Source: Mesorhizobium sp. DCY119 (GTDB lineage Bacteria > Pseudomonadota > Alphaproteobacteria > Rhizobiales > Rhizobiaceae). Taken from it: DNA of 64,000 nt. Made by a program: the position numbers and the translations under genes. How positions within the stretch are numbered: the first letter of the stretch is position 1; the number at the start of each line of letters is the position of its first letter. The stretch covers positions 4,526,501-4,590,500 of the forward strand of contig NZ_CP031834.1 in NCBI RefSeq assembly GCF_003590645.1, read 5' to 3'. A model generated the notes under the pieces. The model did no database searches. It worked only from the letters and a program-made list of their open reading frames with translations, and was not told the DNA's origin. Below, piece by piece: positions 1 to 64,000 of this stretch.

Positions 1-1804
1 AGTCCTCATTGTTGAGCAGCGCATTGAACAGCGTGTTGAGGCCGGGGAAAACGTTGACCTGATACTTGGCCAGTTCCTTGACGAAGCCCGGAATGTCGCG
101 CGGATTGGGGATCAGCACGTTCTGAGCACCCTGCTGCATGCCCATCAGCGCGTTCACCGTCAGCGCATAGATATGATAGAGTGGCAGCGCGCAGACGAAA
201 GTGAGGGTTGCCGGCCGCGGCTTCTTCACGAAAGCCGTTTCCATCCACAGCAGGTTCTGCGCGACATTGGCCAGCACGTTGCGGTGAAGCAGGATCGCGC
301 CTTTTGAAACGCCTGTGGTGCCGCCGGTATATTGCAGGAAGGCGACATCGTCAGCTTCCGACTTCACCGGCTTGAAGGTGCGCGCAGCGCCTTCCTTCTG
401 CACCGCCGGGAATTTGGTGTGACCCGGCAGCGACCAGGCCGGCACCATTTTCTTGACGCGGCGCACGACCAGATTGACGATCAACCCCTTCATGCCGAGC
501 ATGTCGCCCATCGTCGCGACGACGACATGCTTGACCGGGGTCTTGGCAATCACCGCCTGCAAGGTGGTGGCAAAGTTCTCAAGGATGATGATTGCTTCCG
601 CGCCCGAATCCTTGAGCTGGTGCTCGAGCTCGCGCGGCGTGTAGAGCGGATTGACGTTCACCACCGTATAGCCGGCGCGCAGAATGCCCATCATCGCCAC
701 GGGATATTGCAGCACGTTGGGCATCATGATCGCCACGCGCGCGCCCTTGGCCAGGCCCTTTGATTGAAGCCAGGCACCGAAGGCGGCAGACTGGCGTTCC
801 AGTTCGCCATAGGTGATCGTCTTGCCCATGCAGGTGAAGGCGGGCCGCGTCGCGAATTTCTTGGACGAGTTCACCAGGAAATCGCCGATGGAATCGAATT
901 CCAGCGGAGCGATTTCGGCCGGCACGACAGACGAATAGCTTTTCAGCCACGGCTTTCCTGCTGCCGTAGCGGGTTTCTTCGCGGCCGGCTTGTCGTCTTT
1001 TGGCGCAGCTGCGGCTTTTGCCGGGGTCGCATGGCCGGCAGCGCCGTTCGTCAGCGGCACCTTGGCAGCTGCGGGTTTGGGCGGAGTTTCGGCCTTGGCT
1101 GCTGGCTTCGCGACCTTGGGCGCGGCAACCGCTTTCGCCTTCGCGGCAGCGGGCTTCTTTGGTCCAGTCTTCGCCGCACCGGCCTTGGCTGCCACAGCCT
1201 TCGGCAACTCGATAAGTGCAGCTTTCGCAGCCGGCTCGACGGCAGGAGATGAAGCAACCGACGCCTTGCTGGATGCGGCTTTCGTCACCGGCTTGGCGCG
1301 CGATTTCGACGGCGCGGATTTTGCGGCTACTGGTTTTGCTGCGGGTTTGGCAGGGCTTGAGCTCTTCGAGCTTGTCTTTGCGGTGGCAGGCGCGGTCTTC
1401 ACCGCCGGCTTGGCCGCAGCCGTCTTTGCAGTTGGCTTAACTGTTGCCTTGGCCCCTTGAGTGGGTTTAGCAGCTTTCGCCGGCGCAGCCTTGGTCGCTG
1501 GTTTGACTGCGGCGGCTTCCACCGCCGGCTTCGTCTGCGATTTCGCCGCTGGTGCTGCCTTGCCGGTTGCTGCCGCTTTCGCAGAGGGTTTCGCCGCCGG
1601 CTTGGCAGTTGCGGGCTTTGAGGACTTCGCAGCACTTGCAGCCTTCGGCGCCTTGGAGCCGGCCTTCGTGGAAGCCGCGGATGCCGTCGTGGCAGCCGCC
1701 TTCGGCGCTGCTGTCTTTTTCGCCGGGGCTTTCTTTGCCGGATCGTTTTTCACTGCCGCCGCAGCCGTTGCCTTGCCCGCCTTGCTGATCGTCGTCTTGG
1801 CCAC
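1..1804 (-). CDS. fadD: Long-chain fatty-acid-CoA ligase with Lys/Ala/Pro-rich N-terminal extension (3' end beyond window)
   Basis: This gene activates fatty acids to acyl-CoA with ATP; it belongs to the ANL (acyl-CoA synthetase) superfamily. The C-terminal part lies outside the window. The conserved core starts near residue 286 (WLKSY, then VPAEIAPL) and shows the AMP-binding loop YTGGTTGVSKGA at about residues 488-500. Upstream the same frame stays open for about 285 codons of low-complexity Ala, Lys and Pro sequence (repeats such as KPAAK, AKAA), resembling a histone H1 tail. The start is GTG at 1804, preceded by GGGAGG at good spacing. No start codon lies between the extension and the conserved WLKSY block, so translation must begin inside or before the extension. 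The family function is well established; the role of the extension is unknown. Confidence 0.88.
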   Translation of the reverse strand, partial: MAKTTISKAGKATAAAAVKNDPAKKAPAKKTAAPKAAATTASAASTKAGSKAPKAASAAKSSKPATAKPAAKPSAKAAATGKAAPAAKSQTKPAVEAAAVKPATKAAPAKAAKPTQGAKATVKPTAKTAAAKPAVKTAPATAKTSSKSSSPAKPAAKPVAAKSAPSKSRAKPVTKAASSKASVASSPAVEPAAKAALIELPKAVAAKAGAAKTGPKKPAAAKAKAVAAPKVAKPAAKAETPPKPAAAKVPLTNGAAGHATPAKAAAAPKDDKPAAKKPATAAGKPWLKSYSSVVPAEIAPLEFDSIGDFLVNSSKKFATRPAFTCMGKTITYGELERQSAAFGAWLQSKGLAKGARVAIMMPNVLQYPVAMMGILRAGYTVVNVNPLYTPRELEHQLKDSGAEAIIILENFATTLQAVIAKTPVKHVVVATMGDMLGMKGLIVNLVVRRVKKMVPAWSLPGHTKFPAVQKEGAARTFKPVKSEADDVAFLQYTGGTTGVSKGAILLHRNVLANVAQNLLWMETAFVKKPRPATLTFVCALPLYHIYALTVNALMGMQQGAQNVLIPNPRDIPGFVKELAKYQVNVFPGLNTLFNALLNNED

Positions 1805-2277
1805 TCGTTCCTCCCTGCCCTGTATTCTATTTCTTGGTCTCTCGGTCCTCACCGTGCATTCGCCCCGGCTTGCCCGCCTCGTCTGCCTCCTGCAGCATCT
1901 CGCGCAAAACCGCTGTGTCTCTATGTATTGTCACAAGGGCTGGCCATGCAAGTCTTGCCCCAGCGTAATGAAGGCAATGAAATTTACTGCGTGCTTCAGA
2001 ACAATTTTTCAGAACAGCAGCGCTTCGACGTTGAAAGCCAGATCAGTCGAGCGGCACGAAAATCAAGCTTTCGTCGTCACTGCATGACTGCGACGCTCTA
2101 TTTCGTCGAGGCATTCCCGAATGAAATATTATGTCTATAATTTATCGGCTTTTTGAAACTTTGTTCCTCTTCCCAAACGGCATGTAGACAGGGAGTTCCA
2201 AAGCCCTGAAAACGATGCTTATATGCGCGCTCGAAGCCTGTTCAGAGGGGCTTGGTATCATGACAGGGAGTGTTTCA
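1805..2277. other. Intergenic region between divergent fadD and dppA
   Basis: This 473-base gap holds the two divergent promoter regions. It is more AT-rich than its neighbours around 1960-2180. Short open frames in it have no convincing start signal or family resemblance. I found no clear palindrome or terminator. Confidence 0.5.
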
Positions 2278-3873
2278 ATGATAAGGAAGCTGACTTTTGC
2301 AGCTGCGCTTGCGGCTGCAACCGTCTTGGGCGGCGCGGCAGCAAATGCCAAAACGCTGGTTTATTGCTCGGAAGCGTCACCGGCCGGTTTTGACCCGTCG
2401 CCATGGAGCGGCGGCAACGATTTCGACGCGTCCTCGCGCACCATCTATTCGCGCCTGGTCGAGTTCGAGCACGGCAAGACGACCATCACGCCGGGTCTCG
2501 CCGAAAGCTGGACCGTCTCGGACGACGGTCTCGAATACACCTTCAAACTCAAGCCGGGCGTCAAGTTCCAGACGACCGACTATTTCACGCCGACCCGCGA
2601 CCTCAACGCCGACGACGTGATCTTCTCCTTCGAGCGTCAGTGGAAAAAAGAGAACAAGTGGTTCGAATATCTTCCCGGCACCGGCTGGGAATATTTCACC
2701 GGCATGGGCTTCCCGGACCTGCTCAAGGAAATCGTCAAGGTCGACGACCTGACGGTGAAGTTCGTCCTCAACAAGCCGGAAGTCGCCTTCCTGCCTGACC
2801 TTGGCATGGACTTCGCTTCGATCGTCTCCAAGGAATATGCCGACTCGCTCGAAAAAGCCGGCACCATGCAGCAGTTCACGCAGAAGCCGATCGGCACCGG
2901 CCCGTTCCAGTTCGTTGACTACCAGGTCGACGCCGTCATCCGCTATGCGGCATGGGACGGTTACTTCGGCGGCCGTCAGAAGATCGACGACCTGATCTTC
3001 GCGATCACGCCCGACCCGGCAGTGCGCGCTCAGAAGCTGAAGGCCGGCGAATGCAACATCATGTCCTATCCTGCTCCGGCCGACATTGCCGGCTTGCAGG
3101 CTGACGAGAACCTGCATGTTGCCGAACAGGAAGGCCTGAACATCGGCTACATGGCCTACAACACGACCGTGGCGCCCTTCGACAAGGTCGAGGTCCGCAA
3201 GGCCCTCAACATGGCCGTCAACAAGCAGGCCATCATCGATGCGGTCTATCAGGGCGCTGGCCAGGTGGCCGTCAACCCGATCCCGCCAACGATGTGGTCC
3301 TACAACACCTCGATCAAGGACGACGAGTACAATCCGGAAGAATCAAAGAAGATGCTTGAGGCCGCTGGCGTCAAGGATCTCTCGATGAAGATCTGGGCAA
3401 TGCCCGTCAGCCGTCCGTACAACCCGAACGCCCAGCGCGTCGCGGAACTGATCCAGGCCGACTACGCCAAGGTGGGCGTGAAGGCTGAGATCGTCAGCTA
3501 CGAATGGACCGAGTATCGCGAACGCGGCAAGCAGAAGGACCGCGACGGCGCCTTCCAGCTCGGCTGGACCGGCGACAATGGCGATCCGGATAACTTCCTG
3601 TTCCTGCTCGGCTGCGATGCCATCGGCCAGTCCAACTATGCGATCTGGTGCAACAAGGAGTTCCAGGACCTGCTTCTGAAGGGCAAGGCCACGACGGATC
3701 AGGCCGAACGCACCAAGATCTACGAAGAAGCACAGGTCGTCTTCAAGCGCGAAGCGCCGTGGTTGACCATCGCTCACTCGAAGGTCTTCATGCCGATGTC
3801 CAAGAAGGTCTCGGGCTTCGTCATGGACCCGCTCGGCATCCATCGCTTCGACGGCGTCGACATCGCCGAATAA
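2278..3873 (+). CDS. dppA: Periplasmic dipeptide-binding protein of an ABC transporter
   Basis: This is a 531-residue solute-binding protein of family 5 (DppA/OppA), the periplasmic receptor for peptides delivered to DppBCDF. The start at 2278 gives a typical Sec signal peptide, MIRKL followed by an Ala-rich core and an ANA cleavage site near residue 22. AGGGAG lies 7 bases upstream. A longer frame from 2215 would bury the signal peptide and is rejected. The body has family features such as TPGLAESW and IGTGPF, and the length is normal. It is the first gene of a five-gene operon and is separated from dppB by a strong hairpin. Dipeptide is the usual substrate, but other small peptides or aminolevulinate are possible. 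Confidence 0.93.
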   Translation: MIRKLTFAAALAAATVLGGAAANAKTLVYCSEASPAGFDPSPWSGGNDFDASSRTIYSRLVEFEHGKTTITPGLAESWTVSDDGLEYTFKLKPGVKFQTTDYFTPTRDLNADDVIFSFERQWKKENKWFEYLPGTGWEYFTGMGFPDLLKEIVKVDDLTVKFVLNKPEVAFLPDLGMDFASIVSKEYADSLEKAGTMQQFTQKPIGTGPFQFVDYQVDAVIRYAAWDGYFGGRQKIDDLIFAITPDPAVRAQKLKAGECNIMSYPAPADIAGLQADENLHVAEQEGLNIGYMAYNTTVAPFDKVEVRKALNMAVNKQAIIDAVYQGAGQVAVNPIPPTMWSYNTSIKDDEYNPEESKKMLEAAGVKDLSMKIWAMPVSRPYNPNAQRVAELIQADYAKVGVKAEIVSYEWTEYRERGKQKDRDGAFQLGWTGDNGDPDNFLFLLGCDAIGQSNYAIWCNKEFQDLLLKGKATTDQAERTKIYEEAQVVFKREAPWLTIAHSKVFMPMSKKVSGFVMDPLGIHRFDGVDIAE

Positions 3874-3890
3874 CAAGGCAAGCGAATCGA

Positions 3891-3922
3891 GGGGACGGCG
3901 CCTTTAATGGGGCGTCGTCCCC
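3891..3922 (+). terminator. Strong stem-loop between dppA and dppB (attenuator or mRNA-stabilising hairpin)
   Basis: Arms at 3891-3902 and 3911-3922 pair over 12 positions with one G-U, around an 8-base loop. No U-run follows, so it is not a complete intrinsic terminator. In binding-protein operons such hairpins often protect the binding-protein mRNA and lower permease expression; that role is inferred here. Confidence 0.6.
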
Positions 3923-3937
3923 TTCTCGCAAGAAAAA

Positions 3938-4945
3938 ATGCTCCGATATATTCTCAACAAGCTCGCTCTGATCGTTCCGACGATCTTCGGCATCTCGCTG
4001 GCTGCGTTCGCCTTCGTGCGTTTGCTGCCCGGCGACCCCATTCTGGCCATGGCCGGCGAACGCGGCGTCAGCCCCGAGCGCTATCAGGAACTGCTCGAAC
4101 GCTTCGGCTATAACCGTCCGATCTGGCTGCAATATTTCGACTATATCGGGAACGTGCTGCAGGGCGATTTCGGCATCTCCATCGCCACCAAGCGCCCCGT
4201 CATCGGCGAATTCCTGGCGCTGTTTCCGGCGACGCTGGAACTGGCGACGGTCGCCATGATCATTGCGGTTGTCATCGGCATTCCGGCCGGCATTTTCGCC
4301 GCCGTCAAACGCGGTTCGTGGTTCGATCAGTTGACCATGGGTGCCGCACTGACCGGCTATTCCATGCCGATCTTCTGGTGGGGCCTGCTGCTCATCATCT
4401 TCTTTTCCGGCTATCTCGGCTGGACGCCTGTCTCGGGCCGCATCGGCCTGCAATATTTCTTCCCACCGGTCACCGGCTTCATGCTGATCGACAGCCTGCT
4501 GTCGGGCAAGAGCGGCGCTTTCAGCTCCGCCGTCAGCCATTTGATCCTGCCGTCGATCGTGCTTGCCACCATTCCGCTTGCCGTCATTGCGCGCCAGACG
4601 CGCTCGGCGATGCTGGAGGTTCTCGGCGAAGACTATGTGCGCACCGCGCGGGCCAAGGGCCTGACGCCCCGCCGCGTCATCGGCATGCATGCCTTCCGTA
4701 ACGCGCTGATCCCGGTCGTCACCACCATCGGCCTGCAGGTCGGCACGCTGATGGCAGGTGCCATCCTCACCGAAACCATTTTCTCCTGGCCGGGCATCGG
4801 CAAGTGGATGATCGATTCCATCGGCAAGCGCGATTATGTCGTGGTGCAGAGCGGCCTGCTTCTGATCGCGCTGATCGTGATGGCCGTCAATCTGATCGTC
4901 GATCTCCTCTACGCCGTCATCAACCCGCGAATCCGCGTGCAGTGA
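3938..4945 (+). CDS. dppB: Dipeptide ABC transporter permease
   Basis: This 335-residue inner-membrane protein is one half of the peptide channel. It starts MLRYILNKLALIVPT, the usual DppB/OppB first membrane segment. It ends with the permease cytoplasmic loop (the EAA region, with EDYVRTARAKG at about residues 230-240) that contacts the ATPases, and then two further membrane helices. There is no obvious ribosome-binding site before ATG 3938, only an A-rich run. It is followed 7 bases later by dppC. The overall length and order match DppB. Confidence 0.93.
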   Translation: MLRYILNKLALIVPTIFGISLAAFAFVRLLPGDPILAMAGERGVSPERYQELLERFGYNRPIWLQYFDYIGNVLQGDFGISIATKRPVIGEFLALFPATLELATVAMIIAVVIGIPAGIFAAVKRGSWFDQLTMGAALTGYSMPIFWWGLLLIIFFSGYLGWTPVSGRIGLQYFFPPVTGFMLIDSLLSGKSGAFSSAVSHLILPSIVLATIPLAVIARQTRSAMLEVLGEDYVRTARAKGLTPRRVIGMHAFRNALIPVVTTIGLQVGTLMAGAILTETIFSWPGIGKWMIDSIGKRDYVVVQSGLLLIALIVMAVNLIVDLLYAVINPRIRVQ

Positions 4946-4952
4946 GGCCGAG

Positions 4953-5858
4953 ATGAGCAACGAAACAGTCACATTGCCCGTCGAAGCCAAAGCCCGTCCG
5001 GGCGCCTTTGGCGAATTCTGGCACTATTTCTCCATGAACCACGGTGCGGTCCTCGGCCTTATCGTTTTCTCGCTGCTGGTACTGGTCGCGATCTTTGCGC
5101 CCTTGATTGCGCCGCATCTGCCCAACGAGCAGTATCGCGACGCGCTGCTGACGCCGCCCGCCTGGCATGAAGGCGGCAAGTCGATGTTCATCCTCGGCAC
5201 CGACGCCGTCGGCCGCGACATCCTCTCGCGGCTGATCTACGGTGCGCGCTATTCGCTGTTCATCGGTCTCGTCGTCGTCGTCTTCTCACTGACCAGCGGC
5301 ATCATACTCGGCGTACTCGCCGGCTATTTCCGCGGCTGGGTCGACACGCTGATCATGCGCGTCATGGACATCATTCTTGCCTTCCCCTCGCTGCTTCTGG
5401 CGCTGGTGCTGGTGGCAATCCTCGGGCCTGGCTTGTTCAACGCGATGCTGGCAATCGCGGTCGTCCTGCAACCGCACTTCGCCCGCCTGACGCGTGCTGC
5501 CGTGATGGCGGAAAAGAACCGGGAATACGTCATCTCGGCCAAGGTTGCGGGTGCTGGCCACCTGCGGCTGATGGCTGTGACGATCCTGCCGAACTGTCTC
5601 GCACCGCTGATCGTGCAGGCGACACTGTCCTTCTCCAACGCCATTCTCGAGGCTGCGGCACTGGGCTTCCTCGGCATGGGCGCGCAGCCACCGACGCCGG
5701 AATGGGGCACGATGCTGGCCGCCGCGCGCGAGTTCATCCTGCGCGCACCCTGGGTGGTGACCTATCCCGGCCTCGCCATCCTGATCACCGTGCTTGCCAT
5801 CAACCTGATCGGCGACGGCCTGCGCGACGCCTTCGACCCCAAGCTGAAGAGGTCGTAA
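4953..5858 (+). CDS. dppC: Dipeptide ABC transporter permease
   Basis: This 301-residue second permease has an N-terminal cytoplasmic segment, a membrane helix near residues 33-53, and the DppC/OppC hallmark LGTDAVGRDILSRL at about residues 81-94. The EAA-type loop is REYVISAKVAGAG. It pairs with DppB to form the translocation pore. A single base separates its stop from the dppD start, so the genes are translationally close. Confidence 0.93.
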   Translation: MSNETVTLPVEAKARPGAFGEFWHYFSMNHGAVLGLIVFSLLVLVAIFAPLIAPHLPNEQYRDALLTPPAWHEGGKSMFILGTDAVGRDILSRLIYGARYSLFIGLVVVVFSLTSGIILGVLAGYFRGWVDTLIMRVMDIILAFPSLLLALVLVAILGPGLFNAMLAIAVVLQPHFARLTRAAVMAEKNREYVISAKVAGAGHLRLMAVTILPNCLAPLIVQATLSFSNAILEAAALGFLGMGAQPPTPEWGTMLAAAREFILRAPWVVTYPGLAILITVLAINLIGDGLRDAFDPKLKRS

Positions 5859-5859
5859 G

Positions 5860-6705
5860 ATGCCGCTTCTCGAAATCAAGAACCTTTGCGTTTCCTTCGA
5901 CACCAGCGTCGGCGCGTTCATGGCGGTGAAGGGCATCGACATGTCGATCGAGCCGCGCGAAGTGCTGGCGATCGTCGGCGAGTCCGGCTCGGGCAAATCC
6001 GTGTCGATGCTGGCCGTGATGGGGCTGCTGCCGAAGACCGCGACGGTGACCGCCGACCGTATGGCCTTCAACGGCGTCGATCTGCTCGGCCTCACCGGCG
6101 AACAGCGCCGCAAGATCATCGGCCGCGACATCGCCATGATCTTCCAGGAACCGATGGCGAGCCTGAACCCGTGCTTCACCGTCGGTTTCCAGATCGAGGA
6201 GGTGCTGCGCGTGCATATGGGCATGGACCGTGTCCAGCGCCGCGCCCGCGCCATCGAGCTCATGCAACAGGTCGGCATTGCCGAACCCGCCGAGCGGCTC
6301 GGCTCCTATCCGCACCAGATGTCGGGTGGGCAGTGCCAGCGCGTGATGATCGCCATCGCCATCGCCTGCAATCCGAAGCTGCTGATTGCCGACGAGCCGA
6401 CGACCGCGCTCGACGTGACGATCCAGAAGCAGATCCTCGATCTCCTCATGCGCCTCCAGGCCGAGCACGGCATGGGGCTGATCATGATAACCCACAATAT
6501 GGGCGTGGTCGCCGAAACCGCCGACCGCGTCATCGTCCAGTACAAGGGACGCAAGATGGAAGAAGCCGACGTGCTGTCGCTGTTTGAATCGCCGAAGAGC
6601 AACTACACCAAGGCGCTTCTTTCGGCCCTGCCCGACAACGCCACCGGCGACCGTCTGCCGACGATCACCGACTTCGTGCTCGACCCAGAGGGAGCGACGG
6701 CATGA
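5860..6705 (+). CDS. dppD: Dipeptide ABC transporter ATP-binding protein
   Basis: This 281-residue ATPase powers peptide import. It has Walker A GESGSGKS near residue 44, a signature MSGGQCQR (Cys in place of the usual Arg), Walker B LLIADEP, and the C-terminal oligopeptide-transporter tail [12 protein letters not shown]. The stop overlaps the dppF start in an ATGA junction at 6702-6705. It works as a heterodimer with DppF. Confidence 0.93.
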
Positions 6706-7532
6706 CCGAGATCGTTCTCCAGGCAAAGAACATCGTTCGCGACTATCATGTCGGCGGTGGTCTGCTTACGAAATCGCGCACCGTGCATGCGGTCAAGGGC
6801 GTGAGCTTCTCGGTCGAGAAAGGCAAAACGCTGGCCATCGTCGGCGAAAGCGGCTGCGGCAAGTCGACGCTCGCCCGCATCATCACGCTGATCGATCCGG
6901 CGACCTCCGGCGAGCTTCTGATCGACGGCAACAAGGTCGACATCGCCCATTCGGCGCTGACGCCGGAAATGCGCCGCAAGGTGCAGATCGTCTTCCAGAA
7001 CCCCTACGGCTCGCTCAATCCGCGCCAGAAGATCGGCGACGTGCTCGGCGAACCGCTGAAGATCAACACCGACATTCCGGCAGCCGAGCGGCGCGACCGC
7101 GCCATGGCGATGCTGAAGAAGGTCGGGCTCGGCCCCGAGCACTACAACCGCTATCCGCACATGTTTTCCGGCGGCCAGCGCCAGCGCATCGCGATCGCCC
7201 GCGCGCTGATGCTGAACCCGAGCCTGCTGGTGCTCGACGAGCCGGTCTCGGCACTCGATCTTTCGGTGCAGGCGCAGGTGCTGAACCTGCTCGCCGATTT
7301 GCAGGACGAGTTCCAGCTTACTTACGTCTTCATCAGCCACGACCTCTCGGTGGTGCGCTACATCGCCGACGATGTGATGGTGATGTATTTCGGCGAGGCA
7401 GTCGAGTACGGGTCACGTGACGAGGTCTTTTCCGACCCGAAGCACAGCTACACCAAGACGCTGTTCGCCGCGACGCCCCGCGCCGATGTGGAGAGCATCA
7501 AGGCGAGACTGGCGAAGAAGAAGGCGGCTTGA
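6702..7532 (+). CDS. dppF: Dipeptide ABC transporter ATP-binding protein
   Basis: This 276-residue partner ATPase has Walker A GESGCGKST, Q-loop FQNPYGSLNPR, signature FSGGQRQR, Walker B LLVLDEP and the C-terminal motif HSYTKTLFAATP. It is the last gene of dppABCDF. A perfect hairpin follows at 7567-7589, before the convergent dehydratase gene. Confidence 0.93.
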   Translation: MTEIVLQAKNIVRDYHVGGGLLTKSRTVHAVKGVSFSVEKGKTLAIVGESGCGKSTLARIITLIDPATSGELLIDGNKVDIAHSALTPEMRRKVQIVFQNPYGSLNPRQKIGDVLGEPLKINTDIPAAERRDRAMAMLKKVGLGPEHYNRYPHMFSGGQRQRIAIARALMLNPSLLVLDEPVSALDLSVQAQVLNLLADLQDEFQLTYVFISHDLSVVRYIADDVMVMYFGEAVEYGSRDEVFSDPKHSYTKTLFAATPRADVESIKARLAKKKAA

Positions 7533-7566
7533 GGTCTCGGTCACCAACGCTGGTTTAGACCCCTCT

Positions 7567-7589
7567 CCGTCTCGGCTTCGCCGAGACGG
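7567..7589. terminator. Perfect hairpin between convergent dppF and the IlvD/Edd dehydratase
   Basis: CCGTCTCGG pairs perfectly with CCGAGACGG around CTTCG, giving a 9-10 bp GC-rich stem. It lies midway between two convergent genes and can serve either strand. Neither side has a proper U-run, so it may work as a transcript 3'-end stabiliser or a Rho-assisted stop. Confidence 0.6.
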
Positions 7590-7625
7590 GAGCTAGCGCA
7601 GCGCTCGCAGGCCTGCCTTCTATCG

Positions 7626-9428
7626 TCAATGATTGTCCCGCGGCACGCCCTTCGTCTGCGCCACGCGCTGGTATTTCACCGCCGGCTTCAGCACCATGCC
7701 TTGCGCGAGCTGGTCGACCATGCCGCGCTGGATTTCCTGCCAGGGCGTCTGATGCTCGGGATAATGATAGCCGCCATTGTTCTGCAGTTCGGCGCGGCGG
7801 CGCACGATCTCATCGTCGGTGACGAGGATGTCGGCGGTGCCCTTCCGCAAGTCGATGCGCACACGATCACCTGTCTTCAGCAGCGCCAGCCCACCGCCGA
7901 CCGCCGCTTCCGGCGAGGCGTTGAGGATGGACGGCGTGCCGGACGTGCCGGACTGACGGCCGTCTCCGATACAGGGCAGCGAGTGGATGCCCTTCTTGAT
8001 GAGGTAGGCAGGCGGCTGCATGTTCACCACCTCCGCACCTCCGGGATAGCCGACAGGACCTGCCCCGCGCATGAACAGCAGCGTGTGCTCGTCGATGCCG
8101 AGCGCGGGATCATCGATGCGGGCGTGGTAATCCTCCGGTCCGTCGAACACCATCGCCTTACCCTCGAAGGCTTCGGGGTCTTTCGGGTTGGAGAGATAGC
8201 GGTCGCGGAATTCCGGCGAGATCACGCTGGTCTTCATGATGGCGCTGTCGAAAAGATTGCCCTTGAGATTGATGAAGCCCGCGCTTTCCTTGAGCGGGTT
8301 CGAGACGGAGTGGATCACCTCCGGATTGAAATTTTCGGCGTCGGCGCAATTGTCGCCTATCGAGCGGCCATTGACCGTAAGTGCTGCGGGATGCGGCAGC
8401 AGCTCGGCCTTGAGCAGTTCGGCGACCACCGCCGGCACACCGCCGGCATGATGATAATCCTCGCCGAGATATTCGCCGGCCGGCTGGAGGTTGACCAGCA
8501 GCGGAATCTTGTGGCCGACAGCCTGCCAGTCGTCATTGTCGAGCTTGACGCCGAGATGGCGCGCAATGGCGTTGAGGTGGATCGGCGCATTGGTCGAACC
8601 GCCGATCGCGGAATTGATGACGATGGCGTTTTCGAAGGCCTCGCGCGTCATGATGTCGGACGGCTTGAGATCCTCATGGACCATGCCGACGATGCGCTTG
8701 CCGGTCTCGTAGGAAATCTGCCCGCGCTCGCGATAGGGCGCGGGAATGGCGGCCGAACCCGGCAGCTGCATGCCGAGCGCCTCGGCCAGCGAATTCATCG
8801 TGGTCGCCGTGCCCATCGTGTTGCAATAGCCGACCGACGGTGCGGACGAGGCCACGATGTCCATGAACTCGTCATAGTCGATCTCGCCTGCCGAAAGCCG
8901 CTGGCGCGATTCCCAGACGATGGTGCCGGAGCCGGTGCGCTTGCCCTTGTGCCAGCCGTTCAGCATCGGTCCGACAGAGAGCGCGATCGCCGGAATGTTG
9001 ACGGTTGCGGCGGCCATCAGCATGGCCGGCGTGGTCTTGTCGCAGCCAATGGTCAGCACCACGCCATCGAGCGGATAGCCGTAGAGCACCTCGACCAGCG
9101 AGAGATAGGCAAGATTGCGGTCGAGCGCGGCGGTCGGGCGCTTGCCCGTCTCCTGGATCGGATGGCAGGGAAATTCAAAGGCGACGCCCCCGGCCGCGAC
9201 GATACCTTCGCGCACCCGCTTGGCAAGCTCAATGTGATGGCGGTTGCAGGGTGACAGGTCCGAGCCGGTCTGGGCGATGCCGATCAACGGCTTGCCCGAT
9301 TGCAGCTCCTCGCGCGTCAAGCCGTAATTCAGGTAACGCTCGAGATAGAGTGCCGTCATGCCCGGATTGTCAGGATTGTCGAACCACTCCTGCGAGCGGA
9401 ATTTTTTTGTTGTTTTTGCGCCGGCCAT
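7626..9428 (-). CDS. IlvD/Edd-family sugar-acid dehydratase (arabinonate/xylonate dehydratase-like)
   Basis: This is a 600-residue Fe-S dehydratase of the IlvD/Edd family. Such enzymes remove water from dihydroxy-acids or aldonic acids to give 2-keto products. The cluster-ligand cysteines are visible at C61 (SPCNRHH), C129 (IGCDKTTP) and C202 (YCNTMGTAT). The N-terminal [18 protein letters not shown] block is typical of the L-arabinonate/D-xylonate dehydratase clade known from Rhizobium, not of valine-pathway IlvD. No other pentose genes are adjacent, so the substrate is inferred. The start ATG at 9428 has only a weak GGGAG upstream. Confidence 0.88.
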
Positions 9429-9601
9429 GTGGTGCTCCCGAATTCGGTGCTGAATGGTTATGACAAGGTGTGAACGGTCGCAAGGGGCACTTTGGACCTT
9501 GAGCGAAAACTGCCGGCAGCGCCGGTAGGAGCGTCCTTCGAGGATCAGCGTCTCCCTCCCGCTTGAGGGGGGAGAATACGCCGGCGCGCTTCATCCCCAA
9601 C

Positions 9602-9643
9602 CTCCCTCATCCTGAGGTGCGAGCGAAGCGAGCCTCGAAGGAC
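9602..9643. repeat. 42-base dispersed palindromic repeat, single copy
   Basis: This unit starts CTCCCTCATCCTGAGG and ends CTCGAAGGAC. It is identical over 42 bases to 49197-49238 and to the reverse complement of 49085-49126. The inner GCGAGCGAAGCGAGC is self-complementary. A degenerate partner fragment is visible near 9532-9543. Confidence 0.85.
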
Positions 9644-10153
9644 GCACCTGTTCATCGCCACGCCCTGCATCGCAGTCTGGCCATTGTCAAAGAGCCGGGA
9701 AAGACGGGCGGCCGAAATCTCGCTCATCTTTTGTATTTTCTGCGATCTTTCGACCGCCCGTCTCGGTGTCTGTCCCGAAGTCGGCCGGTCACAACGCCCG
9801 CTCCATGTACATTCCATGGACAAGACGCCGCGGGTTCTCCGCATGGTTTTGGGCAGTGGCATTTGCGCCGTGCTCGTTCCACGCCGACCTGTGTCGGGCC
9901 CTCGGGTCCCTGGCTACCACACCAGGGCGGGAGGTCACCGCCACTCCCCCTTGATCCCGGTTCCAGACCCGGTCCCGCAGGAGCGATGGAGGGATTATGG
10001 GGGTAGCGTTTGGGGTGGGGATAAATCGGGCGTGAAAAAATGTGTGGGATGAGTGGAAACAATGGGTTGAGTGGAAATCGGGTGGAAATCTTTCCCCCGC
10101 TGCGTGAGCTTCGGGTTCGGCAGTTCTGCACCGCTGCGGCCTTCATCGATGGT

Positions 10154-10406
10154 CCGGCATGGATCCGTCGCAAGAGCGACCCCCGCATGCGCTTCGCTCA
10201 TGCTGCGCCCGGGATGACGAACTGCATGTTAGGTCTTCGCTAATCGTCAACGCTGGCTCGCGGCTGTTACGTCTCCGGCGTGGTAGCCGCGCCTGCTGTG
10301 CGGCAACAACGTTTGCGATTAGCGGTGACACCCCTCTCTTCGTCATCCCGGGCGGAGCATGAGCGAAGCGCATGCGGGGGTCGCTCTTGCGACGGATCCA
10401 TGCCGG
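10154..10406. repeat. 67-base inverted repeat pair
   Basis: The arms at 10154-10220 and 10340-10406 are reverse complements with one mismatch over 67 bases, separated by 119 bases. They carry the GGATCCGTCGC, GCATGCGCTTCGCTCATGC and CCCGGGATGAC blocks. The last of these also ends the repeats at 25527-25660 and 52483-52604. There is no gene or transposase between the arms. Confidence 0.9.
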
Positions 10407-10699
10407 AACGGAGAAGAGCTTCGGCGGTGCAGACTGCAACAGCGTCAGGGCCGGGCCACGCCAGACGATGCGCTGACCAATAGATCCCGGATAACCTCCG
10501 CTCCGCTCCGGTTTCCGGGATGACGATTTCACGGCTATCACCGCTAATCTCTCAGAGTTGATGACGCATTGCGTCCCTCGTCACCAATCGTAAACGCCGG
10601 CCATGCCGCGATAGCTCGGCTGGCGCCCAACACTTTGGTGCGATGGACAAGACCTGCAGGGTTCGATACGCCTCATGAAGCAATCAGTCGGAGGACATC

Positions 10700-11152
10700 A
10701 TGGCCCTGATTATCGAAGGCGAGGAACAGATCGCGGCACCCGTGCAGAAAGTTTGGGAAGCGCTGAACGACCCGGCGGTTCTCAAGGAATGCATTCCCGG
10801 CTGCCAAAGCCTGGAAATGAAGACGCCGACCGACATGGCCGCCACGGTGGTGTTGAAGATTGGCCCGATCAAGGCGACATTCGCCGGCGAGGTGACGCTG
10901 AAGAACCTGAAGCCGCCGCACTCCTACACCATTCAGGGCGAGGGCAAGGGCGGCATTGCCGGTTTCGCCAAGGGCGGCGCGGATGTGACGCTGACCGAGG
11001 ATGGCGCGAACTCCACCCTCCTCAAATATGAGGCCAAGGCAGATGTCGGCGGCAAGATCGCACAGCTTGGCAGCCGATTGATCACCTCGACGTCGAAGAA
11101 GCTGGCAGGGCAGTTCTTTTCGAGTTTCAATGAGAAGGTGAGCGCCGGGTAA
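10700..11152 (+). CDS. CoxG-like SRPBCC-fold protein (CO dehydrogenase subunit G family)
   Basis: This 150-residue protein starts MALIIEGEEQIAAPVQKVWEALND, the typical beginning of the CoxG family. GCIPGC-type sequence (KECIPGCQSLE) follows at about residues 29-39. Members are START/SRPBCC-fold helpers, originally linked to CO dehydrogenase maturation and membrane attachment. No coxMSL genes are nearby, so it is a stand-alone member of unknown substrate. GGAGG lies about 8 bases before the start. Confidence 0.85.
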   Translation: MALIIEGEEQIAAPVQKVWEALNDPAVLKECIPGCQSLEMKTPTDMAATVVLKIGPIKATFAGEVTLKNLKPPHSYTIQGEGKGGIAGFAKGGADVTLTEDGANSTLLKYEAKADVGGKIAQLGSRLITSTSKKLAGQFFSSFNEKVSAG

Positions 11153-11255
11153 CGGTTCGCTCCGGCAAGATTGCCGATTTTGTGAACTGCCGGATTACTT
11201 TTGAGCCTTGTCTGGCTGGACGTAGCCTGATCGTCTCTTCTTCGTGAGGTGAAAC

Positions 11256-11549
11256 ATGCGAGTTATCGTCCTTTCGGCAACAGGCTTTCTTTTGCTGGCC
11301 ATAGCCGGCTGTGTCAGCGCGCAAGATCAACCTGATCAACAGGCGGCAGCCCCGCAGTCGCAGCAGCAAGACCAGCAGACCGCCAATGCCGAGTCCGCCA
11401 ATACGGATGTGGACCACGACAAGACGTTAAGCACTCAGCGGCAAGGCAACGATCGCTATCCGGTTTGCAGCCCCATGGATTCGAACAACCATCTGGATGT
11501 TTCCACGGGGAAGTTCGTCGGTCCCAGCTGCCAGATGGAAGCTGACTGA
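11256..11549 (+). CDS. Small Gln-rich putative lipoprotein
   Basis: This 97-residue protein has an N-terminal hydrophobic segment ending in the lipobox IAGC, so Cys19 would be lipidated. A Gln/Ala/Asp-rich low-complexity stretch follows at residues 23-50. The C-terminal part contains three features: RYPVCSPMD, a region around residue 85, and SCQMEAD. Two Cys in the mature part could form a disulfide. GTGAGG sits upstream. I do not recognise the family. An outer-membrane or periplasmic location is inferred from the lipobox. Confidence 0.7.
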   Translation: MRVIVLSATGFLLLAIAGCVSAQDQPDQQAAAPQSQQQDQQTANAESANTDVDHDKTLSTQRQGNDRYPVCSPMDSNNHLDVSTGKFVGPSCQMEAD

Positions 11550-11589
11550 TCGGGTGATTTTGCAGGCTGCACTGCTGAGCGCGTAGCGT

Positions 11590-11705
11590 CTTCCTCCCTC
11601 CGGAGGGAGAGGAAGGGCGTCAAGCTTTGTCGGCTCGCGCCTTCCCTCTCCCCCGTCGAACGAGGGAGAGCTGATCCGCGAAGCGGATCGGAGTGGGGGT
11701 CGACC
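11590..11705. repeat. Imperfect inverted repeats with CTCCCTC/GAGGGAG blocks
   Basis: Two short palindromic units lie here: CTCCCTCCGGAGGGAG near 11594-11609, and CCCTCTCCCCC with CGAGGGAGAG near 11644-11670. The tail reads GATCGGAGTGGGGG. This resembles the CCACTCCG-bearing pair at 39398-39544. It lies between the lipoprotein gene and the 3' end of mrp. Confidence 0.6.
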
Positions 11706-11709
11706 AGCG

Positions 11710-12888
11710 TTACTCGAAAACGATGCTCGGCACAGCGGCCTCAGCTGCCCCGCGTTCTTCGTTGACCCGCTCCCAGACCTTCGAGGCGATGCCGCGGTAG
11801 ATCTTCGCTTCCGGTCCCTCGGGCTTCGACACCACGACCGGCGTGCCGGCGTCAGACGTTTCGCGGATTTCCATCTGCAGCGGCACTTCGCCAAGGAAGG
11901 TGACGCCGAGGCGTTCGGCTTCCTTCCTCGCGCCGCCATGACCGAAGATGTCGTAGCGTTTGCCGGTGTCGGGAGCGATGAAGTAGCTCATATTCTCGAC
12001 GATGCCGAGCAGCGGCACATCGACCTTCTTGAACATGTTCAGACCCTTGCGGGCATCGATCAGCGCCAGGTCCTGCGGCGTCGAGACGATGACGGCGCCG
12101 GCCAACGGCACCTGCTGGGCCATGGTGAGTTGCGCGTCGCCGGTGCCGGGCGGCATGTCGACCACCAGCACGTCGAGCGGACCCCATTCGACCTCGCGCA
12201 GCATCTGGGTGAGTGCCGACATGACCATCGGCCCGCGCCAGATCATCGGCGTTTCCTCATCGACGAGGAAACCCATCGACATGACCTTGAGGCCGTATTT
12301 TTCCATCGGCTTCAGGATCTTGCCGTCGACCGTCTGCGGCCGGCCGTGGAGATCGAGCAGCTTCGGCATGGACGGGCCATAGATGTCGGCGTCGAGCACG
12401 CCGACCTTCAGCCCGTTCGCCGCGAGGCCGAGCGCGATGTTGATGGCGGTGGTCGATTTGCCGACGCCGCCCTTGCCGGATGCGACCGCGATGATCGCCT
12501 CGATGCCCGGCACGCCGCGCTTGCCCGGTTGATGGCCGGCCGGCGCTTGGGGCGCGGGCCGAGCTACCGGAGCGGCAGGAACAGGACGAGGCGCTGCCGG
12601 ACGCGCCGGCGGCGGTGGCGCTTCCATGCCGCCGCCCTTTTTCTCGGCGGTCAGCGCGACAACGGCGCCGGCAACGCCGGGAATGGCACGCACCACGCGT
12701 TCGGCTGCGGCACGCAGCGGCTCCATTTCCTTGGCGCGGGCGGCCGGCACGGTGATGGAGAAGAAGACCTTCTGGTCGGCGATGAAAATCTCGGAAACGA
12801 GACCAAGGCTGACGATATCGCCGGAAAAATCCGGGCCGTTGACCGTCTTCAGCCGTTCGAGAACGATTTCCTTGGTGACAATGGTCAT
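11710..12888 (-). CDS. mrp: Mrp/NBP35-family iron-sulfur cluster carrier ATPase
   Basis: This 392-residue P-loop ATPase (Mrp/ApbC) carries and delivers Fe-S clusters in the cytoplasm. It has an N-terminal MIP18-like domain (about residues 1-90), a Pro/Ala-rich linker (about 95-135), and the deviant Walker A GKGGVGKST near residue 143. DADIYGPSMP and VDMPPGTGDAQ follow. A CxxC cluster site is not obvious in the C-terminal part. The start MTIVTKEIV at 12888 is preferred over a longer frame from 12963 because GGG lies at good spacing and the family begins here. Confidence 0.9.
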   Translation of the reverse strand: MTIVTKEIVLERLKTVNGPDFSGDIVSLGLVSEIFIADQKVFFSITVPAARAKEMEPLRAAAERVVRAIPGVAGAVVALTAEKKGGGMEAPPPPARPAAPRPVPAAPVARPAPQAPAGHQPGKRGVPGIEAIIAVASGKGGVGKSTTAINIALGLAANGLKVGVLDADIYGPSMPKLLDLHGRPQTVDGKILKPMEKYGLKVMSMGFLVDEETPMIWRGPMVMSALTQMLREVEWGPLDVLVVDMPPGTGDAQLTMAQQVPLAGAVIVSTPQDLALIDARKGLNMFKKVDVPLLGIVENMSYFIAPDTGKRYDIFGHGGARKEAERLGVTFLGEVPLQMEIRETSDAGTPVVVSKPEGPEAKIYRGIASKVWERVNEERGAAEAAVPSIVFE

Positions 12889-13002
12889 GGCAGCCCTTTT
12901 CGGTCCTTGGTCGCGTTTCAGATAATGCAGATCACGGCCAGAACCAAGCGCGCAAAACGGCAATCGACTTCGTCGGAAAGCGCGGTCGAGAAAAATGACG
13001 GC

Positions 13003-13302
13003 TCAGGAAGCCAACGCCCTGCGTGCAGCGTCGGGTTCTTTTTCAATGATACGCAACAGCGTTGTCATGGCGGCATCGGGCTTCCTGCGGCCTTGCTCGT
13101 AGGATTCCATCGTACGTGCCGAAATGTGGAATTCCGCCTCGAAAGCCTTGGTGCTGCGCGCCACTCTGCGGCGAATTTCACGAATTCTCTCGGGCGTCAA
13201 AACATCGGCCGGAACTTCATAGCTTTCGACGTCAATCTCGCCGCGAAGATGCGCCGCCATCTCCTCAAAGGCTTCGACGAGATCCGCTCCTACCCTGCTC
13301 AT
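13003..13302 (-). CDS. Antitoxin of a HigBA-like toxin-antitoxin pair (Xre-type HTH)
   Basis: This 99-residue protein carries a helix-turn-helix at about residues 40-95 (REIRRRVARS, then ISARTMESYEQGRRKP), typical of Xre-type antitoxins. It should bind the toxin and repress the operon. Its start overlaps the toxin stop by 4 bases (13299-13302), and the toxin-first order matches HigBA. A candidate operator lies upstream of the toxin. Confidence 0.8.
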   Translation of the reverse strand: MSRVGADLVEAFEEMAAHLRGEIDVESYEVPADVLTPERIREIRRRVARSTKAFEAEFHISARTMESYEQGRRKPDAAMTTLLRIIEKEPDAARRALAS

Positions 13303-13625
13303 TTCCCACTTCCTTTCAAACTGTCGATGGCCGCCAGAATCGCCTTGCGCTGATCGGGGGAGAGATCGTCGCGTTCATTCTTCGGATAGGCCGTCATCAT
13401 ATAGATAGCCGTTTCGACGGCGACATAGTAGATGACCCGCCCGCCGCCGCTCTTGCCTCTTCCCGGCAACGCGAAGCGAGCCTTTCGAACGCCGCGCAGG
13501 CCCTTGATGACGGGATGAGCTTCAGGTGCCGCCGCGAGATCGAGTTCGATGCGCCGCATGGCCGGATCGTCCAGCCCCATCCGTTCCATCGCACGAGTGT
13601 AGGGCTTCAGCCGAACGATCCTCAT
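13299..13625 (-). CDS. RelE/HigB-type toxin
   Basis: This 108-residue basic protein has the RelE/ParE-like pattern of a small mRNA interferase: MRIVRLKPYTRAM, then GVRKARFALPGRGKSGGGRVIYY, then AYPKNERDDLS. The last motif (YxKNExxDLS) is typical of HigB/RelE2 toxins. It is the first gene of the pair and is translationally coupled to the antitoxin. Confidence 0.82.
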   Translation of the reverse strand: MRIVRLKPYTRAMERMGLDDPAMRRIELDLAAAPEAHPVIKGLRGVRKARFALPGRGKSGGGRVIYYVAVETAIYMMTAYPKNERDDLSPDQRKAILAAIDSLKGSGK

Positions 13626-13635
13626 TTCACGATTT

Positions 13636-13666
13636 TACTACAAACGAGAACTACGTCAATGTAGTA
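13636..13666. promoter_or_regulatory. Candidate autoregulatory operator of the toxin-antitoxin operon
   Basis: CTAC-6-GTAG (13651-13664) is a dyad just upstream of the toxin start (13625). An additional TACTAC at 13636-13641 matches GTAGTA at 13661-13666. The position fits repression by the antitoxin. It is short, so chance is possible. Confidence 0.4.
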
Positions 13667-13740
13667 GCAACGATGGAGGAAGCCTGCTCTTGCTTGTTGG
13701 CCGATTTTACCGGACGGTGCCTGCTTCGAGAAAGCAGAAC

Positions 13741-14637
13741 ATGATCGACAAGCTGGAATTCTTCATAGCTCTCGCCAAGCAGCAGCATTTCGGCCGCGCG
13801 GCGGAAGAATGCGGCGTGACGCAGCCGACGCTTTCGGCCGGCATCAAGCAGCTCGAGGAGGCGCTGGGCGTGATGCTGGTGCAGCGCGGTTCGCGCTTCC
13901 AGGGGCTGACGCCGGAAGGCAGCCGCGTGCTGGAATGGGCGCGGCGCATCGTCGGCGATGCCCGCACCATGCGCGAGGAGATGCGCGCGGCGCGCCACGG
14001 ACTTGCCGGCCATGTGCGGATTGCCGCGATCCCGACCGCGCTTGCCATGACGCCGCGCCTGACCACGCCGTTTCGCGAAAAACACCCGGGCGTGACCTTC
14101 TCGATCCTGTCGCGCACGTCGATCGAGGTGCTGACCTTGCTGGAAAACTTCGAGATCGATGTCGGCATCAGCTATCTCGACAACGAGCCGCTGGGGCGCG
14201 TGGCGACCGTGCCGCTCTATTCGGAGCGCTACCAGCTCATCACCGCCGCAGGTAACCCGTTTTCCGAAAGCAAGACTGTGACATGGGCGGAGGTGTCCGC
14301 CTTGCCGCTGTGCCTGCTGACCCCCGACATGCAGAACCGGCGCATCATCAACCAGCATCTCGGCGAGGCCGGCGCGGAAGCGCATCCGACGCTGGAATCG
14401 AACTCGATGATCGTGCTGTTTTCGCATATCCGCACCGGAAAATGGTCCTCGATCATGCCGCTCAACCTTGCCGAGACCTTCGGCTTCGCCGAGCCGATCC
14501 GCGCCATACCCATCGTCGAGCCGGATGCCAGCCATCTCGTTGGACTGGTTGCCGCGCATCGCGAACCGCATACGCCGCTGGTTTCAGCACTGCTGCACCA
14601 GGCCCGGATATTGGCCGCCGATCTTTCCCTTCTTTGA
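13741..14637 (+). CDS. fdsR: LysR-family regulator of formate dehydrogenase
   Basis: This 298-residue LysR regulator has its winged HTH at residues 1-60 (MIDKLEFFIALAKQQHFGRAAEECGVTQPTLS region) and a C-terminal effector domain. It sits directly upstream of, and on the same strand as, the fds operon, as in other proteobacteria where FdsR controls formate dehydrogenase. The start at 13741 is chosen because the family begins with MIDKLEFF; the frame is open from 13690. Its stop codon overlaps a LysR-type dyad. Assignment as FdsR rests on position and family. Confidence 0.85.
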   Translation: MIDKLEFFIALAKQQHFGRAAEECGVTQPTLSAGIKQLEEALGVMLVQRGSRFQGLTPEGSRVLEWARRIVGDARTMREEMRAARHGLAGHVRIAAIPTALAMTPRLTTPFREKHPGVTFSILSRTSIEVLTLLENFEIDVGISYLDNEPLGRVATVPLYSERYQLITAAGNPFSESKTVTWAEVSALPLCLLTPDMQNRRIINQHLGEAGAEAHPTLESNSMIVLFSHIRTGKWSSIMPLNLAETFGFAEPIRAIPIVEPDASHLVGLVAAHREPHTPLVSALLHQARILAADLSLL

Positions 14638-14652
14638 TAGAAATTTCCTATC
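14636..14652. promoter_or_regulatory. LysR-type binding site (FdsR box 1)
   Basis: GATAG-7-CTATC is an inverted repeat containing the T-N11-A pattern of LysR regulators. It overlaps the fdsR stop codon and lies about 85 bases before fdsG. Confidence 0.55.
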
Positions 14653-14707
14653 GTTCAACGAATGAGCTCTATTGATTGAGCTTTTCCGTTTTGATTAGTT
14701 CTAAAGT

Positions 14708-14722
14708 GAGGAAATTTATAGG
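14708..14722. promoter_or_regulatory. Second half-similar site (FdsR box 2)
   Basis: GAGGAAATTTATAGG resembles the reverse complement of box 1 (GGAAATTT followed by TATAG). It lies just upstream of the fdsG ribosome-binding site (AGGGAGGG at 14720-14727), so it could be the activation site next to the promoter. Confidence 0.4.
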
Positions 14723-14733
14723 GAGGGCGCTGC

Positions 14734-15213
14734 ATGTCTATGCAGGCTGCAAGTACCCAGATCGCGTCGCGAGCGGCGGCAATCGTTGACGAGATGAAGG
14801 CGCTCGAAGGCCCTCTCCTGCCCATCCTGCACGAGATCCAGGAAGAATTCGGCCATGTACCGGCCGAAACGCTGCCGATCATCGCCAAAGTGCTGAACAT
14901 CAGCAATGCCGAAGTGCACGGCGTCGTCACTTTCTATCATGATTATCGCAACCATCCGGCCGGTCGCCACGTTTTGAAGGTGTGCCGCGCGGAAGCCTGC
15001 CAGTCGATGGGCGGCGATGCCATCGCGGCCCAGATCAGCCAGGCACTGGGCATCGGCTTCCACGAGACGGCGAAGGACAATTCGGTTACACTGGAGCCGG
15101 TCTATTGCCTCGGCCTTTGCGCCTGTGCGCCCGCCGCCATGCTCGACGGCGAAGTCATTGGCAGGCTTGATGCCGACAAGATCGAAGAGATCGTTCGGGA
15201 GGTACGCTCGTGA
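14734..15213 (+). CDS. fdsG: NAD-dependent formate dehydrogenase gamma subunit
   Basis: This 159-residue NuoE-like subunit carries one [2Fe-2S] cluster in a thioredoxin-like fold. The four ligands are visible: C84 and C89 (VCRAEAC), and C125 and C129 (YCLGLC). It passes electrons between the FMN subunit and the Fe-S chain. A strong AGGGAGGG precedes the ATG. Its stop overlaps the fdsB start (15210-15213, GTGA). The complex oxidises formate to CO2 and reduces NAD+. Confidence 0.95.
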   Translation: MSMQAASTQIASRAAAIVDEMKALEGPLLPILHEIQEEFGHVPAETLPIIAKVLNISNAEVHGVVTFYHDYRNHPAGRHVLKVCRAEACQSMGGDAIAAQISQALGIGFHETAKDNSVTLEPVYCLGLCACAPAAMLDGEVIGRLDADKIEEIVREVRS

Positions 15214-16766
15214 CGGTCACTATCTACATACCCCGCGATTCCGGCGCGCTGGCGCTCGGCGCCGAGAAGGTTGCCAAGGCTGTCGCGCAGGAGATCGAAA
15301 CGCGCGGGCTGGACGCCAAGATCGTGCGCAACGGTTCGCGCGGCCTTTACTGGCTTGAGCCGATGGTGGAAGTGGCGACCGAAGCCGGCCGCGTTGCCTA
15401 CGGCCCGATCTCGGCCAAGGACGTTGCCTCGCTGTTCGACGCAGGCCTGGCCTCGGGTGGCGAGCACAAGCTCTCGCTCGGCGACCCCGAAAAAATTCCG
15501 TTCCTCGCCAAGCAGACCCGCCTCACCTTCGCGCGCTGCGGCATCACCGACCCGCTGTCGCTTGAGGACTACAGGAACCATGGCGGCCTGAAGGGGCTGG
15601 AGAATGCAATTGCAATGACGCCTGCCGATGTCGTCAAGCAGGTGACCGACTCGGGCCTGCGCGGGCGCGGCGGCGCCGGCTTCCCGACCGGCATCAAGTG
15701 GAAGACCGTTCTCGATACGACCGCCGACCGCAAGTACATCGTCTGCAATGCCGACGAGGGCGACTCGGCGACCTTTGCCGACCGCATGATCATGGAGGGC
15801 GATCCTTTCGTGCTGATCGAAGGCATGACGATTGCCGGCATCGCGACGGGTGCGACCAAGGGCTTCGTCTATATCCGCTCGGAATATCCGCATGCGGTGG
15901 CGACGATGCAGAAGGCCGTCGAGGTGGCGCGCAAGGCCGGCGTGCTCGGCGTCAATGTGATGGGCTCGCCCAACGCCTTCGACATGGAAATCCGCGTCGG
16001 CGCAGGTGCTTATGTCTGCGGCGAGGAAACTTCGCTGCTGAACAGCCTGGAAGGCAAGCGCGGCATCGTGCGCGCCAAGCCGCCACTGCCGGCGATCCAG
16101 GGCCTGTTCGGCAAGCCGACCGTCATCAACAATGTGATTTCGCTGGCCTCCGTGCCGATCGTCATGGATCGCGGCGCGCAGCACTACAAGGATTTCGGCA
16201 TGGGCCGCTCGCGCGGCACGATCCCGATCCAGATTGCCGGCAACGCCAAGCATGGCGGGTTGTTCGAGGCAGCCTTTGGCCTGACGCTGGGCGAAATCGT
16301 CGATGAGATCGGAGGCGGTACCGTCACCGGACGCCCGGTCAAGGCGGTGCAGGTCGGCGGACCGCTGGGGGCCTATTTCCCGCGTTCGCTGTTTGACACG
16401 CCGTTCGACTATGAGGCGTTCGCGGCCAAGGATGGCCTGATCGGCCACGCCGGCATCACAGTTTTCGACGACAGCGCCGACATGCTGAAGCAGGCGCGCT
16501 TTGCCATGGAATTCTGCGCCATCGAGTCCTGCGGCAAGTGCACACCCTGCCGCATCGGTTCGACGCGCGGCGTCGAAACCATCGACAAGATCGCGCACAA
16601 TATCGAGCCCGAGAAGAACCTCGCGCTGGTTACTGACCTCTGCAACACGATGAAGTTCGGTTCGCTCTGCGCCCTGGGCGGCTTCACGCCCTACCCGGTG
16701 ATGAGCGCGATCAACCACTTCCCCGAAGATTTCCGGCCGACGCCGGTCGCTCAAGCAGCCGAATAA
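15210..16766 (+). CDS. fdsB: NAD-dependent formate dehydrogenase beta subunit (FMN, NADH site)
   Basis: This 518-residue NuoF-like subunit has an N-terminal NuoE-like thioredoxin domain (residues 1-110). The FMN/NADH-binding loop RGRGGAGFPTG follows at 151-161, with YVCGEETSLLNS near 268. The [4Fe-4S] ligands are C441, C444, C447 (SCGKCTPC) and C487. It starts with GTG at 15210 inside the fdsG stop. This is the NAD-reducing end of the soluble cytoplasmic FdsABG(D) complex. Confidence 0.95.
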   Translation: MTVTIYIPRDSGALALGAEKVAKAVAQEIETRGLDAKIVRNGSRGLYWLEPMVEVATEAGRVAYGPISAKDVASLFDAGLASGGEHKLSLGDPEKIPFLAKQTRLTFARCGITDPLSLEDYRNHGGLKGLENAIAMTPADVVKQVTDSGLRGRGGAGFPTGIKWKTVLDTTADRKYIVCNADEGDSATFADRMIMEGDPFVLIEGMTIAGIATGATKGFVYIRSEYPHAVATMQKAVEVARKAGVLGVNVMGSPNAFDMEIRVGAGAYVCGEETSLLNSLEGKRGIVRAKPPLPAIQGLFGKPTVINNVISLASVPIVMDRGAQHYKDFGMGRSRGTIPIQIAGNAKHGGLFEAAFGLTLGEIVDEIGGGTVTGRPVKAVQVGGPLGAYFPRSLFDTPFDYEAFAAKDGLIGHAGITVFDDSADMLKQARFAMEFCAIESCGKCTPCRIGSTRGVETIDKIAHNIEPEKNLALVTDLCNTMKFGSLCALGGFTPYPVMSAINHFPEDFRPTPVAQAAE

Positions 16767-16778
16767 GGAGACAGGATC

Positions 16779-19655
16779 ATGGGTCTCGTCCACGAAATCG
16801 ACTACGGCACCCCGGCCTCGAAAGCGGAAAAGCAGGTCACGCTGAGCGTCGACGGCTTCATCGTTACCGTGCCGGAAGGCACCTCGATCATGCGCGCCTC
16901 GATGGAGGCCGGCATTGCCATTCCGAAGCTTTGCGCCACCGACATGGTCGACGCTTTCGGCTCCTGCCGCCTCTGCCTGGTGGAGATCGAGGGCCGCAAC
17001 GGCACGCCCTCCTCCTGCACGACGCCGGTGGCGCCCGGCATGGTGGTGCACACCCAGACCGGCCGGCTGAAGGACATCCGCCGCGGCGTGATGGAACTCT
17101 ACATCTCCGACCATCCGCTCGACTGCCTGACCTGTGCGGCAAACGGCGACTGCGAATTGCAGACGCAGGCCGGTGTCGTCGGCCTGCGCGATGTGCGCTA
17201 CGGCTACGAAGGCGACAACCACGTCTTCAAGAAGATGGACGGCGCGGAAAACTTCAAATGGATGGCGAAGGACGAATCCAACCCGTACTTCACCTATGAC
17301 CCATCGAAATGCATCGTCTGCTCGCGCTGCGTGCGCGCCTGCGAGGAAGTGCAAGGCACCTTCGCCCTGACCATCGAAGGCCGTGGCTTCGGCAGCCGCG
17401 TATCGCCGGGCATGCACCAGCCCTTCATCGACTCGGAATGCGTTTCCTGCGGCGCCTGCGTGCAGGCCTGCCCGACCGCGACGCTGACGGAAAAGAGCGT
17501 CATACAGATCGGCCAGCCGGAGCATTCGGTCGTCACCACCTGCGCCTATTGCGGCGTCGGCTGCTCGTTCAAGGCCGAAATGCGCGGCGACGAGCTGGTG
17601 CGCATGGTGCCCTACAAGGACGGCAAGGCCAATCGCGGCCATAGCTGCGTCAAGGGCCGCTTCGCCTATGGCTATGCCACGCACAAGGAGCGCATCCTCA
17701 ACCCGATGATCCGCGAAAAGATCACCGATCCGTGGCGCGAAGTGTCGTGGGAAGAGGCACTGACCCACACCGCCAACGAATTCCGCCGCCTGCAGTACCA
17801 GTATGGCCGCACGGCAATCGGCGGCATCACCTCCTCGCGCTGCACCAACGAGGAAACCTATCTCGTCCAGAAGCTGATCCGCCAGGGCTTCCTCAACAAC
17901 AACGTCGATACCTGCGCCCGCGTCTGCCATTCGCCGACCGGCTACGGCCTCGGCCAGACCTACGGCACCTCCGCCGGCACGCAGGATTTCGACTCGGTCG
18001 AAGATTCCGACGTGATCATGGTGATCGGCGCCAATCCTTCTGCCGCGCATCCGGTCTTCGCCTCGCGCATGAAGAAGCGCATCCGCCAGGGCGCCAAGCT
18101 GATCGTGCTCGATCCGCGCGTTACCGAGACGGTGGATTCGGTTCACGCCAAGGCCGACTATCATCTGCCGCTGAAGCCCGGCACCAATGTCGCCGTGGTC
18201 ACCTCGCTGGCGCATGTCATCGTGACGGAAGGGCTGTTCGACGAGCAGTTCATTCGCGAGCGCTGCGACTGGTCGGAATTCGAGGATTACGCCGGTTTTG
18301 TCTCCGACGAACGCCACAGCCCCGAGCAGGTGGAAAAGCTGTCCGGCGTGCCGGCAGAGAAAATCCGCGAGGCGGCCCGGCTTTATGCGACGGGCGGCAA
18401 CGGCGCGATTTATTACGGCCTCGGCGTGACCGAGCACAGCCAGGGCTCGACCACCGTCATCGCCATCGCCAACCTCGCCATGCTGACCGGCAATATCGGC
18501 CGGCGCGGCGTCGGCGTGAACCCGCTGCGCGGCCAGAACAACGTGCAGGGCTCCTGCGACATGGGCTCGTTCCCGCACGAACTGCCGGGCTATCGCCACA
18601 TCTCGGGCGATGCCGTGCGCGACATCTATGAGAGCCTGTGGGGCGTGAAGCTCGACAACGAGCCGGGCCTGCGCATTCCCAACATGCTGGACGCCGCCGT
18701 CGAAGGCACGTTCAAGGGCATCTACATCCAGGGCGAAGACATTCTCCAGTCCGATCCGGACACCAAGCATGTCTCGGCCGGCCTCGCCGCCATGGAATGC
18801 GTGGTGGTGCATGACCTGTTCCTGAACGAGACGGCGCGCTACGCCCACGTCTTCCTGCCGGGCTCGACCTTCCTCGAGAAGGACGGCACCTTCACCAACG
18901 CCGAGCGCCGCATCAACCGCGTGCGCAAGGTGATGGCGCCGAAGAACGGCTTTGCCGACTGGGAAGTGACGCAGAAGCTTGCCCAGGCGATGGGCCTGGA
19001 CTGGAACTACCAGCACCCGTCGGAAATCATGGACGAGATCGCGCAGACGACGCCGAGCTTCGCCAAGGTTTCCTACGACTATCTCGACAAGATGGGCTCG
19101 GTGCAGTGGCCGTGCAACGAGGCGGCACCGGAAGGCACGCCGATCATGCATATCGACCATTTTGTGCGCGGCAAGGGCAAGTTCATCCGCACCGAATATG
19201 TGGCGACGGACGAAAAGACCGGCCCGCGCTTCCCGCTGCTGCTCACCACCGGCCGCATCCTCTCGCAATACAATGTCGGCGCGCAGACGCGGCGTACCGA
19301 AAATGTCGTCTGGCATTCGGAGGACCGTCTGGAAGTCCACCCGCACGATGCCGAGAATCGCGGCATTCGCGACGGCGACTGGGTGCGCCTGCAAAGCCGG
19401 GCTGGCGAGACGACCTTGCGCGCGCTGATCACCGACCGCGTGTCGCCGGGTGTCGTCTACACCACCTTCCATCACCCCGACACGCAGGCCAACGTCATCA
19501 CCACCGACTTCTCCGACTGGGCGACCAACTGCCCTGAATACAAGGTCACCGCCGTTCAGGTGGCGCCGTCCAACGGCCCGTCCGAGTGGCAGGAGGAGTA
19601 TGAGGACCTGTCGCAGCGCTCGCGCAAGATTGCGACACTGGAAGCGGCGGAGTAG
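16779..19655 (+). CDS. fdsA: NAD-dependent formate dehydrogenase alpha subunit (bis-MGD, catalytic)
   Basis: This 958-residue catalytic subunit binds the Mo-bis-MGD cofactor. A NuoG-like N-terminus carries a [2Fe-2S] set (C52, C63, C66, C80), a His/Cys cluster (H112, C116, C119, C125) and two ferredoxin-type [4Fe-4S] motifs (C178-C188 and C221-C231). The molybdopterin domain begins with a [4Fe-4S] at C255, C258, C262 and C290. The Mo-ligand Cys383 is followed by His384 in the ARVCHSPTG loop, as in known Fds enzymes. GGAG lies before the start, 12 bases after fdsB. Confidence 0.95.
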   Translation: MGLVHEIDYGTPASKAEKQVTLSVDGFIVTVPEGTSIMRASMEAGIAIPKLCATDMVDAFGSCRLCLVEIEGRNGTPSSCTTPVAPGMVVHTQTGRLKDIRRGVMELYISDHPLDCLTCAANGDCELQTQAGVVGLRDVRYGYEGDNHVFKKMDGAENFKWMAKDESNPYFTYDPSKCIVCSRCVRACEEVQGTFALTIEGRGFGSRVSPGMHQPFIDSECVSCGACVQACPTATLTEKSVIQIGQPEHSVVTTCAYCGVGCSFKAEMRGDELVRMVPYKDGKANRGHSCVKGRFAYGYATHKERILNPMIREKITDPWREVSWEEALTHTANEFRRLQYQYGRTAIGGITSSRCTNEETYLVQKLIRQGFLNNNVDTCARVCHSPTGYGLGQTYGTSAGTQDFDSVEDSDVIMVIGANPSAAHPVFASRMKKRIRQGAKLIVLDPRVTETVDSVHAKADYHLPLKPGTNVAVVTSLAHVIVTEGLFDEQFIRERCDWSEFEDYAGFVSDERHSPEQVEKLSGVPAEKIREAARLYATGGNGAIYYGLGVTEHSQGSTTVIAIANLAMLTGNIGRRGVGVNPLRGQNNVQGSCDMGSFPHELPGYRHISGDAVRDIYESLWGVKLDNEPGLRIPNMLDAAVEGTFKGIYIQGEDILQSDPDTKHVSAGLAAMECVVVHDLFLNETARYAHVFLPGSTFLEKDGTFTNAERRINRVRKVMAPKNGFADWEVTQKLAQAMGLDWNYQHPSEIMDEIAQTTPSFAKVSYDYLDKMGSVQWPCNEAAPEGTPIMHIDHFVRGKGKFIRTEYVATDEKTGPRFPLLLTTGRILSQYNVGAQTRRTENVVWHSEDRLEVHPHDAENRGIRDGDWVRLQSRAGETTLRALITDRVSPGVVYTTFHHPDTQANVITTDFSDWATNCPEYKVTAVQVAPSNGPSEWQEEYEDLSQRSRKIATLEAAE

Positions 19656-19658
19656 GTA

Positions 19659-20489
19659 GTGGCTGCGGCCCGCAAACCCATCACCCAGACCTCCCGCCTC
19701 GCCCGGCGCGCGGCGGGTACGGCTGCGGCCAACCGCATGGTGCCGGAGGAAACGCCGGTGGCGTTTTCGTTTGCCGGAACCACCCATGCGGTGATGATGG
19801 CGAGCCCGGCGGATTTCGAGGATTTCGCGCTGGGGTTTTCGCTGACCGAAGGCATCATCTCGTCAGTCGATGAGATCGAGGCGATCGAGGTCGAGGACCA
19901 GGGCGCCGGCATCGACATCCAGATCAAGCTGAAGGACAAGGCCAATACGCGCTTCCAGGCGCGGCGCAGGCGGCTGGCCGGACCAGTCGGCTGCGGGCTG
20001 TGCGGCATCGAATCCATCGAGGAGGCGATGCGCTCGGTCGATCAGGTCGGTGCGTCGCCGCTTACGCTCAGCGAAAACGATATCGTCCAGTCGGTAAAAC
20101 TGCTTTCCAAGGTGCAGCCGATGCATGCCGAGACCGGCGCGGTGCACGCCGCCGGCTTCTACGTGCCGGGCAAGGGCATTATCAAGGCGCGTGAGGATGT
20201 CGGCCGCCACAATGCGCTCGACAAGCTTGCCGGCGCGCTCGCCCACAAGGCCATCGACGGTTCTTCGGGTGCGGTCGTCGTCACGTCGCGCGTGTCGGTG
20301 GAAATGGTGCAGAAGACGGCAGCGATCGGCGCGCGCTTCATCATCGCCGTGTCGGCGCCGACCGCCCTTGCCATCCGCACCGCCGACGAGGCCGGCATGA
20401 CGCTGGTGGCGCTGGTGCGCGGCGATGATTTCGACATTTTCACCCATCCAGACCGCGTCACTTCCGGAGCAGCCAGACATGTCGCTTGA
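19659..20489 (+). CDS. fdhD: FdhD-type sulfurtransferase for formate dehydrogenase
   Basis: This 276-residue FdhD protein (called FdsC in fds operons) sulfurates the Mo-bis-MGD cofactor, which formate dehydrogenase needs for activity. The reactive loop is GPVGCGLCGIES with C112 and C115. REDVGRHNALDK, a family hallmark, lies further on. It begins with GTG at 19659, three bases after the fdsA stop, with GGAG upstream. Its 3' end overlaps fdsD by 11 bases. Confidence 0.94.
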   Translation: MAAARKPITQTSRLARRAAGTAAANRMVPEETPVAFSFAGTTHAVMMASPADFEDFALGFSLTEGIISSVDEIEAIEVEDQGAGIDIQIKLKDKANTRFQARRRRLAGPVGCGLCGIESIEEAMRSVDQVGASPLTLSENDIVQSVKLLSKVQPMHAETGAVHAAGFYVPGKGIIKAREDVGRHNALDKLAGALAHKAIDGSSGAVVVTSRVSVEMVQKTAAIGARFIIAVSAPTALAIRTADEAGMTLVALVRGDDFDIFTHPDRVTSGAARHVA

Positions 20490-20769
20490 AGAACACAAGG
20501 CCAGCACGCGCGACAAGCTGATCCGCATGGCCAACCAGATCGCGACGTTCTTCCACTCCAAGCCGCGCGAAGAAGGCTTGGCCGGCACCGCCGAGCACAT
20601 CAACAAGTTCTGGGAGCCGCGCATGCGCCGGCATCTGTTCGAGGTTCTCGACAGTGGCGGCGAAGGGCTGGACGAACTGGTGATCGCGGCTTCGGAAAAG
20701 ATCAGGCGGCCAAGCGATCCTGTGACGCCGGCGCAAGCCGCGGAAGCAAATGCCGACGTTAGCGGCTGA
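20479..20769 (+). CDS. fdsD: NAD-dependent formate dehydrogenase delta subunit
   Basis: This 96-residue small subunit stabilises the Fds complex in other bacteria. It has the family core KLIRMANQIATFF, then KFWEPRMRRHLFEVL. The start at 20479 (MSLEEHK) lies inside the end of fdhD, in another frame. A longer frame from 20425 would only duplicate fdhD sequence. It ends the operon 21 bases from a convergent gene. Confidence 0.92.
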   Translation: MSLEEHKASTRDKLIRMANQIATFFHSKPREEGLAGTAEHINKFWEPRMRRHLFEVLDSGGEGLDELVIAASEKIRRPSDPVTPAQAAEANADVSG

Positions 20770-20790
20770 CCGCCCGCCGAGGCCGTCGTC

Positions 20791-21639
20791 CTATGCCCGC
20801 TTCCAGCCTTTCCGGATGTGGGCATATCCCTCGCGATAGACCGCTTCCGGGCTTTCGGCAAAATCGCGCCAGACTTTCGTTGCCGCCGCCAGATCCTTCA
20901 GCCCACGCCCGAACGCCTCGATGGTGAGCCAGCCGTCGTAACCGCTCTCCTTGATCGCGGCGAAGGTCTTCTTCCACGGGATGTCACCGCGCCCCGGCAC
21001 GCCGCGATCGTTTTCCGAAATATGGATGTGGGCGATGTTGCGGACGTGCTTGGTATAGGCGCCGATGGGGTCGGCTTCCTCGATATTGGCGTGGAAGGTG
21101 TCGTACATGGCGCGGATGTTGGGGTGCCCGATCTCGTCGACATGGGCCGAGAGATCAGCCATCGTGTTCAAGAGATAGCATTCGAAGCGGTTCAGCGCCT
21201 CGAGCCCGATGGTGACGCCATGCTGGCCGGCATGGTCGCCAATGGCGCGCTGCGAGGCGACCGAGCGTTTCTTTTCGGCAGAAGTCGGGCCGACGCCTGA
21301 AAACTGGCCGAGCGTTGAATGAAGCGGGCCGCTGAGTGTTTTCGCACCCAGCGCCTCGGCGCAATCGATCGCCCATTTCATGTAGGTCACGCCGGCCTTG
21401 CGGGTGGCGGCACTGGGTGAGATCAGATTCATCGCGGGATCGCCCATGGCCGACACGGCAGTGCGCTCAAGGCCGATGCGATCGAGCATTTCGCCAAGCC
21501 GCCTGTAGTCGTCGGGCGTGCCTTCGAAGATCGGGATCTCGACGCCGTCATAGCCGGTCGCCTTGATGTCGCGCAGCAGTTTTTGGTGCTTTCCCGTGAC
21601 GTTGGTCGTCCACAGGAACATGCAGAAGCCGATTTTCAT
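20791..21639 (-). CDS. Sugar epimerase of the D-tagatose/D-psicose 3-epimerase type
   Basis: This 282-residue TIM-barrel protein of the xylose-isomerase-like family has the metal ligands expected for keto-sugar 3-epimerases. They are Glu in LEALNRFECYLLNT, Asp in YDTFHANIEE, His in IHISENDRG and Glu in LTIEAFG. The start MKIGFCMFLW at 21639 follows AGGGGAC. The chemistry is C3 epimerisation of ketohexoses or related sugars, but the true substrate is not visible from context. It converges on fdsD with almost no spacer. Confidence 0.83.
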   Translation of the reverse strand: MKIGFCMFLWTTNVTGKHQKLLRDIKATGYDGVEIPIFEGTPDDYRRLGEMLDRIGLERTAVSAMGDPAMNLISPSAATRKAGVTYMKWAIDCAEALGAKTLSGPLHSTLGQFSGVGPTSAEKKRSVASQRAIGDHAGQHGVTIGLEALNRFECYLLNTMADLSAHVDEIGHPNIRAMYDTFHANIEEADPIGAYTKHVRNIAHIHISENDRGVPGRGDIPWKKTFAAIKESGYDGWLTIEAFGRGLKDLAAATKVWRDFAESPEAVYREGYAHIRKGWKRA

Positions 21640-21959
21640 TTGTCCCCTCCGATGGCCGCTCTGGTGGCGGTTCCACGGCAATCTAGCGGGGAAAATCTGG
21701 TAGGACCAGATGGTGCAGGCCGAAATCTTGGGCAGAGGGCGCATGGGTGCTCTGATGGACCTGAGCGGAGGAAAGACCCCCACCCCTAACCCCTCCCCAC
21801 AAGGGGGAGGGGGACGATCTCGTCGCCTTAGCCATCAAGAACGGTGAAGGTTGGGGCCGGGCAGCCTTGCAGCAAAGTTCCCTCCCCCTTGTGGGGAGGG
21901 GTTAGGGGTGGGGGTCATCTCAAAGGCAATGCGCCGCCGAAAAGGAAGCGAGATGACGA
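21640..21959. other. Intergenic region carrying a repeat pair
   Basis: The 320 bases between the epimerase and patD contain the promoter side of the epimerase gene and the inverted repeat at 21776-21915. Nothing else is recognised. Confidence 0.5.
21776..21915. repeat. Inverted repeat pair, CCCCTCCCCACAAGGGGGAGG family
   Basis: The arms ACCCCCACCCCTAACCCCTC... (21776-21813) and its reverse complement (21880-21915) face each other about 66 bases apart. The same unit recurs as pairs at 24351-24500 and 37183-37304. Confidence 0.88.
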
Positions 21960-23387
21960 TCACCCATGGGCAAACATGACATGCCGCACCGCTGTATAAT
22001 CTTCCAGCGCGTAGAGCGACATGTCCTTGCCGTAGCCGGACTGCTTCAGCCCGCCATGCGGCATCTCGTTGGTGAGCATGAAGTGGGTGTTGATCCAGGT
22101 GCAGCCATATTGCAGCCGTGCGGCGGTGGCCATGGCGCGCGACACGTCCTTGGTCCAGACGGACGAGGCGAGGCCGTAGTCGGAATCATTGGCCCAGTTG
22201 ACGGCTTCGTCGGCGTCGGAGAAGCGGGTGACGGAGACGACCGGGCCGAAGACCTCGCGGCGCACGATCTCGTCTTCCTGCAAGGCGCCGGCAACCACGG
22301 TCGGCTGGTAGAAGAAGCCCCCGCCCTCACCCGGCTTGCCGCCGGTGGTGATCTCGACATGCTTCAGCTCCGAGGCGCGCTCGACAAAACTGGCGACGCG
22401 GTCGCGCTGGCGGCTGGAGATGAGCGGGCCGATCTCGTTTTCGGTGTCGTCCGGCTGGTTGAACTTGATGGTCGAGACGGCCGAGGACAGGTCTGCGACG
22501 AGTTTTTCGTAGATTTTCTTGCCGGCATAGATGCGGCAGGCGGCGGTGCAGTCCTGGCCGGCATTGTAATAACCGAAGGCGCGCAGGCCGTTCACCACCG
22601 CTTCCAGATCGGCGTCGTCGAAGACGATGACCGGCGCCTTGCCGCCGAGTTCCAGATGCGTGCGCTTGACCGATTTGGCGGCCGCCTGCAGCACCTTCTT
22701 GCCGGTGGCGACATCACCGGTGATCGAGATCATGTTGATCCTGGGGTGGTTGATCAGCGCGTTGCCGACGCTTTCGCCGCGCCCGAGCACGACATTGACC
22801 ACGCCTTCGGGCAGGATCTCGGCCATGATCTTCGCCAGCTTCAGCGCCGTCAGCGGCGTCTGCTCGGACGGCTTGAACACCACCGTGTTGCCGCCGCCGA
22901 TGGCCGGGGCGAGCTTCCACGCCATCATCATCAGCGGGTAGTTCCACGGCGCAATGGAGGCGACGATGCCGATCGGGTCGCGACGCACCATGGATGTATG
23001 ACCGGGCAGATATTCGCCGGCCACCACGCCCGGCATGGAGCGCACCGCGCCGGCAAAGAAGCGGTAGCAATCGACAATGGCGGGGATTTCATCGTTGAGC
23101 ACCGCATTGATCGGCTTGCCACAATTCAGCGCCTCGAGCTTGGCGAAGCTTTCCGCCTCGGCCTCGATGCGGTCGGCGATCTTCAGGAGATAGCCGGAGC
23201 GTTGCGCCGGCGTGGTGCGCGACCACTCGGTGAAAGCCTTCTCGGCGGCGGCAACCGCCGCCTCGATCTGCGACTGGCTCGCCTCGGGCAGATTGAGGAT
23301 GATCTGGCCGGTCTTGGGGTTGAGGATCGGCTCCTCGGTCTCGGTGCCCTTTTCGAAGCGCGAACCGATCAGCATCTCGGTGTCCAT
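21960..23387 (-). CDS. patD: Gamma-aminobutyraldehyde dehydrogenase
   Basis: This 475-residue NAD-dependent aldehyde dehydrogenase oxidises 4-aminobutyraldehyde (from putrescine) to GABA. The catalytic Cys280 sits in [14 protein letters not shown], the general base Glu247 in LELGGKAP, and the Asn in APWNYPL at 149. C-terminal [21 protein letters not shown] closely matches E. coli YdcW/PatD. It is the last gene of a ydcSTUVW-like operon, which supports a polyamine role. The start at 23387 follows AGGGAG. Confidence 0.9.
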
Positions 23388-23421
23388 GTAAACTCTCCCT
23401 GAATTGGTGTCTCAAGAGAGC

Positions 23422-23500
23422 GAGTAGTGAGTAGTGAGTGGTGAATAGGTTTGATCGCGTTGCTTTTTCCTATTCACTATTCACTACTCCCTATTCACTC
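23422..23500. repeat. Inverted GTAGTGA/TTCACTA repeat between ydcV and patD
   Basis: The left arm carries GAGTAGTGAGTAGTGAGTGG and runs to GAATAGG. The right arm is CCTATTCACTATTCACTAC and onward. Together they can form a long hairpin. The same family recurs at 46864-46977. Confidence 0.85.
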
Positions 23501-23503
23501 ATT

Positions 23504-24319
23504 TCACTTCCCCGCACCCGCTATCTGGTCGCCGTCGCGGGTCAGGTAATAGGCGGCAAGGATGGGCAGGAACGTCACCAGCACGACGACCATGGCCACG
23601 ACATTGGTGACCGGGCGCTGGCGGGGCCGCACCAGTTCCTCCAGCATCCAGATCGGCAGCGTCTGCTGCTGGCCGGCGGTGAAGGTGGTGACGATGACCT
23701 CGTCGAAGGACAGCGCGAAGGCGAGCATGCCGCCGGCCAGAAGTGCGGTGCCGATATTGGGCAGCACGACATGGCGGAATGTCTGGAAGCCGTCGGCACC
23801 GAGGTCCATCGACGCCTCTATCAGCGAGCCGGAGGTGCGGCGGAAGCGGGCGACCGCGTTGTTGTAGACCACGACGACGCAGAAGGTGGCGTGGCCGAGA
23901 ATGATCGTCCAGAACGAGAACGGAATTTCGGCCAGGCTGAAGGCTGAGCGGAGCGCAATGCCGGTGATGATGCCGGGCAGCGCGATGGGCAGGATGACCA
24001 GCAGCGAGATCACCTCACGGCCGAAGAATTTCGTCTGGCTGACGGCGGCGGCACACAGCGTGCCGAGCACCAGCGCAATCGCCGTCGACACCGCCGCGAC
24101 CTTGACCGACAGGCCAAGGGCTGCCCACACATCAGGCCGGTTCCAGGCAACGGCGAGCCATTGCGTGGTGAGACCGGGCGGCGGCCACTGATAGCTCTTT
24201 TCCTCCGTCGTGAAGGCATAGACGAAGATCAACAGGATCGGCAGATGCAGGAACAGCAGGCCTGCGCCGGCGGCGATCTTGAGGCCGAGCGGGGCGGATT
24301 GATGGCGGTCAGAGCGCAT
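23504..24319 (-). CDS. Polyamine-type ABC transporter permease (PotC/YdcV-like)
   Basis: This 271-residue inner-membrane permease is the second half of a spermidine/putrescine-type channel. Membrane segments begin near residue 14, and the EAA-type loop [15 protein letters not shown] lies at about residues 172-187. It starts at ATG 24319, with GAGG five bases upstream; a GTG at 24332-24334 is less likely. The order with its neighbours matches E. coli ydcV. Confidence 0.88.
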
Positions 24320-24350
24320 GGGAACCTCGCGCACTTACGCTGACGTATTT

Positions 24351-24500
24351 ACCCCCACCCCTAACCCCTCCCCACAAGGGGGAGGGGAATCTTTCCACCT
24401 CGCCCTCGGCAGGGACACACTCAGACAAAGAAAAATTCGGCAAGAATGAATGCATGAGAGATCCCCCTCCCCCTTGTGGGGAGGGGTTAGGGGTGGGGGT
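24351..24500. repeat. Inverted repeat pair between ydcU- and ydcV-like genes
   Basis: The arms 24351-24388 and 24464-24500 belong to the CCCCTCCCCACAAGGGGGAGG family. They lie inside the operon, between the upstream permease stop (24514) and the downstream permease start (24319). Confidence 0.88.
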
Positions 24501-24513
24501 CATCTCCGAAGAA

Positions 24514-25482
24514 CTAAAGCGCATCGAACGCCCCCATACGCTTGGCGGCCCAGAGATAGATCCCCATGATCACGACCGGGACCACGGTAAAAGCCGCCGC
24601 CAGCGGAATGTTGCCCGCCGTGCCCTGCTGGGCATAGACGGCCTGCCCGATGAACAGCCGCGACGTGCCGATGATCTGCGGGATGATGTAATCGCCCAGC
24701 GTCAGCGAGAAGGTGAAGATGGAGCCGGCGACGATGCCCGGCAGGGCCAGCGGAAACAGCACGTTGCGGAAGGTCTGGCCGGGGGTTGCCCCGAGATCGG
24801 ACGAGGCTTCGACCAGATTGCCCGGCACGCGCTCGAGGGCTGCCTGTATCGGCAGGATCATGAAGGGCAGCCAGACATAGACGAAGACGATGAAGGTGCC
24901 GGTGAAGGAAACCGACAGCGAATTGCCGCCGACATAGGGCAAAGACAGCCAGGCATCGAGCAGCCACGACAGATGCAGCTTGGCGAACAGCCAGGTGAGA
25001 ATGCCTTCCTTGGCGAGGATGAGTTTCCAGGCATAGATCTTGACCAGATAGCTCGACCACAGCGGCAGCATGATGCCGAGATAAAACAGCGCCTTCCATT
25101 TGCCGCGGGCATAACGCGCCGCAAAATAGCCGATGGGAAAAGCCACGACCGCCGAGGCCAGCGTGACGCAGGCGGCCATGGTCACCGTGCGGACGATGAT
25201 GTCGAAATTGGCCGGGCGCAGCAGCTCGCCATAGGTCTTCAGCGTGAATTCGCGGTTGATGAGGCCGGAAAAATCATCGATCGAAAAGAAGCTCTGCAGC
25301 AGCAGTGCGAACAGCGAGCCGAGATAGACGACGCCGAGCCACAGAAGCGGCGGCGTCAGCATCAAGAGCAGAAGCAATTTCGGCTTGCGCCAGAAGATAT
25401 CCGACAACGCCCCCGCAATACCGCCGCGGCTGGGCAGGATGACCGGCGCTGTATGGGCCTGAAGGGCGGTGGAGGTATTCAT
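24514..25482 (-). CDS. Polyamine-type ABC transporter permease (PotB/YdcU-like)
   Basis: This 322-residue permease has a long cytoplasmic N-terminus, a first helix near residues 35-58, and the EAA-type loop VEASSDLGATPGQTFRNV. It partners the PotC-like gene. The start MNTSTALQ at 25482 is chosen because the frame from 25572 runs into an intergenic repeat; GAGGGATG lies upstream. Confidence 0.88.
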   Translation of the reverse strand: MNTSTALQAHTAPVILPSRGGIAGALSDIFWRKPKLLLLLMLTPPLLWLGVVYLGSLFALLLQSFFSIDDFSGLINREFTLKTYGELLRPANFDIIVRTVTMAACVTLASAVVAFPIGYFAARYARGKWKALFYLGIMLPLWSSYLVKIYAWKLILAKEGILTWLFAKLHLSWLLDAWLSLPYVGGNSLSVSFTGTFIVFVYVWLPFMILPIQAALERVPGNLVEASSDLGATPGQTFRNVLFPLALPGIVAGSIFTFSLTLGDYIIPQIIGTSRLFIGQAVYAQQGTAGNIPLAAAFTVVPVVIMGIYLWAAKRMGAFDAL

Positions 25483-25526
25483 CCCGCATCCCTCCAACGC
25501 CGGCGCTTGGGCTGCCCCAACCGAGA

Positions 25527-25660
25527 CGTCATCCTGGTCAAGGAAGCGGAGCGACCGCGAGCCGGGACCCATTCCGGAACGCCGTCTGGCACTGGACCGC
25601 TACGGAATGGGTCCCGGATAGCCGCTCTTCGCTCCGCTTCAAGCGGCTTCCGGGATGACG
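25527..25660. repeat. Nested inverted repeat between ydcT- and ydcU-like genes
   Basis: The outer ends are CGTCATCC and GGGATGACG. Perfect 15-base inner arms CCGGGACCCATTCCG (25563-25577) and its complement (25603-25617) make a large cruciform-like unit. The same arrangement occurs at 52483-52604. Confidence 0.88.
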
Positions 25661-25684
25661 CGGTGCGGGTGTGTGCGGCTGCGC

Positions 25685-26680
25685 TCATGCCGGCTCGTCC
25701 ATCAAATGAAGATCGGCCGGCAGCCAGACGAGCGAGACATTTGCGCCGTCGTCCGGCACGGGCTGGCCGGCGGGCGTTATGACATGCAGGCGGGTGCCTT
25801 CGGCATCGACGGTGAGCCGGTTGGTCGCGCCGAGAAAGCTGCGCGCGCGCACGGTGCCGGACACGCCCTGCCCCGCCTTTTCGGCCAGCCTGATCTTCTC
25901 CGGCCGCAGGCTCGCCCAGCGGCGCTTGCCGCCATGGCGGGCGACGAAATCGGGCGACAGAACGTTGGAGGAGCCGACGAAATCGGCGACGAAACGCGAT
26001 TGCGGCCGCTCGTAGATATCCTGCGGCGTGCCGATCTGCATGATGCGGCCATCGTTGAAGACGGCAACGCGGTCGGCCATGGACAGCGCCTCGCCCTGAT
26101 CGTGGGTGACGAAGACGAAGGTGATGCCAAGCGCGCGCTGGAGCAGCTTGAGCTCCTCCTGCATGTTTTCGCGCAGCTTGAGATCGAGCGCGCCGAGCGG
26201 TTCGTCGAGCAGCAGCACGCGCGGCTTGTTGACCAGCGCACGCGCCAGCGCCACGCGCTGACGCTGGCCGCCGGAAAGCTGGCTCGGGCGGCGCGCGCCA
26301 TAGCCGGGAAGCTGCACCAGCTTCAAGGCGTCTTCTGCCTGTTTGGCACGCTCCGTGCGGCCCACGCCCTTGACCATCAGCCCGTAGGCGACATTGTCGA
26401 GCACGTTGAGATGCGGAAACAGCGCGTAGTCCTGAAACACCGTGTTGACGTTGCGGCGATAGGGCGGGACGCCCTCGGCGCGCTCGCCGAAGATGGAAAT
26501 CGAACCCGCCGTCGGCTGCTCGAAGCCGGCGATCAGGCGCAGGCAGGTGGTCTTGCCCGAACCCGACGGGCCGAGCATGGCGAAGAACTCGCCGGGCCGG
26601 ATATCGAGGTCGACCGCATCGACGGCGCGCACGGCGCCGAAGTGGCGGGAGACTTTTTCGAAGGAGACGGCTGTGGTCAT
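25685..26680 (-). CDS. Polyamine-type ABC transporter ATP-binding protein (PotA/YdcT-like)
   Basis: This 331-residue ATPase energises polyamine uptake. Walker A GPSGSGKTT lies near residue 36, signature LSGGQRQR near 136, and Walker B VLLLDEP and HDQGEALSMADR follow. The C-terminal TOBE region is about 270-331. The start MTTAVSFEKV at 26680 matches the E. coli YdcT start; a frame from 26695 adds five residues. Confidence 0.9.
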   Translation of the reverse strand: MTTAVSFEKVSRHFGAVRAVDAVDLDIRPGEFFAMLGPSGSGKTTCLRLIAGFEQPTAGSISIFGERAEGVPPYRRNVNTVFQDYALFPHLNVLDNVAYGLMVKGVGRTERAKQAEDALKLVQLPGYGARRPSQLSGGQRQRVALARALVNKPRVLLLDEPLGALDLKLRENMQEELKLLQRALGITFVFVTHDQGEALSMADRVAVFNDGRIMQIGTPQDIYERPQSRFVADFVGSSNVLSPDFVARHGGKRRWASLRPEKIRLAEKAGQGVSGTVRARSFLGATNRLTVDAEGTRLHVITPAGQPVPDDGANVSLVWLPADLHLMDEPA

Positions 26681-26747
26681 GGCAATGATGTCCAAAGGTG
26701 CTCAGTCGGGATCGATACGGCCCGATCGCCGATTGCTGAGGTCGGCG

Positions 26748-26880
26748 CTGCCCCTCATCCGACCCTTCGGGCCACCTTCTCCCCGTGAACGGGGAGAAGG
26801 AAGAAGCGTCAGCGTCGCGGCCAGCCTTCCTCTCCCCGTCACTATACGGAGAGAGGATGCCGGCAGTCAGGTGAGGGGCG
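26748..26880. repeat. Imperfect inverted repeat between ydcS- and ydcT-like genes
   Basis: CCCCTCATCCGACCCTTCGGGCC... on the left and CAGGTGAGGGG on the right frame inner units TTCTCCCCGTGAACGGGGAGAA and CTCTCCCC/GGAGAG. The pair is more degraded than others in the window. Confidence 0.7.
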
Positions 26881-26904
26881 GCGCAAGCGCCGGAAGTTAA
26901 CTGC

Positions 26905-28062
<1,158 letters not shown>

Positions 28063-28169
28063 GAACTTTCTCCCATTTGAAGGGGCCGCTCTGGCTGGCG
28101 ACGTTAATCCCTGAAATGAAAGGTGATCTGAATCCGAAGCATTCGCAAACGGATTTATCAGAAACACGA

Positions 28170-28186
28170 TATCGGTTTTTCCGATA
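28170..28186. promoter_or_regulatory. LysR-type dyad upstream of the polyamine operon
   Basis: TATCGG-5-CCGATA is a perfect inverted repeat that includes the T-N11-A LysR signature. It lies about 108 bases before the ydcS-like start and immediately after the upstream LysR gene. Confidence 0.55.
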
Positions 28187-28188
28187 GG

Positions 28189-29100
28189 TTACGGTCTTTG
28201 CCGTGTTTGCCGCTGCGATTGGGCAATGCCTATGAAATCGCGGGCTGCCTGCGGCAGGCTGGAACCGCGTCGCCAGACCATGCCGACTTGCACGACCGGC
28301 AGCGAGCCGGAGATATCGCGCGACTCGATGCGGTCGCCTTCCAGCGACCACGGCCGGTAGACCAGATCGGGCAGCAGCGCCACGCCGGCGCCGGTGGCGA
28401 CGAGGCTGCGCACCGCTTCCACGGAGCGCGTGCGGAAGGCGACATGCGGGCGCGCACCGAGCGCCACCAGCAGCTTGCCGGTGTTCTCCTCGATTTCGTC
28501 GACGGTGAGCATGATCAGCGGTTCGCTGACGATATCGTTGATACCGATGATGTCGGCGCTGGCCAGATGATGGCCGAGCGGCAGCCACAGGCGGTAAGGC
28601 GAGACCTCGAGGATTTCGGCCTGCAGCGCCATGCGGTCGCGCAGGTTGGAGATGACCATGACGGCGACATCCAATTCACCGCCGACCAGCAGGTGCTCGA
28701 GATAGTCGCCATTGTCCTCGATGGCCGACACGTCGATCGAGGGAAAGGCGCGGCGGTAGCGGGCAAGCAGGTCGGACAGCACATAGCCGGCGACCAGCGA
28801 TGTGACGCCGAGCTGAAGCCTGCCCGTCGCGCGCTCCTTGTCGTCGGAAAAGGTGCGGCGGGCGTCGGACACGTCAGCCAGAATCTTGGTGGCATGGCGC
28901 AGGAACTGATGGCCCTTGTGGGTGATGTTCAGCCCGCGCGGATGGCGCTCAAAAAGCTCGACGCCGAGGTCGCGCTCAAGATCCTTGATCGCCTCGGTGA
29001 CTGCTGATTGCGAGATGGAAAGGTTCTGCGCAGCACCGGAAACCGTGCCCTGCTCTGCGACCGCGACGAAGAACTGCAACTGCCTGATGGTGAATGCCAT
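28189..29100 (-). CDS. LysR-family regulator, likely controlling the adjacent polyamine operon
   Basis: This 303-residue LysR regulator has an N-terminal HTH (MAFTIRQLQFFVAVAEQGTVSGAAQNLSISQSAV at residues 1-34 region) and a substrate-binding domain. It lies upstream of, and co-oriented with, the ydcS-like gene. A perfect T-N11-A dyad separates them, so local control is likely. The start at 29100 is the family start; a frame from 29115 adds five residues. Confidence 0.83.
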   Translation of the reverse strand: MAFTIRQLQFFVAVAEQGTVSGAAQNLSISQSAVTEAIKDLERDLGVELFERHPRGLNITHKGHQFLRHATKILADVSDARRTFSDDKERATGRLQLGVTSLVAGYVLSDLLARYRRAFPSIDVSAIEDNGDYLEHLLVGGELDVAVMVISNLRDRMALQAEILEVSPYRLWLPLGHHLASADIIGINDIVSEPLIMLTVDEIEENTGKLLVALGARPHVAFRTRSVEAVRSLVATGAGVALLPDLVYRPWSLEGDRIESRDISGSLPVVQVGMVWRRGSSLPQAARDFIGIAQSQRQTRQRP

Positions 29101-29142
29101 GGCGCGAATAAACACGCGCGCTGCAGGAATGGGAAGAGCCGC

Positions 29143-29781
29143 TCAGCGTCCCCGTCGCCGAAAGGCTACAGCGCGCTGCAACGCGCGGATGCGGCCAACG
29201 GCGCCGTAGCGCAGCGCGGCCAGGAATGCCGCCTCCAGCACGAGGACGACCGCAACGATGCGGAAGCCGATCGTCACCGGGTCCTGCCCGGCATCGCGCA
29301 TGAGATAGCCGGCGCCCAGGAAGGCGGCATTCCAGACCAGGGTGCCGCAGAAGGTGGCGACTATGAACGGCAGGCCCGCAAGCCGCCATGCGCCGGCAGG
29401 GATAGCAAGATAGATGCGCACCGTCGGCACGAGCTGGGCCAGAAGCGTCACGCGAAACTGGTTGCCGCGATAGGCCTGCGCCAGCCGCTGATAGGTCGCC
29501 TTGGGCAGAAAAAGATATTTGCCGAAGCGCTCGACAAGCCGGCCTGCCCGGTCTGACCCCAGCCAGCGGCCCATGCCGTACCAGAACATCGAGCCGACGG
29601 TGGAACCGAGCGCGGTGATCAGCAACAGCGAGGCGAGGGTTTCGCTGTTCGGCGCTGCCGTCATGCCGAGGAACAGCAGCAGCACATGCGAGGGCGGCAC
29701 GGGCAGTATCTTTTCAGTGAAGGCGAGAACGCCGGCGCCGAGAAGCCCAAGGCCGAGCATCGTCGCTACAGGTCCGATCAT
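29143..29781 (-). CDS. DedA-family membrane protein
   Basis: This 212-residue protein of the DedA/VTT family is an inner-membrane protein linked to lipid and undecaprenyl-phosphate flipping. It shows PVPPSHVLLLFLG at about residues 27-39 and the family segment RTYLAIPAG-like (VRIYLAIPAGAWRL) near 122. It starts at 29781, overlapping the upstream methyltransferase stop in an ATGA junction. A TTG at 29793 would overlap more and is less likely. Confidence 0.82.
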   Translation of the reverse strand: MIGPVATMLGLGLLGAGVLAFTEKILPVPPSHVLLLFLGMTAAPNSETLASLLLITALGSTVGSMFWYGMGRWLGSDRAGRLVERFGKYLFLPKATYQRLAQAYRGNQFRVTLLAQLVPTVRIYLAIPAGAWRLAGLPFIVATFCGTLVWNAAFLGAGYLMRDAGQDPVTIGFRIVAVVLVLEAAFLAALRYGAVGRIRALQRAVAFRRRGR

Positions 29782-30377
29782 CGGATGCGCCAATCATATC
29801 TGTTAGCGGTCTCAATCCGGCTTATACGGTAGACAGCCGCCGGGGGGAAGTTTCGAAAGGTGTGGCCGATGCGGGTCGCCTCGAGGTCGAGACGATCAAG
29901 CATCGTCTGCTCGATCGGACAGCGCCAGCTATAGGTGAACTGGTAAAGCGCACCACCGGGGCGAAGATTGGCGAAAACGCCTTCTAGGATAGACTGCGTC
30001 TTGCGCGGCGGTATCGACAGGAAGGGCAAGCCGCTGATCGCAGCGCCCAAAACCGGCCCCTCGAACAGGGCCAGATGGCGCAAGCCCACGGCATCCATCT
30101 CGAACACACGCGCGTCGGGGAAGCGGTGCCTGAGCATGCTGGCGAAGTCGGATCCTGCCTCGATCAAAGTGAGGTTTTCCTCCTTCACGCCACGCGCCAG
30201 CAGTGCCCGGGTGAAAGGGCCCGTGCCAGGCCCGAGTTCAAGAACCTGTCCGGTGTCGGCATTTATCTCGCGCGTCATCAGCGCCGCGAGGCTGGGGCTC
30301 GACGGCGTGACCGAAGCGACCCGCAATGGCGCCGCAGCCCAGGCCATGAGAAAGGACAAAGTATCACTCGCAGGCAT
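29778..30377 (-). CDS. PmtA-like phospholipid N-methyltransferase
   Basis: This 199-residue class I SAM methyltransferase has the SAM motif VLELGPGTGPFT at about residues 45-56, preceded by SPSSPSLAALM. That pattern is seen in rhizobial PmtA enzymes that methylate phosphatidylethanolamine toward phosphatidylcholine. The start at 30377 follows GAGGGTCGAT; a TTG at 30389 is in frame. Coupling to a DedA gene supports a membrane-lipid role. Specificity is inferred. Confidence 0.78.
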   Translation of the reverse strand: MPASDTLSFLMAWAAAPLRVASVTPSSPSLAALMTREINADTGQVLELGPGTGPFTRALLARGVKEENLTLIEAGSDFASMLRHRFPDARVFEMDAVGLRHLALFEGPVLGAAISGLPFLSIPPRKTQSILEGVFANLRPGGALYQFTYSWRCPIEQTMLDRLDLEATRIGHTFRNFPPAAVYRISRIETANRYDWRIR

Positions 30378-30591
30378 ATCGACCCTCAATCCACATGTCG
30401 GCAGCAGGCGAATCGACCGCCAGCTTTAATGAGGGCTGTTTGCGACGGGAGGATTACACCGGCATTGCGCGGGAACGAGCCTCACGAAAAAATGCTGGCG
30501 TGCGGAAGGTGCATCGCCATTTCAACTTCGCAATGTTTCTGCAATGTTGACGGGATAGCCGGGCGGGACATTGCCTTCGCAAGGATGTTGA

Positions 30592-31266
30592 ATGCGCATT
30601 TTGCTGGTCGAAGACGAGCCGGAGATGGTTTCGGCCCTGCGCAGCGCGTTGAAGCGGCATGACATGGTGATGGATCATGCCGGCTCGCTCGCTGCCGCGG
30701 AGGGCTTCGTCGCCACCGATACCTACGACGCCATCCTGCTCGACCGTCAATTGCCGGATGGCGATGGCCTGTCGCTGGTGCCGAAGCTTCGCGCGACCAA
30801 AAATGCCACGCCGGTTCTGGTGCTGACGGCGCGCGGCGACCTTGCCGACAAGGTGGCCGGGCTCGATATGGGCGCCGACGACTATCTGGCAAAACCATTT
30901 GCCTTCGAGGAACTTCTGGCCCGGTTGCGCGCATTGCTGCGCCGCCCTGCCACCGTGCAGGCGCAGACGCTGCGCGCCGGCGATCTTGCATTCGATGTCG
31001 GCCACCGCGAAGCCTCCATTCGCGGCGAACCGTTTACCTTGCCACGGCGCGAACTGCTGGTGCTGGAGGCGCTGATGCGGCGCACGGGCCGCATGGTGCA
31101 GCGCTCGTCGCTGATGGAATCGGTGTTCGGCCTCGATGACGAGATCCAGTCCAATGCGCTCGACACCCATGTTTCGCGGCTGCGCCGCAAGCTTTCGGAA
31201 GCCGCAGGCGGCGTGACGATCAACGGCATTCGCGGCGTCGGCTATCTGCTGCGCGAGACGCCATGA
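30592..31266 (+). CDS. OmpR-family response regulator
   Basis: This 224-residue regulator has a receiver domain with phospho-acceptor Asp51 (ILLDRQLPDGDG), acidic pocket EDE at 7-9 and Lys101, plus a C-terminal winged-helix DNA-binding domain (about 130-224). Its stop overlaps the histidine kinase start at 31263-31266. It is divergent from the PmtA-like gene across a 214-base gap. The signal and targets are unknown. Confidence 0.9.
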   Translation: MRILLVEDEPEMVSALRSALKRHDMVMDHAGSLAAAEGFVATDTYDAILLDRQLPDGDGLSLVPKLRATKNATPVLVLTARGDLADKVAGLDMGADDYLAKPFAFEELLARLRALLRRPATVQAQTLRAGDLAFDVGHREASIRGEPFTLPRRELLVLEALMRRTGRMVQRSSLMESVFGLDDEIQSNALDTHVSRLRRKLSEAAGGVTINGIRGVGYLLRETP

Positions 31267-32630
31267 GAGACCATTGGCTCTGCTCGCTGAAATGGCGCCT
31301 CGTCCTGCGCATTGCGTTGCTGCAGGGCGTTATGCTGACGTTGCTCATCCTGCTGATATTCAGTGTGATGCTGGGCGCAGGCTTCATTCCTGAAAAATAC
31401 GAGAACGGCACATTCGACGTGCTGAAAGATGCCGTCGCCCGCGATGCCGGCGGCAATCTGGTGCTGAAACCGACGCATGAGCTGGCCAAGCTGCGCACGA
31501 AAGTACCCGATCTCTGGTTCATCATCCGCGATGGGCAAGGACGCCAGCTTTCGGAGGGCTCGGTTCCGGCCGGGTTCGCGCCACTGGCCGGAATGCTCGA
31601 TCTCGTCAGCGATGCCCGGCTCAGTCCGACCAAGGACGGTCCGCCGGCCGCAGTGACCAAATGGGCCCAAACGGCTGCCGGCGATGTGCGCATCATGACC
31701 GGCACGCAAGGCGATCTTTCGCTGCTGCGCCTGCTTACCGCTGTACCGCATTTTTTCCTCAAGGCGATTTTGCCGCTGACCGGCCTGATGGCGCTGGCAA
31801 CCCTTCTGGCGACGCCCTGGGTCATTCGCGGCGCACTTACGGGCCTGGGCGAAGCGGCCGCAGCAGCCGGGCGGATCGACATCGACAAGCGCGGTGTGCA
31901 GCTGCCGGTCAAGGACGTGCCGCTGGAGGTGGTGCCGCTGGTCAATGCGGTCAATGCCGCGCTGGCGCGGCTCGACAAGGGCTATGAGCGCCACAAGCGC
32001 TTCCTGACTGATGCCGCCCACGAATTGCGCACGCCTGTCGCCATCCTCAACACGCGCATCGCCTCGCTGCCGGCAACGCCGGAACGGGCCCGGCTGCTGC
32101 AGGATACCGCGCGCCTGTCGACGCTGACCGACCAGCTTCTCGACCTGCAGCGACTGGACCGGCAGCAGGCCAAGTGTTTCAAGCCCGTCGATCTGGTCGA
32201 GACGACGCGCAGCGTGGTCGTAGACCTCGCACCAATGGCATTCGCAGCCGGCTACGAGGTGTCGTTCGAGCCGGCTGAGAAAGCGCTTTTCACGAATGGC
32301 GATCAAACGGCGATCGAACGCGCTGTGACCAATCTGGTGCAAAACGCCATCGAGCATGGATGCAATGCCGGCAAGATCACGGTGTGCGTAAATGCGCCCG
32401 CCACCGTCGAAGTGTCAGACGAAGGCCAGGGCGTTCCGGAAGCCGAGCGGGAAAGGATATTCGAGCCGTTCTACCGCGCCCGCCCGCAGAACTATGGCGC
32501 CGGCCTCGGCCTCAATCTCGTGCAGGAAATCATGCAGCTGCATGGCGGCCGCATCGAACTCGTGGCGAAAACCGCAGGGGCCTGCTTCCGCATGATCTTT
32601 TCACCGGCCGCCGAACCCAAGACAGCCTGA
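31263..32630 (+). CDS. Membrane sensor histidine kinase
   Basis: This 455-residue kinase has a membrane segment at about residues 15-40, a periplasmic domain (about 41-165), a second segment (about 166-188), HAMP-like sequence, and the dimerisation H-box FLTDAAHELRTP with His253. The ATP domain shows NLVQNAIEH and the glycine boxes DEGQGVP and GAGLGLNLV. It partners the preceding response regulator. Confidence 0.9.
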   Translation: MRDHWLCSLKWRLVLRIALLQGVMLTLLILLIFSVMLGAGFIPEKYENGTFDVLKDAVARDAGGNLVLKPTHELAKLRTKVPDLWFIIRDGQGRQLSEGSVPAGFAPLAGMLDLVSDARLSPTKDGPPAAVTKWAQTAAGDVRIMTGTQGDLSLLRLLTAVPHFFLKAILPLTGLMALATLLATPWVIRGALTGLGEAAAAAGRIDIDKRGVQLPVKDVPLEVVPLVNAVNAALARLDKGYERHKRFLTDAAHELRTPVAILNTRIASLPATPERARLLQDTARLSTLTDQLLDLQRLDRQQAKCFKPVDLVETTRSVVVDLAPMAFAAGYEVSFEPAEKALFTNGDQTAIERAVTNLVQNAIEHGCNAGKITVCVNAPATVEVSDEGQGVPEAERERIFEPFYRARPQNYGAGLGLNLVQEIMQLHGGRIELVAKTAGACFRMIFSPAAEPKTA

Positions 32631-32654
32631 GACAGAGCATTCCAGAGCTTGTGT

Positions 32655-32683
32655 TTGACATCGCTTCGATTCGTAACTAAGTA
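32655..32683 (+). promoter_or_regulatory. Sigma-70-type promoter of the Rrf2 gene
   Basis: TTGACA at 32655-32660 and TAAGTA at 32678-32683 are 17 bases apart. The -10 lies inside the palindrome that precedes the start codon. Confidence 0.55.
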
Positions 32684-32689
32684 AGTTAC
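32673..32689. promoter_or_regulatory. Candidate Rrf2 autoregulatory operator
   Basis: GTAACT-5-AGTTAC is a perfect 6-base dyad of 17 bases. It covers the -10 and ends at the base before the ATG (32690). This is a classic repressor position. Confidence 0.6.
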
Positions 32690-33139
32690 ATGAAACGAAA
32701 CAGCAAACTTTCCTCGACCCTGCACATCCTCGTCCACATGGCCGAGGCGCGGGAGGGCATTCAAACCTCCGAGCAGCTCGCCTCCTTCATCCACACCAAT
32801 CCGGTCGTCGTGCGCCGCACCATCGCGGGCCTGCGCGAAGCCGGCATCGTCGCCTCGGCGCGCGGCCATGGCGGCGGCTGGCAGCTTGCGCGGGCGCCTG
32901 AGACGATCTCGCTGGCCGAGATCTGCACCGCACTTGGCGAGACGCTGCTGCCCTTCAGCACTGAGCCGGAAACCCCCGGCTGCCTTGTCGAGCAGGCGGT
33001 GATTGCGGTGCTCGACGATTTTCGCGCCGAGGCGGAACGCCTGCTTCTGCAAAAGCTCGCCCGCGTGACGCTTGCCGACATCGCCGCCGATTTCCGCCGC
33101 CGCTATGCCGCACTTGGAGTGACCGAACATGCCGTATGA
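32690..33139 (+). CDS. Rrf2-family transcriptional regulator
   Basis: This 149-residue Rrf2 regulator has its winged HTH at residues 1-75 (TSEQLASFIHTNPVVVRRTIAGLREAGIV region). A single Cys lies near residue 100 (ETPGCLVEQAV), not the three-Cys cluster set of IscR or NsrR. It could therefore use thiol chemistry or another signal. It overlaps the next gene by 11 bases, implying co-regulation of a disulfide-type oxidoreductase. Confidence 0.87.
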   Translation: MKRNSKLSSTLHILVHMAEAREGIQTSEQLASFIHTNPVVVRRTIAGLREAGIVASARGHGGGWQLARAPETISLAEICTALGETLLPFSTEPETPGCLVEQAVIAVLDDFRAEAERLLLQKLARVTLADIAADFRRRYAALGVTEHAV

Positions 33140-34025
33140 CATCATCATCGTTGGCGGAAGCTTTGCCGGACTGGCCGCAGCCACGCAGATCGCGCGGGCA
33201 CGGCGGCGGGTTCTGGTTATCGACGCCGGCCTGCCGCGTAACCGTTTCGCCGAGCATTCGCACGGTTTTCTCGGACAGGACGGGCGAGCGCCGGCAGAAA
33301 TCCTTGGAGACGCACGCAGGCAGCTTCTTGCCTACCCGACGGCGAAAATCGTCGACGGCCTGGCTGACAAAGCGGAAGCGACGGATTTCGGTCTTCGCAT
33401 CGGCATCGACAGCGGCGAAACGTTCGAGGCGTCACGGCTGATCCTGGCGACCGGCGTGCGCGACACGCTGCCGGACATTCCCGGCCTTGCCGAGCAATGG
33501 GGTAAGACCGTGCTGCACTGCCCCTATTGCCACGGCTATGAGGTGGCAATAGGGGCGCTCGGCGTTCTTGCAACCGGACCCATGGCCATTCACCAAGCGC
33601 AGATGATTGCCGATTGGGGCGATGTGACGTTGTTCACCAACGGCATTTTCGTGCCGAATGCGGAACAGCTGCAGGCGTTGAAGGCACGCAATGTGACGGT
33701 CGAGCCTGCCAGCGTCATCCGTGTCGAGGGCGACAGCGCCAGCGGCCTTCTCCTCAGGCTTGACGACGGCAGCACCCAAAAGATCAAGGCACTTTTCACC
33801 GCCCCGCGCACCTGCATGGTGAGCCCGCTGGCGGAACAACTGGGCTGCGAATTCGTCGATGGCTTTTTCGGGCCGGTCATCAAGGTCGACGAGCGCCAGC
33901 AGACGACGGTGCAAGGCGTCTACGCCGCCGGCGATGCCGCGCGCGAGCCTCACAATGTGGCCTTTGCCGTCGCGAACGGCACCTGGGCCGGCGTGGCGGC
34001 TCATCAGTCGCTGATTTTCGGGTAG
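33129..34025 (+). CDS. Thioredoxin-reductase-like FAD/NAD(P) oxidoreductase
   Basis: This 298-residue flavoenzyme of the TrxB-like class II pyridine nucleotide family has the FAD loop GGSFAGLAAATQ at residues 9-20 and the redox motif HCPYCHGYE near residue 138. The FAD-contact AAGDAAREPHNVA lies near 270. The NADPH loop is atypical (VLATGPMAIHQA in place of GGGDSA), so the electron donor may differ. The partner thioredoxin is not in the window. Confidence 0.85.
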   Translation: MPYDIIIVGGSFAGLAAATQIARARRRVLVIDAGLPRNRFAEHSHGFLGQDGRAPAEILGDARRQLLAYPTAKIVDGLADKAEATDFGLRIGIDSGETFEASRLILATGVRDTLPDIPGLAEQWGKTVLHCPYCHGYEVAIGALGVLATGPMAIHQAQMIADWGDVTLFTNGIFVPNAEQLQALKARNVTVEPASVIRVEGDSASGLLLRLDDGSTQKIKALFTAPRTCMVSPLAEQLGCEFVDGFFGPVIKVDERQQTTVQGVYAAGDAAREPHNVAFAVANGTWAGVAAHQSLIFG

Positions 34026-34030
34026 TTGGC

Positions 34031-34810
34031 TCAGGCCACTTCGCGATGGTCGCCGGCGATCCTGAGGCGCGTGCCGGCGGTGTTGAGCGCGGCGACGATT
34101 TCGCGCGGCGGCATACGGTCCGTCGCCAGTTCGCCGAAGCCGGAGAAGCCGCAGACCTGAACGAGACCCTGCCGGCCGAACTTGGTGTGGTCGGTAATCA
34201 CGATGGTTCGCGTGGCGCGCGACAGCACCATGCGGGCGAATTCGGCTTCCTCGAGATCGTAGTCCATCACGCCCATCTGGGCATCGATGGCACCGGTCGA
34301 AATGACGGCGTGGTTGACGCTGAAGCGGCTGACGAACTCGATGGCCGAGACGCCGAAGGCCGCACCTGAATCGCTGCGCAGCTCCCCGCCGGCCATATAG
34401 ACCTTGTTGCCGTTGACGGTAGCCAGCGTGCGGGCGATGTCGGACGAATTCGTCACCACCGTCAGTCGGCGATGGCCGAGAAGCTCACGGGCGAGATAGC
34501 TCGTCGTCGTGCCGGTATCGAGCATGATCGACTCGCCGTCGCGGATGGTTGCAGCGACCAGCTGCGCGATCGCCCGCTTGGCCTCGGCGTTGTCGCGCAT
34601 GCGGCGCTCGAAGGGCGCCTCGCCGACCAGAGTGGGCAGGCCGATGGCGCCATGCATCTTGATGACCGTGCCTTCGCTGGTCATCGGCTTCACGTCGCGC
34701 CGTATCGTCTCCAGCGACACGCCGAGCTTTTCAGCAAGCTCGGCGACGCTGATCGTGCCCTCTTCCTGAATAATCCGCAGTATCTCGCTGTGCCGTTTTG
34801 AATGGTTCAT
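34031..34810 (-). CDS. DeoR-family transcriptional regulator
   Basis: This 259-residue DeoR-type repressor has an N-terminal HTH (RHSEILRIIQEEGTISVAELAEKL region) and the C-terminal sugar-phosphate sensor domain with LDTGTTTSYLARELL. These proteins usually sense sugar phosphates or polyol derivatives. It is divergent from the betaine-type operon but may control genes elsewhere. It converges with the upstream oxidoreductase with a 5-base gap. Confidence 0.88.
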   Translation of the reverse strand: MNHSKRHSEILRIIQEEGTISVAELAEKLGVSLETIRRDVKPMTSEGTVIKMHGAIGLPTLVGEAPFERRMRDNAEAKRAIAQLVAATIRDGESIMLDTGTTTSYLARELLGHRRLTVVTNSSDIARTLATVNGNKVYMAGGELRSDSGAAFGVSAIEFVSRFSVNHAVISTGAIDAQMGVMDYDLEEAEFARMVLSRATRTIVITDHTKFGRQGLVQVCGFSGFGELATDRMPPREIVAALNTAGTRLRIAGDHREVA

Positions 34811-35052
34811 GGATCGCCGTATCAGATGCCATCATCTATGACCGCTTTTTAAGCAATTATGTGGCATTTTACAACTAGCTTACCTTCACCCGGTCAAAAA
34901 AACACAAAAGACCACAAATTTCCGTTGACAGCCACCTTACGTTGCGTGACACTCATCCTCAGGGAACAGACCTGAAGCCGGCTGAGAAACACAGGCAACC
35001 GCAGCTTCGGGCACATAAAACGAATACCAAAACGGTGAGCAGGAGGGTCAGC

Positions 35053-36027
35053 ATGCCATTGGGCACCCGCACCATCAGTTCCGCGTTCGGCGCGTTAGCG
35101 CTATCGGCGGCTGCCCTCCTCTCATCGTCGCAGTGGGCGGGGGCCCAGGAGTCGACCGATCCGATCAAGCTGACGCTGCATGACTGGACCGGACAGCTCA
35201 TCACCACCCAGATCATGGGCGAGGTGCTGAAGAAAGCAGGCTACAGCGTCGACTACGTGCAGGCCGATTATCTGGCCCAGTTTGCCGGCCTCGAGACGGG
35301 CGATCTCGATGTCGCAATGGAAATGTGGGAAACCACCGGCCGCGACGCCATGGACGCCGCGACCGCCACCGGAAAGGTCGAGAATTTCGGCCCGACCGGC
35401 ATGAAGGCCAAGGAAGAGTGGTGGTTTCCGGACTACATGAAGGAAAAGTGCCCTGGCCTGCCTAACTGGGAAGCGCTGAAGGACGAGAAATGCGCCGAGG
35501 CCTTCTCAACCGCCGAAACCGCACCCAAGGGTCGCTACCTCGGCGGACCGGTGACCTGGGGCGGGTTTGACGACGAACGCGTCGAGGCGCTCGACCTGCC
35601 TTTCGAAGTCATACATGCCGGCACGGACGCGGCACTCTTTGCCGAGCTCGAAAGCGCCTATCAGCGCAAGGCGCCGATCCTGCTCTGGATCTACGCGCCG
35701 CACTGGGCGCCGGCCAAATACAAGGGCGAGTGGATCGAATTCCCGGAATACACGAAGGAGTGCTACACCGACCCGAAATGGGGATCGAACCCCGACGCTC
35801 AATATGATTGCGGCAAGCCGCATGGCGAAATCTGGAAGGTCGGCTGGGCCGGCGTGAAGGACAAATGGCCGGGCGCCCACAAGGCGATAAAGGCCTTCAC
35901 GCTCGACAATGACGAGATGGGCCAGATGATCACCAAGGTCGACCTCGACGGCAAGAAGGTGGATGACGTGGTTGCAGAGTGGATAGGCGCCAACGAGCCC
36001 CGCTGGTCGGAGTGGATCAAGAAATAG
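35053..36027 (+). CDS. proX: Glycine-betaine/choline-type periplasmic binding protein
   Basis: This 324-residue OpuAC/ProX-type receptor has a signal peptide ending near AGA (about residue 31), then KLTLHDWTGQLITTQIMGEVL. Trp-rich pocket segments such as EEWWFPDYM and WIYAPHWAP follow; in this family aromatic residues cage quaternary ammonium groups. The start at 35053 follows AGGAGG at 35041-35046. A frame from 34942 lacks the signal peptide at its N-terminus. It is followed by an intrinsic terminator. Confidence 0.87.
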   Translation: MPLGTRTISSAFGALALSAAALLSSSQWAGAQESTDPIKLTLHDWTGQLITTQIMGEVLKKAGYSVDYVQADYLAQFAGLETGDLDVAMEMWETTGRDAMDAATATGKVENFGPTGMKAKEEWWFPDYMKEKCPGLPNWEALKDEKCAEAFSTAETAPKGRYLGGPVTWGGFDDERVEALDLPFEVIHAGTDAALFAELESAYQRKAPILLWIYAPHWAPAKYKGEWIEFPEYTKECYTDPKWGSNPDAQYDCGKPHGEIWKVGWAGVKDKWPGAHKAIKAFTLDNDEMGQMITKVDLDGKKVDDVVAEWIGANEPRWSEWIKK

Positions 36028-36044
36028 GATAGAAATTGCCCCTG

Positions 36045-36074
36045 CCCGCCGCCCTCGTGCGGCGGGTTTTTTTT
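36045..36074 (+). terminator. Intrinsic terminator between proX and proV
   Basis: CCCGCCGC pairs perfectly with GCGGCGGG around CCTCGT and is followed by eight T. It should stop part of the transcription after the binding-protein gene, favouring proX over the ATPase and permease. Confidence 0.85.
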
Positions 36075-36102
36075 GCTTTCACAGACATCCCAAACCGGAC
36101 GG

Positions 36103-37125
36103 ATGATGACCGCATCGGAACCAAAACTCATCTGTCGTAATGTCTGGAAGGTTTTTGGTGCCGGCGCCGGGGAATTTCTGAACGCAAAAAATGCCGACAC
36201 ATCGCTGGCAAGCCTTGGCAAGGCCGGGCTGGTCGGGGCAGTGCGCGACGTCAATCTGGAAGTCCATGCCGGCGAAATCTTCGTCATCATGGGGCTGTCC
36301 GGCTCCGGCAAGTCGACGCTGGTACGCTGCCTGTCGCGGCTGGTGGAGCCGACGTCCGGCGAAATCCTGTTCAACGGCGAAAACCTGCTGGCGGCGAGCG
36401 AAAGCCGCATGATCGAGATTCGCCGGCACCAGATGGGCATGGTGTTTCAGCATTTTGCGCTGCTGCCGCACCTGACCGTGCTGGCCAACGTCGCCTTCCC
36501 GCTCGAAGTTCAGGGTGTCGACCGCGGGACGCGAGAGGCGCGGGCGAAGAAAATGATCGATCTGGTCGGGCTCTCGGGCAAGGAGAATTTCTTTCCGCGC
36601 GAGCTTTCCGGCGGCCAGCAGCAGCGCGTCGGCATTGCGCGATCCTTGTCCGTGGAGCCGGAACTGTGGTTCCTCGACGAGCCGTTTTCTGCGCTCGACC
36701 CGCTGATCCGGCGCGAGATGCAGGACGAGTTCATGCGCCTGCAATCTGTGCTCAAGAAGACGATCGTCTTCATCACCCATGATTTCGACGAAGCGATAAG
36801 GCTGGCCGACCGCATCGCCATCATGAAAGACGGCGCCATCGTCCAGGCCGGCACGCCGGAAGACATCGTGCTCAACCCGGCAACACCCTATGTCGCGGAA
36901 TTCACCCGCAACGTGCCCAAGGCAAAGGTGGTCAAGGTCGGCTCCATCATGCGCGCCGCCAACTCCGCCGCCGGCACGGGTGCTACCGTGCGCGAGCGGG
37001 CAACGATCGCCGAAGCTGCCCCCATCTTCGCCAATGTCGATCGGATTGGCGTGGTCGACAGCGCCGGCAAGCCGGTCGGTGTGCTGCATCGCGACGATGT
37101 CGTCGAACTGATGATGCGGGGATGA
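36103..37125 (+). CDS. proV: Glycine-betaine-type ABC transporter ATP-binding protein
   Basis: This 340-residue ProV/OpuAA ATPase has Walker A GLSGSGKST, a Q-loop region, signature LSGGQQQR, and Walker B WFLDEPFSALDP with HDFDEAIRLADR. A C-terminal CBS-like segment (AEAAPIFANVDRIGVVD) is shorter than the full CBS pair of ProV. The start is placed at 36103 (MMTASEP). An upstream TTG in frame falls inside the terminator T-run. Confidence 0.88.
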   Translation: MMTASEPKLICRNVWKVFGAGAGEFLNAKNADTSLASLGKAGLVGAVRDVNLEVHAGEIFVIMGLSGSGKSTLVRCLSRLVEPTSGEILFNGENLLAASESRMIEIRRHQMGMVFQHFALLPHLTVLANVAFPLEVQGVDRGTREARAKKMIDLVGLSGKENFFPRELSGGQQQRVGIARSLSVEPELWFLDEPFSALDPLIRREMQDEFMRLQSVLKKTIVFITHDFDEAIRLADRIAIMKDGAIVQAGTPEDIVLNPATPYVAEFTRNVPKAKVVKVGSIMRAANSAAGTGATVRERATIAEAAPIFANVDRIGVVDSAGKPVGVLHRDDVVELMMRG

Positions 37126-37182
37126 AGATGCTTCGATTGTATCGATCCTCATGCCATCTGCTCGTTACAGCCCTACGATGCG

Positions 37183-37304
37183 CACCCCCACCCCTAGCCC
37201 CTCCCCACAAGGGGGAGGGGAACGCCCAAATCGCCGAGCCGACTCACCACCGGCGGGGGGCAGAGTTCCCCTCCCCCTTGTGGGGAGGGGTTAGGGGTGG
37301 GGGT
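37183..37304. repeat. Inverted repeat pair between proV and proW
   Basis: The arms 37183-37220 and 37268-37304 belong to the CCCCTCCCCACAAGGGGGAGG family (left arm reads CCTAGCCCC, one change from other copies). They lie inside the transporter operon. Confidence 0.88.
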
Positions 37305-37339
37305 AACCCGACCTCACATATTCTGCCGATGGGTGTCTC

Positions 37340-39361
37340 ATGAGCACCCCGGCCATCGACACAAGCCAACGCACCATCGCCCCGCGCATGGACAGCGGCT
37401 TGCTGTCGATTGCGTGGCTGGCTGCCGGTGTTGTCTTTATCGCCCTTTGGCAATTCGGCCAGCCGATCTCGAAATGGGCTTTCGACTATCCAAAAGCGTG
37501 GCAGATTCCGCTGGCGCGCTGGATCAGCGATGCGATGAAATGGCTGGTCAACGAGGCGAGCTTTGGCCTCTTCACCTTCACCGACCTGACCCGGTTCATC
37601 GCCGATATCGTCAACCTGCCCTACCGGCTGGCGCTCAGCCTGCTTGCGACCGGCTTTCTGTCCGGCCAGGGATCGAGCGCGGTGCAAATCCTGCCACCGC
37701 TGTCGTGGATCGGAGTCATCGCCGTCGTCACGCTGATCGGCTACCACGCCGGCGGGCGCAGGCTTGCGGCAATCGTTGCCGTCTGCTTCGGCTTTCTTGC
37801 GGTCTTCGGCCAATGGCAGAGTGCCATGGTGACGCTGGCGTCGATCCTCGTCGCCGTGCCGCTCGGTGTGGTTGGCGGGCTGCTGCTCGGCATTACCGCC
37901 TATCGCTGGCCGCGTTTCGAGACGGCGCTGACGCCCATTCTCGACCTGATGCAGACGATTCCGGTCTTTGCCTATCTGGTACCGATCCTGTTCCTGTTCG
38001 GCTTCGGGCCGACGGCGGCGATCGTCGCGACGCTGATCTACGCCATGCCGCCGATGACGCGCATCACCGTGCTGGCGTTGCGCGCGGTGCCGTCCGAATT
38101 CCGCGACCTCGGCAACATGATCGGCTGCACGCGTCGGCAGATGACATGGCGGGTGCTGGTGCCTTCGGCCAAGGACAGCCTGATGGTCGGCGTCAACCAG
38201 GTGATCATGCTGTCGCTCAACATGGTCATCATCGCCTCGATGATCGGCGCCGGCGGCCTCGGCTTCGACGTGCTGGCCGCACTTCGGCGCCTCGATATCG
38301 GCGCGGGATTGGAAGCGGGCCTGGCCATCGTCGCCCTTGCAATCGCGCTCGACCGGCTGAGCCAGGCCTATGCGGCGCGCGCCGGCGCACCGGTCGCGCC
38401 TGCGGCCACTGGAGGCTTCGTCGCCCGCCATCCCTATACGTTCGCTGCCGTCGCGGTGGTCCTCGTCACTGGAGCCATCGGGCTCGTCCTGCCTGCGGTG
38501 CAGACCTATCCCGATGCGCTGAAACTCTCGACCGGCTCGTTCTGGTCGAATGTGGTCGGCTGGATCAACGTCAACTTCTTCGACACGTTCGAAGCGGTCA
38601 AGAACGCCGTCCTGCTCAACATACTGATACCGTTCAAGCGCCTGCTCGGCGGCCTGCCCTGGCTCGGCGTGACCGGCATTCTGGCCTTCGCCGGCTGGCG
38701 GCTCGGCGGTCTGAAGCTCGCCGCCATCGTCGGCGTTCTCGCCTTCCTCATTGCCACCACCGGCCAGTGGGAAAAGGCGATGATCACCACCTATCTCTGC
38801 GGCATCTCGGTGATCTTCGCATCCCTTCTCGGCATTCCGATCGGCATATTGGCAGCCGAGCGGGCGCGGCTGTGGAGCTGGGTGCGCGTCATCATCGACA
38901 CGCTGCAGACGCTGCCCTCCTTTGTTTATCTGATGCCGGCGGTGATGCTTTTCCGCGTCGGCGATTTCACCGCCATGATCGCGGTCGTCGCCTATTCGAT
39001 CGCGCCGGCGATCCGCTACACCGTGCACGGCCTGATGAAGGTCGACCCGCGCCTAATCGAAGCCGGCCGCGCCATGGGCTGCACGCCGTTCCAGATCCTC
39101 ACCAAGATCAAGCTGAAGCTGGCACTGCCGGAAATCATGCTGGGGCTGAACCAGACGATCATGTTCGCGCTGTCGATGCTCGTCATTACCGCTTTGGTCG
39201 GCACGCGCGATCTCGGTCAGGAGGTCTATATCGCGCTGACCAAGGCGGATACCGGGCGCGGGCTGGTGGCGGGGTTTGCCGTCGCATTCATCGCGATCAT
39301 CGCCGATCGGCTGATTTCTGCGGGGGCGGCGCGCGCAAAAATAAGGCTGGGGTTGGTGTGA
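37340..39361 (+). CDS. proW: Double-length glycine-betaine-type permease (tandem-fused ProW)
   Basis: This 673-residue inner-membrane protein contains two ProW-like permease units in tandem (about 1-345 and 350-673). Each has helices, an EAA-type loop and matching blocks: LMQTIPVFAYLVP pairs with TLQTLPSFVYLMP, and DLGNMIGCTRRQMTWRV with EAGRAMGCTPFQILTKI. A usual ProW has one unit and works as a homodimer, so this is a built-in dimer. It starts at ATG 37340, with no strong ribosome-binding site. Tandem permeases are known in some ABC families but are unusual here. Confidence 0.88.
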   Translation: MSTPAIDTSQRTIAPRMDSGLLSIAWLAAGVVFIALWQFGQPISKWAFDYPKAWQIPLARWISDAMKWLVNEASFGLFTFTDLTRFIADIVNLPYRLALSLLATGFLSGQGSSAVQILPPLSWIGVIAVVTLIGYHAGGRRLAAIVAVCFGFLAVFGQWQSAMVTLASILVAVPLGVVGGLLLGITAYRWPRFETALTPILDLMQTIPVFAYLVPILFLFGFGPTAAIVATLIYAMPPMTRITVLALRAVPSEFRDLGNMIGCTRRQMTWRVLVPSAKDSLMVGVNQVIMLSLNMVIIASMIGAGGLGFDVLAALRRLDIGAGLEAGLAIVALAIALDRLSQAYAARAGAPVAPAATGGFVARHPYTFAAVAVVLVTGAIGLVLPAVQTYPDALKLSTGSFWSNVVGWINVNFFDTFEAVKNAVLLNILIPFKRLLGGLPWLGVTGILAFAGWRLGGLKLAAIVGVLAFLIATTGQWEKAMITTYLCGISVIFASLLGIPIGILAAERARLWSWVRVIIDTLQTLPSFVYLMPAVMLFRVGDFTAMIAVVAYSIAPAIRYTVHGLMKVDPRLIEAGRAMGCTPFQILTKIKLKLALPEIMLGLNQTIMFALSMLVITALVGTRDLGQEVYIALTKADTGRGLVAGFAVAFIAIIADRLISAGAARAKIRLGLV

Positions 39362-39397
39362 TGATGATGTTTGTTCCAAGACTTGGCTACGTCACAA

Positions 39398-39544
39398 GCA
39401 CCCCCACTCCGTCGCGCTACACGCGCCACCTCTCCCCCTGCCCGGGGGAGAGGAAACCAAGCTGGAAAAGCGTCGGCATTGCGGCAGCATTTCCTCTCCC
39501 CCGGGCAGGGGGAGAGGTGGCCCGAAGGGACGGAGTGGGGGTGC
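39398..39544. repeat. Inverted repeat pair between proW and the kinase-like gene
   Basis: The arms start GCACCCCCACTCCGTC (39398) and end GACGGAGTGGGGGTGC (39544), with inner CTCTCCCCCTGCCCGGGGGAGAG-like units. The region looks like a hairpin carrying two smaller hairpins. Confidence 0.85.
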
Positions 39545-39569
39545 TTCATCTTGCGAGGCACGATTGCCC

Positions 39570-40460
39570 ATGACCTCCACCGAAGACCGCATCCGCGCCC
39601 TGCCCTGCTGGAACGGCAGCATCACCATCGAGCCGCTGAATGGCGGGCTGAGCAATGAGAATTTTCTGGTCTCAGACGCTGCCGGAAAACATGTCGTGCG
39701 CTTCGGCAAGGATTATCCGTTCCACCACGTCTACCGCGAGCGCGAGATCATGACCGCGCGGGCCGCATTCGAGGCGGGCTTTGCGCCTGAACTGCAATAT
39801 GCCGAGCCGGGCGCGATGGTTACCGCTTATCTCGGCGCAAAAACCTTCGGGCCGGACGATGTGCGCGAGAACCGCATCCGCATCGCCGAGCTGGCGCGGC
39901 ACTTCCACGAAGAGATGCCGAAGCATATCTCCGGTGCCGGCTTCATGTTCTGGGTGTTCCACGTCATTCGCGACTATGCCCGCACGCTCGAAGCTGGCGG
40001 CAGCCGCATGACGGCAGAGCTGCCCTCCTATGTCGCGCTGGCCGACGAACTGGAGCGCGCGCAACTGGCGCTGCCGGTGGTGTTCGGTCACAACGACCTG
40101 CTGCCGGCCAATTTTCTCGACGACGGCAACAGGCTTTGGCTCATCGACTTCGAATATGCCGGTTTCAACACCGCCATGTTCGATCTTGCCGGCGTGGCCT
40201 CCAATGCCGGCATGTCCGAGCAGGAATCGGAAGACCTGCTTGGCGCCTATTTCGGCCATGCGCCGAACATTCCGCTGCGCCGCGCGCACGCCGCCATGCA
40301 ATGCGCCTCGCTGCTACGCGAGGCGATGTGGAGCATGGTTTCGGAACTGCACCTGACCGCGCCCGGCGCGGACTATGTCGCCTACACCGCTGAAAATCTC
40401 GAACGGCTCGACGCCGCCCTCGAACACTACCGCATGACATATGGAAAGACCGCATCATGA
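39570..40460 (+). CDS. Choline/ethanolamine-kinase-like phosphotransferase
   Basis: This 296-residue APH/ChoK-fold protein shows the catalytic loop FGHNDLLPANFL near residue 172 and the metal-binding LIDFEYAG near 192. It should transfer phosphate from ATP to a small alcohol such as choline or ethanolamine. It lies between betaine transport genes and a dimethylglycine-dehydrogenase-like gene. Its stop overlaps the next start (ATGA at 40457-40460). The start ATG 39570 is preferred over TTG 39564. The substrate is inferred. Confidence 0.8.
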   Translation: MTSTEDRIRALPCWNGSITIEPLNGGLSNENFLVSDAAGKHVVRFGKDYPFHHVYREREIMTARAAFEAGFAPELQYAEPGAMVTAYLGAKTFGPDDVRENRIRIAELARHFHEEMPKHISGAGFMFWVFHVIRDYARTLEAGGSRMTAELPSYVALADELERAQLALPVVFGHNDLLPANFLDDGNRLWLIDFEYAGFNTAMFDLAGVASNAGMSEQESEDLLGAYFGHAPNIPLRRAHAAMQCASLLREAMWSMVSELHLTAPGADYVAYTAENLERLDAALEHYRMTYGKTAS

Positions 40461-42898
40461 CCTTGCCATCCCATGCCCAGATCGTCGTCATCGGCGGTGG
40501 CATCATCGGCTGCTCGACAGCCTACCATCTGGCGCGCGACCACAAGGCCGATGTCGTGCTGCTGGAACAAGGCCGGCTCACTTCGGGTTCTACATGGCAT
40601 GCAGCGGGTCTGGTCGGGCAATTGCGCTCGTCGGCCTCGATCACGCGCGTGCTGAAATATTCGGTCGATCTCTACAAGCGGCTGGATGAGGAAACCGGGC
40701 TGGCCACCGGCTGGAAGATGACCGGCTGCCTGCGGCTTGCCACCAACCAGGACCGCTGGACCGAGTTCAAGCGGCTGGCAACCACGGCCAAAAGCTTCGG
40801 CATGGAGATGCATCTGGTCTCGCCCGAGGAGGTCAAGCGCATGTGGCCGCTGATGGAGACCTCCGATCTCGTCGGCGCGAGCTGGCTGCCAACCGACGGC
40901 CAGGCGAGCCCTTCGGACATCACGCAGTCGCTGGCTAAGGGCGCGCGCATGCATGGCGCCAAGCTTTTCGAGGAGGTGCGCGTCACCGGCTTCGGAATGA
41001 AGGACGGCCGCATCACTGCGGTGAAGACGAACAAGGGCGACATCGCCTGCGAAAAGGTGGTGAACTGCGCCGGCCAGTGGGCGCGGCAGGTGGGCGCTAT
41101 GGCCGGCATAAACGTGCCGCTGCAGCCGGTAAAGCACCAGTACATCATCACGGAGAAGATCGACGGGCTTTCCACCGACGCACCGACGATCCGCGATCCC
41201 GACCGGCTGACCTATTTCAAGGAAGAGGTCGGCGGCCTCGTGATGGGCGGCTACGAGCCGAACCCGCAGGGCTGGACGACGGGAGACGTGCCGAACGACT
41301 GGGAATTCCGCCTGTTCGATGACGATTTCGACCATTTCGAGCAGCATATGACGCAGGCCATCGCCCGCGTGCCGGCGCTCGAAAAAGTGGGCGTCAAGCA
41401 GATGATCAATGGGCCGGAAAGCTTTACGCCGGACGGCAATTTCATCCTCGGCGTCGCGCCGGAATGCTCGAACATGTTCGTCGGCGCCGGATTCAACGCC
41501 TTCGGCATCGCCTCGGGCGGCGGCGCGGGCTGGGTGCTGGCGCAGTGGGCGGTCGACGGCGAGGCGCCGCTCGATCTGTGGACCGTCGACATCCGCCGCT
41601 TCTCCGGCCTGCACCGCGACCGGCAATGGGTGTCGGATCGCACGTTGGAAGCCTATGGCAAGCACTACACGATCGGCTTTCCGCATGAGGAATATCAGTC
41701 CGGCCGGCCGCGCATCGTCTCGCCGCTCTATGAGCGGCTGAAGAAGCATCGCGCCGTGTTCGGCTCGAAACTCGGCTGGGAGCGGCCGAACTGGTTCGCG
41801 CCCGCAGGCATCGAGCCCGAGGATATCTATTCCATGGGCCGGCAAAACTGGTTCGAGCCGGTGGGCTACGAGCACCGCCATGTGCGCGAGGCGGTCGGTA
41901 TCTTCGACCAGTCGTCATTCGCCAAATACGAGATGAGCGGCCCCGACGCGCTGAAGGCGCTGGACTGGATCTGCGCCAACGATGTCAACAAGCCGGTCGG
42001 GCGGATGACCTACACCCAGCTTCTCAACACGCGCGGCGGCATCGAGGCCGATATCGTCGTGGCGCGGCTTGCCGATGAGAAGTTCTACATCGTCACCGGC
42101 ACCGGCTTCCGCACGCATGACCTGTCGTGGATCAGCGACCACATTCCCGCCGGCCTCGACGTGACACTGACCGACGTAACCGAGGAATTCGGAACGCTGT
42201 CGCTGATGGGGCCGCGGGCGCGGGACGTTCTGGAGGCTATAACCGAGGCCGACGTGTCCAATGCGGAATTCCCTTTCGGCCATGTCCGGGAGATCGTTAT
42301 TGCCGGCCACACGGTTCGCGCCTTGCGCGTCACCTATGTCGGGGAACTAGGCTGGGAACTGCATGTGCCGATAGGGGCTGCCGGTGAAATCTTCGACGCG
42401 CTGATGGCGGCGGGTAAGCCCCACGGCATCCGCCCGGTCGGCTACCGCGCGCTGGAATCGCTGCGGCTGGAAAAAGGCTACCGCGCCTGGGGCGCCGACA
42501 TCACGCCCAACGACACGCCACAGGAGGCCGGACTGGGCTGGGCGGTGAAGCTGAAGAAGAACACTGATTTCCTCGGCCGACGCGCCCTGGAAGGGCTGAG
42601 TGGCGAGCCGCTGAAGAAGCGCTTCGCCGGCTTCATCGTTGACGACCCGGACGTGGTGCTGCTCGGCCGCGAAACCATCCTGCGCAATGGCGAGCCGGTC
42701 GGCTACCTCTCCAGCGGCGGCTTCGGCTACACGCTCGGCAAACCGGTCGGTTATGGTTATGTCCGCAATGTTGACGGCGTCAGCGACGAATTTTTGACCA
42801 GCGGCGATTATGAACTGGTGGTGGCCATGGAGCGGACCAAGGCACGCATCCATCTCAAGCCGTTTTATGACCCGGCAATGGCGAAGGTGAAGGCTTAA
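40457..42898 (+). CDS. Dimethylglycine/sarcosine-dehydrogenase-like FAD enzyme with GcvT domain
   Basis: This 813-residue two-part enzyme has an FAD DAO domain at residues 1-400 and a GcvT-type tetrahydrofolate-binding domain at about 430-813. Rossmann loop GGGIIG lies near 13-18, and His48 in TWHAAG matches the covalent-FAD histidine of dimethylglycine dehydrogenases. It demethylates dimethylglycine or sarcosine, passing the methyl to folate. The length is typical for the family. It ends a transport and catabolism operon. Confidence 0.88.
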   Translation: MTLPSHAQIVVIGGGIIGCSTAYHLARDHKADVVLLEQGRLTSGSTWHAAGLVGQLRSSASITRVLKYSVDLYKRLDEETGLATGWKMTGCLRLATNQDRWTEFKRLATTAKSFGMEMHLVSPEEVKRMWPLMETSDLVGASWLPTDGQASPSDITQSLAKGARMHGAKLFEEVRVTGFGMKDGRITAVKTNKGDIACEKVVNCAGQWARQVGAMAGINVPLQPVKHQYIITEKIDGLSTDAPTIRDPDRLTYFKEEVGGLVMGGYEPNPQGWTTGDVPNDWEFRLFDDDFDHFEQHMTQAIARVPALEKVGVKQMINGPESFTPDGNFILGVAPECSNMFVGAGFNAFGIASGGGAGWVLAQWAVDGEAPLDLWTVDIRRFSGLHRDRQWVSDRTLEAYGKHYTIGFPHEEYQSGRPRIVSPLYERLKKHRAVFGSKLGWERPNWFAPAGIEPEDIYSMGRQNWFEPVGYEHRHVREAVGIFDQSSFAKYEMSGPDALKALDWICANDVNKPVGRMTYTQLLNTRGGIEADIVVARLADEKFYIVTGTGFRTHDLSWISDHIPAGLDVTLTDVTEEFGTLSLMGPRARDVLEAITEADVSNAEFPFGHVREIVIAGHTVRALRVTYVGELGWELHVPIGAAGEIFDALMAAGKPHGIRPVGYRALESLRLEKGYRAWGADITPNDTPQEAGLGWAVKLKKNTDFLGRRALEGLSGEPLKKRFAGFIVDDPDVVLLGRETILRNGEPVGYLSSGGFGYTLGKPVGYGYVRNVDGVSDEFLTSGDYELVVAMERTKARIHLKPFYDPAMAKVKA

Positions 42899-42980
42899 GC
42901 GCTACGGCAATTTCGCGGCGTTAATGTCCCGGCGGTTCGCCTCCAAAGCCGCCGCTGGTTCTTCCTCCACCGGCCGCGGC

Positions 42981-43754
42981 TCATCCCCCCCAGGTCACCG
43001 TCTTGTAGTCGAAACCATATTCCAGCGTCGGCTTGACGATCTGGAAATAGGGCGACAGGTCGAAGTCGCGCGGGGTGTAGAGCGAGTGGTGGCGGATGTG
43101 CAGGATTTCCTGGCGCATATAGGTCGATTGCGCCGAGGCGCGGCCGGGCGCGCGGGTGATTTCGGGCAGGATCGGATAGCGGATCTGGCCATAGGCTTCG
43201 GCGATCATCGACGAACAGATGGCGCGGGTCGGGTCGCCCGAACCGAAGGCGATCAGGCGTCGGCGCCAGCGCACCGGTATCGGCGGCGTCGGCATGAAAT
43301 AGCGCAGCATGTCGGTGATGTTCTTCAGGTCGTATTTTAGGCCGAGCCGCGAGATCATGAAGGACACGACCTTGTTGCGGTCATCCGGTGTCAGGCCGCG
43401 GGCACGGCAGATGCGGGTGTTGTAGGTGCGGTATTTCGACAGCGGTACCGCCACGCAGCCCTCGCCAAGATTGACCTCGATCAGCCGCGGCCGCTCCGAG
43501 CCATCCTCCGGCTCGGGCAGCGCGTCGCCCACATAGAAGGCCGAGTGCGACCAGGTCGACTGGGTGAGGTATTTGATGACGGCCGAAATGCGCTGGTTGC
43601 CCTCGATGAGAAGGATATCGCCGGGCTCCAGCACGCGGCGCAGGGTTTCGGGATCGGACGGCGTGTAAGGCTGGTAGCCAGACGATTCCTGCTGCAGCCG
43701 GCCGGCCAGCCAATGGCCGATGCGGTCAAGCAGCGTGTCCCTCGGGGCCGTCAT
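42981..43754 (-). CDS. Permuted NlpC/P60 (YiiX/YebB-like) cysteine hydrolase
   Basis: This 257-residue protein resembles the circularly permuted NlpC/P60 papain-like family. A predicted catalytic His70 (WSHSAFYVGD) precedes a predicted catalytic Cys180 (RAICSSMIAEAYG), which is the permuted order. DILLIEGNQ at about residues 46-54 is a family start. No signal peptide is obvious. Such proteins act on peptides, or on lipids as acyltransferases. It is the last gene of a three-gene operon, overlapping the CHAD gene by 4 bases. Confidence 0.75.
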   Translation of the reverse strand: MTAPRDTLLDRIGHWLAGRLQQESSGYQPYTPSDPETLRRVLEPGDILLIEGNQRISAVIKYLTQSTWSHSAFYVGDALPEPEDGSERPRLIEVNLGEGCVAVPLSKYRTYNTRICRARGLTPDDRNKVVSFMISRLGLKYDLKNITDMLRYFMPTPPIPVRWRRRLIAFGSGDPTRAICSSMIAEAYGQIRYPILPEITRAPGRASAQSTYMRQEILHIRHHSLYTPRDFDLSPYFQIVKPTLEYGFDYKTVTWGG

Positions 43755-44683
43755 TGGTCGGTCGCGGGGCGCTCTTCATCGGCCCCGGCCTGGTAGTTCT
43801 TGACGATCCGGCGGGCAGTCTTGTTCGGCGCATCGTCGAAAAGCCGCTCGGCCTCGCGCAGGGCCTCCTTCTTCAGCGCCTTTTCGGAGCGCTTGATCAG
43901 CCGGCGCAGCAGCGCCAGTTCCCGCCCATTGCCCAGCGCCTTGCCCTCTTCCTCGATAAGCCGGCGCAGCACGAAAAGGTCGTTCAGTTCGCCAAGCCGC
44001 TCGCCCAATTCGTCCACCGCCTTGCGGCGTGGTTTCAGCGGGCGCGGCCAGAAGGCATGCAGCAGCTGAAGATGCATCCAATGCGTCTTCACGCATTTGC
44101 GCAGTTCATGAAAGTCTTCAGGCGCGCCGTGCTTTTGTGCCTTCTCGAGCGCACGCGACGCCTGCCGCATAGCCTTTCGGGCGCCGTCGGCAAGCAGATC
44201 GGCGGCAGCCTCCGGTTCGTATGGCAGCACGAAGGTGCCAAGGGCCATGCGCCCGCGTTCGCAGTCGGCGAGCGCCTCGTCGATATCGGCCTCCAGCCCG
44301 GCGCCATTGGTCGAGATCGCGGCGCGGCGCGCAACGAGAACACCGCGCGGGCCGGCAAGGGCGTTATAGGCGGTGTCCTGTGGAAACGCCCTGACCAGCC
44401 GGTCGATCGTTTCGATCAGGGCCGTTGCCTCGCGCGCGCCGGCCAGGCTGCGGCCAAGATCGCGATAGCGGGCATTTTCGCTGCGGCAGAAATCCTCGTC
44501 CGCATCCCGCACCAGCCGGAACAGCGCGCGCAAGCGCTTGAAGCGGCGGCGCGACTGGTGAAGCTTGACCTCCGGTTCAGTGCGTGCCGCCGCAAGGTCC
44601 TCCATCGCCGTGCCGATTTCCTCGGTGGCGATGCGCCGTATCTCGGCGGTGAGCGGCAGGCGCGGATCGATGCGAAAGTTCAT
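43751..44683 (-). CDS. CHAD domain protein
   Basis: This 310-residue protein is an all-helical CHAD domain. It has Arg/Lys-rich motifs (HQSRRRFKRLRALFRLVR near residues 43-60) and His/Arg sites (ELRKCVKTHWMHLQLLH) that bind polyphosphate in this family. It is translationally coupled on both sides: its start overlaps the CYTH stop (44680-44683), and its stop overlaps the hydrolase start. Confidence 0.88.
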   Translation of the reverse strand: MNFRIDPRLPLTAEIRRIATEEIGTAMEDLAAARTEPEVKLHQSRRRFKRLRALFRLVRDADEDFCRSENARYRDLGRSLAGAREATALIETIDRLVRAFPQDTAYNALAGPRGVLVARRAAISTNGAGLEADIDEALADCERGRMALGTFVLPYEPEAAADLLADGARKAMRQASRALEKAQKHGAPEDFHELRKCVKTHWMHLQLLHAFWPRPLKPRRKAVDELGERLGELNDLFVLRRLIEEEGKALGNGRELALLRRLIKRSEKALKKEALREAERLFDDAPNKTARRIVKNYQAGADEERPATDQ

Positions 44684-45150
44684 GCAACCTCTCCCGGCCG
44701 GCCGTGCAGCGCCAGCGAAGCGTTGTAGAATTCCGTTTGCCCGGTCACTTCGCGGCCAAGCCAGGCGGGCAGCGCACTATTCGGGACATCCTCCGGCGTT
44801 TCGAGCTCCGCCATGACCAGCCCGGTCAGATCGCCGCCAAAGACATCGACTTCGTAAAGATGCCCGCCATGGCGGACATTGTAGCGCGTTTTTTCCACGA
44901 CGCATCCGACGGCAAAGTCCAGCATTTCCTCCGCATCCGCCAGCGGGATCGCATATTCGAACTCGTCGCGGACGCGCGCATGGACACCGAATTTGAGCGT
45001 GAGCAGCGCCGCACCCTCGCGGATGCGCACGCGCACGGAGCGATCCGGCTCGGCATCGAGATAGAACTGGCGCATCGAAACGGCAGCCTCGGCCAAGGCA
45101 CGCCAGCCTTCGCCAGTCACCAGGAATTTGCGTTCTATTTCCTTGGCCAT
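44680..45150 (-). CDS. CYTH-domain triphosphate tunnel metalloenzyme
   Basis: This 156-residue CYTH protein starts MAKEIERKFLV and carries the signature ExExK (E4, E6, K8). Its positively charged strand residues bind triphosphates. In bacteria such enzymes often hydrolyse inorganic triphosphate and pair with CHAD, as here. The start at 45150 matches the family; a long frame from 45399 overlaps the divergent TetR gene and is rejected. Confidence 0.9.
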   Translation of the reverse strand: MAKEIERKFLVTGEGWRALAEAAVSMRQFYLDAEPDRSVRVRIREGAALLTLKFGVHARVRDEFEYAIPLADAEEMLDFAVGCVVEKTRYNVRHGGHLYEVDVFGGDLTGLVMAELETPEDVPNSALPAWLGREVTGQTEFYNASLALHGRPGEVA

Positions 45151-45193
45151 GGCGCGAGAATAAAGCCTACCCGGCCCTCCGGGGCAAGCCGTA

Positions 45194-45222
45194 TTGACTT
45201 TAATCATTCGATTGATTAAACT
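45194..45222 (+). promoter_or_regulatory. Promoter of the TetR-exporter operon
   Basis: TTGACT at 45194-45199 and TAAACT at 45217-45222 are 17 bases apart. The palindrome at 45199-45220 fills the spacer. Confidence 0.5.
45199..45220. promoter_or_regulatory. Candidate TetR operator palindrome
   Basis: TTTAATCA and TGATTAAA are perfect 8-base arms of a 22-base near-palindrome. It sits inside the promoter spacer, 9 bases before the regulator start. It could also affect the divergent CYTH gene. Confidence 0.65.
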
Positions 45223-45229
45223 ATGAGGC

Positions 45230-45928
45230 ATGATCAGGAAACCGAGCTCAGCAAACACGCAGGCAGCCTCGTCTCCCTCCGCCGAGCAGACGCGGACTGC
45301 GCTCATTCGCGCCGCGCTGACGCTTTTCGGTGCCAAGGGCTTCGAGGGCACGTCGACGCGTGAAATCGCCGCCCAGGCCAATGCCAATATCGGCTCCATC
45401 GCCTATCACTTCGGCGGCAAGGAGGGGCTAAGGACGGCAGCGGCGGACTATATCGTCGCGACCATCCAGGGCATTGCCGGCCAGGCGCTGGGCAATTTCG
45501 AGCTTGCTGGCGGGGCGAAGATCACGCCGGAAGGCGCACATGCGCAGCTTCGGGCAGCCCTTGAGCGCATGGTCGCCTTCGTCGTCGTGCAGCCCGAGGC
45601 TGGCGAGATCGTGCAGTTCCTGCTGCGCGAGCTTGCCCATCCGACGGCAGCGCTCGACCGCATCTATAGCGGCGTGTTCGAACCGACCCACAAGCGGCTC
45701 TGCGCGATGTGGGAGGCTGCCACAGGCGAAGCCGCCGAGAGTGAGGAAACCAAGCTCGTCGTCTTCACGCTTATCGGACAGGTCATCTATTTCCGCATCG
45801 GCCGCGAGGCCGTGAAGCGGCGCATGGGCTGGAATGAAATCGGCCAGGCGGACGCGGCCAAGATCGCGGTGGTCGCCGGGCAAAATCTCGATGCAATCCT
45901 GAACTCCCGGAAAGGCAGGAAGCCATGA
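45230..45928 (+). CDS. TetR-family regulator (CecR-like)
   Basis: This 232-residue TetR repressor has its HTH at about residues 22-65 (TLFGAKGFEGTSTREIAAQANANIGSIAYHFGGKEGL). The domain set resembles CecR/YbiH, which in enteric bacteria controls a neighbouring ABC exporter. Its stop overlaps the next gene (45925-45928). A large palindrome covers its promoter, implying autorepression. GAGG lies close to the ATG. Confidence 0.85.
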   Translation: MIRKPSSANTQAASSPSAEQTRTALIRAALTLFGAKGFEGTSTREIAAQANANIGSIAYHFGGKEGLRTAAADYIVATIQGIAGQALGNFELAGGAKITPEGAHAQLRAALERMVAFVVVQPEAGEIVQFLLRELAHPTAALDRIYSGVFEPTHKRLCAMWEAATGEAAESEETKLVVFTLIGQVIYFRIGREAVKRRMGWNEIGQADAAKIAVVAGQNLDAILNSRKGRKP

Positions 45929-46869
45929 GCTTTCTTTGCGCCATCCCTCTCGCCGCCTCGCTGTTTTCGTCCTGTGCGGGCGAAGCGCCGCTGGCCGTCG
46001 GCTATGTCGAGGGCGACTATGTTCTGCTGGCGCCGATCGAGGTGGCGCAGGTGCGTTCTATCGCGGTGAAGCGCGGCGACCGCGCCGAGCCCGGCAAGCC
46101 GATCGCGCTTATGGAAGACGCCGATGCGAAGATCGCCGTCGCGCAGGCAGAAGCCGCCCTTGCCCAGGCACAGGCCGAGCTTGCCGACCTTCAGATCGGC
46201 AAGCGGCCCGAGGAAATCGCCGTGCTGGAAGCTTCAGTGCAATCGGCCAAGGCGCAGGCCGACGACGCCCAGCGCACATTGAGCCGCACGCAAGACCTGA
46301 CAAAGCGGGGCGTCGCCACGCAGGCGCAGCTGGACGATGCGACTACGAAAATGGAGGTCGCGGCAGCCGCAATCGGACAGAGCACGGCCAATCTTGCAGT
46401 CGGGCGCCTGCCGGCACGGCCCGAGACGATCAAGGCCGCGGAGAACGCGGTGAAGGTCGCGCAAGCCAAGCTCGAGCAGGCGCGCTGGCAGCTTTCCAAG
46501 CGGACCATCGAAGCGCCCGCACCCGGCCGCGTCAGCGACGTCATCCGCAATCCAGGCGACGTCGCCGGACCGTCCGCGCCAGTGATTTCCATGCTGCCGG
46601 ACGGAGCGGTGAAGCTGAAGGTCTATGTGCCGGAAGCGCAGTTCTCGTCGGTCAAGATCGGCACCGAATTGTCGGTGCGCTGCGACGGGTGCCGCCCGGA
46701 TTTGAAGGCGAAGGTGAGCTATGTCTCGCCCGACCCTGAGTTCACGCCGCCGGTCATCTACTCGCTGGAGACCCGCCAGAAGCTGGTCTACCTCGTCGAA
46801 GCGCGGCCGGAAGGCGATGCGACGCCGTTGCAGCCGGGGCAGATCGTGGATGTGAGTTTAGGGGAGTAG
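45925..46869 (+). CDS. HlyD-family membrane fusion protein of an ABC exporter
   Basis: This 314-residue periplasmic adaptor has an N-terminal hydrophobic segment with SSC near residue 17, which may be a lipidation site. Biotinyl-lipoyl-like halves frame a long coiled-coil Ala/Gln/Glu-rich hairpin at about residues 70-195. C-terminal beta sequences follow. It should bridge the inner-membrane ABC unit to an outer-membrane channel. It is cotranscribed with the TetR gene. Confidence 0.85.
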   Translation: MSFLCAIPLAASLFSSCAGEAPLAVGYVEGDYVLLAPIEVAQVRSIAVKRGDRAEPGKPIALMEDADAKIAVAQAEAALAQAQAELADLQIGKRPEEIAVLEASVQSAKAQADDAQRTLSRTQDLTKRGVATQAQLDDATTKMEVAAAAIGQSTANLAVGRLPARPETIKAAENAVKVAQAKLEQARWQLSKRTIEAPAPGRVSDVIRNPGDVAGPSAPVISMLPDGAVKLKVYVPEAQFSSVKIGTELSVRCDGCRPDLKAKVSYVSPDPEFTPPVIYSLETRQKLVYLVEARPEGDATPLQPGQIVDVSLGE

Positions 46870-46977
46870 TGAGTAGTGAGTAGTGAGTAGTGAGTAGTGA
46901 GTAGTTAAATCCGGATTGAGCGCGGCCATGTCAAAGATAGTTTCCTCTACTCGCTATTCACTACTCACTATTCACTG
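46864..46977. repeat. GTAGTGA tandem and inverted repeat in the exporter operon
   Basis: About six GTAGTGA-like units at 46864-46905 overlap the HlyD stop. They face inverted TTCACTACTCACTATTCAC-like sequence at 46945-46977. The same family lies at 23422-23500. It is not a CRISPR: there are no spacers. Confidence 0.85.
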
Positions 46978-46998
46978 CATCGCCGAAGGCGATGCACA

Positions 46999-47916
46999 AT
47001 GAACGCCATCGAAGTCCACAACCTGGTCAAGCGCTTCGGCACGAAAACCGTCGTCGATCATGTGACGATGAGCGTGGCCGAGGGCGAGATCGTCGGCTTT
47101 CTCGGGCCGAACGGCTCGGGCAAGACGACGACGATCCGCATCATGTGCGGGCTGCTGACGCCCGACGAAGGCGACGGCCAGGTGCTCGGCTACGATCTTC
47201 TGACCGACAGCCTGAAGATCAAGCGCGAGGTCGGCTACATGACCCAGAAATTCTCGTTCTATGAAGACCTGACCATCGGCGAAAACCTCGAATTCGTCGC
47301 AAGGCTCTACCAGCTGCGGCCGGTGGAGGAGCATGTCGGCCGAACGCTGGAAGAGCTGGGACTGACCTCACGGCGCGACCAGCTGGCCGGCACGCTCTCT
47401 GGCGGCTGGAAGCAGCGGCTGGCGCTCGCCGCCTGCATCATGCACAAGCCGAAGCTGCTGCTGCTCGACGAGCCGACCGCCGGCGTCGACCCCAAGGCGC
47501 GGCGCGAATTCTGGGACGAGATCCACCGGCTGGCGCGAGACGGGCTGACCGTTCTGGTCTCGACCCACTACATGGACGAGGCCGAGCGCTGCCATCGCAT
47601 CAGCTACATTTCCTACGGCAAGCTGCTCGCCACCGGCACGGTCGACGAGGTGATCGCTAATGCCGGGCTGAGCACCTTCGTGGTCAGCGGGCCGAGACTG
47701 AACGAGGTCGCGGCAGCACTCGAAGGCAAGCCCGGCGTCGAGCAGGTCGCGCCCTTCGGCACGACGCTGCATGTCGTCGGCTCCGACCGCAAGCTGCTCG
47801 AAGCGGCACTGAAGGAGATCAAGGCGCGCAAGGACACGAAGGTTGAGCCGGGCGAAACCAGCCTGGAGGACGTGTTCATCCAATTCATGGCTGGGTCGAA
47901 GGACAACATGGCATGA
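46999..47916 (+). CDS. ABC-2 exporter ATP-binding protein
   Basis: This 305-residue ATPase has Walker A GPNGSGKTTT near residue 34, signature LSGGWKQR near 133, Walker B LLLLDEP and THYMDEAERC. The C-terminal region (about 215-305) is a family extension. It contains one ATPase domain, whereas the enteric homologue YbhF has two. The stop overlaps the permease start at 47913-47916. Confidence 0.88.
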   Translation: MNAIEVHNLVKRFGTKTVVDHVTMSVAEGEIVGFLGPNGSGKTTTIRIMCGLLTPDEGDGQVLGYDLLTDSLKIKREVGYMTQKFSFYEDLTIGENLEFVARLYQLRPVEEHVGRTLEELGLTSRRDQLAGTLSGGWKQRLALAACIMHKPKLLLLDEPTAGVDPKARREFWDEIHRLARDGLTVLVSTHYMDEAERCHRISYISYGKLLATGTVDEVIANAGLSTFVVSGPRLNEVAAALEGKPGVEQVAPFGTTLHVVGSDRKLLEAALKEIKARKDTKVEPGETSLEDVFIQFMAGSKDNMA

Positions 47917-49049
47917 ACGCTATGTTTTCCTTCGCCCGCCTCGGCGCGCTTTTGATGAAGGAATTCATCCAGATGCGCCGCGACCGCATCACCTTCGCCA
48001 TGATGCTGGGCGTGCCGCTGATGCAACTGGTACTGTTCGGTTTCGCCATCAACAGCGATCCGAAAAGCCTGCCGGCGGCCCTCGTCGCCACCAGCAACGA
48101 CCAATACACCCGCGCCATGGTGTCGGCGCTGCAGATGACCGACTACTACCGTTTCGACTATGTGGCGCAGAGTGCGGCGGAGGCCGAAGAACTGATGGCC
48201 AAGGGCGCCGTTTCCTTCGTCGTCACCATTCCCTCGGATTTTGCACGGCGCGTCGAGCGGCGCGACAGCCCGCAGATCCTGATCGAGGCTGATGCGACAG
48301 ATCCTTCGGCGGCGAGCGGCGCGGTCTCGACGCTGAGCACTGTGGCAAGCCAGGCGCTGCTGCGCGAACAGGGCATGCAGGCCGAAGCCGCCGAGACCGC
48401 CAAGACCCAGCTTCAGGTGGTCGTGCACAAACGCTACAACCCCGAAGGCATCTCGCAATACAACATCGTGCCCGGCCTGCTCGGTGTCATCCTGCAGATG
48501 ACCATGGTGATGATGACCTCCATGGCGCTGACGCGCGAGACCGAGCGCGGCACGATGGAAAACCTGCTGGCCATGCCAGCGAGCCCGGCCGAGATCATGC
48601 TGGGCAAGGTGCTGCCCTTCCTCGTGGTCGGCGCGGTGCAGGTGGCGGTGGTGCTGGTGGCAGCCAAGCTGCTGTTTGCTATCCCCTTCGTCGGCTCACT
48701 TTCGCTGCTCTTGTCGGCCGTGCTGGTGTTCGTGCTGTCGCTGGTGCTGCTCGGCTACACCATCTCGACCATGGCGCGCACGCAGATGCAGGCGATGCAG
48801 CTCACCTTCTTTTTCTTCCTGCCGTCGCTGCTGCTGTCGGGCTTCATGTTTCCCTATCGCGGCATGCCGGACTGGGCGCAGGTTCTGGGTGAGATTTTTC
48901 CGCTGACGCATTTCCTGCGCATCGTGCGGGCGGTGATGCTGAAGGGTGCCGACTTCCAGGCGATTGCGGGAGAGGTCAGCGCACTGGTGCTGTTCGTGTT
49001 CCTGTTTGCAGGGCTGGCGCTGTTCCGCTTCCGGCGGACGCTGGATTGA
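47913..49049 (+). CDS. ABC-2 exporter permease
   Basis: This 378-residue permease has a first helix at about residues 25-45, a large periplasmic domain (about 50-180), and several C-terminal membrane helices (about 180-375) with the family block FSLLGYTISTMA-like (VLLGYTISTMARTQMQAMQ). Only one permease gene is present, so a homodimer is expected; enteric clusters have two. The substrate is unknown, possibly drugs or lipids. Confidence 0.87.
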   Translation: MNAMFSFARLGALLMKEFIQMRRDRITFAMMLGVPLMQLVLFGFAINSDPKSLPAALVATSNDQYTRAMVSALQMTDYYRFDYVAQSAAEAEELMAKGAVSFVVTIPSDFARRVERRDSPQILIEADATDPSAASGAVSTLSTVASQALLREQGMQAEAAETAKTQLQVVVHKRYNPEGISQYNIVPGLLGVILQMTMVMMTSMALTRETERGTMENLLAMPASPAEIMLGKVLPFLVVGAVQVAVVLVAAKLLFAIPFVGSLSLLLSAVLVFVLSLVLLGYTISTMARTQMQAMQLTFFFFLPSLLLSGFMFPYRGMPDWAQVLGEIFPLTHFLRIVRAVMLKGADFQAIAGEVSALVLFVFLFAGLALFRFRRTLD

Positions 49050-49084
49050 GTTCAGCTTTGCGTGGTCCAATCATGTTTGGGTGC

Positions 49085-49238
49085 GTCCTTCGAGGCTCGC
49101 TTCGCTCGCACCTCAGGATGAGGGAGTTTGGCGCGCCATGATCTGAACCTGAAGCGTAAGCGCGTCTCAGAATAGAGAGCCTCTGCCGGCACCTTCCTCC
49201 CTCATCCTGAGGTGCGAGCGAAGCGAGCCTCGAAGGAC
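49085..49238. repeat. Inverted pair of the 42-base GAGG repeat
   Basis: The arms 49085-49126 and 49197-49238 are perfect reverse complements and identical to 9602-9643. The centre of 70 bases has no gene. The pair lies between the exporter operon and a convergent small gene. Confidence 0.92.
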
Positions 49239-49280
49239 CCACCCAGGCAACCGAAGGTCAAATCCTGGGCAGCCCGGGCA

Positions 49281-49598
49281 TCACCCCAGCAGCACGCTCT
49301 TGCGCTTGTCGCCGCCGGCCTTGCGCCAGGCGTTGAGGCGATGGGTTGCGGCGGCGAAGGAAATCTTCATCGCCTGGGCCACCGAATAGCGGCTCTTGCC
49401 CTCGTCGAACAGGCGATAGCAGCACTCGACGCCGTCGGCGGTCAGCTTGCCGTCGCAGGTCTTGTTGCGCGGGTCGGCGGGGTCGAATTTCTGTGCCGGC
49501 GGCTGGAGCATGCCCTTGAGGCGTTCGAGATCGGACTCGATGCTGGCGATGAGTTCGAGCACGGGCTTGGGATCGAGGGGCTGCTTCTTGGCCGACAT
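49281..49598 (-). CDS. Small conserved-looking HTH-like protein of unknown function
   Basis: This 105-residue protein has an N-terminal amphipathic segment (LELIASIESDLERLKGML, about residues 14-31) suited to a coiled coil, two adjacent Cys (VECCYRLF), and a C-terminal YSVAQAMKISFAAATHRLNAW stretch that looks like a helix-turn-helix. GAAGGAAG lies upstream of the ATG, with a TATACT element at 49617-49622 on the coding strand. I do not recognise the family. A DNA-binding role is an inference from pattern only. Confidence 0.65.
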   Translation of the reverse strand: MSAKKQPLDPKPVLELIASIESDLERLKGMLQPPAQKFDPADPRNKTCDGKLTADGVECCYRLFDEGKSRYSVAQAMKISFAAATHRLNAWRKAGGDKRKSVLLG

Positions 49599-49726
49599 CG
49601 CGACTTCCTTCTTATGAGTATAGCTTAGCCTATATAGGTGAAGGTATGGCTATAAAAAGACCGGCGCCTGCTTTTTTGTCGCGGCGGTCCGCCCTGCCCC
49701 GGCCATTGACCACGGCGGGACATGAT

Positions 49727-49753
49727 CCTAGTTTAGAACTATTCTAAACTAGG
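49727..49753. promoter_or_regulatory. Iron-control element (ICE) for mbfA
   Basis: Perfect 12-base arms CCTAGTTTAGAA and TTCTAAACTAGG with a 3-base spacer include the published Irr/ICE core TTTAGAA-N3-TTCTAAA. It overlaps the likely -10 (TAGTTT at 49729-49734, with TTGACC at 49706-49711) and ends 11 bases before the ATG. Confidence 0.85.
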
Positions 49754-49764
49754 TATTCGCACTC

Positions 49765-50748
49765 ATGCTTTCCCGCGTTTTCGGCTTTGGCCGCCGTCCC
49801 TTCGAATCCCTGTCGGAACAGGAAATCCTGGCGCTTGCAATCTCGTCGGAAGAAGACGATGCGCGCATCTACCGCGCCTATGCCGACGGCCTCTCGGAGC
49901 AATATCCAGACTCGTCCAAGGTGTTCGAGGAAATGGCGGAGGAAGAAGACGGCCATCGCGCCGTGCTGATCGAACTCCACCGCAAGCGCTTCGGCGAGCG
50001 CATTCCGCTGATCCGGCGCGAGCATGTGCGCGGCTGGTATGAACGCAGGCCCGACTGGCTGGTGCGGCCGCTCGGCCTCGACAAGGTGCGGGCCATGGCC
50101 GAGCAGATGGAGGACCAGGCCTACCGCTTCTATATCGAGGCGATAAAGCGGACCTCCGATGCTTCGACGCGCAAGCTGCTCGGCGATCTGGCGGCTGCCG
50201 AAAAAGTGCACGAGTCGCTGGCCGTTCGGCTTGGCCAGAAGCACCTGACCGACGACGTGAAGTCGCAGGAAGCTGCGACCGAGCGGCGGCAATTCATCCT
50301 GACCATGGTGCAGCCGGGACTGGCGGGCCTGATGGACGGTTCGGTGTCGACGCTGGCGCCGATCTTTGCCGCAGCCTTTGCCACGGGCGACACATGGCAG
50401 ACATTTCTGGTCGGCCTGTCGGCCTCGGTGGGTGCCGGCATTTCCATGGGCTTCACCGAAGCGGCGCATGATGACGGCAAGATTTCGGGCCGCGGCTCGC
50501 CGATCATCCGGGGGCTGGCTTCCGGCATCATGACGGCGATCGGCGGGCTTGGACATGCCCTGCCCTATCTGATCGCCGATTTCTGGACGGCAACGACGAT
50601 CGCCGCGATCGTGGTCTTCATCGAGCTCTGGGCCATCGTCTTCATCCAGAACCGCTTCATGGAAACGCCCTGGCTGCGCGCCACGCTGCAAGTGGTGCTC
50701 GGCGGCGCGCTGGTGCTGGCGGCAGGTGTGCTGATCGGGAATGCTTAG
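49765..50748 (+). CDS. mbfA: Membrane-bound ferritin-like iron exporter
   Basis: This 327-residue protein joins an N-terminal ferritin-like (erythrin/VIT1 group) domain, with ExxH motifs EEEDGHRAV and EKVHESLAV, to a C-terminal VIT1-type membrane region of about five helices (about 185-327). MbfA proteins of Agrobacterium and Bradyrhizobium export iron and protect against H2O2; Irr represses them in low iron. The perfect ICE just upstream supports the name. The stop overlaps the convergent ABM stop. Confidence 0.92.
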   Translation: MLSRVFGFGRRPFESLSEQEILALAISSEEDDARIYRAYADGLSEQYPDSSKVFEEMAEEEDGHRAVLIELHRKRFGERIPLIRREHVRGWYERRPDWLVRPLGLDKVRAMAEQMEDQAYRFYIEAIKRTSDASTRKLLGDLAAAEKVHESLAVRLGQKHLTDDVKSQEAATERRQFILTMVQPGLAGLMDGSVSTLAPIFAAAFATGDTWQTFLVGLSASVGAGISMGFTEAAHDDGKISGRGSPIIRGLASGIMTAIGGLGHALPYLIADFWTATTIAAIVVFIELWAIVFIQNRFMETPWLRATLQVVLGGALVLAAGVLIGNA

Positions 50749-51089
50749 CCATTCACCACCAGACTATCCGCCGGCGCTTCCGCCCTTTCATCAAGCCCAT
50801 AATCGCGCACGACATGGGCGATGCGCAGGCGATAACCTTCGAAGATGCCGCCGCGTCCGGCCTGCTGCGCCTGCCGGTGTTCCTCGGTGTTGCGCCACGC
50901 CTTGACCGCCTCCTCGTCGCGCCAGAACGACAGCGACAGCATGCGGTCGGGATTGGTCAGGCTCTGGAACCGCTCGACCGAGATGAAGCCGTCCATGCTC
51001 TCCAGCAGCGGCTTCAGATTGCCGGCGATGCCGAGATAGGCGTCGCGCTTGCCTTCGGCGGGCGTGACTTCGAAGATGACTGCGATCAT
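50745..51089 (-). CDS. Antibiotic-biosynthesis-monooxygenase-domain (ABM) protein
   Basis: This 114-residue ferredoxin-like dimeric alpha-beta fold protein (MIAVIFEVTPAEGKRDAYL, then LSLSFWRDEEAVKAWR) resembles ABM heme-degrading or quinone-type monooxygenases. Its specific activity is unknown. Its start overlaps the NIPSNAP gene stop (51086-51089), and its stop overlaps mbfA. Confidence 0.83.
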   Translation of the reverse strand: MIAVIFEVTPAEGKRDAYLGIAGNLKPLLESMDGFISVERFQSLTNPDRMLSLSFWRDEEAVKAWRNTEEHRQAQQAGRGGIFEGYRLRIAHVVRDYGLDERAEAPADSLVVNG

Positions 51090-51418
51090 GGCAAGACCTT
51101 TGCGGCGTGCGGCCCCGAGGCCAGTTTCAGGAAGATGCGGTCCTCGCGGCGGATGAATTTTTTCTCCTTGGCGAAAGCGTAATTTTCTCTCCCGAGGAGG
51201 TCGGACGCAAGCCGTGCGCGGTAAGCTTCGTAGGCGGCGAGGTTTTCGATGTTGTAGACGCCGTAGGCCGTCGTTGCCGAGCCTTCATGCGGGGCGAAAT
51301 AGCCGATGAGATCGGCACCGCAGCGCGGGATCGCCTGGCCCCAATTGCGGGCATATTCCTCAAAATCGGTCTTGCCGAACGGATCGATCTCATAGCGGAT
51401 GAAACAGGTGATGGTCAT
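51086..51418 (-). CDS. NIPSNAP-family protein
   Basis: This 110-residue protein has the NIPSNAP ferredoxin-like fold pattern: MTITCFIRYEIDPF, GCGADLIGYF-like (RCGADLIGYFAPHEG), and YEAYRARLASD. The function of bacterial members is not settled. It is coupled to the ABM gene and downstream of a DUF1127 gene. Confidence 0.85.
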   Translation of the reverse strand: MTITCFIRYEIDPFGKTDFEEYARNWGQAIPRCGADLIGYFAPHEGSATTAYGVYNIENLAAYEAYRARLASDLLGRENYAFAKEKKFIRREDRIFLKLASGPHAAKVLP

Positions 51419-51493
51419 TTTTCTTTCCTCATGATTGCGGGAGGGGAATGGTTCGATCTTCGTCGAAACATCCGGCTGGTCGATCTGTCATGC

Positions 51494-51718
51494 TCAGCGC
51501 CGCCAGAACGGCTTGGCGCATTCGCGTGCCACGTCGTTCGGCGAGATGCCGATATCGCGCAGCAGGTGATCGTCGAGTTCGGCAAGGTCCTGGCGCTGGA
51601 GCCAGCGCTCGTAGCGGGAAACGATGCAGCGACAGAACCGGAGGAATGGCGCGAAGGCAGAGCCGGGCCTCTCGGGTTGCCCCAAATTCGCAGCGTCTCG
51701 AAGGGCGGTATCGGTCAT
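51494..51718 (-). CDS. DUF1127 small protein
   Basis: This 74-residue protein has the DUF1127 core (RYERWLQRQDLAELDDHLLRDIGISPNDV) at residues 33-62. Such short Arg/Leu-rich proteins are common in rhizobia, where related ones influence RNA and phosphate or carbon metabolism. The start at 51718 follows GGAG; ATG 51736 is an alternative giving 80 residues. Confidence 0.85.
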   Translation of the reverse strand: MTDTALRDAANLGQPERPGSAFAPFLRFCRCIVSRYERWLQRQDLAELDDHLLRDIGISPNDVARECAKPFWRR

Positions 51719-51766
51719 GTTTTTCTCCATCGTCATGCAACAGAGAATACAGCTTGCAGCACATGA

Positions 51767-51782
51767 ATGCTTCGACTAGCAT
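51767..51782. promoter_or_regulatory. Candidate ArsR operator
   Basis: ATGCT-6-AGCAT is a perfect dyad 6 bases before the ArsR-type start, in the space shared with the divergent DUF1127 gene. Confidence 0.4.
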
Positions 51783-51788
51783 CGAACT

Positions 51789-52469
51789 ATGAAGAACGGT
51801 CCCGACATAGCGCGCATTGCCAGCCTCGTAGGCGACCCGGCACGCGCCAACATGCTGACGGCACTGATGGGCGGCGGCGCGCTGACCGCCAGCGAACTGG
51901 CGCTGGAAGCCGGCGTCACCGTGCAGACGGCGAGTTCGCATCTGTCGAAGCTGATGGAGGGTGGGCTGCTGTCGCTCGCGGCACAGGGCCGCCACCGCTA
52001 TTACGGCCTTGCCAGCACGCAGGTGGCCGGCATGCTGGAATCGATCATGGGTGTGGCCGCCACATCCGGGCCGCAGCGCGTGCGCCCCGGCCCGCGCGAC
52101 GCGACGATGCGGGAAGCACGCATCTGCTACGACCATCTCGCCGGCGACCACGCCGTGGCGATGCTCGACGGTTTTCTGGCGCGCAAGATTCTTTTGCGCG
52201 ACGGCGACAAGATCACGATAGGAAAGGCCGGCACCGGTTATTTCCAGGCGGTCGGCATCGAGCCGGAAACGCTGAAGAAATCCCGCCGGCAGGTCTGCCG
52301 CGCCTGCCTCGACTGGAGCGTACGGCGCTCGCATCTGGCCGGCACGCTGGGTGCCGCGATCTTCGACAAGATCCTCACTGAGAAATGGGCGCGCCGCGAC
52401 GCCGAAAGCCGGGCGGTCGTATTTTCGCCTGCCGGCAAAAAGGAATTCGAGAAGGCTTTTCTCAGCTAG
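51789..52469 (+). CDS. ArsR-type transcriptional regulator with C-terminal extension
   Basis: This 226-residue regulator has an N-terminal winged HTH (about residues 5-85: RANMLTALMGG, SELALEAGVTVQTASSHLSKL). The extra C-terminal domain (about 100-226) carries Cys in ARICYDHLAGDHA and RQVCRACLDWSVRR. A CxxC lies near residue 177, suggesting metal or thiol sensing. It is divergent from the DUF1127-NIPSNAP-ABM operon. Confidence 0.85.
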   Translation: MKNGPDIARIASLVGDPARANMLTALMGGGALTASELALEAGVTVQTASSHLSKLMEGGLLSLAAQGRHRYYGLASTQVAGMLESIMGVAATSGPQRVRPGPRDATMREARICYDHLAGDHAVAMLDGFLARKILLRDGDKITIGKAGTGYFQAVGIEPETLKKSRRQVCRACLDWSVRRSHLAGTLGAAIFDKILTEKWARRDAESRAVVFSPAGKKEFEKAFLS

Positions 52470-52482
52470 ACAAAAAGCGCGG

Positions 52483-52604
52483 CGTCATCCCGGAAGCCGT
52501 AGCGAAGCGAAGGCTATCCGGGGACCCATTCCGTGAGATTCGTTGTTCCGGAATGGGTCCCGGGTCTCTGCATTCGCTTCGCTCATGCTCCGCCCGGGAT
52601 GACG
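52483..52604. repeat. Nested inverted repeat
   Basis: The ends CGTCATCCCGG and CCGGGATGACG frame inner arms GACCCATTCCG and CGGAATGGGTC. It shares family with 25527-25660 and 10154-10406. It lies after the ArsR gene and before the DUF892 gene, whose 3' end faces it. Confidence 0.88.
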
Positions 52605-52656
52605 ACCGTTCTTAACTGCCGCCAATTGCAAAAACCGATGAACCGCTCACCGAGCG

Positions 52657-53163
52657 CTACTCGGCGGCCTGCAGGTTGATGTTACCCTCGGCAAGCGTCG
52701 TCAGCTTCTTGTCGGTCGCTTCCTCCTCCTTGAGGTTCTTCACAAGCACGGCGGCGCAGTCGTCGCGGCCAAGCTGCTTGGCCCAGGCGGCCAAGGTGCC
52801 GTAGCGCGTGATCTCGTAATGCTCGACAGCCTGAGCGGACGCGATAAGCGCCGCATCCAGAACCTGCTTGTCGTCGATGTCGCCGCTGACCTCGTCGGCC
52901 TCTTCCAGAATGCCGTCAATGGCCGGGCAATTGACGCCCTTGGCCGTGACCCCGTGCATCTCGAACACCTGCTCGACGCGTTCGATATGGCCCTTGGTTT
53001 CCTGAAGATGCTTCTGGAAGCCAACCTTGAGGTCGGCGTTCGTTGCCTTGTCGATCATCTTCGGCAATGCCTTCTCGATCTGCTTTTCGGCATAGTAGAT
53101 GTCCTGCAGCGTGTGCACGAAAAGATCGTCGAGTGTTTTGATGTCTTTCGAAAAAAAGCCCAT
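52657..53163 (-). CDS. DUF892 (YciF-like) ferritin-like stress protein
   Basis: This 168-residue four-helix-bundle protein starts MGFFSKDIKTLDDLFVHTLQDIYYAEKQI, the YciF family start, and has ETKGHIERVEQVF and EHYEITRYGTLAAWA with ferritin-like Glu/His. It is a stress-response protein in many bacteria. The start at 53163 is chosen on family match. An EcfG-like promoter lies about 110 bases upstream. Confidence 0.9.
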   Translation of the reverse strand: MGFFSKDIKTLDDLFVHTLQDIYYAEKQIEKALPKMIDKATNADLKVGFQKHLQETKGHIERVEQVFEMHGVTAKGVNCPAIDGILEEADEVSGDIDDKQVLDAALIASAQAVEHYEITRYGTLAAWAKQLGRDDCAAVLVKNLKEEEATDKKLTTLAEGNINLQAAE

Positions 53164-53579
53164 GGTTTCGGCCCTTCCTGTTTCACGTTGATGTGGGAAG
53201 TTTTTGAGCACGGATGCTCGAGGGAGGCCGGTCGAACCGGTGCTCCATCGGCCAGGTCTCCCCGGTCCATTAGCCAACGTGCCGATGCGGGCACGGTTCC
53301 TTCAAATCTTCATCGAAACGGAAAAACTTGGTCCCGCATCGATGCAGGTCAGTTTTTGCGCGAGCTGCCGATTCAACGCAAAATATGTGGCGCAAAAGGC
53401 ACAGTCGGGGGAATCACGACGATTGCCAGCAAAACACCGCCAAACCAACGCTTTTCGGCCATGATCGGGGCCGGTTTTGTGAAGAAGTTAACAGCGCATT
53501 CACCGTCTATTCACGACAATAGCCTAACAATCGCGTCCATATTCGGAAGGGACATCCGAGGGACTTGGGACTTAAGAAA
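53164..53579. other. Intergenic region upstream of the DUF892 gene
   Basis: This stretch contains the EcfG-type promoter at 53276-53300 on the minus strand. No gene is evident. The segment 53395-53520 is AT-richer and holds no recognised motif. Confidence 0.45.
53276..53300 (-). promoter_or_regulatory. EcfG (general stress sigma) type promoter for the DUF892 gene
   Basis: On the minus strand GGAAC, 16 bases, then CGTT matches the alphaproteobacterial EcfG/SigT pattern. It points toward the gene at 53163, leaving a leader of about 100 bases. Confidence 0.6.
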
Positions 53580-53711
53580 ATGGCACTCTGGCACCGCATC
53601 ACCAACTACGCAGTAGCGCTCCGCGAATTCGTCGCGCCGACCTACCGCCCGGAGCGTCATTACATGCGCGGACCCGGTCCCGCCTGCGCCCGCCGCGCTG
53701 CCTTTCATTGA
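53580..53711 (+). CDS. Possible small protein, 43 residues
   Basis: An open frame starts at ATG 53580 and encodes a basic peptide with MALWHRITNYAVALREF at its start and an Arg/Pro-rich tail. The final bases overlap the convergent DUF1850 gene stop. There is no clear Shine-Dalgarno sequence, only a GGGAC-type stretch 10 bases upstream. It could be a real small rhizobial protein or a chance frame. Confidence 0.35.
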   Translation: MALWHRITNYAVALREFVAPTYRPERHYMRGPGPACARRAAFH

Positions 53712-54076
53712 GCGGATTGTTCACACGGTTTGATCTTTACCGGCGCGCCTGCGGCAGCGCCGATAACGGTGCATTGGCTATTCGCGCACAGCGACCAGCC
53801 CTCGCCCGTCGCGCCTGACGCGGCCAGCACAAGCTCCGGTCGCGGCGGCAGCTTCGGCGCATAGACCCACCAGCCATCCTTCAACACAGCATCCTCGGGC
53901 GGCTCCATGCCGGCGCCCGAACCCTTGATGCGCGCCTGAACGATCTCGAGGCCGGCAGGCATCACCCGCCAGGCCTCTTCCCAGCGCGTCTTCTGCACCG
54001 AATGGGTCCAGGACAGCGTGAAGGCGGTCGCCGCCATCACCGTGACCTTGCCGGCTGCGAGGATGCAGAGGCTCAT
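53705..54076 (-). CDS. DUF1850 protein linked to TRAP-TAXI transporter
   Basis: This 123-residue protein has an N-terminal hydrophobic segment (MSLCILAAGKVTVMAA) and the DUF1850 pattern FTLSWTHSVQKTRWEE, which is typically found next to TRAP-TAXI permeases. It overlaps the permease gene by 4 bases (54073-54076). It may act in or near the periplasm. Function is unknown beyond this association. Confidence 0.83.
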   Translation of the reverse strand: MSLCILAAGKVTVMAATAFTLSWTHSVQKTRWEEAWRVMPAGLEIVQARIKGSGAGMEPPEDAVLKDGWWVYAPKLPPRPELVLAASGATGEGWSLCANSQCTVIGAAAGAPVKIKPCEQSAQ

Positions 54077-56178
54077 GCCGGCGCGTCGCCCGACGCGCGT
54101 GCGCGCCACCAGTGCCAGCCGATCCATATGGCAGCGAGCGCGAAGCCGGCCTCGTCGGTCAGCGGCAGTGCGACGACCAGCAGGACGCCGGCCGCGAACG
54201 CAACCACGCGCTCCCAGATGGCCATGCGCACGACCAGGAAGCCGACCACGGCAGCACCCCAAAGGACAATGCCCAGGCAGGCCTTGAAGACGATGTAGAC
54301 GACCTCGACGGGATAGCCGTAGGCAGCCGCCATCGGCCCGGCATCCTGCAGCATCAGCGCCGGCGTGTAGACTGCCATGAAGGGCACGACGAAACCGGCG
54401 ATCGCAAGCTTCGTTGCCTGGATACCGATCTTGAGGCCGGACTCCTTGGCCATGGGTGCCGCGGCAAAGGCTGCCAGCGCCACCGGCGGCGTCAGATCGG
54501 CCATGATGCCGAAATAGAAGACGAACATGTGGCTGACGATGAGCGGCACGCCGAGCTCGAGCAGCGCCGGGCCGGCCAGCGACGAGGTGATGATGTAGTT
54601 CGGTATCGTCGGGATGCCCATGCCGAGCACGAGGCAGGTGAGCATGGTCAGCACCAGCGACAGGAACAGGTTGTTCTCGCCGATCGAGATGATCCAGCCG
54701 ATGAAGGTCGAAGCGATGCCGGTCAGCGTCAGCGTGCCGATGACGATGCCGACGATGGCGCAGGCGATGCCGACCGGCAGCGCGTTCTTGGCGCCTTCGG
54801 CCAGCGAGTCGACGCAAATGACCAGCGTCTCGCGGCCGCCCTTGAACAGCGCGCAGGCGATGACCAGCGCGCCGATGACCAGGGCCAGGATGTTGACGCC
54901 GAACTTCATGAAGGCGGCTGCCGCCAGCCCAAGCGCGATCCAAAACACGACGCGGAAGGCGAAGGGGCCGATGAGTGCTGCCAGCGGCGTGCCGAGGATC
55001 AGGACGACCGTCAACGCCAGGCCCATCGTGCCGGCGAAGATCGGCGTGTAGCCGGCAAAGAGCAGGTAGACGAGAGCCGCCAGCGGCAGCACCAGCGGCC
55101 AATGCTGCTTCACCGCGCTCCATGGATTGGGCAGCGTCGCCTTGTCCATGCCGCGCAGATTGGCCTTGCCGGCTTCGAGATGAACCTGCCAGAAACAGGC
55201 GCCGAAATAGAGGAGCGCAGGGATGATTGCCGCTTTCACGATCGCCGCATAGGGCACGTTCAGCGTCTCGGCCATGATGAAGGCGACAGCGCCCATGACG
55301 GGCGGCATGATCTGCCCGCCCATCGACGATGTCGCTTCCACACCGCCGGCAAAAGCCGAGCGGAAACCGAAGCGCTTCATCAGCGGGATGGTGAACTGGC
55401 CGCTGGCGACGACATTGGCGACGCCCGAGCCCGAGATCGTGCCCATCAGCGCCGATGACAGGATGCAGACCTGCGCCGGCCCGCCGCGCCAGCCGCCGAC
55501 GAGGCCGAGCGCGAAATCGTTGAACAGCGCGATCATGCCGGCACGCTCGAGGAAGGCGGCGAAGACCACGAAGATGAAGATATAGGCGGCCGAAACATAG
55601 ATCGGCGTGCCGTAGATGCCCTCTGTGCCGTAGGCGAAGTTTTCGATGATCTGGTCGAAACTGTAGCCGCGATGCACGAAAGGATCCGGCAAATAATTGC
55701 CGAAGAAACAGTAGGCGAGGAACAGCCCGGCTATGATGGTGAGCGGCAGGCCCATCAGCCGGCGAGCACCCTCGAACACCAGCGCGATCAGCACCACGCC
55801 GACGAAGAGATCGACATGGGTGAGGAAGCCGCTGCGCTGGATCAGCGGCACATATTCGGCCCAGTTGTAGATGCCGGTGAGGAAGCCGACGATGCCGAGC
55901 AGCCAGAACCAGGCTTTTCCCGCGGTCGTCTTGGCGCGCAGATTGGCGATCAGCGCAAAGCCGAGCAGCAGCAGGAACCCGACATGCATGGCCCGCACCA
56001 CCTGGCTCGGCAGCGCGCCATAGGCGGCGGTGTAGAGCTGGAAGGCCGAAAACGCCACAGCGATCCAGAAGGCGATTTTGCCGGCGATGCCCTCGCCGAA
56101 GCCCGGCGGCAGGCCTTCGATCGGCTCCTCGACATTGGGAGAGATGACGGTGGTGGTTTGGTGCTGCGTTTCAGTCAT
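54073..56178 (-). CDS. TRAP transporter fused permease (TAXI type)
   Basis: This 701-residue inner-membrane protein fuses the small 4-helix (DctQ-like) and large (DctM-like) TRAP subunits, as is usual in TAXI systems. Hydrophobic segments run through the whole length, and family blocks are ISGSGVANVVASGQFTIP and SSMGGQIMPPVMGAVAFIMAE. It takes up a dicarboxylate, glutamate-like or other organic anion using the binding protein downstream in the cluster. The start at 56178 (MTETQHQ) is chosen, with 56193 as an alternative. Confidence 0.88.
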   Translation of the reverse strand: MTETQHQTTTVISPNVEEPIEGLPPGFGEGIAGKIAFWIAVAFSAFQLYTAAYGALPSQVVRAMHVGFLLLLGFALIANLRAKTTAGKAWFWLLGIVGFLTGIYNWAEYVPLIQRSGFLTHVDLFVGVVLIALVFEGARRLMGLPLTIIAGLFLAYCFFGNYLPDPFVHRGYSFDQIIENFAYGTEGIYGTPIYVSAAYIFIFVVFAAFLERAGMIALFNDFALGLVGGWRGGPAQVCILSSALMGTISGSGVANVVASGQFTIPLMKRFGFRSAFAGGVEATSSMGGQIMPPVMGAVAFIMAETLNVPYAAIVKAAIIPALLYFGACFWQVHLEAGKANLRGMDKATLPNPWSAVKQHWPLVLPLAALVYLLFAGYTPIFAGTMGLALTVVLILGTPLAALIGPFAFRVVFWIALGLAAAAFMKFGVNILALVIGALVIACALFKGGRETLVICVDSLAEGAKNALPVGIACAIVGIVIGTLTLTGIASTFIGWIISIGENNLFLSLVLTMLTCLVLGMGIPTIPNYIITSSLAGPALLELGVPLIVSHMFVFYFGIMADLTPPVALAAFAAAPMAKESGLKIGIQATKLAIAGFVVPFMAVYTPALMLQDAGPMAAAYGYPVEVVYIVFKACLGIVLWGAAVVGFLVVRMAIWERVVAFAAGVLLVVALPLTDEAGFALAAIWIGWHWWRARASGDAPA

Positions 56179-56215
56179 TGCGAGGACTTTCATGAGCGGG
56201 ACGGCGACGCATCTA

Positions 56216-56358
56216 TCCCTCCCCCTTGAGGGGAGGGTGCCGAGCAAAGCGAGGCGGGTGGGGTCAGCGCGGCAGCTCGCCAGCGCAAAGGGATGTGGAG
56301 CACTGCCGCAACGACCCCACCCGGCCCTACGGGCCACCCTCCCCTCAAGGGGGAGGGA
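56216..56358. repeat. Inverted repeat between TRAP permease and TAXI binding-protein genes
   Basis: TCCCTCCCCCTTGAGGGGAGG (part; 56216 on) and its reverse complement ending at 56358 face each other. The spacer contains GGCGGGTGGGG and CCCCACCCGGCC. It lies between the two TRAP genes. Confidence 0.88.
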
Positions 56359-56368
56359 AAGTCGCGAG

Positions 56369-57328
56369 CTACTTCAACAGCCCCTTTTCCTTGTAGTAAC
56401 GCTCGGCGCCCGGATGCAGCGGCACCGGCATGCCGTCCAGTGCCTTGGCGGGGTCGATCGCCTTGGCAGCGGCGTGGGCTGCCGTCAGCTTGTCGAGATT
56501 GTCGAACAGCAGCTTGGTCATCTGGTAGGCGGTCTCGTCGGAGACGCCGTCATGGGTGATGAGGAAATTGCCGACGGCTGCCGTTTCGACATCGGCGTCC
56601 TGGCCGTCATAGGTGCCGGCCGGAATGATGACCGAGAGATAGGGCGTGCCGATCTTTTCGACGTCAGCCTTCGGCACCGCCACGACGTTGATTTTCAGCG
56701 AGGTCGCGAGATCGCGGATCGAGGCGACGCCGAGGCCCGCGGATTGCAGCGTGGCGTCGAGCTGGCGGTTCTTGATGAGTTCGACGGATTCGGCGAAGGG
56801 CAGATATTCGACCTTGCCGAGATCCTCATATTTCAGGCCGGCGGCCTCGAAGATCGCGCGGGCATTGAGCTCGGTGCCGGAGGCCGGCGCGCCGACCGAC
56901 AGGCTCTTGCCCTTCAGGTCGGCCAAGGTCTTGATGCCGGAATCGGCACTGGCGACGATCTGAATGTAGTTGGGATAGATGGCGGCGATACCGCGCAATT
57001 TGTCGAGCTTGCCGGGGAAGCCGGCTTCCTTGTGGCCTTCGACAGCAAGCTTCACGGAATCGCCCAGCGAAAAGCCGATCTCGCCCTTGCCCTGCTGAAG
57101 CAGATTGAGGTTTTCGACCGAGGCCTTAGTCGCCTGCACCTGCGTGCGTGCGCCTTCGATGCCCTTGCCGTAGATTTCCGACAGCGCCACGCCGAGCGGG
57201 TAGTACACGCCCGAAGTGCCGCCGGTCAGCACGTTGATGAATTCGGCCGCCCTGGCAGAGACGCTGCCCAGGCCAAGCGACAGCGCGACGGCGCCGGCTG
57301 CCAGAATCTTCGTTTTCAGATTAAGCAT
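56369..57328 (-). CDS. TAXI-family TRAP periplasmic binding protein
   Basis: This 319-residue protein has a signal peptide MLNLKTKILAAGAVALSLG, cleaved near the ARA site, followed by the TAXI family core NVLTGGTSGVYYPLGVALSE and KSLSVGAPASGTELNAR. It captures an organic acid or amino acid for the fused TRAP permease. It is the first gene of the transporter, with the permease after it. Confidence 0.9.
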   Translation of the reverse strand: MLNLKTKILAAGAVALSLGLGSVSARAAEFINVLTGGTSGVYYPLGVALSEIYGKGIEGARTQVQATKASVENLNLLQQGKGEIGFSLGDSVKLAVEGHKEAGFPGKLDKLRGIAAIYPNYIQIVASADSGIKTLADLKGKSLSVGAPASGTELNARAIFEAAGLKYEDLGKVEYLPFAESVELIKNRQLDATLQSAGLGVASIRDLATSLKINVVAVPKADVEKIGTPYLSVIIPAGTYDGQDADVETAAVGNFLITHDGVSDETAYQMTKLLFDNLDKLTAAHAAAKAIDPAKALDGMPVPLHPGAERYYKEKGLLK

Positions 57329-57480
57329 GCAATTTCCTCCCTCGTGTTTCCTTGCCGCGCCACCGCTCCACCCGGCACAACCGGTGCGAGTTTAGAGAGC
57401 GAACCGGAAATGCCAACCCGCAATCGTCGCTTGTGCGACGAAGGGTTTAGAGAGGGCCCTGGAAGCTCTCCCGCGTAACG

Positions 57481-58770
57481 TCAGTTGCTCCCGATCGCCT
57501 GCGTGGCGGTTGCGGGCGTAGCGCTTAGTGTTGCAGCCCAGAAGGCGATTGCCAGGGCGCTGATGCCGGCCCCGAGCAGGCAGACGCCGGTCCACCCGGC
57601 GTAGGCGTAGATCATCGTCGACAGTGAGGAACCAAGGGCGCTGCCGATCGAATAGAAGACCATATAGGCCGCGGTCAGCCGGCTCTGCGCTTCGGGCCGG
57701 ACGCGGTAGATCATGCCCTGGTTGGTGACATGCACGGCCTGCAATCCGAAATCGATGATCAGAACGCCGGCAATCAGCCACAGGATCGAATGCGGCAGCA
57801 GCGCGATCGGCAACCACGCGACAAGCATCAGCGCCAGCGCAATGCCTGTCGTGCGCTGGCCGTAGCCGCGATCGGTCCAGCGCCCTGCCCGCGCAGCGCC
57901 AAGCGCACCTGCGGCACCTGCCAATCCGAAAAGGCCGATGGCCGTGTGCGACAGCGAGAAGGGCGGCGCGCTCAACGGCAACACCAAGGGCGTCAGCAGC
58001 GTCGTGATATCGGCAAAGATCAGCATGGCGATGATCGCCCGAATGCGAAGCACAGGCTCCTCAGCGAATAGCGTGAAGAGCGAGCCGATCAGGCGCGGAT
58101 ATGACATGCGCTTGTTCTGCGGCTCCTGCGCCGGCAGCACCTTGTAGAGCAGTGCGGCGATGATCAGCGTCAGCACTGCGGAAACGAAATAGACCGTGCG
58201 CCAGCCCGAGAGATCGGTGAGCGTGCCCGCCACGGTGCGCGCAAGCAGAATGCCGAGCACGATGCCGCTGGTGACGACGCCAACCACCTGCCCGCGCTCG
58301 GCCGGTCGCGCCAGGCTTGCGGCATAGGCGACAAGCGCCTGCGTGACGACAGCCATCAAGCCCATCGCGGCCATGGAGCCCAGCAGCATGGCGCCCGTCG
58401 TCGAGAAACCGACCGAGACGAGCGCCAAAACCGAGAGAAGCGACTGGCCGACCACCAGCTTGCGCCGGTCGACGAGATCGCCAAGCGGCACCAGCAGGAC
58501 GAGGCCCAGCCCGTAGCCGAGCTGCGTAAAGCCGACGATCAGCCCGGCGGTGGCGCGGGCGATGCCGAGATCGTCGGCCATCACGTCGAGCAGCGGATGG
58601 GCAAAGTAGGCATTGGCGACGGCTAATCCGCTCGCCACGGCAAACAGCAGCACGACAGGGCGCGAGAGGCCGGAGGAGAGCCGCTCATTGCCCTTTTCGA
58701 ATTCGCTTGCCTGGAGACACGCGCCAGCGCTCGCGGCGCCGGCGGACGCCACCTCGTTTGTCGATCGCAT
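57481..58770 (-). CDS. MFS efflux transporter
   Basis: This 429-residue 12-helix MFS permease has GFTQLGYGLGLVLLVPLGDLVDRRK near residue 80, a typical motif A (GDLVDRRK). It resembles the YnfM/arabinose-polymyxin group of drug or metabolite exporters. It is divergent from an HxlR regulator with shared operators, so it is probably its target. GGAG lies six bases before the ATG. Confidence 0.85.
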   Translation of the reverse strand: MRSTNEVASAGAASAGACLQASEFEKGNERLSSGLSRPVVLLFAVASGLAVANAYFAHPLLDVMADDLGIARATAGLIVGFTQLGYGLGLVLLVPLGDLVDRRKLVVGQSLLSVLALVSVGFSTTGAMLLGSMAAMGLMAVVTQALVAYAASLARPAERGQVVGVVTSGIVLGILLARTVAGTLTDLSGWRTVYFVSAVLTLIIAALLYKVLPAQEPQNKRMSYPRLIGSLFTLFAEEPVLRIRAIIAMLIFADITTLLTPLVLPLSAPPFSLSHTAIGLFGLAGAAGALGAARAGRWTDRGYGQRTTGIALALMLVAWLPIALLPHSILWLIAGVLIIDFGLQAVHVTNQGMIYRVRPEAQSRLTAAYMVFYSIGSALGSSLSTMIYAYAGWTGVCLLGAGISALAIAFWAATLSATPATATQAIGSN

Positions 58771-58788
58771 TGTAAGCTCCGATTATGG

Positions 58789-58813
58789 AATCGGTTTCAT
58801 TATGAAACCGATT
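58789..58813. promoter_or_regulatory. Perfect palindromic HxlR operator 1
   Basis: AATCGGTTTCAT and ATGAAACCGATT are perfect 12-base arms around one T. It lies between the divergent MFS and HxlR genes and touches the -35 of the HxlR gene. Confidence 0.7.
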
Positions 58814-58840
58814 GATCGATAGCAAACAAGGTTTTATAAT
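58812..58840 (+). promoter_or_regulatory. Promoter of the HxlR gene
   Basis: TTGATC at 58812-58817 and a perfect TATAAT at 58835-58840 are 17 bases apart. Operator 1 overlaps the -35 and operator 2 overlaps the -10. Confidence 0.65.
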
Positions 58841-58846
58841 GCAACC
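58830..58846. promoter_or_regulatory. Imperfect second HxlR operator
   Basis: GGTT-9-AACC around the TATAAT is a degenerate copy of operator 1 (GGTTTCATTATGAAACC against GGTTTTATAATGCAACC). Confidence 0.5.
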
Positions 58847-58861
58847 GAAATTGGAGGCGGC

Positions 58862-59320
58862 ATGGTCAAGCGAAGAAGCCTGAAGGGAGATTACTGCCCG
58901 AGCGCGAGATCGCTGGATGTGATCGGCGATTGGTGGTCGCTGCTGATCGTGCGCGACGCGTTTGACGGGCTGACGCGTTTCGGCGAATTCCAGAAAAGCC
59001 TCGGCATTGCCAAGAACATTCTCTCCGAACGGCTGCGCACGCTGATCGCGCGCGGCATCCTTGAGGCGGTTCCGGCGGCTGATGGCGGTGCGCATCAGGA
59101 ATACCGCCTGACCGCGATGGGACGCGACCTCTTCCCGGTGATGGTGGCGCTGAGGCAATGGGGCGAGCAGCATCTGTTCGCGCCCGGTGAAGAACATTCC
59201 AAGCTTGTCGAGCGGGACACCGGCCTGCCGGTGCGGCTGGATGTGCGTGTCAACGACGGGCGGCCTGCCGGACCGGACAATACCGTCATCCTCAAAGTGC
59301 CCGAGCCGGATCAGGACTGA
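58862..59320 (+). CDS. HxlR-family transcriptional regulator
   Basis: This 152-residue HxlR regulator has the conserved Cys12 (GDYCPSARSLDVIG), known in this family to sense aldehydes or oxidants. Winged HTH blocks are WWSLLIVRDAFDGLTRFGEFQKSL and ILSERLRTLIARGI. It starts at 58862 with GGAGGCGG upstream. Two operators and a promoter lie in the spacer shared with the MFS gene, indicating autorepression and control of efflux. Confidence 0.88.
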   Translation: MVKRRSLKGDYCPSARSLDVIGDWWSLLIVRDAFDGLTRFGEFQKSLGIAKNILSERLRTLIARGILEAVPAADGGAHQEYRLTAMGRDLFPVMVALRQWGEQHLFAPGEEHSKLVERDTGLPVRLDVRVNDGRPAGPDNTVILKVPEPDQD

Positions 59321-59457
59321 TCCCCGCGAAAAACCGGCTCTTGCGTAACTTCATATCGAAGCCGAAGATTTTTCCGACGCCTGTCGAAATCGCGCTGTGC
59401 CGCGCGACATTGGTTCGGCACGCAACGACGCGGCCTTGGTAACAAGAGGAGATCACC

Positions 59458-59820
59458 ATGCGCTACATGCTTTTCATCCATCTCGACGAAAGCAAGATGC
59501 CGAAGACCCCGGCAGACAAGGGCTATGAAATGCTCGCCGCCTACGGCGCCTACAATGAGGCGCTGAAGAAAGCCGGCGTCTATCTCTCCGGCGACCGCCT
59601 GACGCCGAGCGCAACGACCACGCAGGTGCGCATTGCCGACGGCAAAACGAGTGTGCTCGACGGTCCTTATGCCGAAACACGCGAGCAGATCGGCGGTTAC
59701 TACATCATCGAGGCGGAAGACCTCGATTCCGCAATCGCCTGGGCTGCGCGCTGTCCCGGTGCGAACCACGGCACCATCGAGGTTCGGCCGATATGGGAAG
59801 CGACATCGGTCGCGCAGTGA
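59458..59820 (+). CDS. YCII-related DGPF-domain protein
   Basis: This 120-residue ferredoxin-like protein (MRYMLFIHLDESKMP, then LDGPYAETREQIGGYYIIEA) is a DGPF/YCII-family member that often accompanies ECF42-type sigma factors. Here the DGPF motif is DGPYAE. Function is unclear, possibly a ligand sensor or enzyme. AGGAG precedes the start. Its end overlaps the next gene. Confidence 0.87.
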   Translation: MRYMLFIHLDESKMPKTPADKGYEMLAAYGAYNEALKKAGVYLSGDRLTPSATTTQVRIADGKTSVLDGPYAETREQIGGYYIIEAEDLDSAIAWAARCPGANHGTIEVRPIWEATSVAQ

Positions 59821-61067
59821 AGCAGCCGGCAAGCGAAAGCGACGGACGCGCGGCGGCAGAGGCGGCCGCGCGCCGCAGCTACGGCAAGCTTGTCGCCATT
59901 CTGGCCTCGCGCAGCGGCGATGTCGCGAGTGCCGAGGACGCGCTCGCCGATGCCTTCGCGGCAGCACTCGAACAATGGCCGGCAAGCGGCGTCCCGGCCA
60001 ATCCGGAAGGCTGGCTTGTGGCGGTGGCGCGGCGGCGCACCGTAGATGCGATCCGCCGGCGCAGGACCAGTGCCGAAGGTGCCACGCATCTGCAGCTGAT
60101 CGCCGCGGAAATCGAGGCATCATCCATGGAAGACGACCTGCCTGACGAGCGGCTGCGGCTGATGTTTGCCTGCGCCCATCCGGCGATCGAACAGAGCATC
60201 CGCGCGCCGCTTATCCTGCAGACGATCCTCGGCTTCGACGCCGCCGCCATCGCCTCGGCCTTCCTCGTCTCGCCGGCGACGATGGGGCAGCGGCTGGTGC
60301 GCGCCAAGAACCGCATTCGCGAGGCCGGCATTCCCTTCCGCATTCCCGAGCGCGAGGCGCTCGACGAGCGGCTCGACGCGGTGCTGGAAGCGATCTACGC
60401 CGCCTTCGCCGAGGGCTGGGCCGATCCAGCCGGAACCGAAAGCCGGCGCAGGAACCTTGCAACCGAAGGCATCTGGCTCGGCCGGCTGACGGCGTCGCTG
60501 ATGCCGGATGAGCCGGAGACGCTGGGGCTGCTGGCGCTGATGCTGTTTGCCGAGGCGCGGCGTGCTGCAAGGCGCGACGGCAGTGGCGACTATGTGCCTT
60601 TGGCCAAGCAGGACACCAAGCTGTGGGATAGCGGGCTGATCGATGAGGCCGAAGCGCTGCTGCGCCGAGCCGGCACCATGGGCAAGATCGGGCGCTACCA
60701 GTTGGAGGCCGCCGTGCAGTCGGCACATGCGGCACGCCGCTTGACCGGAGAAACAGACTGGCAGGCGATCGCACGGTTTTATGAAGCGCTGTCACGCATG
60801 ACGCAGTCGCCGGTCGTGTCCATCAACCACGCGATCGCGCTGGCACATGCCGGCGACAGGGGCGCCGGCATGACGTTGCTGGAGGCGCTTGCCAGCGACA
60901 AGCGGCTGCTGACCTATCAACCTTACTGGGCCGCGCGCGCCGAACTGTTGACCCTGGCGCAAAAGCCATCCGAGGCGCATGAGGCCTATGGCATGGCGAT
61001 CGGCCTCGAGACGGACCCGGCGATCCGCAAATTCCTGCAGGAACGCCGTGCGCGGCTGCGGAACTGA
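59793..61067 (+). CDS. ECF42-type RNA polymerase sigma factor with C-terminal extension
   Basis: This 424-residue protein has sigma region 2 (ALADAFAAALEQWPASGVPANPEGWL, then RRRTVDAIRRRR) and region 4 (FDAAAIASAFLVSPATMGQRLVRAKNRIR). A C-terminal extension (about 200-424) with TPR-like helices (AIALAHAGDRGAG) follows, which is characteristic of ECF42. No anti-sigma factor is adjacent. Alternative GTG start 59817 overlaps the DGPF stop (GTGA). Confidence 0.87.
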   Translation: MGSDIGRAVKQPASESDGRAAAEAAARRSYGKLVAILASRSGDVASAEDALADAFAAALEQWPASGVPANPEGWLVAVARRRTVDAIRRRRTSAEGATHLQLIAAEIEASSMEDDLPDERLRLMFACAHPAIEQSIRAPLILQTILGFDAAAIASAFLVSPATMGQRLVRAKNRIREAGIPFRIPEREALDERLDAVLEAIYAAFAEGWADPAGTESRRRNLATEGIWLGRLTASLMPDEPETLGLLALMLFAEARRAARRDGSGDYVPLAKQDTKLWDSGLIDEAEALLRRAGTMGKIGRYQLEAAVQSAHAARRLTGETDWQAIARFYEALSRMTQSPVVSINHAIALAHAGDRGAGMTLLEALASDKRLLTYQPYWAARAELLTLAQKPSEAHEAYGMAIGLETDPAIRKFLQERRARLRN

Positions 61068-61139
61068 AGCCGATCACATTCCCGTTGCGGGATACGGTGA
61101 CGGCTTGCAACGGGCCGCAGGCTGCATAGCTTGGGACTG

Positions 61140-61604
61140 ATGCGACACGAGACTAATATCAGCCACGCCGACAGCGACACGCCTTCTCCCAACCGTACTT
61201 ACGATGCGCGGCAACCGCTGATCGTCTTCGACGGCGTATGCGTGCTGTGCTCGGGCTTCGCGCGCATGGTGGTGCGGCTCGACCAGCAAAAGCGCTTTCG
61301 CTTCGCCACCGCGCAATCGCCCCTCGGCCAGGCGCTTTACGAGAAGTACGGGCTGCGCACGGATTTCTACGAGACCAATCTCGTCATCATCGACGGCACC
61401 GCCTATCAGCGGCTCGACAGCCTGATCGCCACGGCGGATGCACTAGGCTGGCCGTGGCGGGCGGCGCGCGTCTTGAGAATCCTGCCGCTTCCGCTACGCG
61501 ACCGCCTCTACCGGCTGATCGCGCAAAACCGCTATGCCCTGTTCGGTCGCAAGGACAGTTGCGAGATACCATCCGGCGAACTCAGAAATCGGATCATCGA
61601 CTGA
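61140..61604 (+). CDS. DCC-family thiol-disulfide oxidoreductase (DUF393)
   Basis: This 154-residue protein has the DUF393 signature FDGVCVLCSGF (DxxCxxC) near residue 32, followed by RFRFATAQSPLG. The family is thought to do thiol-disulfide chemistry. No ribosome-binding site is strong. TTG 61131 is an alternative start. Confidence 0.83.
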   Translation: MRHETNISHADSDTPSPNRTYDARQPLIVFDGVCVLCSGFARMVVRLDQQKRFRFATAQSPLGQALYEKYGLRTDFYETNLVIIDGTAYQRLDSLIATADALGWPWRAARVLRILPLPLRDRLYRLIAQNRYALFGRKDSCEIPSGELRNRIID

Positions 61605-61632
61605 GCAGGCCGACATTCGCCGGCAAGCGTAT

Positions 61633-62253
61633 TCACCAAAGCTCGTGCGTGACGTTCAGCTTCAGGATCACCGGGTGCTGCCGCAGCGCGTCGCAGAGCC
61701 GCTCGATGTTCGGCCAGATAATGTGAGTGTCAGTCCATTGCGGATGCCAGTGGGCCAGCATCAGCAGATAGATATCGGCCGTGGAGAAATCGTCGCCGGC
61801 CAGCCAGTCGCGCCCTTCGAGCCACTCATCCATGATCGAGAGACCACGCTCGAATTCAGCGACCGCCGCTTCCTTGACGACGTCGGCGCCATCGGCATCA
61901 GCCGTGTAGCGCGGCGCATAGTAGTAGCGCAGGATCGCCGGATACATGACCGAGGACAGGAAAGCCATCCAGCGCAGGAAGTCGGCCCTTGCGGGCGAGC
62001 CTGCCGCCGGCGCAAGAGCGGCGTCGGCATGGCGCTCTGCCAGCAGAATGCACATCGCCGCCGATTCCGTCATCGTCTGCCCCTCCGGCAAGGCCAGGAC
62101 CGGGACCTGGCCGAGCGGACTGATTTCCAGAAAGCGGGGATCAGGTCGCGCAGACTTGATGACGTTGACCCGCTCGAAGGGCGCTGCCGCCAGTTCGAGT
62201 GCTGCCTCGACCACGAAGCCGCCGCTGCCGGGGCGCGTATAGAGTTTGTACAT
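61633..62253 (-). CDS. Glutathione S-transferase family protein
   Basis: This 206-residue GST has an N-terminal thioredoxin-like domain (MYKLYTRPGSGGFVVEAAL; residues 1-80) with ISPLGQVPVLALPEG and ESAAMCILL, and an alpha-helical C-terminal domain. The active-site Ser/Cys after PGSGG is likely. The start at 62253 is chosen because the family begins with MYKLY. Its substrate is unknown. Confidence 0.87.
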   Translation of the reverse strand: MYKLYTRPGSGGFVVEAALELAAAPFERVNVIKSARPDPRFLEISPLGQVPVLALPEGQTMTESAAMCILLAERHADAALAPAAGSPARADFLRWMAFLSSVMYPAILRYYYAPRYTADADGADVVKEAAVAEFERGLSIMDEWLEGRDWLAGDDFSTADIYLLMLAHWHPQWTDTHIIWPNIERLCDALRQHPVILKLNVTHELW

Positions 62254-62382
62254 GGTGCCTCCGCCGACCGGCACAGCGCCGGTCGGCAGGGATATGACAG
62301 GCAAACCGGCGAATTCTCAACCGGTCCGCGCGTCCGCCACGCAGTTTTTTCGACGGCAGTAAGAATAATTGAGACGGTTCGG

Positions 62383-62502
62383 AATTCAGGTGAGGCCGAG
62401 CCTAAAATGGTGATTTTCGAGAACCGGAGCGGAGTGGACATTCTGTCCGTGAGCACCGGAAGCGCAGACAATCATCATTTGCAGGCCGGCCTCACCTGAA
62501 TT
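62383..62502. repeat. 120-base imperfect palindrome at the cysK 3' end
   Basis: Perfect 16-base ends AATTCAGGTGAGGCCG (62383-62398) and its complement (62487-62502) enclose an 88-base middle. The middle itself folds: AAAATGGTGATTTTC against ATCATCATTT, and CCGG against CCGGTGC. It abuts the cysK stop at 62504. It may be a terminator-like or MITE-like element. Confidence 0.75.
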
Positions 62503-62503
62503 T

Positions 62504-63484
<981 letters not shown>

Positions 63485-63524
63485 CGATATGGCTCCCACA
63501 TTGGAATTTCGGACGCAACAATAG

Positions 63525-63559
63525 GCGCGCCGCCCGAAAAAACCGAGTGGGCGGCGTGC
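63525..63559. terminator. Stem-loop between lysE-like and cysK genes
   Basis: GCGCGCCGCCC pairs with GGGCGGCGTGC over 11 positions (one G-U) around a 13-base loop. It lies between two co-oriented genes. No U-run follows on the minus strand, so it may be a processing or attenuation hairpin. Confidence 0.4.
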
Positions 63560-63634
63560 TTAAAAAGCCGAAACACCAGAAAAACGTTTTCTAGATTCGC
63601 GAAATTGGAGAATTATTTGGCGCGAAACTGCCTC

Positions 63635-64000
63635 TCAGCGGGAGGCGATGGCTGCGGCGGCTCCCGCCATGAAAACAGCTGCCGTGCGGTTCAGCGTCCG
63701 CAGCGCACGCGGCGTCTTCAAGAGCCAGCGCGCTTTCGCGGCCAGCGCCAGATACGGCACCAGAACGACGAGCAGGACCAGCACGGTCACCACCGCCAGA
63801 ATGCCGTAGTCGGCGACCGTGATCGTGCGCAGATCGACCAATGTCGGCGTCAGCGCCAGGTAGAAGATCATCGTCTTGGGGTTGCCGAGCGTCACCGTCA
63901 GCCCCGCCAGGAAGCTGGTGAACAATCCGCCCTTGCCCTTCCGCGCCTCGATGTTTTCCGGCGTGATGCCGCTCGTCCAGAACGTCCAGGCGAGATATGC
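63635..64000 (-). CDS. LysE/RhtB-family amino-acid exporter (5' end beyond window)
   Basis: The C-terminal 121 residues of a LysE-type permease are present, with family block GNPKTMIFYLALTP and membrane segments near the end. The open frame continues to the window edge without a start, so the first part is missing. These proteins export amino acids such as lysine or threonine. Confidence 0.82.
   Translation of the reverse strand, partial: AYLAWTFWTSGITPENIEARKGKGGLFTSFLAGLTVTLGNPKTMIFYLALTPTLVDLRTITVADYGILAVVTVLVLLVVLVPYLALAAKARWLLKTPRALRTLNRTAAVFMAGAAAAIASR

Follow-up and report, generated by a model that had tools for sequence, protein, structure and literature searches.

A putrescine-uptake operon of the ydcSTUV-patD type occupies the minus strand from position 28062 to 21960 of the window, the whole 64,000-nucleotide stretch of Mesorhizobium sp. 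DCY119 DNA that was analysed. The first gene encodes a potD/ydcS-like substrate-binding protein (26905-28062, a 385-aa open frame; NF041888 (YdcS), E 6e-195, below the curated cut-off). It is followed by genes for a potA/ydcT-like ATP-binding protein (25685-26680; PotA models, E 2.5e-108 and 1.4e-102), a potB/ydcU-like permease (24514-25482; PotB model, E 2.4e-39) and a potC/ydcV-like permease (23504-24319; PotC model, E 5.6e-41), with all of these matches below the cut-offs. The operon ends with an aminobutyraldehyde dehydrogenase gene of the patD/ydcW type (21960-23387; NF010000, E 2e-244, over the cut-off). Each of the four gene junctions, together with the gap that follows the last gene, contains a strong palindrome; these elements, E1 to E5, are described on the minus strand.

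E1 (26748-26880) lies within the potD-potA gap (26681-26904) and is a RIME-like mosaic palindrome, in which two local hairpins are closed by an outer stem. Its inverted-repeat score is 33 against a threshold of 34, and the repeat finder returns no pair at this position; as RNA it folds at -84.2 kcal/mol (z -8.1). E2 (25527-25660), in the potA-potB gap (25483-25684), is a CGTC-tagged, REP-like head-to-head pair with arms at 25557-25581 and 25598-25622 (z -7.0). E3 (24351-24500), in the potB-potC gap (24320-24513), is a long inverted repeat whose 45-nt arms (24351-24395 and 24456-24500) are 96% complementary and enclose a loop of 60 nt (z -10.9). E4 (23418-23500), in the gap between potC and the dehydrogenase gene (23388-23503), consists of inverted arrays of a 7-nt unit of the GTGAATA/GTGAGTA type, with arms at 23418-23449 and 23469-23500 (z -8.8). 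E5 (21775-21916), in the gap 3' of the dehydrogenase gene, resembles E3 and has perfect arms of 37 nt. None of 200 shuffles is equally stable for any of E1-E4.

The sequence-only reading had claimed a large inverted repeat at all four junctions, each from a different family. Three of these repeats are recovered by the repeat finder and E1 by its fold; at E<=0.01 BLAST shows no similarity among E1-E4, and only E3 and E5 match each other. Its intervals for E1-E3 stand, while the fourth palindrome starts at 23418 and not at 23422. Each of the five elements belongs to a repeat family dispersed over the genome, with at least 83 matches for E1 (both strands counted, 40 of 97 candidates scored), at least 32 for E2 (40 of 57 scored) and at least 117 for E3 (40 of 91 scored). 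Unique stretches of about 20-55 nt separate the repeat from the next start codon.

Six intrinsic-terminator sites, a G+C stem followed by a T run, occur in 21500-28400 (4.9 in shuffles), and none lies inside the repeats. Terminator-like sites were accordingly dropped as the nature of the repeats. No Rfam family exceeds its gathering score anywhere in the window, so a known RNA family was also dropped; at E<=1 there are four microRNA-family matches, far below the gathering scores.

E1 shares with RIME, the Rhizobium-specific intergenic mosaic elements of Osteras et al. 1995 as described in PMC2573895, its position between genes and its mosaic build of two local palindromes plus an outer stem. 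E1 matches occur on 197 of 72,556 plasmid records, chiefly of Rhizobium (112) and Sinorhizobium (55), and those from S. meliloti, among the 15 records listed, show 75% identity over 92%. E2 resembles the CGTC-tagged REP dimers of alphaproteobacteria outlined in PMC3733652: its sense strand starts with CGTCATCCCGG and ends with GACG, and two inward-facing units lie between genes. There, these REPs are described as lacking a dedicated transposase; this genome likewise yields no REP-type transposase for the one family tested. A unit is given there as a stem of 8-9 bp with a usual loop of 4-5 nt, exceptions being named, whereas in E2, read by eye, ATCCCGG faces CCGGGAC with 6 of 7 pairs and the loop inside each unit is about 30 nt.

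E3 is comparable to the REPINs described in PMC3116915: its two arms are conserved and inverted, the spacer between them is more variable, and the whole, in E3 usually 136-144 nt long, is dispersed as one piece. The 35 paired elements found in the genome's own DNA, one of them in the reverse arrangement, have similar arms and several loop types; this count is not a census, and many of the loci were chosen as E3 matches. E3 differs from REPINs in its arms of about 40 nt and in the lack of a Y1 transposase match in its genome. Y1_Tnp (PF01797, RAYT), the one family tested, has no match there at E<=0.01 and was detected in 6 of the 14 genomes used as controls, in 5 of them over the cut-off. With Y1_Tnp not found, a RAYT-driven REPIN is not supported in this genome.

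Placement of the elements in the genome and in related operons

The genome was sampled over 864 kb, comprising the window and 40 systematic 20-kb stretches, with genes called by a home-made caller. The inverted-repeat score of 34 is passed by 40 of 485 gaps of 30-1500 nt; shuffle sets yield 0.0 each and the coding controls 1. When a junction is counted as element-bearing by a score of at least 34 or by homology to E1-E3, 20,000 permutations of the labels across the sample, each preserving junction type, reach five consecutive element-bearing junctions 5 times; permutation within the window gives P = 0.0077. In the other 40 stretches, runs reach two at most. The run of five in this genome is not chance.

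Outside the window, an element is present at 17 of 551 junctions between codirectional genes, at 10 of 105 between convergent genes and at 4 of 104 between divergent ones; for gaps of 150-250 nt, the three types give 8 of 62, 8 of 14 and 1 of 36. In 80 relatives, 67 of 314 junctions of the operon carry an element, compared with 12 of 353 codirectional neighbours at the same loci; rows from relatives, here and below, share ancestry, so their P values are descriptive. The operon is an element hot spot in relatives. Elements are closer to the upstream stop than to the next start in 74 of 79 cases in relatives and in 16 of 23 in the own genome, where 6 show the opposite. The run of five, the junction-type counts in the sample and the hot spot together support the earlier claim that placement is non-random. 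Tolerance alone does not account for the hot spot or for five in a row.

Junction history and spacer turnover

At each of the two middle junctions, the compact state prevails among relatives. The potA and potB genes overlap by ATGA in 61 of 79 loci, and the same 11-nt overlap joins potB and potC in 74 of 81, the loci compared including Thalassospira, Rhizobium and Hoeflea. In the tree, M. soli loci L066 and L070, both without a spacer at either middle junction, form the sister group of the window (support 1.0). Long potB-potC gaps appear on at least five branches, with differing repeats, and E3 itself is absent from the two M. soli loci and common to the window and G001, a genome of the same genus. 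Comparison of the loci shows that the middle junctions were compact ancestrally and that elements came in separately in several lineages. Repeats at all junctions as an inherited operon trait are ruled out by the compact relatives.

The position of E4 is old, and the element is kept at one junction across many species. Its 7-nt units are countable on both arms in 24 of 31 long spacers between potC and the dehydrogenase gene, window included, and the arms change together in all 24, the 7 spacers without countable units being set aside. Such co-changing arms are also expected under selection for pairing. In the 75 genomes with all four junctions readable (6 of 81 loci left out), three have all four filled (P 0.035); independent filling at the observed rates gives P 0.61 for at least one such genome. 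This history suggests that the elements arrived on separate occasions, as pieces of DNA that can move or be swapped.

Spacers were compared over stretches of G001 and G016. The estimate of turnover within the genus rests on one genome, G001, which is about 93-94% identical. E3 and E4 are common to the window and G001. G001 lacks E2, its potA and potB genes overlapping by ATGA, and in the junction sequences its first potB codons differ from those that lie beyond E2 in the window; it lacks E5 as well, and its E1 site holds another palindrome with unrelated flanks. By block coverage, 12 of 20 palindromic and 5 of 49 other spacers are not shared with G001 (Fisher 4e-5), the three extra stretches having been chosen for holding elements and not at random; excluding the window, the counts are 4 of 8 and 2 of 24 (P 0.023). 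Against this one genome, loss or replacement is thus shown to be far commoner for palindromic spacers than for ordinary ones.

A trace of insertion is seen at 42890-42897, where AAGGCTTA is present as a single copy in the window and flanks a 155-nt RIME-type insert in G001. This 8-bp target duplication is clean at one filled/empty pair only. Loss by slippage in the window between the 8-bp repeats is an alternative origin of the single copy. ATGCGCT flanks the spacer in all 7 filled potB-potC junctions, a repetition partly forced by both genes, and the repeated flank at E2 is only ATGA. Among the open-access literature matches listed, no title concerns spacer insertion at overlapping genes or target duplication by RIME.

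Hairpins behind binding-protein genes

A perfect stem of at least 8 pairs lies within 100 nt after potD in 58 of 75 genomes (2.7 in shuffles), and its sequence varies. The first 80 nt after potD have a median z of -1.41 (n=75), compared with -0.74 for other codirectional gaps (n=168; P 5e-7). This structure is modest: z is at or below -2 in 15 of 75 genomes, and whole-gap z at or below -3 in 27 of 75. In the own genome, gaps after binding-protein genes reach z -1.78 (n=32) and other gaps -0.52 (n=206; P 3.5e-5), with inverted repeats there not significantly commoner behind binding-protein genes (5 of 32 versus 12 of 206, P 0.06).

The hairpin behind the binding-protein gene looks selected, and the one at the E1 site, behind the first gene, is the likeliest to be useful. 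In E. coli, intercistronic REPs act as stabilisers, for example between malE and malF. The E1 hairpin likewise follows immediately on the binding-protein gene in an ABC operon; it differs in that the sequence at the site changes between two genomes of one genus and in that its function is putative.

Origin and role of the elements

The elements are probably retained insertions of REP- and RIME-like type, dispersed over the genome, gained one by one, turning over fast and probably functional mainly behind the first gene. At the middle junctions they entered ancestrally compact, overlapping gene pairs, separately in several lineages, and left both gene ends intact. Insertion may duplicate about 8 bp of target, as seen cleanly once and presumed elsewhere. 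With a duplication about as long as the overlap, each gene would keep its own end and the overlapping pair would be split without loss; the position of survivors exactly between genes would partly follow from this. A palindromic spacer, once in place, is prone to loss or replacement, as shown against G001. Selection would clear elements from promoter gaps and from regions of ribosome binding, while those downstream of stop codons would be tolerated. The stem-loop behind potD would be useful, with RIME-type elements as one of several interchangeable suppliers, as conservation of the position suggests. It probably shields the potD message from 3'-5' decay or attenuates read-through, which would leave the binding protein in excess of the transporter. 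The hairpins E2 to E4 would mostly be tolerated, and translational coupling lost as a side effect. Counting against this scheme are the hot spot and the run of five, the persistence of E4 with its co-changing arms, the unique stretches ahead of the next start codons, for which it gives no account, and the lack of a match to the one REP-type transposase family tested.

Selection for RNA hairpins at every junction was one of two causes offered by the sequence-only reading; each hairpin would stop 3'-5' decay or attenuate transcription and so grade the expression of the five genes. Such selection accords with the hot spot and the run of five, with very stable folds mostly just 3' of stop codons, with the hairpin behind binding-protein genes, and with the conserved position and co-changing arms of E4. 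In E. coli, protective RNA structures shape operon stoichiometry, mostly within coding regions, according to PMC5927463. As one cause for all four junctions it is nevertheless unlikely, given compact middle junctions, the absence of E2 from G001, the lack of terminator-like sites in the repeats and an all-filled state near the independent-filling expectation; it keeps its force behind the binding-protein gene. The stems also show no G.U preference: mismatches comprise 29 G.U and 30 A.C in the own genome and 82 and 89 in relatives, and in convergent gaps 20 and 16 in the own genome and 15 and 12 in relatives. RNA-level selection was not seen through a G.U excess, in a test of low power on long stems with a tiny control (7 tRNAs with 4 G.U and 0 A.C).

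Exchange of spacers as blocks, by homologous recombination between strains and not by insertion of elements, is quite improbable. It would fit the E1 spacer, which with its flanks is non-homologous between the window and G001 beside nearly identical gene ends. It would also fit potA-potB, where filled and empty states alternate on the Mesorhizobium tree along with two types of potB 5' end. Against it, gene ends beside several break points are not diverged, and the difference at 42890-42897 is a single element with a target duplication. The least plausible reading, also raised earlier, is a mover that targets intercistronic DNA (gene overlaps, stop/start motifs) with the operon as its preferred landing place. 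In its favour, elements were gained at the same 11-nt overlap on five or more branches, several break points fall on stop or start codons, and the operon is a hot spot, which filtering alone leaves unexplained. Against it, such a mover is unnecessary for the middle junctions, since only survivors are seen and insertions within genes would be lost; different families land at one junction, and no candidate mover was found in the one transposase family tested.

Building on retained insertion, a tentative proposal is that mobile palindromes form an exchangeable supply of intercistronic hairpins, whose place behind the binding-protein gene is selected while the sequence is swapped between near relatives. 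If the duplication of about 8 bp were regular, and thus longer than the typical ATGA overlap, overlapping coupled genes could be split undamaged and become separately adjustable, with the putrescine operon as a repeated hot spot and the arms kept alike by a DNA-level process and not by RNA selection.

Intergenic palindromic repeats have been interpreted in two ways, as hairpins with a regulatory role or as useless mobile DNA. This operon separates the two views junction by junction, through filled and empty states in many species and spacer turnover within the genus. It also offers a hairpin rule behind binding-protein genes and hints at a simple way in which genes that overlap may come apart without loss.

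Repeat elements at the junctions of the putrescine operon

The minus-strand operon encodes a YdcS-like binding protein, a PotA-like ATPase, two permeases and an aminobutyraldehyde dehydrogenase (potD, potA, potB, potC and ALDH for short), a gene order that corresponds to the ydcSTUV-patD arrangement. The inverted repeats that the sequence-only reading placed at all four junctions are borne out: a strong palindrome lies in each of the four gaps, and a fifth, of the E3 family, occupies the gap 3' of ALDH (21775-21916). Each element belongs to a genome-dispersed family, with own-genome matches numbering at least 83 for E1 (potD-potA, resembling the Rhizobium-specific intergenic mosaic element, RIME; 40 of 97 candidates scored), at least 32 for E2 (potA-potB, REP-like; 40 of 57), at least 117 for E3 (potB-potC, a long inverted repeat; 40 of 91) and 21 for E4 (potC-ALDH, inverted arrays of a 7-nt unit; 16 of 16). 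The two strands and two arms of one element are tallied separately in these counts, and the E1-E3 figures are lower bounds. Another inverted array of the E4-type unit is located at 46868-46976, in a gap collinear with the same-genus genome G001.

In the own genome outside the window, elements occupy 17/551 codirectional, 10/105 convergent and 4/104 divergent junctions; in relatives, the gaps passing the inverted-repeat score (threshold 34) are 79/429, 10/75 and 0/61, respectively. Elements mostly lie closer to the upstream stop (74/79 in relatives, 16/23 in the own genome), and the placement agrees with REPs in general, most of which are described as separating unidirectional or convergent genes (PMC3733652).

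That random insertion should not hit each junction once holds in part. Elements are found at 43 of 822 junctions in 864 kb of the own genome, 12 of them inside the 64-kb window. A run of five consecutive filled junctions arises in 5 of 20,000 permutations over this sample; with permutation confined to the window, the rate is 0.8%. Both values are optimistic because the window was picked for looking remarkable. The all-four state, however, is near the expectation under independent filling. Gaps of at least 50 nt occur at the four junctions in 75, 17, 7 and 40 of 75 loci; 0.85 loci with all four are expected under independent filling and three are seen (the window, L060 and L096; P = 0.035), the probability of at least one being 0.61. 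Palindromes occupy all four junctions in two of these three, the window and L060. Within the operon, 67/314 junctions pass the inverted-repeat score versus 12/353 codirectional neighbours at the same loci of 80 relatives (31/74, 11/78, 4/80 and 23/80 for the four junctions singly), counts that are descriptive rather than a probability, since the rows share ancestry. Because the independent-filling expectation is close to the count seen, the four-fold pattern needs little beyond raised fill rates, and it is these rates that are left to be explained.

Gain and turnover of spacers

In most loci the middle genes overlap, by ATGA at potA-potB (61/79) and by an identical 11 nt at potB-potC (74/81). 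On the tree the window is sister to Mesorhizobium soli L066 and L070, both of which lack a spacer at these two junctions. G001, the sole same-genus genome available, is approximately 93-94% identical to the window and collinear across its full length; it has E3 and E4 and lacks E2, with the ATGA overlap in place. At the E1 position it carries a different palindrome with different flanks, between proteins 97.9-98.7% identical. In the simplest order compatible with these sequences, E4 would be the earliest gain, E3 would follow the split from M. soli, and E2 the split from G001. Long potB-potC gaps occur on at least five tree branches with differing repeats, and a further genome, G016, bears yet another element there. 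At potA-potB, another long palindrome is present in a Mesorhizobium group (L083, L095, L074, L119, L064, L089, L091, L103, L126); the spacers of L056, L068, L073 and L080 are short and lack it. In Mesorhizobium the two states of this junction, filled and empty, alternate along the tree together with two potB 5'-end types.

Palindromic gaps are more often non-collinear with G001 (12/20) than other gaps (5/49; Fisher test, 4e-5), also with the window removed (4/8 versus 2/24, P = 0.023), in a sample of the window and three further 20-kb stretches containing elements, set against this one genome. Inspection by eye places several of the window's 14 break points at or adjoining stop or start codons. 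In the four operon gaps the repeated part exceeds the palindrome by about 10 bases on most sides, and a unique segment of about 20-55 nt adjoins the downstream gene in three. Elsewhere, G001 has 116 nt in place of about 800 nt at 12944-13741, where one frame resembles a RelE toxin and another an MqsA antitoxin (the MqsA match is below its Pfam cut-off), and 192 nt in place of a 1271-nt divergent gap at 9429-10699 that holds several palindromes, one of them with 69-nt arms at 10153/10339.

All seven filled potB-potC junctions carry two copies of the overlap start. One, ATGCGCT, lies near the 3' end of the upstream gene and precedes a stop (GTGA, GTAA or TTAG) whose codon position is constant; the other, ATGCGCTCTGA, opens the downstream gene, with one change in L096. 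In G001, an insert of RIME type, 155 nt long, is flanked on both sides by AAGGCTTA, present once in the window at 42890-42897; the filled and empty forms differ by an 8-bp duplication, and the insert's first base supplies the last position of the stop codon. The single copy in the window may instead reflect loss by slippage between the repeats. Duplication on insertion, at about 8 bp, would exceed the ATGA overlap and approach the 11-nt one, so that each overlapping gene could retain its own end. At E2, ATGA alone is repeated on both sides, and the first potB codons are unlike those of G001. Two convergent genes overlap by their stop codons at 50745-50748; in G001 they are parted by a 249-nt palindromic spacer, both ends apparently intact.

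RNA stems and the hairpin behind potD

Selection for RNA hairpins, one of the two causes previously suggested, is favoured at the first junction by the structure following potD and disfavoured as a cause for all four by the stem mismatches and by the compact middle junctions of most relatives. Selection on an RNA stem is expected to favour G.U; no G.U excess is seen among sense-strand stem mismatches (29 G.U versus 30 A.C in the own genome, 82 versus 89 in relatives), in a test whose control is small (7 tRNAs, 4 G.U and 0 A.C) and in which long stems may tolerate mismatches. The E4 arms co-vary: among 24 countable spacers of 31, three with one odd unit, five genomes have GTGA-type units with mostly TCAC opposite and 19 have GCGA with mostly TCGC. 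The GTGA type is scattered across the tree, and arm copying or whole-spacer replacement would explain the co-change as well as selection would.

Among the 75 loci readable at this junction, the potD-potA gap ranges from 73 to 322 nt. A perfect stem of at least 8 pairs with a short loop lies within 100 nt past potD in 58 of them, versus 2.7 expected from shuffles, with sequences that vary by eye between lineages. Fold stability against shuffles gives a milder signal: the first 80 nt have a median z of -1.41, with 15/75 at or below -2, compared with -0.74 for the remaining codirectional gaps (n = 168; P = 5e-7); the corresponding medians are -1.52 for convergent gaps (n = 28) and -0.17 for divergent gaps (n = 46). 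In the own genome, 54 of 56 binding-protein genes of three Pfam families, potD included, have a codirectional neighbour, and the gap after them is longer (median 76 versus 38, P = 1e-4). Restricted to 70-500 nt, these gaps (n = 32) fold more stably than others (n = 206; z -1.78 versus -0.52, P = 3.5e-5); among the 14 most structured, L272 and L317 look RIME-type and the remainder like ordinary hairpins, by eye. An intercistronic regulatory element is already named in a 1982 title (Higgins et al., cited in PMC3116915), and in E. coli operon output is described as shaped by protective structures (PMC5927463). We infer a useful role for a stem-loop behind the binding-protein gene, supplied here by E1.
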